From positions 1 through 35,984 of the IMG/VR virus record IMGVR_UViG_3300030012_003327: 35,984 nt of DNA, one strand, 5' to 3'. Numbering within the stretch: position 1 is the stretch's first letter; each line of letters starts with the position of its first letter. This DNA comes from a virus. A model generated the notes under the pieces. The model did not search any database, was not told where the DNA came from, and was given only the letters and a program-made list of their open reading frames with translations. This document shows, in pieces, positions 1 to 35,984 of this stretch. Both the position numbers and the translations under genes were made by a program.

Positions 1-55
1 CCGATCGTTTTAAGGTCAAGTTGCACTTGAGTATCTTCTCCGATTTGTGTTGCCA
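1..55 (-). CDS. N-terminus of a second copy of the small membrane/coiled-coil protein (partial, cut by window edge)
   Basis: ATG at 55-53 opens a frame that runs off the left edge after 18 codons, reading MATQIGEDTQVQLDLKTI. This matches the first 18 residues of the complete protein at 1601-1906 (MATEISENTQLKLDLKTI) at 12 positions, and the DNA is also visibly similar, so the two are paralogues. The start lies three bases beyond the stop of the outer-membrane-protein gene, in the same tight spacing as the rest of the operon. By analogy it should continue into one membrane segment and a helical tail, but that part is outside the window. The copy could be complete or broken; only the start is visible. 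Confidence 0.75.
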
Positions 56-58
56 TAT

Positions 59-1264
59 TTATCTAAATGTAAAGTTTATGCCTACTGAAGAATTATAAAT
101 TTCAGAGTCCCAAAATTTAGTATATTCTGCTTCAGCAAATATTCCTATTGTTTTGCTTAATTTCCAGCCAAATATTACGCCTGCCTGGTAATCATCCCAC
201 TGCTGTAATTCTGAATCTTCTCTTAATCCACCTTTACCCCAGTTATTTCTATTAAGGTAACTTACATTTACATCGCCTTGTACGTATTCGTGGAAAGGCA
301 AAATGTAATTACCATAAGCGTGTAACCAAAAATTCTTTCTATAATGATAAAAATCAAATCCAACTACAGGCGCTACTTCTCCAAAAGCATCTATTAAAGA
401 CCATTGCTCTTGATTATATAAATTCATTAAACCACCGAATATACTATTACGAAAGTCTAAATCGCTATATGCAACTATTTGATCATTAGAATTTTTCCAT
501 ATCCAGTCATACATTACTTCACCTGTTGCAACATCTGTATATGTTGTATAATGATCGCTATATCCATATACATATCCAAGACTATACCATGGATTAGCAG
601 GATATTCTATAACCTCACCTGTTTGAGGATTAGTCCATTCTTCAATTTCATTTAACCATATTTCAATTGGATTATAACCATATGGTTGTTCATGTGTACG
701 GTATATTGCTCCCGCAGATATACTAAATTTTTTTCCTATAGGTAATCTTGCTCTTACTTCAGCTGATTGATATTTAAAATTAACATTACCTTCTTCTCTT
801 TGTTCTAATTTAACAATATGATACTTACCAACATGTCTTATAAAGAATCTAGAATTAAAAAACTCTTCACCTCGTTCTCTTTCTTTTTCATAATGAAATA
901 AATATTCAAGGCCTTTTACTGATGATGTAGGCGCTGATAATGATTTATTATTTTCAGTACCGTCGTAATAATCTTTAGCTTTTACTTCATAACCAAATCT
1001 AGCTAATTTTCTAAATCCTAAACCAACTCTGTAATCCATTGGGTAATAGTTAGTTACATCAATAACCCTAGGTATACTATATAAATCACCATCTGCTGGT
1101 CTTTCTACAAAGTAATCTTTGTATGTTTGTTCGTACGCATTTGAAGCATCACCTGCTACATAAAACGTACCATATTTTAAAAAGTCTTTATAAAGTTCTT
1201 TTAAAAACTGTGCATTTGAATTAAATGAAATTAATAAACAAAGTACTAATAATAGTTTTTTCAT
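59..1264 (-). CDS. Secreted outer-membrane beta-barrel-like protein (phage-encoded)
   Basis: 401 aa. The N-terminus is a clear Sec signal peptide: MKKLLLVLCLLISFNSNAQ, about 19 residues, ending in the NAQ pattern common in Bacteroidota. The rest is rich in aromatic and alternating polar/hydrophobic segments typical of amphipathic beta strands, with GLGFRKLARFGYEVK near residues 80-95. The protein ends GINFTFR, close to the C-terminal aromatic signature of barrels. No enzymatic motif is seen. I recall similar proteins in uncultured marine phage genomes, always of unknown role. The gene sits one base after the thioredoxin-like gene and before a paralogue of the small membrane protein, as one operon. 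It may alter the host outer membrane late in infection (superinfection exclusion, receptor masking, lysis) or be a virion component; the signal peptide favours the first. Confidence 0.8.
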   Translation of the reverse strand: MKKLLLVLCLLISFNSNAQFLKELYKDFLKYGTFYVAGDASNAYEQTYKDYFVERPADGDLYSIPRVIDVTNYYPMDYRVGLGFRKLARFGYEVKAKDYYDGTENNKSLSAPTSSVKGLEYLFHYEKERERGEEFFNSRFFIRHVGKYHIVKLEQREEGNVNFKYQSAEVRARLPIGKKFSISAGAIYRTHEQPYGYNPIEIWLNEIEEWTNPQTGEVIEYPANPWYSLGYVYGYSDHYTTYTDVATGEVMYDWIWKNSNDQIVAYSDLDFRNSIFGGLMNLYNQEQWSLIDAFGEVAPVVGFDFYHYRKNFWLHAYGNYILPFHEYVQGDVNVSYLNRNNWGKGGLREDSELQQWDDYQAGVIFGWKLSKTIGIFAEAEYTKFWDSEIYNSSVGINFTFR

Positions 1265-1265
1265 G

Positions 1266-1601
1266 TTAAAATGTGTTTTCTAAAATTTCGTCAATAGCGT
1301 TTTCTATTTTATCTACAGTATTTTCAGGCAGCTTTAACGTAACACCTGATTCAATTTTTAATATTTGCTCACCGTTATGAAATAATATAACTGTTGGTAT
1401 ATATATTATTTCTTCAGTCGCAAAATGATCACCATGCTTACTTAAATAAAATAAATGAGTATTATGATCACTAAATTTTTTTAATGATATTTCATTTTCT
1501 TGTACAAATTCAGCACTAAACTGTACAATTGATATTCCATCTTTATATTGAGAATAACTTGATACAGTAAATAATAATAATAATAATTTTAAATATTTCA
1601 T
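1266..1601 (-). CDS. Exported thioredoxin-fold protein lacking the CXXC active site
   Basis: 111 aa. MKYLKLLLLLFTVSSYSQ is a signal peptide of Bacteroidota type ending in YSQ. The mature part follows the thioredoxin layout: a first strand (ISIVQFSAEF, about residues 24-33), then after a helix the cis-proline strand YIPTVILFHNGEQI at about 67-80, then a glycine and a final helix. The position where WCGPC belongs reads SAEFVQEN, so there is no cysteine pair and it cannot act as a normal dithiol oxidoreductase. Thioredoxin-like proteins of this type are, as I recall, frequent in marine Bacteroidota phages. The ATG overlaps the preceding stop by one base (TAATG), which suggests translational coupling. 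A binding or chaperone role in the periplasm is possible but not shown. Confidence 0.75.
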   Translation of the reverse strand: MKYLKLLLLLFTVSSYSQYKDGISIVQFSAEFVQENEISLKKFSDHNTHLFYLSKHGDHFATEEIIYIPTVILFHNGEQILKIESGVTLKLPENTVDKIENAIDEILENTF

Positions 1602-1906
1602 TATCGATTTTTTTGTAAATCGTACAAGCGCTCGTCAAGTTTTTCTAATGTTATCTTCATAGACTCTACATCAGATTTTATTGCTTCAACATCTTTTTGA
1701 GTTAACTCAATTGTTTGACGAATCATTTTATCCTTGTACTGGAATTCAACTTCACTTACAGGCGCTTTAGGTAATTGCTTAGCCTCCTCTATATCAGCGG
1801 CCATAACAAAATACATGCTTGCTAGCGATATTGCTCCCGCTACAATAATTCCTATCGTTTTGAGGTCTAATTTTAATTGAGTATTCTCAGAGATTTCAGT
1901 TGCCAT
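1601..1906 (-). CDS. Small membrane-anchored coiled-coil protein
   Basis: 101 aa. A polar N-terminus (MATEISENTQLKLDLKTIG) is followed by one hydrophobic segment at about residues 19-37 (IIVAGAISLASMYFVMAAD). A long charged helix then runs to the end, with a heptad-like pattern around VEAIKSDVESMKITLEKLDERL, consistent with a coiled coil. No signal peptidase site is evident, so it is probably a single-span membrane protein. The layout would suit a spanin-like or other lysis accessory protein, or a scaffold at the membrane, but no family assignment is possible by eye. A second copy begins at position 55. The stop overlaps the start of the thioredoxin-like gene by one base. Confidence 0.75.
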   Translation of the reverse strand: MATEISENTQLKLDLKTIGIIVAGAISLASMYFVMAADIEEAKQLPKAPVSEVEFQYKDKMIRQTIELTQKDVEAIKSDVESMKITLEKLDERLYDLQKNR

Positions 1907-1937
1907 ATATACTATAATTAATTACCTATTTTTTATT

Positions 1938-2204
1938 TTATTTAATGTTTTTTACTCTTCTTGGTTTACCTGCAGGTTGGCCTAATGCTTTTTTCTCTCT
2001 TATCTTAGCTGCTTTTTCAGAAGCTGACATTTCGCTAGCTGTTTTACCAGTCTTGCTAGATATTCTTTTCTTAGGTCTACAATATGGCACACCTCTTTTT
2101 TCACCTTTACGTCTACCGCAAGGCTTACCTGTTCTAACATCAACCCATTCTTCTTTAAACCAACGCTTTAAATTAGCGCCTTTTTCACTTTTTCTTACCG
2201 CCAT
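1938..2204 (-). CDS. Small basic protein, DUF5872-like
   Basis: 88 aa, very rich in Lys and Arg. The first half has the pattern LKRWFKEEWVDVRTGKPCG, then YCRPKKRISSKTGKTASEMS. This is the signature I remember for the DUF5872 family of phages, large algal viruses and some bacteria, where the function is unknown. Two cysteines (about residues 29 and 42) and the charge pattern could mean nucleic-acid or metal binding; this is inference. The start codon lies inside the end of the preceding 47-aa gene (20-base overlap). It belongs to a run of three very small basic genes that follow the giant internal virion protein. Confidence 0.8.
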   Translation of the reverse strand: MAVRKSEKGANLKRWFKEEWVDVRTGKPCGRRKGEKRGVPYCRPKKRISSKTGKTASEMSASEKAAKIREKKALGQPAGKPRRVKNIK

Positions 2205-2328
2205 TTTTAAATTTTTTATGACCGCAACCTTTGTTTTTTAATTTTAAATGTTGCTGATATGTTTTTGCTTCATGTTCAGTACCGTCTTTACAGTACATCA
2301 TATGTGGTTTGTAGTCTTTTTTAGCCAT
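2185..2328 (-). CDS. 47-aa basic protein of unknown function
   Basis: A short frame that gene callers may miss: ATG at 2328, TGA at 2187-2185. The product begins MAKKDYKPHMMYCKDGTEHE and ends in KNKGCGHKKFKNGGKKK. It is supported by its position (three bases after the stop of the 43-aa gene, overlapping the next start by 20 bases), by the same MAK-type start and A/T-rich leader as its neighbours, and by a composition (Lys, Gly, Cys, His) matching the flanking mini-proteins. Two cysteines and several histidines could bind a metal, but no known zinc-finger pattern fits. Function unknown. Confidence 0.65.
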   Translation of the reverse strand: MAKKDYKPHMMYCKDGTEHEAKTYQQHLKLKNKGCGHKKFKNGGKKK

Positions 2329-2331
2329 AAT

Positions 2332-2463
2332 TTATTTTTTAGATTTATTACCCCAGTTAGCAGCACCCACTTTTCTACACTTTGCAATAGCTCCGCTAGC
2401 GTATGCAGAAGGAAATACTTTGTACCTTGCCTTTACTTTTTTATAACATGCGTCTTTTGCCAT
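2332..2463 (-). CDS. 43-aa protein, DUF6321-like
   Basis: ATG at 2463 and TAA at 2334-2332, beginning six bases after the stop of the 2128-aa gene. The product begins MAKDACYKKVKARYKVFPSA and continues YASGAIAKCRKVGAANWGNKSKK. This pattern (CYKKVK, YKV.PSAYASG, KCRKVGA.NWG) is one I recognise as recurrent in marine phages and algal giant viruses, remembered as DUF6321; the family name should be treated as a recollection. Two cysteines flank a conserved helix-like core. Function unknown. Its presence shows that the 2.2-2.5 kb gap is coding rather than empty. Confidence 0.75.
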   Translation of the reverse strand: MAKDACYKKVKARYKVFPSAYASGAIAKCRKVGAANWGNKSKK

Positions 2464-2469
2464 AACTAT

Positions 2470-5400
2470 TTATTTTATTTTTCTCCTTTTTACTTTTTTC
2501 TTTTGAAATTTTTTGTGCTCTAATTTTTTCTTTTTTATTCTTAATCCTTCATTATCGTCTTCCATGTTCAATTCCCATGTACCCCATCCCAACACTAATG
2601 CAACTCTTTGCCAAGCTTCTGCGTCTTCTGCTACTGCAGCTCTATAGTTATCAAATAATCTAACAACTCTGTCTAAAGGAACGTTAGTACCAGCAGAAAC
2701 TAATTGTGCTATAGCCATATTAGCAGGATTATCTAGACTTAAACCTTCGTCTAATACAATATCCATTTCACTGTCAAATGTATAAGCTGCTTGTCTTAAT
2801 TTTGAAACTTTAGATGATATAGGTGGTGAAACTGTTGCTAACTTAAATATAGATTTTTCGTATTGTGGTCTATCTAATTGTGTTCTTCTATAAATATCCA
2901 TAATAAAGTTTTTCAATACCATTACGCCATTACCTACAAAGCCAGTACCTCTTAATATTGAATCCAGCATGCCACCAGCAAGCTTTACTGCTCTTTTTGT
3001 TTCTTCGTCTTCTTCTAACTCATCTTCAGGAATAAATCCGATAGCAAATAATGCTTGTTGCATAGCGTTAAATATAAAGTTTTGTACAACTCCATAATAC
3101 ATTAACTTAGACATATTAGTTCTCCAATCACCTCTGCCTGCAGCTAAATCTTGAACGGCTCTTTTCATTAATCTGGTATACTGCATAGGAGTATTGGCAA
3201 AAGCTAATAATATACGGCCAGCTTCACTTGATTGTTGTCTTGATATTTTGTCTGGCCTAGATGATTGTTGCGCTTCTTCTGTTAGCTCTCTAAAGTCTTG
3301 GAATGCTTTTGCTTCAGCTTCTTGTTTTGATAACCCTTGTCCTAAATATGTATTAACTCTATTTCTATACATTGCTGCACCTCCGTTTGCAATAGCAAAA
3401 CTATCAGCCGCTCTTGTTAATACAAAACCTTGTTTTAATAAATAATTTATAGTACCTCTTACGCCACCTCTTTCAGCAGCTTCAGCTATTTCAGATTCAT
3501 TTATATTTATTTGTAGGCCTCCTCTTCTTTCAACTAGAAAGTCAGAATTATATATCATTTTAAAATCAGCCCAAAATTGTTTTTGATTTGCAAATGCTTT
3601 TGCTGCTTTTAATGGATTATTATCTGTCCAGTTTATATAGTTTACAGTAGAAATCATCTGCAGCATTGCTGATCTTACGTTTAAGAACATGATAACACCC
3701 ACAGAGTTATTAATCCACTCTAAATACGCATTAATTTCTTTATCCCCGCCGCCTGGTCTATTTCTACCAGACTTCATTCTTCTTAAAATATTTTCTAAAG
3801 CATTTCTATAATCACTACCAAATGCAGCTTCTAATTTGTTTAAATTATCTTGATTGAATATTTGTTCTACATTGTTATTCCAATCTTTTAAATATCTTTG
3901 TCTTTTTACTTGATTTATATTTTCATATAAATCTGTTCTTATAGTACCTAAATCCCAGTTGTTATCAGGTTTTATATAACCGTCTTCTTTGTTTATTGCT
4001 ATTAACTGCTTAGCAAACTTAAGAAATCCTTTTCTTTTTTCAACTATTGATATTAATTTATTTTTATCACTTTCGCTTAATCCTGGTATTGTCATACCTT
4101 GTTTATTCCAAATCCAAACTCTTATAGCGTCTTGATTAGTAAATTTACCTCCAAGTATTTCTTTTTTTAATAAAGTAGAAGAATTTTTTAATCCTTTTTT
4201 AGCAGCTTTAAAATCATTCATTAAAGCTATTCTTTCTCTATTTATATTTTCAATTGCTAAAGCATATGGTCTAAATAAATTTTGTCTAAACCATTCCATA
4301 GCTATATTACCTAAATTACCTTTTGGTAATACTGCATACATTAATCCTTGAAAATCTTCTGCGCCTGGTGGTATAAAAAATCTAAATATACCTTTTGGCC
4401 CTGCTTTAGCCGCTTGCCTTCTAGCTTCTCTGCTTGTATATCTTGTATTAGATGCAAATTTAGCTCCTTTCTTTTGCTCTATAATATCGTTAAAATCTTT
4501 ATCTAAATTTTGTTCTTTGCTTTCTAAAGCTTCATTTATTATTGTTCCGTCATTTTTTACATTATAAGCTTTTTCAAATGTAACGCCATTTAGTGTTTTT
4601 AAATTTTTAAAATTAAGCCCGCCATTTTTTGCAACATCAGGATTAGCATATCTTGCAATCCATTTATCTCTAAATATACTCCAGTCTCTACCCATGCCTC
4701 TTGAGTAGCTTACTCTTCTACCGTCAGCTAAAGCAAAAGTAGTACCGTCTACTATTTTAGCATCTTCCTTTGACATACCAATTAAAACATAGTTATCTAA
4801 AACTATACCTAATAATTCATAATAAGGTATTATAGGTTTTTTAGCTCCTATTAATAATTCTCTATAAGCTCTTTTGTTTTGCATTGCATGCTCAAATGTC
4901 ATTTCTTGATTACCTGCAGCAGCAACAACATCAAAACCTACAAGCCTAGCCATTCTTCTATGCACATGAGCTCTTTCCTTTACAGCATTACGAAGATAAT
5001 GTATTATAGCTATATAATTTTGGTCGCCTTCTTTTGTATCATTTACAGCCTCATTTATACCTACCCATAAGTGAACACCAGCATTAACATATCTATCATT
5101 CATTTTTTCCAAATCTTTTACATCTCTAGTAAGATCTGATTTTTTAAACGCTGCGCCTTTGTAATAGTCTTCTTCACCTTTTTTTGCAGGTTTACCATAT
5201 GATTTATATTTATTACCATACCATTTATCTGAACCCGCTAATAATATTTTTACTATCTCAGCTTTTTGTTTTTGATCAATTAATCCTTCGTTTTCTAAAC
5301 CAGTTGTAAATGTACCTAAATTTAATAAACCTGGATAGTCATCAAAATATGGTAATATTTTAACCCATTGATTAGCATATTTTCTAGCTGCATCCATATC

Positions 5401-8400
5401 ACCAATTTTTAATTCGTAATATAAATCACCTAAGCCAACAGCATCAGCAATTGATTTACTTTCTAAACTTCTTTCTATTTTTTTAGCAGCAATAGCTCTT
5501 TCTTCTTCTGTAAGTGTAGATTTTTTAAGTTGTTGAGGTGTTAAATTAAATAAGATTTCTTTACCAATTTCAGAAAAAAGTTTGTTTCTTCTTGCTCTTA
5601 TTGTAGAGTTTGGTTTAGTATTATTAGGCTCATAATAATTATCTGTTGCCTCTTTATTAAATTTTAATCTATTATATCTATCAACACCTTGTGCTTCATT
5701 TTCAACATAAGCATTTTTTTCATCTCGTGCTTTTCTTATTTCTTTTTGCGTAGTTAGTCTTTTATCAAATTCAGCAAAATTTTTATCTTCTAAACTTCTT
5801 TCAGCTTGATATAAATATTGTATTGATAATAATTTTTTAGCAGGATCAAATAATTTTTCAATGTAATTATCATAAAAAACTTTAAAATTACCCGCTGCTT
5901 TTCTTATTTTAGGCATTACAGCCTTTTCGTATACTTCTCTTATTTTATTTCTAAAGTTAGGATCTTTAGGATTTAATATAACTTCTTCACCAAATATTTG
6001 AGATATAAAATTTGTTATATCGTTTGTATCTTCTTCAGAAAGTATATCTATCTCTTCTTCAATTTTAGGATTTGTAGTGTTCTCTATGTTTTCACTTAAT
6101 ATTTTATTATCTATTTGATCTTCAATATCAACTATAGTTTCATCTGCAATATCTATAGTGCCACCATCTTCAGTCTGCATTGAAGTAGTTTTAGGGTCTT
6201 GAGCATATTCTTTCTTTATATCTTGTAATGCCCTAATAGCAATTCCTCCTTTACCTTTACTTTTAGCATCCCCGTATATATAACTAAATAAACTTCTTTT
6301 ACTGCCTTCTAAATTAGGGTCAAAGTTTTTAAATATTCTATCAACTATTCTTTCTTTTATTTTCCTAAGCGCATCATATTGTATTACCGTGTCTAATCCA
6401 CCTAAGTTATCATCATCTAATATTAAATTAGTTATAAAACCATCAAGTACATTATTTTGTTCTATTTCAGTATAAACACCAGCTCTTGCGCTGTCGCTTG
6501 CTTGGAAGGCTTCTTTAGAGTTAATTTCATCTGTTATGTATTGATCTAAAGTGTCTGATATAGTTGCGGTATCTATTTCTTTAGATTCTAGTTCTTCTAA
6601 TTGAACATCACCTTGTGCTGTAAGATTAGCAACATCGCCCACAACTTGTTCAGCGGCTTGCCTTGTTGAAATTTCTACACCATTAAATGAATTATATTTT
6701 TGCATTATTTCTAATGCGTTTTGTCCATTTATAATATCAGGTAAGTTTAATACATTTAAATTTTTATTAAATATTCTACCTATTTTAGTAAATATACTCG
6801 CTTGTTCAATATTTTTAATAGCTTGTATGGGGCTAAGAACATCTGAAAGACCTGCAAAAAATTCATGAGTTTGTATGGATTCTGATGTACCCTCATAAGC
6901 TTTTAATCTTTCTTGTAAAGCTTCATATATTTTTTGTACTTCTGGATCTTTATTTTGAGATAATGCGGCATCAATTTCATTTCTCATTTTTAATCTATCA
7001 GCATCTTTGATACCATGGAATAACATGTGTATTACTTCGTGATGAACAACATTACCAGCTTCTCTACCTGCTGCGCCGCTTTTTCTAATGTTATTTTCTT
7101 TTTTAATACTGTTATTCTTTATATTTTCATTTATAATATAAGCAGTTTTACCATCTGGGGATAACACGCCATTTGATGTTCCGTTTAATAAGTTTTGTAT
7201 TGACTTATTATTAAGAAGTTCAGGGTTAGTATTTTGTAAAAACTTTTCTAATTCTTCTTTTGTATTTCTTATAACAACATTTTTATCAGCAAAAAATCCT
7301 GTTTTTTTAGCATTTATGTATTCAGCAAGTTTAAACCCGTTGGCTTTATAGTTATTAAAATACAAAATACTAGTCATATTTTGCTGAATATTTGCTAACT
7401 CTAATTTAGCTTCATTTATTTGAAATTCTAATTCTACATCATTAGGTCTATTTTCAAATTTTTTTTCTAATGCTTCAATTTTATCAAATTGTTTTTGCCT
7501 TATATATTCTTGTTTAAAAAACTCTGATCTAGCTTCTGGATTTAAATTATTAAATTCACTATTTTTAGTTAAACTTTCTGCTATATCTATTTGTCTTAAT
7601 AAATCTAGCTTATTGTTTTCACTTCTTCTACGATCATTTTTAATTTGAGTTCGCATTTTTTTCGCAAGAGCAGCTACACTATTAGGATCAGTTAACGCCG
7701 CATATTGCGACATACCTTCATTATATGCAAAACTTGTACCTCCAACACTTACTTGAATACCTCCAGCGCCTATAATAGTTTGAGCTGTAGTTTCTAAAAT
7801 TAAATCAGCAGTTATATTATCGCCAACAGTTAATGCGGAATTTACCTCTTGTAAATTTTCTGTTAACACTTCTAAAATTTGCGGCTTTACTCCTCTATCC
7901 CATATTCCTTTACCTAATTCATCGTATTGTCCTTTTAAAGCTCTTCTCCAAGCATCTTTTGGTATAAATTTTACTGATTTACCTACTAAAAATAGATTAC
8001 TTGCATAATCTAATACTTGGTTTTGTAAACCCACTCTATGTGCATCATCTAATATATCTTCAGCTCTGCCATCATTTATTATATTTAAAAAAGCTTTAGC
8101 TTTTTCGTTAGAGTCTAAAGACATAAATTCTTGTTCAGATATACCTAAATCTTTAATAGCTTGTTTAGTTAAAGCCCTGTCCATAACACCACCCGCTTCT
8201 TGAAAATATGTACCGCCAAAAAAACTACCTAACATTTGAGGTATTTGTTCACCTATAATTTGACCTGTTTCTTGTAATGTTAAATCAATACCACCATCTT
8301 CCTCAAACACTTTAGCTCTTTCATATTTATCAATTTCAGCTTGAATTTCTTCTGCTTGTACAAAATTTTCTAACCAAATATTTTCTTGTCTAGCTTTTTC

Positions 8401-8856
8401 TTGTTTATAAAACTCTAAAGCTTCTTCTCTGTTTTTTTCTTCTGCACCTATAGTATATCCTTCTTTTTGAGAATAATATCCGCCTACTAAAAAACTATTA
8501 GAATCAGGATTGTTATTTATAAAATTGATTTTTTTATTTATTTCGGTAAGTCTATTTCCTGCTGACATCATAGGCCCTTCAGCTGCAGCGCCTTTATATA
8601 TCTTTTTCATACCTATACCAATAGATTGCCAAAAATTAGGCTTTACGGGCGCTTCTTTAGAATGTTGAGATTGTAGATGCTCAACAATATAAGACACTTG
8701 ATCAGAAGTTGGTCCCTCACCAGTATATTTTTTATAAATACCGTCTATTGCATCATTTGGGTCTAATGTTAAAGCGTATCTAATTTTATTATCAACTTCA
8801 CTCGGACTCAAATCTGCAGCGTATTTTCCATATAACGCTCTGAGTAATTCTTCCAT
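2470..8856 (-). CDS. Giant internal virion / DNA-ejection protein with an HExxH metallopeptidase motif
   Basis: 2128 aa, last and largest of three consecutive internal-virion-type proteins; size and order recall the gp14-gp15-gp16 series of T7-like podoviruses. Residues 605-610 read HHEVIH, giving zinc-peptidase ligands H606 and H610 with catalytic E607. About 55 residues later THEFFAGLSD offers E665 as a gluzincin-type third ligand. The rest is long, charged and helix-rich, with a hydrophobic, Gly-rich stretch near residues 355-375. The last 20 residues are almost all Lys/Arg, which could contact DNA. Family knowledge: such giant polyvalent proteins are packaged in the head and ejected ahead of the genome. 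A peptidase acting on the host envelope, on virion proteins or in the cytoplasm is inferred from the motif only. The start immediately follows the previous stop. Confidence 0.8.
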   Translation of the reverse strand: MEELLRALYGKYAADLSPSEVDNKIRYALTLDPNDAIDGIYKKYTGEGPTSDQVSYIVEHLQSQHSKEAPVKPNFWQSIGIGMKKIYKGAAAEGPMMSAGNRLTEINKKINFINNNPDSNSFLVGGYYSQKEGYTIGAEEKNREEALEFYKQEKARQENIWLENFVQAEEIQAEIDKYERAKVFEEDGGIDLTLQETGQIIGEQIPQMLGSFFGGTYFQEAGGVMDRALTKQAIKDLGISEQEFMSLDSNEKAKAFLNIINDGRAEDILDDAHRVGLQNQVLDYASNLFLVGKSVKFIPKDAWRRALKGQYDELGKGIWDRGVKPQILEVLTENLQEVNSALTVGDNITADLILETTAQTIIGAGGIQVSVGGTSFAYNEGMSQYAALTDPNSVAALAKKMRTQIKNDRRRSENNKLDLLRQIDIAESLTKNSEFNNLNPEARSEFFKQEYIRQKQFDKIEALEKKFENRPNDVELEFQINEAKLELANIQQNMTSILYFNNYKANGFKLAEYINAKKTGFFADKNVVIRNTKEELEKFLQNTNPELLNNKSIQNLLNGTSNGVLSPDGKTAYIINENIKNNSIKKENNIRKSGAAGREAGNVVHHEVIHMLFHGIKDADRLKMRNEIDAALSQNKDPEVQKIYEALQERLKAYEGTSESIQTHEFFAGLSDVLSPIQAIKNIEQASIFTKIGRIFNKNLNVLNLPDIINGQNALEIMQKYNSFNGVEISTRQAAEQVVGDVANLTAQGDVQLEELESKEIDTATISDTLDQYITDEINSKEAFQASDSARAGVYTEIEQNNVLDGFITNLILDDDNLGGLDTVIQYDALRKIKERIVDRIFKNFDPNLEGSKRSLFSYIYGDAKSKGKGGIAIRALQDIKKEYAQDPKTTSMQTEDGGTIDIADETIVDIEDQIDNKILSENIENTTNPKIEEEIDILSEEDTNDITNFISQIFGEEVILNPKDPNFRNKIREVYEKAVMPKIRKAAGNFKVFYDNYIEKLFDPAKKLLSIQYLYQAERSLEDKNFAEFDKRLTTQKEIRKARDEKNAYVENEAQGVDRYNRLKFNKEATDNYYEPNNTKPNSTIRARRNKLFSEIGKEILFNLTPQQLKKSTLTEEERAIAAKKIERSLESKSIADAVGLGDLYYELKIGDMDAARKYANQWVKILPYFDDYPGLLNLGTFTTGLENEGLIDQKQKAEIVKILLAGSDKWYGNKYKSYGKPAKKGEEDYYKGAAFKKSDLTRDVKDLEKMNDRYVNAGVHLWVGINEAVNDTKEGDQNYIAIIHYLRNAVKERAHVHRRMARLVGFDVVAAAGNQEMTFEHAMQNKRAYRELLIGAKKPIIPYYELLGIVLDNYVLIGMSKEDAKIVDGTTFALADGRRVSYSRGMGRDWSIFRDKWIARYANPDVAKNGGLNFKNLKTLNGVTFEKAYNVKNDGTIINEALESKEQNLDKDFNDIIEQKKGAKFASNTRYTSREARRQAAKAGPKGIFRFFIPPGAEDFQGLMYAVLPKGNLGNIAMEWFRQNLFRPYALAIENINRERIALMNDFKAAKKGLKNSSTLLKKEILGGKFTNQDAIRVWIWNKQGMTIPGLSESDKNKLISIVEKRKGFLKFAKQLIAINKEDGYIKPDNNWDLGTIRTDLYENINQVKRQRYLKDWNNNVEQIFNQDNLNKLEAAFGSDYRNALENILRRMKSGRNRPGGGDKEINAYLEWINNSVGVIMFLNVRSAMLQMISTVNYINWTDNNPLKAAKAFANQKQFWADFKMIYNSDFLVERRGGLQININESEIAEAAERGGVRGTINYLLKQGFVLTRAADSFAIANGGAAMYRNRVNTYLGQGLSKQEAEAKAFQDFRELTEEAQQSSRPDKISRQQSSEAGRILLAFANTPMQYTRLMKRAVQDLAAGRGDWRTNMSKLMYYGVVQNFIFNAMQQALFAIGFIPEDELEEDEETKRAVKLAGGMLDSILRGTGFVGNGVMVLKNFIMDIYRRTQLDRPQYEKSIFKLATVSPPISSKVSKLRQAAYTFDSEMDIVLDEGLSLDNPANMAIAQLVSAGTNVPLDRVVRLFDNYRAAVAEDAEAWQRVALVLGWGTWELNMEDDNEGLRIKKKKLEHKKFQKKKVKRRKIK

Positions 8857-10359
8857 TTATAGTCTATCTGTATTTACACCGCCTTCATTATCTAAATTTT
8901 CAATTAAGTCTTGAAAAAAACCGGGGTTTAACTCTTTAAAACTTCTGTCTGATCTATCAATTGTGGGTACGTTTCCGCTAGGTTTATTTTGCATAATATT
9001 TTTCATATTAATATTAAGCAAATTATTGTTATTAATACTAGGGTTTCTTTTATTAGTAAATGATGTATTATTTTTAAATAATGCTGTTACGTTAGGAGGG
9101 GCGCCATATGAATCCATATATATATCAAATATAGCTTCGTCATTTAAATTAATAGGACTTGCTTCAAGATTACCTTTAGCATCTGTACTATAAACATATA
9201 AAAGATTACTATCATAATCTTCAGCATCATCACCAATCATATCGTTTAACTCTTTACCTGTAGCGTATTTATTAGCATTGTTAATATCTGTTCTAACTAA
9301 TAAATCTTTAACTTGACCAGCATTTGGATTAGCATCAATAAAATTTAACGCATCATTATAAGTTCCTTGAAAAGACAACAAATTAAATTGATCACCTGCT
9401 GTAAAAGGACTATCAGTTCCCTTTGCTTGTTGTGCTTTTAAATAATTGTTATAACCCATTTGATTAACATTCATAAAATGTTTTAACATTTTATCCATAA
9501 TAGCTTCTTTAGCGCTAATAGGGTCTTTCATGTATTCAGCTTTTTCTTCAGCTGTAAAATCTAAAGGTATACCATCAAATAAATCATCTGATAATATAGA
9601 TTTATATCTTTCTTCGCCGCCTTGATCTAATGTTAAAGATAATGAATTTTTTAAACTATTATAATGATAACTTTCAGGTGTAATTTGTACACCAGACATA
9701 CCTAAGGTATCTGCATCTTTTGCTGTTTTTGAAGAATATAAAGCAAATTCGTCATCTTTTTGATACCAGTTTAAATCTTTATCTGTTATACTGTATTCTT
9801 TGCCGTCAACACTTACTACATATGTAGGATTACCAAAATCATCATAACTCATTGTATATTCAGCTTCAGGTAATAATAATTTATCAAAAGCAGCCATAGG
9901 TATATTTTCATTATGTACACCTTTTGATATTGATTGTCTATTTTGAGTCCATTCAGTTCTTTTAGCTTGTAAATTAATTAAATTATCATTTGCGTTTATA
10001 TAAGCTCCTTTTATAGTATTAAGTTTTGATTGTGTTTCCATAAACTCATTACTGCCTACACGCATACCAGCAAGTTGTCTTGCTAAATCATAATAATTAT
10101 TTTTTTGTTGGCCAGCCCATGCCTGTAATTGTTCGACATGCACTCCATCAACTTTAGAAAAGTTTATATCTGGCGGAAATTTATTTATAATATCAAAAGC
10201 TCTTCTATCTATTTCTTGTTGATATTTAGCTTGCGCCTCTAAAGCTCCTGTTATATTACCAACAGCTCTATTAATACTTCTATCTACTACGTCTGATAAG
10301 CCAGTATTAAAACTGCCTGCCGCCATTCTTGCTCCTAATATTAAATTTTTATCTGCCAT
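8857..10359 (-). CDS. Probable internal virion protein (middle of three)
   Basis: 500 aa, with no signal peptide or clear membrane span. The N-terminal 150 residues are alanine/glutamine-rich and probably helical (NITGALEAQAKYQQEIDRRA). The middle has a beta-type segment around YTMSYDDFGNPTYVVSVDGK. The C-terminus is low in complexity and Asn-rich (NPSINNNNLLNINMKN). I cannot assign a family. Position argues for a virion or ejection protein: it lies between the small Ala/Gln-rich 233-aa protein and the 2128-aa giant, with spacings of two and zero bases, in the slot of the second internal virion protein of short-tailed phages. A cargo protein like those of crAss-like phages is an equivalent description. 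Confidence 0.7.
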   Translation of the reverse strand: MADKNLILGARMAAGSFNTGLSDVVDRSINRAVGNITGALEAQAKYQQEIDRRAFDIINKFPPDINFSKVDGVHVEQLQAWAGQQKNNYYDLARQLAGMRVGSNEFMETQSKLNTIKGAYINANDNLINLQAKRTEWTQNRQSISKGVHNENIPMAAFDKLLLPEAEYTMSYDDFGNPTYVVSVDGKEYSITDKDLNWYQKDDEFALYSSKTAKDADTLGMSGVQITPESYHYNSLKNSLSLTLDQGGEERYKSILSDDLFDGIPLDFTAEEKAEYMKDPISAKEAIMDKMLKHFMNVNQMGYNNYLKAQQAKGTDSPFTAGDQFNLLSFQGTYNDALNFIDANPNAGQVKDLLVRTDINNANKYATGKELNDMIGDDAEDYDSNLLYVYSTDAKGNLEASPINLNDEAIFDIYMDSYGAPPNVTALFKNNTSFTNKRNPSINNNNLLNINMKNIMQNKPSGNVPTIDRSDRSFKELNPGFFQDLIENLDNEGGVNTDRL

Positions 10360-10361
10360 AA

Positions 10362-11063
10362 TTATATGCCTAAAACATTAAATAATTTTTTACCGGGATT
10401 ACCATCTTCTGCTGTCATACCCTCGAAGCCTTTGCTTGCTGCCACGGCCCCTGCTGCTCCACCAGCCATATCTGTTAATCCACCAACTAATTGATTAGTT
10501 GCTTCTTTTCTTGCTTCATCCGCTGCTGCTTTTCTTTGTTGAGCCATACCAAGTAATGTGCTTTGTTTTTCATAAGCCATTTTTTGTGATTGTGCTTCAC
10601 CGCCTGCTACAGCCATTTGTCTTTGACTTTCACCTTGTGCACCCATAACAGCATTTTGTCTTTCTTGTTGAGCAATACTTGCTGCAGCTTGTTGCGCTTG
10701 TTGGTTTTGAGAATTAGCCATAGATTGCGCTAATGCTGCAATACCACCACCACCTGCGGATGCTGCTAAACCACTCATAACATTTGCTGCGCCTTGAGCT
10801 GCTTGTTGAGCTGCAAAATCTGCCGCTTGTGTATTTACAGTAAGATTTTCGTAAGGGTTGGTTATATTTTTATAAGGATTAGAAGTATCTAATTGCTCAA
10901 ACTTAGCTTTTTCTTGCGCTAATTCTTTAGCTGCTCTTCTCTGTTCACGTCTTCTCTTACCGCCACCAAATAAGCTAGCGCCAAACTTAACTAAGCCCCC
11001 TACTGCCTGTCCTGCTGCTTTTATACCAGCCGACGCTACTGATGCTGTTGTGAATGGATCCAT
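10362..11063 (-). CDS. Probable small internal virion protein (gp14-like position)
   Basis: 233 aa, dominated by Ala, Gln and Gly. The N-terminus is mildly hydrophobic and Gly-rich (AGIKAAGQAVGGLVKFGAS), then a strongly basic patch (GGGKRRREQRRAAKELAQEKAK). A long Ala/Gln helix follows (about residues 80-180), then a Gly/Ala hydrophobic stretch near 188-205 that could insert in a membrane. This composition and the place upstream of two larger internal proteins match the first ejection protein of T7-like phages, known there to form part of the channel through the outer membrane. Sequence homology is not claimed. The stop is two bases before the next start. Confidence 0.65.
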   Translation of the reverse strand: MDPFTTASVASAGIKAAGQAVGGLVKFGASLFGGGKRRREQRRAAKELAQEKAKFEQLDTSNPYKNITNPYENLTVNTQAADFAAQQAAQGAANVMSGLAASAGGGGIAALAQSMANSQNQQAQQAAASIAQQERQNAVMGAQGESQRQMAVAGGEAQSQKMAYEKQSTLLGMAQQRKAAADEARKEATNQLVGGLTDMAGGAAGAVAASKGFEGMTAEDGNPGKKLFNVLGI

Positions 11064-11091
11064 AATTTATTCTTTATATTATAATTACATA

Positions 11092-14000
11092 TTAACTGCT
11101 TATACTAATCTCAGAACCAACTGAGTACAGTTCTTTTAAATCTGTTGATGTATTTTTCATTTTTGTATCTGCAAAGTACCCTAAAAGGCCAGATGTTTCA
11201 AATTTTGCATTTTTTGCATAAAACATATATGCAGATGCTTGAGGTGCTTCGCCGCCATTAGCTATAGTTATTGTTTTATTAGCTGTACTTATAGCTGTTA
11301 TTTTACCTAAATCTTGACTATTATTAGATGAATCTACATAATATAATTTATCTCCTATGCCAACATTCATATCTAGCGCAAAACCAAATGTAAATATTCT
11401 ATTACTTCCTGATACAGCTTGTGAAGCAAAAGCTCCTAAGCCTTGTACATTTAATGCGGTAAGATCTACTGTACTTTCTGTTTCTTCAACACCGCTTATA
11501 AAGTTAAAATATTTATTTTCTTTTTTAGTAAAACTAGATACAGACCCATCTTGTTGATCTGTAACTATACTTTCACAAGTCCACCCACTATCACCTTCAT
11601 AATTTAATGTTCTAAAGTTTTTCATATTAGCAGGGGCTTCATTAAATATAAAGCTTACTTCAGAATCAGTTTTAGTTCCATAAAATGTATTTCTAGTTCC
11701 GGAATGATGTTCATATATATGTCCGTTTTTAAAAGTAAAATATTTATTATTTATACTTAAACCACCTTCTTGTATAAATGATTTTCTACTAGGCCAACCA
11801 TTTATAGATTCTGAAAATGATGCTGTCGTATTAGCGCTAGTTGGAAGGCTAACATTATATTGGCCTTTCTTTTCATCATAAGAACCATGTATAAAACCTG
11901 TTTGCGCTCTTAAGTTATCTTTAAAAAAATCTTTCATACCATAATTAGATACTTCTTCCATGCCATCTGCTGAGTGTCTGATAACTACACCGTTCTTTTT
12001 ATCTGTAAAATATGCTCGATATGTAAAATCTGCAAAGCTTTCAGGGTTTGTACTTATACCATAATTTGAATTATAAGGTATCGCTTGTCCTAAAACAGCT
12101 GTATTTGATGTTACATTAGCATTACCGTCAGCATTGAATAATGCGTCTTTATTTGTTAATATTTTTAATATTTTATCTTCACAGTATGCTATTATATCAT
12201 TATATCTAGTATGTAATAATTGTATACTACCATATTGAGGATTTAAATCTTTTGTTATAGGTTCAGCTATAATAAATTGATTTAAATGGTTTGTTCCGTT
12301 TTTACCGTTATATATTTGTGAAAATATTAATCCAGTTTTTATTCTTTCTTCTTGATAATTATCTTCAAATATAGTTGATACCCTAACTCCTTTGCCCATA
12401 GCTGGCGCATTAAAATCATCTCTTATTATAAAAGATTCAACACCATTTTCAAAACTAAAACAATTAAAATATGATAATGAATTTACATTTCCATGATTAC
12501 TAGATACTGAAAAACTTTCTTGAGTTTCATAATATATATCAATATCAACATCATCTTGCGGTTCAACTTCAAAAATAGGTGGATTTACGATATTTACTAA
12601 GCTTTTATCTTTGTATTCAAAAACTGTCATTGAAAACTCTGGGCTAGCGCCATCGCCACTAAAAAATGTTAAGTCTTCTTGTAAATCTCTATCAAGCCTT
12701 ATAGTAAAAACCTCATCTTCTGTAGTTCTTGTTGCTTGAAATACTTCTTCTATTTTATAATAATTTGTATCTTGTACTATAGTGCCACTGCCCGCACCTG
12801 CGCCTGAATTATCAAATTGAACATAATTACCTTTTTTTAGCCCTAAAACAAAAGGCATAGAACCATATTTAGAATCTGCATCACTAAAAGGTTTATCTGT
12901 TTCAATTGCAAAATGAAATCCATCACTTAATTTACTAGCAGGAAATATTGAATTTGGATATGTTCCAGGTGAAGATTCACCAAAACCATCCCAACCACCA
13001 AGGCTAGCATCATTAGTATTTCCAAAATTTGAAGAATTAACATTTTTCTTACCACCAAACCTTAACTGAAAGTTTCTTGGGTCATTATCATTTTGACCAT
13101 TTATTAATACAGTACTAATAGCATTTAAATTTTCAAAATTTGTTGTTCCTTTTAATTCTTCTATTAAATTATCATCAGCTTTAATTTTAATAAAAAATCT
13201 TCCTTGAAATTCTGCTTTACCGCTTTCATCAACTTGTTCTACAGCACATAATTTAACACCTTCTTTAATTTTTGTTGTATTAGCAGACGCAAAATTTAAT
13301 TCTAATGAACTATCATAATCTTCATATATAAATGTAACATCTTGACCAAATTCTTCAACAAAATGAACTTCTACATCATCATTATCGTCAGTGTTTGATT
13401 CTATTGATGCAACTTCGTATATTTCAGATTTATCATTACCTAATACAAATTGAGCAAATTTACCAGGTGCTAATGCTGCAAAAGCTTGTTTTGAAACTCC
13501 AGCTGTATCACCTGAAAAAGCACCAGATGATATTTTACTTTCTGCTGGATCAACCCCTAACTTATACATTCTATTAATAGTAATTCTATTTCTATTAGGA
13601 ACAGGTGTAGCCCCAGGTCTTATAACTTGATTATTTATAAAATCAGCATTATCGTTTTCAAAATTTAAACTAAATTTAAAATAATCTGGCCTATAAGATA
13701 TTTTCATAGGTTTTGCAAGAAAATCAGGTGGTGTAGTAAGCTTATCTAATACTTTAAATTTTGTAGTAATATCTGAAAAAGTATTACCAGATTTCTTTTT
13801 TAATATTATAATATCATCTGCTTTTACTTTGTTTACTTCGGAAGAAGGCATTGATATATATACATAACCTTGTTCATCTTGATAAAAACTATCAGCTACT
13901 ATGTTATGAGTTGTTTTAGATATTTCTTTTATAAAATATTTATAATCTGTAGCAAATGCAGGTGGATTAGAAGTAACAGCAACATTAAACTTAGTCATGT

Positions 14001-15633
14001 TTTTTGATTCGCCCACTGGTACTTTTATAATTCCTGAGTTATCTGTTAGCACAGGCGTTTGTCTTCCGTATTCATCTGAATAAACAACACCTATTTGATA
14101 TGTTCTATTTGATTTTATAGATTGCCTTTCGTTTCTATCTGAAGCGCCGGCTGTATATCTATTAACTAAACTTAAATCAAATGTTGGAGTTATAGGGTTA
14201 TTACTAGAGTCTAATAAATCAAAATTTTGTACATAGTTACCATATATAAGTCTATTTGCTGTTATATCTTGTGCTTTAGCCTTTTTAGGTACGCTGTCAA
14301 ATATTCTTAATAATTGATTAGATGGTAATACTTTAAATATTTGTTCATCTTTTACTGTAAATGTACTTGCTATAGTTCCGTTAGATTGTCTTTTAATTGT
14401 ATCTACAATATAAACATTATTACTAACAGAGTCTTTATATATAACATCTATTTCCTGTACATCAGCAGATATTCTATCATCTAAGCTTTCAATAGTTAAA
14501 CTTCTTAAACTATTAACCATAGCTAAATTAAAACCAGACTCCGCATTAAATTCAAATCCAGTATTATTACCTACGGTTGGATCTGGTAAAAAAGCTACAT
14601 TTGAAAATGGTGATATAGTTGAATATTGATTACCTCTTACTTTATTATTACTTTCTGTAACACCGTATTTATATCTATATGCAAATCTAGCAAACTTTAA
14701 TTCAAATAACGGATCGTCTTCTTGTAATAAACATGTATACGTTCTAGCACCTCCAACAGCTCTTTTACTAATAGTTAATATTTCTGCATTTGTAAAAGTT
14801 GTTGAACCTTGTGTGTGGTTTGATGCTAATTTTAATCTTGCTTCTATTTTTGTCACATCTCCGTCTGTTGGATCTGTAAATTCATCTTTAAATATTATAA
14901 CATCATTAGCTTTAAACAAGTTACTACCAGAGCTATTAACAAAAGTGCCTGATATTGTTGCGCCTGAATCTTTTGAATTAACTAAGGTTGTACTAGAAGA
15001 TGACCCTAATGTTGTTGAACATGTTACCGCTGGATTACCACTTGTACCAGAACCACCTCTTGTTGAACTACTCATGTTTAATGTAGGCGCTTTTAATGGT
15101 CCTTTTTTAATTACTGTAATTTTATCAGCAGCTAAACCTGTACTTACTGTTTGATTAGTACTTGCTGTTTTTGCTCTCCAATATTCTATATCAACTTGAC
15201 GAGGCTCATTTAAATCATCCGTAAAATATAAAACTCCATCTAAAACATTAACTCCAGTTATAAGATTACTAGTGTTAAAATTTAAAACAGAGCCTGTGTC
15301 AACTAATATTGCATCTACAGCCTCAGTTGCAATATCGTATTCAGCAATCATATCTTTTGATGCAGAAGTTATAAACCAATATATTTTATCGTTTTCAGTG
15401 TCTTTAACTTTACCAATACACGTGGCGCTATTTAATTCTAATGAACCACTTGAGCCATTAGCAGCATCTTTTTGTGTATTACCTAAAATATTTTTTAATG
15501 CACCAACATCGCTACCTTCCGAGTAATCAACGTCGATATTTAAAGCATCTCTATATTCGCCATTAGGAACTAATCTTTCATCAAGGTCTTTATTCATTTT
15601 ACCCTTGATAAAACCATTTTTAATTTCAGGCAT
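11092..15633 (-). CDS. Large nozzle/muzzle-like tail protein
   Basis: 1513 aa. The start reads MPEIKNGFIKGKMNKDLDER, followed by LVPNGEYRDALNIDVD and GALKNILGNT. This 'given-the-layout-of-sites, no-name-network' opening is, as I recall, typical of the large beta-propeller-like tail hub, nozzle or muzzle proteins of podoviruses and crAss-like phages. The remainder is beta-rich with many YxF/ExY strands and no enzymatic motif. It is placed three bases after the second connector gene and before the internal virion proteins, exactly where T7 gp12-like nozzle proteins lie. It would form the distal part of the short tail through which DNA and ejection proteins pass. The fold assignment is inference from order, length and the N-terminal motif. 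Confidence 0.7.
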   Translation of the reverse strand: MPEIKNGFIKGKMNKDLDERLVPNGEYRDALNIDVDYSEGSDVGALKNILGNTQKDAANGSSGSLELNSATCIGKVKDTENDKIYWFITSASKDMIAEYDIATEAVDAILVDTGSVLNFNTSNLITGVNVLDGVLYFTDDLNEPRQVDIEYWRAKTASTNQTVSTGLAADKITVIKKGPLKAPTLNMSSSTRGGSGTSGNPAVTCSTTLGSSSSTTLVNSKDSGATISGTFVNSSGSNLFKANDVIIFKDEFTDPTDGDVTKIEARLKLASNHTQGSTTFTNAEILTISKRAVGGARTYTCLLQEDDPLFELKFARFAYRYKYGVTESNNKVRGNQYSTISPFSNVAFLPDPTVGNNTGFEFNAESGFNLAMVNSLRSLTIESLDDRISADVQEIDVIYKDSVSNNVYIVDTIKRQSNGTIASTFTVKDEQIFKVLPSNQLLRIFDSVPKKAKAQDITANRLIYGNYVQNFDLLDSSNNPITPTFDLSLVNRYTAGASDRNERQSIKSNRTYQIGVVYSDEYGRQTPVLTDNSGIIKVPVGESKNMTKFNVAVTSNPPAFATDYKYFIKEISKTTHNIVADSFYQDEQGYVYISMPSSEVNKVKADDIIILKKKSGNTFSDITTKFKVLDKLTTPPDFLAKPMKISYRPDYFKFSLNFENDNADFINNQVIRPGATPVPNRNRITINRMYKLGVDPAESKISSGAFSGDTAGVSKQAFAALAPGKFAQFVLGNDKSEIYEVASIESNTDDNDDVEVHFVEEFGQDVTFIYEDYDSSLELNFASANTTKIKEGVKLCAVEQVDESGKAEFQGRFFIKIKADDNLIEELKGTTNFENLNAISTVLINGQNDNDPRNFQLRFGGKKNVNSSNFGNTNDASLGGWDGFGESSPGTYPNSIFPASKLSDGFHFAIETDKPFSDADSKYGSMPFVLGLKKGNYVQFDNSGAGAGSGTIVQDTNYYKIEEVFQATRTTEDEVFTIRLDRDLQEDLTFFSGDGASPEFSMTVFEYKDKSLVNIVNPPIFEVEPQDDVDIDIYYETQESFSVSSNHGNVNSLSYFNCFSFENGVESFIIRDDFNAPAMGKGVRVSTIFEDNYQEERIKTGLIFSQIYNGKNGTNHLNQFIIAEPITKDLNPQYGSIQLLHTRYNDIIAYCEDKILKILTNKDALFNADGNANVTSNTAVLGQAIPYNSNYGISTNPESFADFTYRAYFTDKKNGVVIRHSADGMEEVSNYGMKDFFKDNLRAQTGFIHGSYDEKKGQYNVSLPTSANTTASFSESINGWPSRKSFIQEGGLSINNKYFTFKNGHIYEHHSGTRNTFYGTKTDSEVSFIFNEAPANMKNFRTLNYEGDSGWTCESIVTDQQDGSVSSFTKKENKYFNFISGVEETESTVDLTALNVQGLGAFASQAVSGSNRIFTFGFALDMNVGIGDKLYYVDSSNNSQDLGKITAISTANKTITIANGGEAPQASAYMFYAKNAKFETSGLLGYFADTKMKNTSTDLKELYSVGSEISISS

Positions 15634-15636
15634 ATT

Positions 15637-16518
15637 TTAGTGTTTAATCTGTTTAGACTTACCTCTCATTGTTTGAGTAATTTCTTCTAGCTTTAAATTA
15701 GATAATCTTAGCTTAGCTGTTCTTACAGCTGCAAATTTATCTTTTTTAAATCTCATAACTAAATACTCAGGTGTGTTTGCTCTTGTTGATAATATATAAT
15801 AAGCAATACATTTATACATTGCTTCTTCTACAAGTTTGGGTACTTGCATTTCTGAATCTTTACCTAAATTATCGCTTATGTATTTAAGTGTAATAATTTG
15901 ATTTTTTAAATTAGCAGAAAAATGAATTTTACCAGTGGTTTGATTTATATAAAATGTACCATTAGAATTCATAAATTGTGGATCAGAACCATATCTTCTT
16001 CCGTTTAAAACCTGAAAGCTTCTATTATCTTCTAAATAAAAATCATTAGCTACATCAGCACCATTTACATTATCTTTAAATTTTTTCCATGTTTCAGATT
16101 CATTAGCTAATACCAAATTACCATCGCTATCAAAAGTATAACTATAACTTTCATCTTGCACTATAGGCGTGGGATCACTAGTTTTTAATGCTGGATATAT
16201 AACATTTTCAATACCACCTTCATCTATATAACATAATTTTATATATTGAACATAATCTTGTGGTAAGCTCATAGTTAAAGAAGGAGGTATTTCTATTTCT
16301 TGTGATTTTGAGCTTCTTAATGTGTCATAGCTTAATTCTTGTAATGCTCTTTGAGCAAAGAAAAATACATTATTTCTTTTTACTTTAGGAATAATTTTTT
16401 CTTCGCCAACATAAGAAATCATAAAATTGTTAACAATATCTTTTAAACTTATGTACTGATAGCCGCCGTAGTCGTTGCCTTCGTAATATGATTGTTCTGT
16501 TGCGTTAATTAGTCCCAT
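15637..16518 (-). CDS. Tail connector / ring protein (gp11-like position)
   Basis: 293 aa. It contains the segment FAQRALQELSYDTLRSSKSQ followed by EIEIPPSLTMSLPQDYVQYI and KLCYIDEGG, a motif combination I associate with adaptor/ring proteins of marine and crAss-like podoviruses. There the first helix packs against the portal and the IPPSLTMSLPQDYV strand forms the ring wall. The C-terminal third (VPKLVEEAMYKCIAYYIL) is a helix, then a basic tail. It begins three bases after the other connector gene and ends three bases before the nozzle-like gene. It is expected to sit between portal and nozzle in the particle. The exact equivalence to T7 gp11 is uncertain. Confidence 0.7.
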   Translation of the reverse strand: MGLINATEQSYYEGNDYGGYQYISLKDIVNNFMISYVGEEKIIPKVKRNNVFFFAQRALQELSYDTLRSSKSQEIEIPPSLTMSLPQDYVQYIKLCYIDEGGIENVIYPALKTSDPTPIVQDESYSYTFDSDGNLVLANESETWKKFKDNVNGADVANDFYLEDNRSFQVLNGRRYGSDPQFMNSNGTFYINQTTGKIHFSANLKNQIITLKYISDNLGKDSEMQVPKLVEEAMYKCIAYYILSTRANTPEYLVMRFKKDKFAAVRTAKLRLSNLKLEEITQTMRGKSKQIKH

Positions 16519-16521
16519 TTA

Positions 16522-17220
16522 TTATGCTTTTTCTTGTTGAACATTTTTCATTTCTTCTGCAGAGCCAACTTGATATAAGTTGTTATCTTTTAATAATACA
16601 CCAGCTAAACTAAGAATATTATTAACTAAGTCTACCTCTTCAGATTCATGTAATTCAAAATTAGTTGAATTTGCTGAGTCATATAAACCTGTTGTAGAAT
16701 TATATGCCCAATTTACTGTTGCAGGTTGTTTTATGTAATTGCAAGTAACACCTGATGTTTTTTGTTCTATAGCACCAGCAGTATTTTTACCATAAACTTT
16801 TACGCCTGCATTATCTCTAATATATATAGGAAAATCGTTTGTAGGTTGTGCTAGTGGAGATTGTGTAATAAATATATAATCTTTTTGATTTATTAATTCT
16901 GCTTCAGCTCCATTAAATACTATTGAGCCTAATCTATATAAAGCAGGGCTAGTTGGTAAAGTTGTGCCACTTGTAACAGTAGCGCCAATTACTTCAAATA
17001 TACTTATTTTTTCTTCGAGTATAGACAGCATGTCAGAATATTCAGTATCATTACCGGGTATTCTGCCAAATTGATTATAATCATAAAAGTATTGTTCAAA
17101 TATATCTAATTGTGCTTGATTAGCAAGATAATTAAATTCCTGAGGAGTTATATACCCTCGCTGTTCTTTATTTGTTATAGCTAATACTCTTTGGTATACT
17201 GTATTTACGTTTACACTCAT
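16522..17220 (-). CDS. Head-tail adaptor / ring protein
   Basis: 232 aa. The opening MSVNVNTVYQRVLAITNKEQ then RGYITPQEFNYLANQAQLDI is a helix-turn-helix-like start. I recognise it from connector proteins of Bacteroidota podoviruses, where the sequence 'NK.Q.GYITP.EFN..A.QAQ...F' recurs. A beta-rich middle contains a YIKQPATVNW strand near residues 162-171. The C-terminus (EEVDLVNNILSLAGVLLKDN) is a long helix ending in Gln/Lys/Glu. It is separated from the next connector gene by only three bases, supporting a joint role in closing the head and building the tail. It follows a hairpin after the 257-aa gene. Confidence 0.7.
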   Translation of the reverse strand: MSVNVNTVYQRVLAITNKEQRGYITPQEFNYLANQAQLDIFEQYFYDYNQFGRIPGNDTEYSDMLSILEEKISIFEVIGATVTSGTTLPTSPALYRLGSIVFNGAEAELINQKDYIFITQSPLAQPTNDFPIYIRDNAGVKVYGKNTAGAIEQKTSGVTCNYIKQPATVNWAYNSTTGLYDSANSTNFELHESEEVDLVNNILSLAGVLLKDNNLYQVGSAEEMKNVQQEKA

Positions 17221-17233
17221 TATATTTTTATTA

Positions 17234-17268
17234 TAGGTTAAGAGCCCGCAAATGCAGGCCCTTACCTA
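17234..17268 (-). other. RNA hairpin between the 257-aa and connector genes
   Basis: An imperfect inverted repeat in a 55-base gap. The inner arms are 17244-17249 and 17254-17259 with a 4-base loop, and the outer arms are taggt (17234-17238) and accta (17264-17268). In minus-strand RNA the one non-Watson-Crick inner pair becomes G-U, whereas the plus-strand RNA would have a C-A mismatch, so the structure fits a minus-strand transcript. No run of U follows, so it may be a processing or stability element rather than an efficient terminator. Confidence 0.55.
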
Positions 17269-17275
17269 CAAATGC

Positions 17276-18049
17276 TTACTTTAATTTCTTTTCAACTGTT
17301 TGATATACTTCAATACCTTCGTCAGTTTTAAAGTATGCAGCTAAAGCCGAATATGGATTTTCATCAAAAGGAACAGTAATTAATTTTCTATCATTTGTTC
17401 CCCACATAAATGTTCTTTGATCGTTAGATAACTTAATAATACCAGCTTCAACAGCTTTTATACCTAAATTTCTAATATTTATGTTTTCGTCTTTAACCAA
17501 TTCTAAGAATAGTTTTGGATTGCTTCTAGCAAATAATAATATATCTCTTTTAAGCTCCTTAGAAGTCATCTTAGATACCTTATCGCCGACCTCAGACCTT
17601 AAAATTGCTTCCGCGTGATCCACTTCTACTGTTTGCGCTAAATTTAACGCTTCAATTTCTAATTCTAGATAATCAATATCACTTTCAGCTATTTCAACTG
17701 GGTCATATTCTGCAAATTTTAAACCTTTGTCAGGATGATAATCTAAAAATTTTTGTAAAGTTTGTTTTTCTTTTGGAACATATAATTGTCCATCTCTGAA
17801 AATAATATGGTTTAATCTTTGAGGTCCTTTCATTTCATCAACAAATATTGTTTTTTGATTTTCACAATATTTGATTTCTCTTTCATAACCTAATTCTTTA
17901 TCAAACCAAAGTAACCCTCTACTTTTTAATATGTATACGATAGGTGTTTGTTGTAATCTTAATTCATACACCTTATCTCTTATTTTTGGTAAAGCACTTC
18001 GTTTTTCAACAACAGGCTTTTCTGTTTTTTGTTTTTTTGTTTTTTCCAT
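17276..18049 (-). CDS. Conserved phage protein of unknown function, downstream of the capsid gene
   Basis: 257 aa, soluble, with a Lys-rich N-terminal tail (MEKTKKQKTEKPVVEKRSA). The body includes TPIVYILKSRGLLWFDKELG, then CENQKTIFVDEMKG and a beta-rich stretch to about residue 95. An acidic segment follows, and then a helical C-terminal half with LLFARSNPKLFLELV. I recall proteins with this FD.ELGYER / FVDE.KG pattern adjacent to capsid genes in uncultured marine phages, without function. Flanked by hairpins on both sides, it forms its own transcriptional or RNA-processing unit next to the major capsid gene, which would suit a decoration, head-completion or virion-associated protein. This is inference. 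Confidence 0.65.
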   Translation of the reverse strand: MEKTKKQKTEKPVVEKRSALPKIRDKVYELRLQQTPIVYILKSRGLLWFDKELGYEREIKYCENQKTIFVDEMKGPQRLNHIIFRDGQLYVPKEKQTLQKFLDYHPDKGLKFAEYDPVEIAESDIDYLELEIEALNLAQTVEVDHAEAILRSEVGDKVSKMTSKELKRDILLFARSNPKLFLELVKDENINIRNLGIKAVEAGIIKLSNDQRTFMWGTNDRKLITVPFDENPYSALAAYFKTDEGIEVYQTVEKKLK

Positions 18050-18075
18050 GATATAATATAATAAAAGTTAAAAAT

Positions 18076-18107
18076 AAAGGGCAGGGTGCCGAAGCACCCA
18101 ATCCTTT
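18076..18107 (-). terminator. Hairpin with UUCG tetraloop after the major capsid gene
   Basis: In the 72-base gap after the capsid stop, minus-strand RNA folds into a perfect 6-bp GGGUGC/GCACCC stem (18084-18089 with 18094-18099) capped by C(UUCG)G, the exceptionally stable tetraloop. It is extended by an outer AAAGG/CCUUU pairing at 18103-18107 and 18076-18080. An AU-rich stretch AUUUUUAA follows at once. Only the minus-strand RNA has UUCG; the other strand would have CGAA. It is a probable factor-independent terminator or 3'-end stabiliser that sets capsid mRNA levels. Confidence 0.75.
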
Positions 18108-18121
18108 ATATAAAATAAGTA

Positions 18122-19549
18122 TTAAGAGTCAAACTTAACGAAGTTGTTAGCAGCTTGTACTACTAAACATCTTTCTGATAAGTAGTGAACTTCCATCTTA
18201 TCATCACCAGTTGTAGATGCTCCACCTACTGAACCAGTAATCCAAGATTTCATTCTTCTATCATCAGCCTCGCTAGCTCTATATCTTACATGCAAGAAAG
18301 GTCTTCTTACATTTTTACCTAATTGTTGGTCATACACTGAAGATGTACCTGCAGGAATCATAAGACCGCTTAATCCACCTACTAAACCTCTTGTAGATTT
18401 ATCGTTAAGATATTTCCAATCAGTTTTGTAGAAGTCATAAGAACCTCTTCTAAATCCGTTAAATCCTAAATTAAGTGCCATGTCTTCGCTGTTTTCAAAT
18501 ACACCGAAAGATAAACCACCTGTAACATTTGGATTTAAACCAGCAAGCATATCATCAAAGTATAGATTAGCATCTCTATTTAAGAATAACATGTTTTCTT
18601 CAATAGCTCCTTGCTTATCTAATTCTTTAAGTAATAAATCGAACTCAGGTAATTGATCAACTGCAGGAGTTGAAGAGTCAAATTGGTTAGAAGCTACAAT
18701 ACCTCTTGATCCAATTGCAGATAAAAGACCTTCAGATCCACCAGGAACACCAGCACTAACGTCTGATGCAGCTTTTTCAGCTTCAACCATTGTCATCTCT
18801 AAATAATCTTCATATCTTACTCTTGTGTCACCCTCAGCTTTTAAATACCATAAGTAACCGCTTTGTCCAGATTCTCCAGAAACTTCTACCCATCCGATCT
18901 GAGCTGTATCAGAACCAGAAATTTCGTAGTGATCTTTAATAATAAGTGGCTTATTAGTAAAAGATTTGAAATTAGGTTCGATAGCGTCAGTCATACTTGC
19001 AGCTCCTTTTCCAAATTCAGAACCGTAAACAAAGAATTTAATTGCTAAATTACCATCTGCTATTCCAGAAAGGTTATCAACATTTGTACCACCGTAAGGC
19101 TTAATTTTTAAAGCTGAAGTTGAAGTTTCAATTCCTTCTGTAACGAAAGCTTTAAATACTACTCCTGATACAACCGCTACTACAGTAGCTCCTTTTCTCA
19201 CAGCGTGAGCTTCAGTTGCACCAGAGTCAATTCCAGTAATTGCTGTAATTGCTCCACTGCTAGTTGCAATAGTACCGTTATACGCTAGGTGTAATCTACC
19301 TTGCTCAGACCAAATAACTTGATCAGAAGCCATAGGCATTTCAGCACCTACCATTCTCAAGAAAGAAGATACAGATCTATTTCCATATCTTTCAACTTCT
19401 TGTGCATATAATTCAGGTAAATACTGTTGTGCCCAGTTTACTCCACCTGAATGAAAGTTTAGGTAGTTAGACGCCAATGTCGCTTTTTGACTGGCTGGAC
19501 TAACTATTCCTGCGACCGCCGGGCCGCTAAATGAAACGTTTGTTGCCAT
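18122..19549 (-). CDS. Major capsid protein
   Basis: 475 aa, beginning MATNVSFSGPAVAGIVSPAS. It follows the scaffold gene by 18 bases and is followed by a strong hairpin, as usual for the most expressed virion gene. The segment WAQQYLPELYAQEVERYGNR, then SVSSFLRMVGAEMP and DQVIWSEQGRLH (about residues 39-89), is of a type I recall from major capsid proteins of marine and Bacteroidota podoviruses; an HK97 fold is expected but cannot be demonstrated by eye. Its codon and base composition is visibly less AT-extreme than that of its neighbours (many GCT, GGT and ACT codons), consistent with high expression. The alternative, a tail protein, is unlikely given portal-scaffold-capsid order. Confidence 0.85.
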   Translation of the reverse strand: MATNVSFSGPAVAGIVSPASQKATLASNYLNFHSGGVNWAQQYLPELYAQEVERYGNRSVSSFLRMVGAEMPMASDQVIWSEQGRLHLAYNGTIATSSGAITAITGIDSGATEAHAVRKGATVVAVVSGVVFKAFVTEGIETSTSALKIKPYGGTNVDNLSGIADGNLAIKFFVYGSEFGKGAASMTDAIEPNFKSFTNKPLIIKDHYEISGSDTAQIGWVEVSGESGQSGYLWYLKAEGDTRVRYEDYLEMTMVEAEKAASDVSAGVPGGSEGLLSAIGSRGIVASNQFDSSTPAVDQLPEFDLLLKELDKQGAIEENMLFLNRDANLYFDDMLAGLNPNVTGGLSFGVFENSEDMALNLGFNGFRRGSYDFYKTDWKYLNDKSTRGLVGGLSGLMIPAGTSSVYDQQLGKNVRRPFLHVRYRASEADDRRMKSWITGSVGGASTTGDDKMEVHYLSERCLVVQAANNFVKFDS

Positions 19550-19567
19550 TTTTTAAAAGTTTAAAGT

Positions 19568-20827
19568 TTAATAATTTTTAAGTTTTAATTTTAATCCCGA
19601 AGAACTATCTCCACTTATAACTCTAGCTTTTATTCCTCCAACTTCAACTTCTGGTTGCCCTGAACGGGGATCCATGTTGATGTTTTTGGCAGACTTAACA
19701 GATTCTTTAATAGCATCTGCTTTACCTTGTTCATAAAAATGTTGAGCTATAGCGTCGGAGTTCATCGCAGTAAATAAAGCTTTATGATAACCAGCGGCGT
19801 CACTCATTGAATTGTTGGCGTCTAAGAACTTCTTAGTAAAATTATTAATGTCGCTTTGATTTTCTTTTACTTCATTTACATTTTTCACATTAAACCTATA
19901 TCTTTTATCGCCGACATTATATTCAAAACCTTTGAACTGATCATTGAAAAAACTATTGGTTTTCGTGTTAAACACATCTCTTTGAGATTTGTTTAATTTT
20001 TCTGCTTCTGCACTTTCTTTATTATATCTATTAAAAAAGTCCATAGCTTTCTGAGCTTCAGGTGTTAACCTTGACCCAGCTTTGATTTCTTTATAATAAT
20101 TAGCTTTTTGAGATTCAAGATGATTTTTTGCTTGCGCAACTTCTTCTTTAAATGCTAATTTTTTTCTTTTTATATCTTTTGCATCATCTGTTTCTTCGTC
20201 ATATGAAAACTTGTCGTCAATTAGAAATGCAATTTCATCAACAGATAAATGTGGTTTTGCCTGAGTATAATACTCATGTAACAAATCCATCTGTTCAAAT
20301 TTTTCGTAGTCTTTATTTAAAGCTACGTAATCTTCAAGAGTACCACCTGTTTCATTCATGAACTGTACTAAGTCCATAATATTTTCAGGATATTCTACTG
20401 TTTCTTGTGTTTCTTCTTCCTGTAGTATTTCTTCTTGTTCCGGTGTGGGGTCGGCAATTTCAGGGCTTCCTGCCACTCCTGCCTCGTTAGGGTTATCTGT
20501 TTCATCGGTTATTTCTTCTATTATTGGTATTTCCTCTTCTTCTTCAGACCGCACATCGCTAGTACTTTCTCCGGAAGGTTCTTCAACTTGTTCTTCGGTG
20601 TTTCCTTCTTGTACTCCTCCGCTAGTTTCGGATTCGTCGCGTACAGGAACCTCATCTGTGCTTTGCTCTTGAACGGCATCTGTTTCTTGTTTAGGTGGTT
20701 TACTTAAATCTACTTTGTACATTTGGGACTCTTCATCAAATCCCGAGTTTTTTTGTACTACCTCTTCTTTTTCTTGTATTGACTTTTCTTCAGTCTCTAC
20801 AACTTTTGCTTTAATTTCTTCAGCCAT
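19568..20827 (-). CDS. Capsid scaffolding protein
   Basis: 419 aa. The first 150 residues are extremely acidic and low in complexity, with Glu/Ser/Thr/Gln runs such as SEEEEEIPIIEEITDETD. The central part is a charged helical region (DAKDIKRKKLAFKEEVAQAK to about residue 300). The protein ends with a short basic tail SSGLKLKLKNY. An acidic helical body with a basic C-terminus, located between portal and major capsid genes, is the classical layout of scaffold proteins, whose basic end binds the capsid subunit. It starts 33 bases after the portal stop. No protease motif is seen in it; whether it is cleaved or released is unknown. Confidence 0.8.
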   Translation of the reverse strand: MAEEIKAKVVETEEKSIQEKEEVVQKNSGFDEESQMYKVDLSKPPKQETDAVQEQSTDEVPVRDESETSGGVQEGNTEEQVEEPSGESTSDVRSEEEEEIPIIEEITDETDNPNEAGVAGSPEIADPTPEQEEILQEEETQETVEYPENIMDLVQFMNETGGTLEDYVALNKDYEKFEQMDLLHEYYTQAKPHLSVDEIAFLIDDKFSYDEETDDAKDIKRKKLAFKEEVAQAKNHLESQKANYYKEIKAGSRLTPEAQKAMDFFNRYNKESAEAEKLNKSQRDVFNTKTNSFFNDQFKGFEYNVGDKRYRFNVKNVNEVKENQSDINNFTKKFLDANNSMSDAAGYHKALFTAMNSDAIAQHFYEQGKADAIKESVKSAKNINMDPRSGQPEVEVGGIKARVISGDSSSGLKLKLKNY

Positions 20828-20860
20828 AATAAAATATTATATGATTATACAATTTATATA

Positions 20861-23284
20861 TTACTTAGGTTCAAACGCACCTAAGCCAAAATTACCGCTC
20901 ATTATATCATTGCCAGCTGATTCAAAGTTTTTTGGCGGTAAATCTTTCTTTCTTTGATCAATCAACTCACTTTGTTGACTGGCTTGTATTTTTGTTCTTT
21001 CGTCTTTACGGTCTTCTTTTTTATTTATTTTTTGTGTTTCACCGTCAGACTTTACTTTTTGCAGTGCCATATTCATTTGAAATTCTAACTGCATTAAGTC
21101 TTTCTTTAAACCAGCTTCTGCTTGTAGCTTTTGCATTTCCATTTCTGACTTAGCTTGCTCTAATTGAATTTTGCTTTGTGTCAATGCTTGCTGTTTTTGT
21201 ACTTCAGCTTGAGCGGCTACTTGCTGAGCTTGTGCATTTGCTTGTGCTTGTGCTTGTATATTTTGTTGAGCTATCTCTTGGTCTTTTTCTTGTTTCTTTC
21301 TTCTTCTTAATTTTAACAATTGATTTGCAAGTTTTACATTTTTAACTTGTCTAACATCAATCGCATCATCAAGATCAATATTATTTTGACCAATAGCAAC
21401 TTGTATATTGTTTTCTAACATTTGCTTTTCTTCTTCATCGGGAGCTAATTCTAAAAATATACCAAAGTCGTGCATATAAAGTTCTGTTAACTCTTCTAGT
21501 GTTCCTACATTATGAGCACCTATACTTTGAATAAAAGCATTTTTTGTTGGTGAAAATTCTAATACATCTGCAATTCTTAGTGAAACTTTTTCTGCAGTTT
21601 CTGCGGTCAAAAATAATCCACTTTGTAATATATGTCTTGTAGCTGTATTACTATTTGCAGCTGCAAGTTTTTGAACACCTACTAAAGCATTTTTATCTGG
21701 TGTGCTACCATCTCTTGCTTCATTTAATCCTGTAGCATCTCTAATCATTTGCATGTAATAATTATAAGTGCTAATCAAAGCAGATAGTTTTCCAGTTCCG
21801 GCATTGTTACTTATTTCTTGTATAGGTACTTTGCCCGGATTCATATCACCTTCAGATGTAAATGATCTACCAATAATCGAACCAGTTTGGAAAAACATAT
21901 TAAGCGCTTCCTGCGGATTATAATTTGTTCCATTACCTAAATCAACTTCAGCTAATCCATCAGCATCAAGGTAAACACCGTCTGGTACCATTCTTGATAA
22001 TACTTGTTGTATTTTTAAATGAGTCAATTGAATCATATCTGCAAAACCTGTAATCCTACTAACTAATGACTCAATTCTTCCTTGATACATTCTAGGTGCA
22101 ACAAGAGAATAATTCATTTTAACTTTATTTATATCAGCTTTTTCTCTCAACATGTTATCACAAAGTTTCCATTCTAACAACATCTTAGTTCCTGGAATAT
22201 ATACTCCTTGATAAAGTACTTCTATATTTTTTGCTATACGCTCGAACCTCAACCCCTCTGTTGTAGGTGGATTAAAAGCATCTGATTTTTTAATAATTTT
22301 TTCCGCACCTGTTGCTGTTTCTTTTACTTTATATACTTCATTCATATAAGTTTTATAATTAAAGTACATAACTTGAACAGTATTGTTATCTTTATTATCT
22401 ATTTGTGCATTAAATTTATTATATACATTATAATCCTGAGCACCTTGTTGGCTAATATTTGCTAAATCCTCATCAGTTAAATCAGGAAATTGCATTTTCA
22501 ATTCATTTATAGGTATATTTTTTATTTCACCTATATAATATATATCATCAAAATAAGGTGAATCTGTATATGAATATACAATATTTGCTGGATCAACATA
22601 ATCAATTTTTATACCTTCTGATTGTGTAAATGTATTTTTAACACATCCAATACCTAAAACAGTTAAATCATAAAATAATCTCTTCTTTATATTTTCATAA
22701 TTATTTTGATTTAATATTGTTTGTATTGCCTGTTCTTCTGCTATTTCAATAGATTGCTTATAACTAAGCTGCATGTGTAATTGTAATTCTTCTTCGTTTT
22801 CAGGTAATTCATCAGCAGGAGAATTATATATATTTATACCAAATTGTTCATCTGCAAAATCTGATATTTCTCTTGTCATCATATCAGACAAAATCGCATC
22901 CATATACTGAGTTCTTTTTTCAACACCATAAGGATCTTGCGAATATGCTTTTATATCATAAGTTCTTTCTGCAATACCATTTACAACTATGTCTACGAAC
23001 TTAGGTATGATAGGCACTGGCTTCCAGTCTAAATTAAGATAAGATAAATCACCATTGATAGATAATTCATCTTTATATTTTTGTATACTTTGTTCTCCTC
23101 TAGCGTATAATTTTAATTTATGATAATTATTTTGATTTACAAAAAATCTGTTTTGGCCACGATCTTTTTTAAACCATTCGTTCTCAATAGATCTTGCTAC
23201 CTGCAGGCCATATTCCTGAGATAGTTTTTCATCATCGCTAACCGTTTGGCTTGGGAAATAACTTTTAATAACTGATTCAGCCAT
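20861..23284 (-). CDS. Portal protein
   Basis: 807 aa, the usual length for crAss-like and related podoviral portals. The N-terminal part has the helix and strand pattern YLNLDWKPVPIIPKFVDIVV (about residues 80-99), a motif I recognise from this portal group. Central helices follow, with AANSNTATRHILQSG near 550. The C-terminus (about 665-780) is a long Gln/Ala- and Lys/Glu-rich coiled coil (QAQAQANAQAQQVAAQAEVQ), corresponding to the barrel or crown region in portals. It overlaps the large terminase by eight bases and is followed by the scaffold. It would form the dodecameric DNA gate of the capsid and bind the terminase and adaptor ring. Orthology is inferred from order, length and motifs. 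Confidence 0.85.
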   Translation of the reverse strand: MAESVIKSYFPSQTVSDDEKLSQEYGLQVARSIENEWFKKDRGQNRFFVNQNNYHKLKLYARGEQSIQKYKDELSINGDLSYLNLDWKPVPIIPKFVDIVVNGIAERTYDIKAYSQDPYGVEKRTQYMDAILSDMMTREISDFADEQFGINIYNSPADELPENEEELQLHMQLSYKQSIEIAEEQAIQTILNQNNYENIKKRLFYDLTVLGIGCVKNTFTQSEGIKIDYVDPANIVYSYTDSPYFDDIYYIGEIKNIPINELKMQFPDLTDEDLANISQQGAQDYNVYNKFNAQIDNKDNNTVQVMYFNYKTYMNEVYKVKETATGAEKIIKKSDAFNPPTTEGLRFERIAKNIEVLYQGVYIPGTKMLLEWKLCDNMLREKADINKVKMNYSLVAPRMYQGRIESLVSRITGFADMIQLTHLKIQQVLSRMVPDGVYLDADGLAEVDLGNGTNYNPQEALNMFFQTGSIIGRSFTSEGDMNPGKVPIQEISNNAGTGKLSALISTYNYYMQMIRDATGLNEARDGSTPDKNALVGVQKLAAANSNTATRHILQSGLFLTAETAEKVSLRIADVLEFSPTKNAFIQSIGAHNVGTLEELTELYMHDFGIFLELAPDEEEKQMLENNIQVAIGQNNIDLDDAIDVRQVKNVKLANQLLKLRRRKKQEKDQEIAQQNIQAQAQANAQAQQVAAQAEVQKQQALTQSKIQLEQAKSEMEMQKLQAEAGLKKDLMQLEFQMNMALQKVKSDGETQKINKKEDRKDERTKIQASQQSELIDQRKKDLPPKNFESAGNDIMSGNFGLGAFEPK

Positions 23285-25493
23285 AATTTTTTATTATTTT
23301 TGATATAGTTCCTTTGTTTTCGTATCTTGAAAAGCTTATATTAACTTTTGATTTTTCTCTTATAGCATGAGGCCTATATTTATTTTTATTACACGCCATA
23401 ATTGCTAAACCTGAACTGATAGCTGCATCAAATCTAGTTCTTCTATTTATATCGAACTTAGCCCAATCATTTAATGTTGTATTAAAATACACATTACCAA
23501 AATCGCCATCAGGTTTTATACCTACATATTCGTTAATATAAGTTTCAATAGCAGCAGCGTGTGCTTGTCTTATATCTTCGCTGGAGTTAGGTATTCCTCC
23601 AATTTCTTTTTCTGCAACAGAAAGTTTTTTCCAAGCTTTATCAGGTCTATTCATTGAGTAACCTCTATAGCCTCTTCTTTTTAAATAATATAGTAATCTT
23701 GGTTTATTATTTTCTGCAAGTATTGGCATACCGTAAAATACTAATGCCATTAATACATCTTCAAAAAACATTTCTGCTGTTTGTGGCCTAGCTATATATT
23801 CAAGAAAGAACATATTTGCAGGCGCATTTTCCATACTAAATTTTGTAAGACCGTGTAAAGCTCCTTTAGATCCTTTACCGTCGGTAGTTCCTGATATATC
23901 ATAGCTATCACAGCCAAAGGCTCCCATATGTTCATTACCAGGATATTTAATTCCATTTTTAGTTATAACATTATTTTGTTGATTTACATCCGGAACCCAG
24001 CTGATTTTAAATCTTCCGTTAGGGTTTGGCGTAAACTGCACTTTCGTGTCTTTAATACCGTTTTGCCAAGAAAACGATCCAGTTGTAACTGTAGCTTCTC
24101 CAAGCACATCATCATTGTAATCAATTTGTTCGTAAATTTTAGCTAAGTTAAATATACTATTTTTTGTTTCATCTCTAAAAGCATGCTCTTCAGTTCTTGG
24201 AAATTGCCTATAAAATTCATTTAAGCCGTCTCCATCGCCCTTTAAGCCTTCAACTTCATTTTCCCAGTGTGCGATAACTCCAACATCAATAACTGATCCA
24301 TAGTTATCTTCAACTGGTTTTTCTGGTGTATCGAATACAGGTAATCCATAAGAATCAATGAATCCTTCGAAATTCCATTCCATAGGAATGAACAAACTAT
24401 AGAGTCCCGAACGAGTCTGCCCGTTGCGGTTTCTTTTTGTAACGTCGGAATCATTGTATAATTTTTTAAAGTTTTCACCACCTTTATCTAAAGCATTAGA
24501 TGTTGAACCCATCATACATTTACCTATTACTCTACTACCTAATCTTAACGTGGTTTTCGTAACCCTCCAGTTGTTGAGGATGTTTTCTGGTCGTTCCCAT
24601 TTACCTGCTTCATCGTGGACAAGTAACGCAAGTTTTTCCCCGTCATAAGAGTTGTCCCCTGTGTTTTTCCAGTCAATTGTTGTATCGAGTCCCGCGAGCT
24701 CCTCGGTCCTTTGGTTCGCGAGTAACTTTTTTCTAGTAAACTTTGCGGCCGGTACACGATATGCCAATTCGGTTTTGGGCCTATCCATTCCATCCTGTAT
24801 CGGTTTAAAAAAGAAAGGATAGTTGATTGATATTGGTACCACTTTATCTGTGAACATTTTTTTTGCATCTGCACCAGATTTGGACAATATTCCGTATCGT
24901 GAGTCTGAACTAATCGTAGCGAGATTAACTGTCTCTGATGAGGCCATAAAGCTAAATCCTGATCTACGATTTTTAAGATAGCACATTCCATAACATCTGT
25001 TGTCTGCTTTACAGGCTTCCCAGAAAATGAAGAATAATCTATTTGCTTCCCTAAATTCTGGCCTGCCAACATCAATCTTGGTCCACTGCAAGTACATGTA
25101 ATGAGCCCCAGTAATATAAGTGTCAACACCTTTGTTACGGAACCAATGCCCTTGTTCTCTTTTAGTAAACTCTTCATCTATATAGTTATGCCACTTGTTT
25201 TGAATATTAACTGGTAAATCTTTCCAGTCAAATATAGTTTTTATTTTTTGAAGTTCTTTTGGATAATCTTCTGCAATCCACTTATTATGCTTTTTACAAA
25301 CGCTTTGGGGTTTAGGTAAAGCAATACGTAAATTTTGGATTTCATATATTTCACCAATTTCACCAGTTTTTGATATAACAATAATATCTTGTTCTTTATT
25401 ATATCCATATTTCCACTTTTTAGATTTATTTAATCTTTTTATTGTGTTTATTCTAACAGGTTCTATTACCTTATATAAACTTTGCTTATACAT
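23277..25493 (-). CDS. terL: Terminase large subunit (DNA-packaging ATPase and nuclease)
   Basis: 738 aa. The ATPase part shows a deviant Walker A (LKNRRSGFS, about residues 173-181; R-R-S-G-F-S where G-K-S/T is usual), Walker B ALLVHDEAG (289-297, D294 and E295) and a motif III-like MMGSTSN (327-333). The nuclease part shows GCDSYD (527-532) as first acidic site, ILAENN (591-596) as second and RRTRFDAAISSGLAIMA (684-700, D689) as third, in the order of RNase H-fold terminases. It cuts concatemeric DNA and pumps it through the portal. The start overlaps the stop of the preceding small gene (TAATG), and the 3' end overlaps the portal. Length and motifs resemble the crAss-like and marine podovirus type. 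Confidence 0.92.
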   Translation of the reverse strand: MYKQSLYKVIEPVRINTIKRLNKSKKWKYGYNKEQDIIVISKTGEIGEIYEIQNLRIALPKPQSVCKKHNKWIAEDYPKELQKIKTIFDWKDLPVNIQNKWHNYIDEEFTKREQGHWFRNKGVDTYITGAHYMYLQWTKIDVGRPEFREANRLFFIFWEACKADNRCYGMCYLKNRRSGFSFMASSETVNLATISSDSRYGILSKSGADAKKMFTDKVVPISINYPFFFKPIQDGMDRPKTELAYRVPAAKFTRKKLLANQRTEELAGLDTTIDWKNTGDNSYDGEKLALLVHDEAGKWERPENILNNWRVTKTTLRLGSRVIGKCMMGSTSNALDKGGENFKKLYNDSDVTKRNRNGQTRSGLYSLFIPMEWNFEGFIDSYGLPVFDTPEKPVEDNYGSVIDVGVIAHWENEVEGLKGDGDGLNEFYRQFPRTEEHAFRDETKNSIFNLAKIYEQIDYNDDVLGEATVTTGSFSWQNGIKDTKVQFTPNPNGRFKISWVPDVNQQNNVITKNGIKYPGNEHMGAFGCDSYDISGTTDGKGSKGALHGLTKFSMENAPANMFFLEYIARPQTAEMFFEDVLMALVFYGMPILAENNKPRLLYYLKRRGYRGYSMNRPDKAWKKLSVAEKEIGGIPNSSEDIRQAHAAAIETYINEYVGIKPDGDFGNVYFNTTLNDWAKFDINRRTRFDAAISSGLAIMACNKNKYRPHAIREKSKVNISFSRYENKGTISKIIKNYG

Positions 25494-25765
25494 TATTTAG
25501 ATCTTTTTTCTGCAAAACCTTTAAATGTATCTTGCTTTTGTTCAATAGTTTTACCTTCTAATAATGCTTTCTCTTCTTCTATACGATGTAGTATCTCAAA
25601 AGCATCGAATATAGCTAGCTTTTTTGTTGCGGCTGCGTTTTTTAATCTGTCAGCTGAAACATCATCTTCAGTTTCAACTATAGGTTCTTTTGCAACTTTT
25701 ATAAGTTCTTTAACAGCTCTATGTCCAGCTTGGATTATATTCTTCTTCGTTTCCTCTACGTTCAT
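25493..25765 (-). CDS. Small helical protein, candidate terminase small subunit
   Basis: 90 aa from the ATG at 25765. A longer in-frame start at 25852 would lie deeper inside the upstream gene and adds unlikely residues, so the later one is chosen. The product is all-helical in appearance: MNVEETKKNIIQAGHRAVKE, then SADRLKNAAATKKLAIFDAF, EILHRIEEEKALLEGK. It ends with its stop overlapping the terL start by one base. Small terminase subunits are short helical DNA-binding proteins typically encoded directly before terL, which is the main argument. The AATKKLAIFDAFEIL helix could pack as an oligomeric ring. No helix-turn-helix could be identified with confidence. It overlaps the GroES-like gene by 47 bases. 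Confidence 0.6.
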   Translation of the reverse strand: MNVEETKKNIIQAGHRAVKELIKVAKEPIVETEDDVSADRLKNAAATKKLAIFDAFEILHRIEEEKALLEGKTIEQKQDTFKGFAEKRSK

Positions 25766-26303
25766 ACTTAATAGATATTGAATTAGTAGGCACTCTATAT
25801 AATCTTTCACCGTCAATAATGAATTCATACTCACTACCCGGTGTAAATCCAACTAAATCTTCTTTATTAATATCTTTAAGTTCTTTATCAACATATTTTA
25901 TAATACCTTTAAAAGGAACTTCTTTTTCAATTATATTATTAGATTTAATTGGTTTAACAAAACAATATCCTTTTGGGGCGTGCCATTTATTATTTCGTTT
26001 ATATAAAAATATTTGATCTAATTTTACAAAATATTTATCTTCTTTCCAATAGCTTCTGCTATTTCTTTCTACACCTCTAACGTCATACCATCTTCTAAAA
26101 ACATTGTGATGCAATATAACTTCATCACCTTTTTTTATTTCTGTATTTTCTTTTTTAGGTATACTAATAACTATTCCGTTACGACTAACATATCGATGAT
26201 CAGAGATTTCTGAATTTAATAGTAACTCTGAATCACCGATTTGTTTAGTATTATTATATCTTTTATTTTTAGGTTTGATTATAAAATCAAATACACTTTG
26301 CAT
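25719..26303 (-). CDS. Double GroES-like co-chaperonin-type protein
   Basis: 194 aa. Residues about 25-76 read like a GroES beta-barrel strand series: YVSRNGIVISIPKKENTEIK then KGDEVILHHNVF, matching the GroES pattern G.V..V......VK.GD.V......  Residues about 107-180 repeat it: GYCFVKPIKSN, PFKGIIKYVDKELK, then GERLYRVPTNSISIKYE, the last resembling the GroES end where a conserved aromatic-x-V precedes N-D-I. So the protein seems to be two fused GroES-like barrels. Phage co-chaperonins (T4 gp31, RB49 CocO) help host GroEL fold capsid protein, and a place before the packaging and capsid genes fits. The GroEL-binding mobile loop is not obvious, so this may instead be a barrel with another role. 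Confidence 0.6.
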   Translation of the reverse strand: MQSVFDFIIKPKNKRYNNTKQIGDSELLLNSEISDHRYVSRNGIVISIPKKENTEIKKGDEVILHHNVFRRWYDVRGVERNSRSYWKEDKYFVKLDQIFLYKRNNKWHAPKGYCFVKPIKSNNIIEKEVPFKGIIKYVDKELKDINKEDLVGFTPGSEYEFIIDGERLYRVPTNSISIKYERRGNEEEYNPSWT

Positions 26304-26521
26304 TAGTATTCTAAATTATATTCTACTGCAATAGCCATGTTTTTATTAAAATCTTTCCAAGGTAAAACTTCTTTACCTTTTTTTATAAAGATAGAAAACT
26401 TGTCTTCTTGTTCTATTATATCACATATAGTGTGACCGCCATATACTTCTTGGCCAACAGAATAATGCATTGCATCATTTTTATAATCTCTTCCTACACT
26501 TATTTTTCTTACGAGAGACAT
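26303..26521 (-). CDS. Small conserved protein of unknown function
   Basis: 72 aa: MSLVRKISVGRDYKNDAMHY, followed by SVGQEVYGGHTICDIIEQED, KFSIFIKKGKEVLPWKDFN and MAIAVEYNLEY. It alternates strand-like and loop segments and suggests a small beta protein. I recall the 'GRDYKNDAMHY..GQ' pattern from marine phage genomes upstream of packaging genes, but no function is known. The stop shares one base with the start of the GroES-like gene, and it begins two bases after the 87-aa gene, so the three are co-translated. Confidence 0.7.
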   Translation of the reverse strand: MSLVRKISVGRDYKNDAMHYSVGQEVYGGHTICDIIEQEDKFSIFIKKGKEVLPWKDFNKNMAIAVEYNLEY

Positions 26522-26523
26522 GT

Positions 26524-26787
26524 TTATTCAATTATATTTACATTTATTTTACCAGTTTCAATGTCAACTTTAACATCACCGTATTTTTCTTTTAAACCAA
26601 TTTGAAATTGCGTAAGATCACCTCTCACTAAATCAATTGATTTTAATATAGAATCTTTTTGTAATTCTAAATTACCAACTTGCATTGCTCCATTATTTAA
26701 TTTTGCAACAAATTCTTGTAATTGTTTTAATTCTTCTTTAGTTACTTTTTTAGCAACTGGTGCTTTCTTTTTATAAGTAGTGCTCAT
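26524..26787 (-). CDS. Small helical (coiled-coil) protein of unknown function
   Basis: 87 aa. A basic N-terminus (MSTTYKKKAPVAKKVTKEEL) leads into a long helix with regular hydrophobic spacing (LKQLQEFVAKLNNGAMQVGN, LELQKDSILKSIDLV, LTQFQIGLKEKYG). A final strand-like tail, VKVDIETGKINVNIIE, follows. The shape is similar to prefoldin-like or small structural coiled coils of phages. The family is unknown. It lies between the glycosyltransferase-like gene and the 72-aa gene, within one operon. Confidence 0.7.
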   Translation of the reverse strand: MSTTYKKKAPVAKKVTKEELKQLQEFVAKLNNGAMQVGNLELQKDSILKSIDLVRGDLTQFQIGLKEKYGDVKVDIETGKINVNIIE

Positions 26788-26801
26788 ATTATTTAATTTA
26801 A

Positions 26802-27692
26802 TTATTTTTTATCTTCTATAAACCAATTTTTATAGACTTCTCTTTTTTTACATATGTATTCTATATACATATCAACTTTCTTTTTCCAATCTTTATCTAC
26901 CTCTGGATTTATAATACCAGATTTATAGTTAGAAAAAGTTTTATTAATATACTTTTTAGCGTCTGATTGATTTGCTAATAAGTGATTATTAATACAATAA
27001 AAAGAACCTCTTTGTATATTGTTCCATACATCTATAGGTTCTGTTACTTTGCCAGTAACTACGCCATATATACAACTTTCGCTGATATGTGTCGTATAAA
27101 TACCTTTTGCTTTTTGCAAATAGTAATACATGTTTATGTCTCTAGGTAATATATTTTCTTCACCAAAAAAATCTTTTAACTCACCAATTATTTGATGTGT
27201 TGTTATTGGATGTGGTTTAAAATAAATATTATCACCATGCAATCTTTTAATATACTTTAATCTATTCAAGCATACGTTTTCACGAACTTTATTAGACCCA
27301 GGTAATACAACTAAATAATCCTTAGGCGGATATTTGTCATACACCTGCTTCCTTTCTGTATATTTATTAGCTTTATCATCTACAATTCTATTTATAAGCC
27401 AAGAAGAATAATCAACAATTTCATCGCCACTTGAAGCAGCAGCATCTATCATTTGTTCATTTCTTAGTTTATAATTTAAAGGTTGAAGATAAAAGCATCC
27501 CGCATATTCTGTATATGCTAATGTTTTGAAATAAGGCATTTCTTCTGCCATAACATCATAGCTATGTTCTAAGCCATGTTCTCCACATTTTCTTATTACA
27601 TAACCCTCGACTGCTTCTAGGTTATATAAACCTTTAGATTTTTTTAACGGACCTATACGTTTATTTAGCTCCGTTTCATTAAACATTTCCAT
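26802..27692 (-). CDS. Predicted GT-B-type glycosyltransferase-like protein
   Basis: 296 aa, no signal peptide, so cytoplasmic. The C-terminal half has a Rossmann-type strand with a loop (DYLVVLPGSNK, about residues 125-135) and then IYFKPHPITTH (156-166), a K-P-H-P motif. In capsule, CDP-glycerol and sialyl/polysialyl-type transferases this pattern sits at the nucleotide-sugar site. A later segment, AKGIYTTHISESCIYGVVTG (195-214), resembles the 'secondary nucleotide-binding' turn with Ser-Glu-Ser. The GT assignment rests on these motifs only. It follows the Thr/Ser-rich 509-aa fibre by 52 bases and precedes a run of small genes. If active it could glycosylate the adjacent Thr/Ser-rich fibres, but the donor and target are unknown. 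Confidence 0.5.
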   Translation of the reverse strand: MEMFNETELNKRIGPLKKSKGLYNLEAVEGYVIRKCGEHGLEHSYDVMAEEMPYFKTLAYTEYAGCFYLQPLNYKLRNEQMIDAAASSGDEIVDYSSWLINRIVDDKANKYTERKQVYDKYPPKDYLVVLPGSNKVRENVCLNRLKYIKRLHGDNIYFKPHPITTHQIIGELKDFFGEENILPRDINMYYYLQKAKGIYTTHISESCIYGVVTGKVTEPIDVWNNIQRGSFYCINNHLLANQSDAKKYINKTFSNYKSGIINPEVDKDWKKKVDMYIEYICKKREVYKNWFIEDKK

Positions 27693-27744
27693 AAAATTAA
27701 ATTTAAATTTGTATAATATATTAATTACATGCTTTTATTCAATA

Positions 27745-29274
27745 CTAACTTCTCGGATGATGCACCGTACTTCCTGGCTGCCCAGCTACTGTCGAAGGAC
27801 TATACCAAGTTGTTTGCGTTTGCACTGTTGTATTAAAAGAAGTTGTATAAACTGTAGTTGTATTAAACGTCGTAGTAGTCGATTTAGAAGTTTCATAAAC
27901 TGTCGTTGTAGTTGTGCTTGTATTATAAGCAGTTACAGTTGACGTTGATGTATTGTATTGCGTAGTTGTTGACTGCGACGTATTATAAACTGTCGTTGTT
28001 GTAGTACTAGTATTAAACGTTGTTGTTGTTGATTTTGATGTTGAAAACGTTGTGGTAGTACTTCTTGTTGTTGCAAAAGTTGTGGTAGTACTTCTACTTG
28101 TACTTACAGTTGTATTAAAAGTTGTAGTAGTACTTTTACTTGTATTAAATGTTGTAGTAGTACTTTTACTTGTTTCATATGTTGTAGACGTACTTATACT
28201 TGTTGGCACAGTAGTACCAAAACTTGTAGTAGTATCTCTAGTCGTATTAAAAGTCGTGGTTGTTGACCTTGTTGTTTCATATGCTGTAGTTGTGGTAAAT
28301 ACTGTTACGGTACTTGTATTAAACACTGTAGTAGTTGATGTACTTGTATTAAATGTTGTTGAAGTAGTATATATAGTTTCAGTAGTTCTTTGTTCTATTG
28401 TATTTTTACTAGTTTCAAAAGTAGTTGTTGTACTTTTAGATGTTACCCTGCTGGTGTTAAAAGTTGTTGTTGTAGAAGTACTTGTATTAAATACAGTTGT
28501 AGTGGCATACGTTGTATTAAATGTTGTTGTAGTGCTTTTTGATGTTACAGTGCTGGTGTTAAACGTAGTTGACGTTGTATATGTTGTTGTTGTACTTCTT
28601 TGTTCTTCCGTTGTCCTACTTGTGTTATAAACTGTAGTAGTTGAAAATACAGTTACAGTACTAGTATTAAAAGTGGTAACTGTGCTTGTACTAGTGTTAA
28701 ATACAGTTGATGTTGTATATACCGTAGTTGTTGTTCTTGTATGAGTTGTATTTCTAGAAGTAGCAAATGTGGTAGTAGTACTTTTACTTGTTGTTCTACT
28801 TGTGTTAAATGTTGTAGTTCTACTAGTTGCAAATGTTGTAGTATATACGGTTGTAGTAGAATTTGTAGTATTAAAAGAGGTTGTTGTACTTCTTGTTGTT
28901 GCTGTACTTTTAGATGTTACTCTACTAGTATTAAAATATGTCGTATATTCTGTAGTTTTACTTGTAGCAAATGTTGTTGTAGTTGCTGTACTAGTATTAA
29001 AAGTAGTTGTAGTGTTCCTAGATGTTGTAGTATTTCTACTTTCTTCAGTTGTTTTAGATGTATTATAAGTTGTAGTGGTATTATAAACGGTAGTTGTTGA
29101 TCTACTTTCACCTGTTGTTTTACTTGTATTATATGTAGTAGTAGTATTATATGCCGTTGTTGTACTACGGCTCTCACCAGTAGACTTAGATGTATTAAAA
29201 GTCGTAGTAGTGTTATAGCTGGTAATTGTAGCATATACCGTAGTTGTTGACGTACTTCTACTAGTGTTTGGCAT
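27745..29274 (-). CDS. Thr/Ser-rich decapeptide-repeat fibre-like protein (no chaperone domain)
   Basis: 509 aa, of which about 480 are tandem repeats of the type S-T-T-T-T-F-N-T-S-K. Every tenth residue is usually Phe or Tyr, followed by N-T-S/T and then Lys/Arg/Thr. Some units carry a 6-residue insertion (16-residue spacing) or a 6-residue half unit. Cysteine and tryptophan are absent from the repeat. The C-terminal ~25 residues are different (TQTTWYSPSTVAGQPGSTVH), a possible tip or attachment. The composition, an elongated beta-type shaft, and the neighbours argue for a tail appendage or adhesin. There is no S74 domain, so it may depend on the 662-aa partner or another chaperone. It begins one base after the methyltransferase-fold gene and shares a 24-residue identical block with the 662-aa protein. 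Confidence 0.75.
   Translation of the reverse strand: MPNTSRSTSTTTVYATITSYNTTTTFNTSKSTGESRSTTTAYNTTTTYNTSKTTGESRSTTTVYNTTTTYNTSKTTEESRNTTTSRNTTTTFNTSTATTTTFATSKTTEYTTYFNTSRVTSKSTATTRSTTTSFNTTNSTTTVYTTTFATSRTTTFNTSRTTSKSTTTTFATSRNTTHTRTTTTVYTTSTVFNTSTSTVTTFNTSTVTVFSTTTVYNTSRTTEEQRSTTTTYTTSTTFNTSTVTSKSTTTTFNTTYATTTVFNTSTSTTTTFNTSRVTSKSTTTTFETSKNTIEQRTTETIYTTSTTFNTSTSTTTVFNTSTVTVFTTTTAYETTRSTTTTFNTTRDTTTSFGTTVPTSISTSTTYETSKSTTTTFNTSKSTTTTFNTTVSTSRSTTTTFATTRSTTTTFSTSKSTTTTFNTSTTTTTVYNTSQSTTTQYNTSTSTVTAYNTSTTTTTVYETSKSTTTTFNTTTVYTTSFNTTVQTQTTWYSPSTVAGQPGSTVHHPRS
27835..29268 (-). repeat. 30-bp (10-residue) in-frame repeat tract, 509-aa fibre
   Basis: The tract runs over almost the whole gene, with a 30-base period. 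Clear adjacent units are 28121-28150, 28151-28180 and 28181-28210; the first two are identical over their first 23 bases. Other units have drifted widely by synonymous change. The plus strand appears as G/T-rich, C/A-poor DNA, and this makes long but meaningless open frames on the other strand and in other phases. Confidence 0.9.
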
Positions 29275-29275
29275 T

Positions 29276-29839
29276 TTAATTTATTGTTTCACCTGTTATA
29301 GGTATTATTATTTTACCACCATTTTTTAAATGGCTATTATAATTATTAACTAAATTTGTTTTATTATCTTGTGTTATGTCATCTGTTTCTGCCCATAAGT
29401 CACATATAATTATATCGTATGTTTTGGAAGGCTGATAGTTCCAAGGATTGTGATTTATAATATTTATATTATTGTCTATCCATGTTACATAACTAATAAG
29501 CTCATCATTACCTTCAATCACATCAAGCGAACTAACTGATTTATTTTTATATATATAATCTGGCACTACACCTATGTGTAATCCTAAATACAATATATCT
29601 CCCCAAGTAGCATTATCATATTGAGCTTTAGTTAACTCCCATCCGCATGTATCGCAGTCACCTACAAATATTTCTGCTTCTTTTGTATGATTATACTTTA
29701 AAAATATAGGATCATTTTTTTTAGAATAAGCAGCCATTGTATAACTTTCTGTAGCACTACTTTGTTTAGTTACTCTCTGAACAATAAAATTTGTAGCGTC
29801 TTTATCAGGTATTAATTCTTCGTTAAAATAAACTCCCAT
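29276..29839 (-). CDS. SAM-methyltransferase-fold protein between the two repeat fibres
   Basis: 187 aa. The C-terminal 110 residues read like the core of a Rossmann methyltransferase: a glycine-containing first strand/loop GDILYLGLHIGVVPDYI (80-96), an acidic end of strand two SLDVIEGND (104-112), and a fourth strand YDIIICDLW (141-149), followed by a helix and LKNGGKIIIP (171-180). Spacing resembles spermidine-synthase-type folds, but the C-terminal catalytic half is missing and the glycine motif is degenerate, so activity is uncertain. The N-terminal 75 residues (NFIVQRVTKQSSATESYT) look different and may be structural. It lies one base from each fibre gene, so a role in fibre modification or assembly is a natural inference. 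It could be a non-catalytic virion domain. Confidence 0.55.
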   Translation of the reverse strand: MGVYFNEELIPDKDATNFIVQRVTKQSSATESYTMAAYSKKNDPIFLKYNHTKEAEIFVGDCDTCGWELTKAQYDNATWGDILYLGLHIGVVPDYIYKNKSVSSLDVIEGNDELISYVTWIDNNINIINHNPWNYQPSKTYDIIICDLWAETDDITQDNKTNLVNNYNSHLKNGGKIIIPITGETIN

Positions 29840-29840
29840 A

Positions 29841-31829
29841 TTATATTTTTTTAAATTCTACATCTATTTCTTTCATACTATAATCAACCCATTTATAACC
29901 ATTTCTTTCAATAACAGCACCATCTATATGTTCAATTTCATCTGCCATAACACCTTGATATACTCCTTTACCATATTTTTCATCTATAAATTCAAACAAG
30001 TATATATTTATACCATTAATTGATTTACCATATTGTCTAATATTTTTCTTAAGTCTTCTATCTGAAAATCCGCCTGAACATCCAGAAACGGTAGCAACAT
30101 AACCAGTACTACTTGTAATTCTAAACTTAGTATCTGGTGCAAATCCAGATGCACTTGTTGCTCCATACCAACCATCAGAAAGTGGGAAACTCGTATTGTT
30201 TATTGCATATACATTTGAACCAGCTTGTGGCACACCTCCTGATACATTTGTTCCATAATATGTATTTGCAATAAATTCAAAACAAACAAAACTTTCACTA
30301 GAACTGCTTGTAGAACTAAATGCTGTTAACGAAGCAGCTGTTGAATATACTGTTGTTGTATTTGTACTTTTGCTTGTATTTGTTGATCTACTTGTGCCCG
30401 TGCTTCTGCTTGTATTATATGTGGTAGTTGTATTGTAAGCTGTTGTTGTACTTCTGCTTTCACCTGTACTTTTACTAGTAGCATAAGTTGTTTGTGTAAT
30501 ATAAACTGTTGTTGTACTTCTGCTTTCCGAAGTACCTTTACTTGTATTATACGTTGTTGTTGTATTATAAATTGTTCCTGTAGGGAACGAAGTAGAAGTA
30601 GTTCTGTTCGTACCATAAGTCGTTGTAGTTGATCTACTAGTATTAAATGTGGTTGTTCTACTAGTCACTCTACTCGTACCAAATGTAGTCGTATATTCTG
30701 TTGTTGTATTATAAGTGGTTGTTGTACTTTTACTAGTTCCAAACGTAGTTGTAGTAGACTTACTTGTAGTAGTTGATGTATTATAAGTTGTCGTTCTACT
30801 AGTTGGGAAAGTAGTTGTATATGTTGTTGTTGTTGCCGTACTGGTATTAAAAGTTGTAGTAACAACATAAGCTGTTGTTGTGTTTCTACTTTCAGTTGTA
30901 TTTTTACTAGTTGAAAATGTTGTTGTTGTAGACCTTGTGGTTGAAATGGTTGTAGTCCTACTAGTAGTAGTAGACTTACTAGTTTCATATGTTGTCGTTG
31001 TATTATAAACAGTTGTTGTACTTCTAGACTCAGTTGTATTCCTTGACGTTGCAAAAGTTGTCGTATAAGCTGTAGTTGTAGACCTAGATGTACTTCTAGT
31101 TTCCTGTGTTGATCTACTGGTGCTAAATGTTGTTGTTGTACTTCTTGAAGTACTAAATGTTGTTGTATACTCAGTTGTAGTTGTTGTGCTAGTATTAAAT
31201 GTAGTACTTGTAGTATACGTGGTTGTTGTATTTCTTGTTTCAGTAGTATTCCTGCTTGTAGCAAACGTAGTCGTGGTACTTCTTGACGTTGATATTGTAG
31301 TGGTTCTACTAGTTGACGTAGTTGTACTTGTATTAAATGTGGTAGTAGTAGATTTAGACGTAGAAAACGTAGTCGTAGTAGTCTTAGATGTTGCGGTAGA
31401 AGTATTAAAAACAGTTATCGTACTAGTACTAGTATTATATACTGTAGTTGTAGATTTACTTGTTGAAAATGTAGTAGTAGTAGATCTAGTAGTTGCAGTA
31501 CTAGTGTTATAAACTGTTACTGTTGCAGTACTTGTATTGAAAGTTGTTGTTGTACTTTGAGAAGTATTAAAGGTAGTAGTTGTACTTCTTGTTGTATTAA
31601 AGGTAGTGGTTGTACTTTTTGAAGTTTCAAAAGTTGTAGTAGTGGATTTACTAGTTGCAAATGTTGTGGTAGTAGATCTGCTAGTTGCGAAAGTAGTTGT
31701 AGTTGATTTAGAAGTTTCGTAAACAGTACTAGTTGATTTAGATGTACTTGTTGATTTACTTGTACTTCTGCTTGTTCCCCTGGTTGTTGCCGTATTCCAA
31801 AAATCTATTCTGTTCCAGAGCCACCTCAT
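29841..31829 (-). CDS. Thr/Ser-rich decapeptide-repeat tail fibre with C-terminal Peptidase_S74 chaperone
   Basis: 662 aa. After MRWLWNRIDFWNTATT come about 490 residues of decapeptide repeats (STTTTFNTSK type) like those in the 509-aa protein. A globular region follows (about 510-588; FVCFEFIANTYYG, then SNVYAINNTSFPLSDGWYGA). Then comes an S74 domain starting at S589: SDRRLKKNIRQYG, with EFIDEKYGKGVYQGVMADEI. In endosialidase-type S74 chaperones a Ser (first residue of the S-D-x-x-x-K pattern) and a Lys five residues on make the autocleavage dyad; here they are S589 and K594. The expected released peptide is 74 residues. These domains force fibre trimerisation and then remove themselves. 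The gene lies 12 bases after the 123-aa gene and one base before the methyltransferase-fold gene, and is a likely receptor-binding appendage. Confidence 0.85.
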   Translation of the reverse strand: MRWLWNRIDFWNTATTRGTSRSTSKSTSTSKSTSTVYETSKSTTTTFATSRSTTTTFATSKSTTTTFETSKSTTTTFNTTRSTTTTFNTSQSTTTTFNTSTATVTVYNTSTATTRSTTTTFSTSKSTTTVYNTSTSTITVFNTSTATSKTTTTTFSTSKSTTTTFNTSTTTSTSRTTTISTSRSTTTTFATSRNTTETRNTTTTYTTSTTFNTSTTTTTEYTTTFSTSRSTTTTFSTSRSTQETRSTSRSTTTAYTTTFATSRNTTESRSTTTVYNTTTTYETSKSTTTSRTTTISTTRSTTTTFSTSKNTTESRNTTTAYVVTTTFNTSTATTTTYTTTFPTSRTTTYNTSTTTSKSTTTTFGTSKSTTTTYNTTTEYTTTFGTSRVTSRTTTFNTSRSTTTTYGTNRTTSTSFPTGTIYNTTTTYNTSKGTSESRSTTTVYITQTTYATSKSTGESRSTTTAYNTTTTYNTSRSTGTSRSTNTSKSTNTTTVYSTAASLTAFSSTSSSSESFVCFEFIANTYYGTNVSGGVPQAGSNVYAINNTSFPLSDGWYGATSASGFAPDTKFRITSSTGYVATVSGCSGGFSDRRLKKNIRQYGKSINGINIYLFEFIDEKYGKGVYQGVMADEIEHIDGAVIERNGYKWVDYSMKEIDVEFKKI
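30066..30340 (-). other. Globular region before the S74 cleavage site
   Basis: This stretch encodes the roughly 90 residues just before the predicted S74 autocleavage site (between residues 588 and 589; codon 589 occupies 30065-30063). Unlike the shaft it has cysteines, aromatics and glycines (NVSGGVPQAGS, YVATVSGCSGGF), the appearance of a folded tip. If the chaperone is removed as in other S74 fibres, this part becomes the distal end of the mature fibre and the best candidate for host recognition. Confidence 0.55.
30340..31800 (-). repeat. 30-bp (10-residue) in-frame repeat tract, 662-aa fibre
   Basis: It has the same decapeptide type as the 509-aa gene and the same G/T-rich appearance on the plus strand. 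It includes units with insertions E-S-R or E-T-R (16-residue spacing) near 30420-30540 and 30870-31100. Units are separated by no spacers, so this is not a CRISPR-type array; it is coding and keeps frame throughout. Confidence 0.9.
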
Positions 31830-31841
31830 TCTGACTAAATT

Positions 31842-32213
31842 TTATTGAGGATAACTACCAAAGTCTCCTACATAATTAATTAATACAATACTTGAAGATA
31901 CTATTAAGTAAGATAAAACAGCTTGTTTATTAGCAGTTGTATCGAAAGATATTGTTCCTCCTCCCGGTGTATAAGATGTTGCAGGTAATGCAGCCCATCC
32001 TAATGAACCAACACTAGCAGGATTAGTTATAAGTATATTACCAGATTTACCCTGTAAATCATTTGATAAATTACTAAATGCAATAGTGTTAGTAGCATTA
32101 TTAGCAGTTATCTTATAATTATTTCCTGGTTTAGAAAAATCTACCGTATGTGTATTACTTGAAGCAGTAATATCTACAAAAGGTTGTTCTATGCTTAAAG
32201 AAAACAATGCCAT
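31842..32213 (-). CDS. Small tail-fibre-domain protein
   Basis: 123 aa from the ATG at 32213. A longer in-frame start at 32252 falls in the hairpin and adds a 13-residue basic/aromatic leader (MRKHRQYLFKYIY), so it is rejected. The product starts MALFSLSIEQPFVDITASSN and has a beta-rich pattern with TNTIAFSNLSNDLQGKSGN. It ends with a hydrophobic strand, ISFDTTANKQAVLSYLIVSS. The strand-turn pattern with Asn/Gly turns and the 'FSNL...G' motif recall small tail-fibre domains in marine phages. It lies between the 610-aa fibre and the 662-aa fibre, 12 bases before the latter. It is a likely fibre-associated protein or tip; no catalytic residues are seen. Confidence 0.65.
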   Translation of the reverse strand: MALFSLSIEQPFVDITASSNTHTVDFSKPGNNYKITANNATNTIAFSNLSNDLQGKSGNILITNPASVGSLGWAALPATSYTPGGGTISFDTTANKQAVLSYLIVSSSIVLINYVGDFGSYPQ

Positions 32214-32230
32214 ATAAATATATTTAAATA

Positions 32231-32261
32231 AATACTGACGGTGCTTTCGCACCGCCGTATT
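32231..32261 (-). terminator. Hairpin with GAAA tetraloop after the 610-aa fibre gene
   Basis: It lies in the 58-base gap. Minus-strand RNA has a 6-bp CGGUGC/GCACCG stem (32249-32254 with 32239-32244) closed by a GAAA (GNRA) loop, extended by an outer AAUAC/GUAUU pairing. The stable loop type exists only in the minus-strand RNA. The following U-richness is weak (UAUUUAUUU), so it may be a partial terminator that lowers expression of the fibres downstream relative to the 610-aa fibre. Confidence 0.65.
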
Positions 32262-32271
32262 TTAATGATTA

Positions 32272-34104
32272 TTAGTTATAAGCTACACTTCCAGCAGTTG
32301 ATCCTTTGATTGAAGTAATTAAAACTTCTATATCGTTTGAAGGAGCAGCCGCAAAGCTCACTTTAATTTTACTTGTTGATGCGGAATCAGATTTATCTGT
32401 TCTAGCTACATCAGCATATACTTGCTCTTTTGAACTAGAATCAAATAATTGAACAATTACATCTTCAGTACCTAACGAATGAGTAATCTCAGCATATAGG
32501 TTAGATGTAAAGTTTGAATCGGAAACATCAATTGTAGCATGTACAGATTTAGCAGCTAAACTATCAGGGCTAACAGCTTTTGTATTGTTAGTTCCTGTTT
32601 GTACTTCAGCAGCTGAAGCTATAGATAATTGAGTGTTTGTGTCAGTTGCAGCGATTGTAAGCGTATCACCTGACATTGAAGTTGTAACATTTGAACCACC
32701 AGCAATTGTAAGTGTGTCACCTGGAGTTATACCAGTTGAACCTGAATCACCTGCTACAGTTGTATCAGATACTACAAAATCTAAATTGTTATTACTAGAG
32801 TCATAAGAAACACTAATACCAGTTTCAGTACCATCAAGCATTGCACCAACATGATCCTCAACAACTACTTGTAAAGTAGATCCATTAACTGTTATTGCGT
32901 CAGCTTCTAAAGTACCATCAATATCTACATCACCTGATATATCTAATTCAGTACCTGTAAACTTAGCAGCTTTAATATCTTCAAATGAAGATCCTAATTT
33001 AAAGTCAAACGCATTTGTTGAAGCGTTATAAGTAAATGTAGCATCATCACCAGAACCACCTTCAAGTGTAATACCAGCACCATCAATAACTGCTGATGTA
33101 CTGTTGCCACTATCAAGTACTATATTATGATCATTAAGATTTACTGTAGTTGAGTTAACTGTTGTAGTAGTACCTGAAACTTGTAAGTTACCAGTTATTA
33201 CTATTGTATCGCCACTATCAGTACCAATTGTAATGTTTTCATTTGAAGCACCACCAGAAGATTCTAAAGCAGCAAGAGCAGTTAATAAGTTTGCATTGTT
33301 AACATTATTATCTGTATTAGTAGTAAATGTTAAATTAGATTGTAAATATGATTGAAGAACACTAACATCCATTCTTTTAACAGTACCAGCATCGCTAATT
33401 GCAAATTCATCTGTACTTGCTAAACCTGAAGTTAAAGCGTCTTGACCAGAAATAATATCATCGCTTAACATTGCATGATGAACAGTTCCTGCACCAATTG
33501 TTGTAGCTATAGATACATTACCTTTAGCTGTTTGTGTTGCTGAACCAGTTACATCACCTGTTAAAGCGAAATCAGAATCTGCTATAACAAAGTCTAAGGT
33601 GCCGTCAGAATCTTCATAAGTTACTGTAATACCTGTTTCAGTATTACCAGTTACCATTCCTCCTACAAAATCTTCAACTTCTTCTTCAGTTAAATTTGTA
33701 TCAGATGTAAACGTTAAGTTACTCTGCATATATGATTGTAATGCAGATACAGTTGTTAATTGTTCTGTTGATCCGTCAGAATCTAAAGTAAGAAAAGAAT
33801 CTCCACTTGCAGGTGTTACTGCTGAAAATTCTGATAAATCAATTGCTAAAGAAACTGTTCCTGATGTTCCACCACCGGATAAACCAACTCCAGCTGTTAC
33901 GCCTTCGATGTCTCCAGTTGCTTCTGATGTCCCAAGTGTTTGCCAACTGGAACCGTTATAAAATTTTACTTTATCTACGCCTGTGTCGTAAATAATTTTT
34001 CCTTCCACATTAGACGCAGAAGCTTCTGTTGTTTTGTGGAGTAAAGCATTTCGCAGCTCTCCTGAACTTCTTAGATCTAAGTGATTTAAAATAGGTATTG
34101 CCAT
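32272..34104 (-). CDS. Tail fibre protein
   Basis: 610 aa. The N-terminal part (MAIPILNHLDLRSSGELRNA, with KVKFYNGSSWQTLGTSEATG at about 49-68) is the type seen in tail fibres of marine myo- and podoviruses. The rest is Gly/Ser/Thr/Asp-rich beta repeat. The segments VEDFVGGMVTGNTETGITV and VEDHVGAMLDGTETGISV are two copies of one repeat, and QSYMQSNLTFTSD and QSYLQSNLTFTTN of another. The C-terminus (EITHSLGTEDVIVQLFD) looks like a receptor-binding tip domain. It follows the 112-aa gene by seven bases. Function: adhesion to the host. It is a different, ordinary type of fibre from the Thr/Ser decapeptide proteins. Confidence 0.85.
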   Translation of the reverse strand: MAIPILNHLDLRSSGELRNALLHKTTEASASNVEGKIIYDTGVDKVKFYNGSSWQTLGTSEATGDIEGVTAGVGLSGGGTSGTVSLAIDLSEFSAVTPASGDSFLTLDSDGSTEQLTTVSALQSYMQSNLTFTSDTNLTEEEVEDFVGGMVTGNTETGITVTYEDSDGTLDFVIADSDFALTGDVTGSATQTAKGNVSIATTIGAGTVHHAMLSDDIISGQDALTSGLASTDEFAISDAGTVKRMDVSVLQSYLQSNLTFTTNTDNNVNNANLLTALAALESSGGASNENITIGTDSGDTIVITGNLQVSGTTTTVNSTTVNLNDHNIVLDSGNSTSAVIDGAGITLEGGSGDDATFTYNASTNAFDFKLGSSFEDIKAAKFTGTELDISGDVDIDGTLEADAITVNGSTLQVVVEDHVGAMLDGTETGISVSYDSSNNNLDFVVSDTTVAGDSGSTGITPGDTLTIAGGSNVTTSMSGDTLTIAATDTNTQLSIASAAEVQTGTNNTKAVSPDSLAAKSVHATIDVSDSNFTSNLYAEITHSLGTEDVIVQLFDSSSKEQVYADVARTDKSDSASTSKIKVSFAAAPSNDIEVLITSIKGSTAGSVAYN

Positions 34105-34111
34105 TTTTTTT

Positions 34112-34450
34112 TTAGTTTAAGTATGCGTAACCGCTTTCGGCAGCCGCGAGAGTTATTGTTAAATTATTTGCGTCGGTATATGTTACTCCACCAAGTGCGC
34201 CGACATTAGTATAAACATTATCACTGCTTGAAAATTTTATACTAACACTAGGGAATTTATTTAAGTTATGTGCGATCGTCCAAGTTGTAGATGCGTTAGT
34301 TTGATTATGAGTAAAGTGGTCTTTTGATTTTACATAAGAAGCCACATCAATCATTTTAAAGTTTCTAGTTTCACCTGACGTATCAGTTCCTAATAATTTA
34401 TCATTATCGCTTATATTATCATCGTTAGTATACGTGGTTAATCTAGCCAT
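34112..34450 (-). CDS. Small tail protein with a fibre-tip-like C-terminal domain
   Basis: 112 aa: MARLTTYTNDDNISDNDKLL, then GTDTSGETRNFKMIDVASYV. The C-terminal half has FTHNQTNASTTWTIAHNLNK then FPSVSIKFSSSDNVYTNVGA, ending in GYAYLN. The 'TWTIAHNLNKFPSVSI' segment matches in kind the tip region of the 610-aa fibre (EITHSLGTEDVIVQ), suggesting the same small domain in two proteins. The N-terminus lacks a signal peptide. It sits six bases after the holin-like gene and seven before the fibre gene. It is probably an accessory fibre or an attachment protein. Confidence 0.7.
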   Translation of the reverse strand: MARLTTYTNDDNISDNDKLLGTDTSGETRNFKMIDVASYVKSKDHFTHNQTNASTTWTIAHNLNKFPSVSIKFSSSDNVYTNVGALGGVTYTDANNLTITLAAAESGYAYLN

Positions 34451-34456
34451 TTAGTT

Positions 34457-34918
34457 TTATTTTTTAAATATACTTGTAACCTTTTCTCCACTACGCCCAC
34501 CGAAGTACGCGAGGACAACAGCCATCATAACTTTTTCAAATGTATCGTTCCATACTTCATTTATATGGAAAGGTACTGAGTCAACGCTGTCAAGTATACC
34601 AGCAAAAGAAAATACTACAATACACCATACTAAAACTAGAGGACGTACATTCTTCGAAAGCCAGGAATCAGATTGAGAATCCGCCATCCACCTAGACGTT
34701 ATTGCTTCCATTTCTTTATTTTGCTGTTCGTATATAAGTTGTTGTAATTTTATTTTATCATCGCTACTAGCGTCTGATTTGCCAATTGCGGCTATAGCTT
34801 CTGCAGGTGACGTTACTCCTTTAAGCACGTTTCCCAATGCTGGGTTTGCTATTGAAGCTGCACCAAACAAAAGTTTACCTACGGTAGTTTCCGCAAACTT
34901 TTTCTTTGGTTTTGACAT
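34457..34918 (-). CDS. Holin-like membrane protein (GTA-type 3TM holin family)
   Basis: 153 aa. A polar, basic N-terminus (MSKPKKKFAETTVGKLLFGA) with an amphipathic, Ala-rich region is followed by a soluble part. Then comes SWLSKNVRPLVLVWCIVVFS at about 104-123 (a membrane segment preceded by the W-L-x-K-x-x-R-P pattern of this family) and another hydrophobic stretch, VMMAVVLAYFGGRSGEK, near 130-146. These features are as I know them in the 'holin of 3TMs for gene transfer release' group. It would make the inner-membrane lesion that ends infection. It starts on the last base of the preceding gene. No endolysin gene is seen beside it, so lysis genes must lie elsewhere. Confidence 0.75.
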   Translation of the reverse strand: MSKPKKKFAETTVGKLLFGAASIANPALGNVLKGVTSPAEAIAAIGKSDASSDDKIKLQQLIYEQQNKEMEAITSRWMADSQSDSWLSKNVRPLVLVWCIVVFSFAGILDSVDSVPFHINEVWNDTFEKVMMAVVLAYFGGRSGEKVTSIFKK

Positions 34919-35984
34919 TATTTTTTTCTATTATAATATTTAAGTGCTTTATCAGGTATTCTCATTTGTATATCACTAATCTTAGGTACTTGACCAAGTG
35001 AACCAGTACTTTTATAACCTAATGTTTTTAATTTACCATGTTTTTTGTTATATCTTTCCTGCTGCTTTTTAGTCAGGGACTTGCCGTGAGGCGGTCTATT
35101 AGTAATAGATTGGCCACCAAAAGCGCTTTGTGTATCTGCTTTATCAAATAATACGTTTCCTCCTTCGCCTTTTGCCTTACTCATACTATATCTACCCGCT
35201 CTATCTCCAGCTCTAGCAGCAAACTCCAAATCCTTTTGAGTTACTTTTCTACGTTTTTGTACATTTTTAATATAATTCTGAGCAGATGTAATACTATCTT
35301 TTTGAGCTCTATCCATTGCTGCACCTCTTTCAGCTTGTACTTTTGATTTTCTATTTGATTTAAACTCTGTACCTTCTTTTAGTATATCTTTTTGAGTTTG
35401 TGTACCAAGAGTTTTGGTTTTTGTCTCAACATTTGTTTTTACACTACCTCCAGAAGATTTAGATATGTTTTTATTAAATTCTGCAGCGTCAGCATCTTTC
35501 TTTTTAAGTTCTGCAACTTTTTTATTTGCTGCTGCTGTTTGAGCTGCTGTAGGTTTAAAGTCAGGGCCTAAATCTTTTAATCCACTTTGGTAGTTAGATA
35601 AATTACTTGTACTTTTCTTTTGCATATTGCTACCAGAACCAGTTGCGCCTGTTCTTGAAGTAGTTGTATTTGTTTGTGTATAACTATGTAATTTATCTTT
35701 AGGGTCAGCTGGATGACCTGGCTCGTGTGCAAATAATGGTGACATTCGCATTACTTTTTCAGAGTACATAGAAAATGTGCTATCAGAATTGTTCATAGAT
35801 TTGCTACCCATTTGCATTTTAAATACTCTGTTAGCTACGTCTTGTGGCATACCACCTTTAATAGCTTTAGCTTTAGCAGCCGCCTTTTTTTCTGGTGATG
35901 CTTTCATTAAAACTCTATTACCTTTATAAGTTATTGAGTTTTTTCTATCACCTTTTTTACCTTTCCCACCAAACTTTTCTTTTT
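34918..35984 (-). CDS. Lys/Ser/Thr-rich protein, start probably beyond window edge
   Basis: The frame stays open from 34920 to the right edge. The first ATG inside is at 35907 (329 aa: MKASPEKKAAAKAKAIKGGM), but 25 upstream codons continue in frame without a stop and have the same basic character (KEKFGGKGKKGDRKNS). So the ATG may be internal and the gene partial. The product is Lys/Arg/Ser/Ala-rich, mostly disordered in appearance. A short LFAHEPGHPADPKDKLHSYT segment contains a His-Glu-Pro-Gly-His run that is not a zinc motif I can place. The end is highly basic (KALKYYNRKK). No family recognised. Being next to the holin-like gene it might belong to the lysis or late virion region. Confidence 0.6.
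   Translation of the reverse strand, partial: KEKFGGKGKKGDRKNSITYKGNRVLMKASPEKKAAAKAKAIKGGMPQDVANRVFKMQMGSKSMNNSDSTFSMYSEKVMRMSPLFAHEPGHPADPKDKLHSYTQTNTTTSRTGATGSGSNMQKKSTSNLSNYQSGLKDLGPDFKPTAAQTAAANKKVAELKKKDADAAEFNKNISKSSGGSVKTNVETKTKTLGTQTQKDILKEGTEFKSNRKSKVQAERGAAMDRAQKDSITSAQNYIKNVQKRRKVTQKDLEFAARAGDRAGRYSMSKAKGEGGNVLFDKADTQSAFGGQSITNRPPHGKSLTKKQQERYNKKHGKLKTLGYKSTGSLGQVPKISDIQMRIPDKALKYYNRKK

Follow-up and report, generated by a model that had tools for sequence, protein, structure and literature searches.

A phage gene cassette pairing threonine-rich repeat fibres with a predicted CMP-sugar glycosyltransferase

Some mycobacteriophages glycosylate their own capsids or tails, and the glycosyltransferases (GTs) that they encode are believed to act on the virion itself. 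The glycosylation proteins of these phages are unrelated to the GT described here, and to our knowledge their system contains neither a Thr-rich repeat fibre nor a CMP-sugar enzyme. A literature search brought up no paper that describes GTs paired with Thr-rich fibres in phages. Serine-rich repeat adhesins are glycosylated in the cytoplasm (PMC6291802, PMC7948813). Sialyltransferases and Kdo transferases have the CMP-binding motif (K/R)XHP in common, and QXXXD is the motif that carries the nucleophile (PMC12887879), and in KpsC the pair Lys133-Tyr134 surrounds the Kdo tail (PMC10148158).

The locus studied here lies in an IMG/VR record that is 35,984 bases long and is referred to, as a whole, as the window. 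Judged by its large terminase (61% to MW202828, 45% to Flavobacterium elemo phages), the window phage belongs with podovirus-like phages of Flavobacteriia. Four genes on the minus strand follow one another in the order TR1, 187-aa protein, TR2 and 296-aa protein, separated by 1, 1 and 52 bases. An earlier note, made from sequence alone, had described two Thr/Ser-rich repeat proteins with enzyme neighbours at this spacing, and its coordinates and gaps held up. The features are as follows, in the order in which they are read.

32237..32256, minus strand: strong terminator-like hairpin ahead of the cassette leader gene (consensus scan only)
31842..32252, minus strand: small fibre-associated gene before TR1, listed as 136 aa (ORF list, homologues)
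29841..31829, minus strand: TR1, a 662-aa Thr/Ser-rich repeat fibre protein (ORF, composition)
29925..30065, minus strand: residues 589-635 of TR1, a Peptidase_S74 domain of the endosialidase-chaperone type (PF13884, 23.6 bits, cut-off 22)
29276..29839, minus strand: 187-aa class I SAM-dependent protein of methyltransferase/spermidine-synthase fold (AlphaFold model, profile comparisons)
27745..29274, minus strand: TR2, a 509-aa Thr-rich repeat protein with no S74 domain (ORF, composition)
26802..27692, minus strand: 296-aa predicted GT-B glycosyltransferase of CMP-sugar ((K/R)XHP) type, PHROG 26179 (fold, motifs)
27360..27365, minus strand: GT residues K110-Y111, which align to the KpsC KY pair that binds the Kdo tail (alignment; PMC10148158)
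27207..27218, minus strand: KPHP in the GT, its (K/R)XHP motif for CMP binding, with K159, H161 and P162 (43-sequence alignment; definition in PMC12887879)

Homologues of the small fibre-associated gene also precede TR1 in related loci, and in the window a later ATG at 32213 is its more likely start. A consensus scan for terminator-like sites between the four genes found none on the coding strand, save one weak match inside TR1. At one end of the window (59-1264 and 1266-1601, minus strand) lie ORFs of 401 aa and 111 aa with signal-peptide-like starts, the former possibly an outer-membrane barrel.

The S74 domain at its C-terminus marks TR1 as a trimer-type fibre or spike; Pfam found no such domain in TR2. 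TR1 is thus a Thr/Ser repeat protein as first described, although not throughout, residues 589-635 being Peptidase_S74. Thr and Ser make up 37% and 17% of TR1 and 47% and 15% of TR2, and Thr occupies position -2 of 100% of TR2 aromatics and position +2 of 94%. Within the repeat segments, spacings between large residues (aromatic or charged) were even in 90% of cases in TR1 and 85% in TR2, compared to 56% in shuffled sequences, well beyond chance (z 6.1 for TR1 and 5.4 for TR2), and were mostly 4, 6 or 10. The same parity was found in unrelated lineages (KVP40 96%, L144 91%, L152 89% and L202 85%). The Thr-rich proteins of Caulobacter phages are too small or irregular for parity to show in this test; Thr recurs with period 4 in BL199 and Lullwater, and Cr30 has no clear period. 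The STTTTFNTSK repeat picked out at the outset is the commonest form of a looser grammar, T-x-[F/Y/W/R/K]-x-T in 4-, 6- and 10-residue steps. With this alternation and little Gly or Pro, the repeats look like a long beta strand of the kind expected of an intertwined fibre shaft. The description 'mucin-like' in the earlier note fits the Thr/Ser richness but not the beta-strand-like alternation, the mostly even spacing of large residues or the Gly+Pro content of ~1-2% of the repeats. A proline-rich, disordered mucin (PTS) domain was rejected on this composition.

To characterize the 296-aa protein, we used an AlphaFold model built from a 43-sequence alignment, with homologues at 16-79% identity (pLDDT 91.9, pTM 0.88). 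The best match in the PDB by Foldseek was KpsC. In a second fold comparison the top 15 entries were all Kdo transferases (KpsC, WbbB and KrkA; Z 10.6 to 7.9), including KpsC 6mgb (Z 10.6 over 218 residues), WbbB 5fa1 (Z 9.8) and KrkA 9yfx (Z 8.1), compared to Z 7.1 and below for other GT-B enzymes. The predicted structure therefore has a GT-B fold closest to KpsC and WbbB, in keeping with the initial description of this protein as glycosyltransferase-like. Conservation falls on the expected motifs: K159, H161 and P162 are each invariant in 43/43 sequences, as is K110-Y111, S204 and E205 of the Ser/Thr phosphate-binding loop are each present in 42/43, and Y45-D46 of the N-domain is all but invariant. 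Aligned by hhalign with a bacterial KpsC from a genome (P = 4.9e-6 over 124 columns), the GT profile matches its KY to that of KpsC and its KPHP to KTHP/KPHP. Controls with shuffled columns scored much lower. A sequence-only search against the PDB gave chance matches only, and Pfam gave no match on the window GT; the assignment needed the fold comparison and the profile alignment. The fold, KxHP and the Ser/Thr loop are those of the CMP-sugar GT-B group of sialyl- and Kdo-transferases, a grouping also supported by weak Pfam matches to Capsule_synth and polysialyltransferase, and on sequence and model the 296-aa protein has the look of a GT that uses CMP-sugars.

The QXXXD nucleophile motif is missing from the GT, where the position reads LPG[ST]N with no Q and no conserved Asp, and the GT therefore falls outside the definition of GT99, GT107 and GT140. 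For the same reason its reaction cannot be the one described for KpsC, and we dropped a KpsC-like double displacement. An inverting reaction appears more likely from the sequence. D46 lies 86-87 residues ahead of the QXXXD position, like Glu102 in KrkA, and is suggested by this spacing alone as a candidate general base. The loss of the nucleophile could also be read differently, as the mark of a chaperone devoted to assembling the repeat fibre, one that kept an old enzyme fold and lost sugar transfer, and the strict pairing with fibres (below) resembles that of tail-fibre chaperones. Nonetheless, homologues as distant as 16% identity keep the CMP-binding KxHP, KY and S-E residues and the YD of the N-domain with no or almost no variation, a KdsA gene adjoins the GT in one lineage and sialyltransferases function without a QXXXD nucleophile, and we regard a chaperone as improbable.

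The link between GT and repeat was approached from both sides. Among 80 viral loci retrieved via the GT, nearly all with enough sequence have the order TR1, methyltransferase slot, TR2 and GT. Over all viral loci found through the GT, each of the 55 non-redundant ones with 400 bp or more of upstream sequence has a Thr-rich protein there (54 scored automatically, and L030, with a cut repeat, scored by reading). The reverse search used the back-translated TTTTFNT motif and not the GT. Among the matches listed, the GT came next in 51 of the 52 loci with a Thr-rich ORF and at least 700 bp downstream (within 3 kb in 49, overlapping in two, absent in L204), compared to 1 of the 41 listed control loci in which the motif fell outside such an ORF. 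The two sets share a few contigs, and both are large samples rather than a census. Repeat fibres thus rarely occur without the GT, and of the co-occurrences that the earlier note had proposed to look for in other phage genomes, that with the GT was found. L204:1-5181 encodes a very long Thr-rich protein (cut, 1726 aa) adjoined by baseplate-like genes, with the GT absent from the available stretch.

Cultured phages with GT relatives include Caulobacter Autographiviridae (BL199 and Lullwater), Cr30, Vibrio KVP40-like phages and Stenotrophomonas DLP6, and in 7 of 8 cultured-phage regions a Thr-rich protein lies beside the GT relative. Distant homologues (~20-28% identity) in Caulobacter phages BL199, Lullwater and Cr30 and Vibrio phages KVP40 and F86 have short Thr-rich neighbours; next to the DLP6 homologue a Thr-rich protein is absent. 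A tblastn search of cultured phages with TR2 found nothing, as expected from the low-complexity filter, and a scan of viral contigs with the Caulobacter GT found no relatives. The GT profile matched 1 of 296 genomes of the phylum, on a contig with the same phage cassette, in a pattern-based scan too insensitive to call the GT phage-only. One contig filed in a Flavobacteriales MAG, TMED123 (L142, NHFY01000092.1), bears the cassette and probably represents phage DNA that was binned into the MAG. In KVP40, the Thr-rich protein is KVP40.0254 (L136:4830-5423), whose homologues are labelled 'cell wall mannoprotein' in several Vibrio phages and whose N-terminal domain (~80 aa) is common to tail-region proteins that have no Thr repeat in phages of Stenotrophomonas, Xanthomonas and Ochrobactrum.

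Because the genome settings differ widely, inheritance of a single block cannot fully account for this linkage. That a predicted GT dedicated to the fibre adjoins the fibre gene is strongly supported by the sequences and models. Linkage in the genome is not proof that the neighbour is the substrate, and two other readings bear on this point. The GT might glycosylate another virion or host protein, with the Thr-rich protein a mere neighbour or scaffold; KVP40 has a 72-aa gene between the Thr-rich gene and the GT, and some lineages have further GT-like genes (GT4-type in L152). We judge this very improbable, as the Thr-rich protein is the sole constant partner over the sampled lineages and is rich in hydroxyls, as an O-acceptor would be. 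The GT and accessory genes might instead change host surface glycans (LPS or capsule), for example as a superinfection block, with host-range selection on late genes accounting for the fibre adjacency. Phage-borne LPS genes including KdsA were earlier interpreted in this way (PMC5332604), and the fold relatives KpsC and WbbB make surface polysaccharides. Against this, the GT tracks the Thr-rich protein in nearly every locus, across lineages with otherwise different neighbourhoods, and in MW202828, the nearest relative sequenced in full, this part of the genome encodes a 648-aa protein that lacks the repeat, and no GT match was obtained; we consider an effect on host glycans unlikely. The predicted GT, in our assessment, probably glycosylates the repeat protein.

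Genes that follow the GT offer a hint as to the sugar. In three loci of one marine lineage with a contractile-tail sheath gene nearby (L202, L220 and L239), a gene for KdsA-type protein (Kdo-8-phosphate synthase) begins ~10 bases after the GT. The L202 protein matched the TIGR01362 equivalog with 387 bits (cut-off 314), and the post-GT genes of L220 and L239 have sequence of the same KdsA type. These phage KdsA proteins (L202:6245-7651, L220:5802-7196, and L239 on the reverse strand) carry an extra ~200 aa at the C-terminus. After KdsA come cupin and other genes, including a GT29-like one in L220 (PF00777, 20.0 bits, just under cut-off). KdsA directly after the GT favours Kdo as the donor, for the window by analogy only, and KdsA is confined to this one lineage, which has other sugar genes too. 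Gram-negative bacteria make Kdo, and all named hosts are Gram-negative and thus Kdo makers. We put the chances about even that the donor is Kdo or a close CMP-ulosonate; if it is Kdo, the window phage would have to draw on host CMP-Kdo. In other lineages, proteins of 250-350 aa are encoded right after the GT (L144:6410-7378, L146:11045-12088, L148:6504-7256 and L137:2696-3448); a family search with those of L144 and L148 gave no match, and they could be further modifying enzymes.

The 187-aa protein between the fibre genes had been described as having a methyltransferase fold, and its predicted structure (pLDDT 94) is indeed a Rossmann-type class I SAM-dependent fold. The model is closest to spermidine/spermine synthases (3gjy, Z 12.2 over 163 residues), followed by guanidinoacetate methyltransferase (GAMT; 1xcj, Z 11.8), and many class I enzymes score near these two. 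Its profile matches solved methyltransferases (3.6e-4). No Pfam family passes cut-off for the window protein, and a homologue, L061, passes PF05175 MTS (23.6 bits, cut-off 23). The glycine motif reads GLHIG in the window protein and GLGLG in some relatives. Aminopropyl transfer, as in spermidine synthase, appears equally compatible with the modelled fold.

A SAM enzyme, of either the 187-aa or the GAMT-like type, lies just upstream of TR2 in 34/34 non-redundant flavophage loci with a complete TR2. L072, L080 and L120 hold both types, and in L207 a UbiG-like enzyme sits at another place in the cassette. The exchange of one SAM enzyme for another suggests that the reaction is of more importance than the particular protein. 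Outside the flavophage lineage the GT-repeat pair occurs without a SAM enzyme, and a search of cultured phages with the 187-aa protein found nothing. The methyltransferase is therefore a constant part of the cassette in flavophages but is not tied to it elsewhere. We rate it slightly below an even chance that the SAM enzyme acts on the fibre or its glycan. In several loci (L070:4744-5796, L058:4512-5561, L081:2572-3672 and L084) the GAMT-like methyltransferase is fused to a C-terminal Hint/intein-like domain (PF14890 at 0.005 in L070, below cut-off). A Hint-like end is also found on the Thr-rich protein in L152 and on the ORF ahead of the GT in DLP6.

Taken as a whole, the cassette likely builds a sugar-coated tail fibre by means of the predicted CMP-ulosonic-sugar GT acting on the Thr/Ser repeats. 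The analysis shows the gene order, the repeat grammar, the two predicted folds, the CMP-sugar motifs and the tie of GT to repeat in several lineages; we infer the acceptor, the sugar and its linkage, what the SAM enzyme does and what the phage gains. TR1 and TR2 would form long trimer-type fibres with shafts of repeated T-x-[F/Y/W/R/K]-x-T strand. The GT-B enzyme would use a host-supplied, CMP-activated ulosonic sugar of eight or nine carbons, with CMP-Kdo the most plausible one, and would move it onto Thr/Ser hydroxyls of the repeats ahead of assembly. In flavophages, the SAM enzyme encoded between the fibre genes may add a modification, perhaps O-methylation of the sugar or fibre. The original proposal that the enzymes decorate the fibres is thus partly supported: linkage and fold back a GT made for the fibre and encoded beside it, which would then probably act on it, and for the methyltransferase the tie extends to flavophages only. 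More speculatively, and in our view somewhat doubtfully, shafts densely O-linked by a dedicated CMP-sugar transferase with Kdo, which the host carries in its outer membrane, could be a widespread strategy, with phage-made Kdo in some lineages and SAM-dependent capping in flavophages.

If this is true, the virion surface would resemble LPS, and we know of no description of a protein-linked Kdo glycan of such a kind. If the glycosylation reading is right, some phages would set their own fibre chemistry by means of an LPS-type sugar, with consequences for adsorption and host range and for the stability and recognition of virions. The proposal also offers a function open to testing for PHROG 26179 (KVP40.0256 and relatives), a family listed as unknown, and for the Thr-rich proteins labelled 'cell wall mannoprotein' by annotation pipelines. 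The GT-repeat pair is present in cultured phages KVP40, Lullwater and Cr30.

Finally, we compared the cassette to known systems. The phage GT resembles the retaining beta-Kdo transferases KpsC (GT107), WbbB (GT99) and KrkA (GT140) in its predicted GT-B fold (Z 8-10.6) and in its KxHP, its KY pair and the position of the N-domain acidic residue. It differs from them in the missing QXXXD nucleophile and in being a single 296-aa module, and it is paired with a fibre, whereas these enzymes go with glycolipid or O-antigen. The autotransporter heptosyltransferases TibC and Aah, with TibA and AIDA-I, likewise combine a dedicated GT with a repeat adhesin and use an LPS-precursor sugar, as proposed for the phage GT (PMC4358343). 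TibC and Aah use an ADP-heptose donor and form an iron-finger dodecamer, while the phage GT sides with CMP-sugar enzymes; there is no invariant Cys among the 43 GT sequences and hence no four-Cys iron finger of the BAHT type. Serine-rich repeat adhesins with GtfA/GtfB also have a Ser/Thr repeat adhesin and GT genes in one locus (PMC6291802, PMC7948813), but these adhesins sit in the cell wall of Gram-positive bacteria and involve accessory Sec and transfer of GlcNAc, compared to a phage fibre and Gram-negative hosts here. By analogy, the overall plan of the cassette resembles that of bacterial loci that join an adhesin to a dedicated GT, with a different apparent enzyme class and a phage setting.
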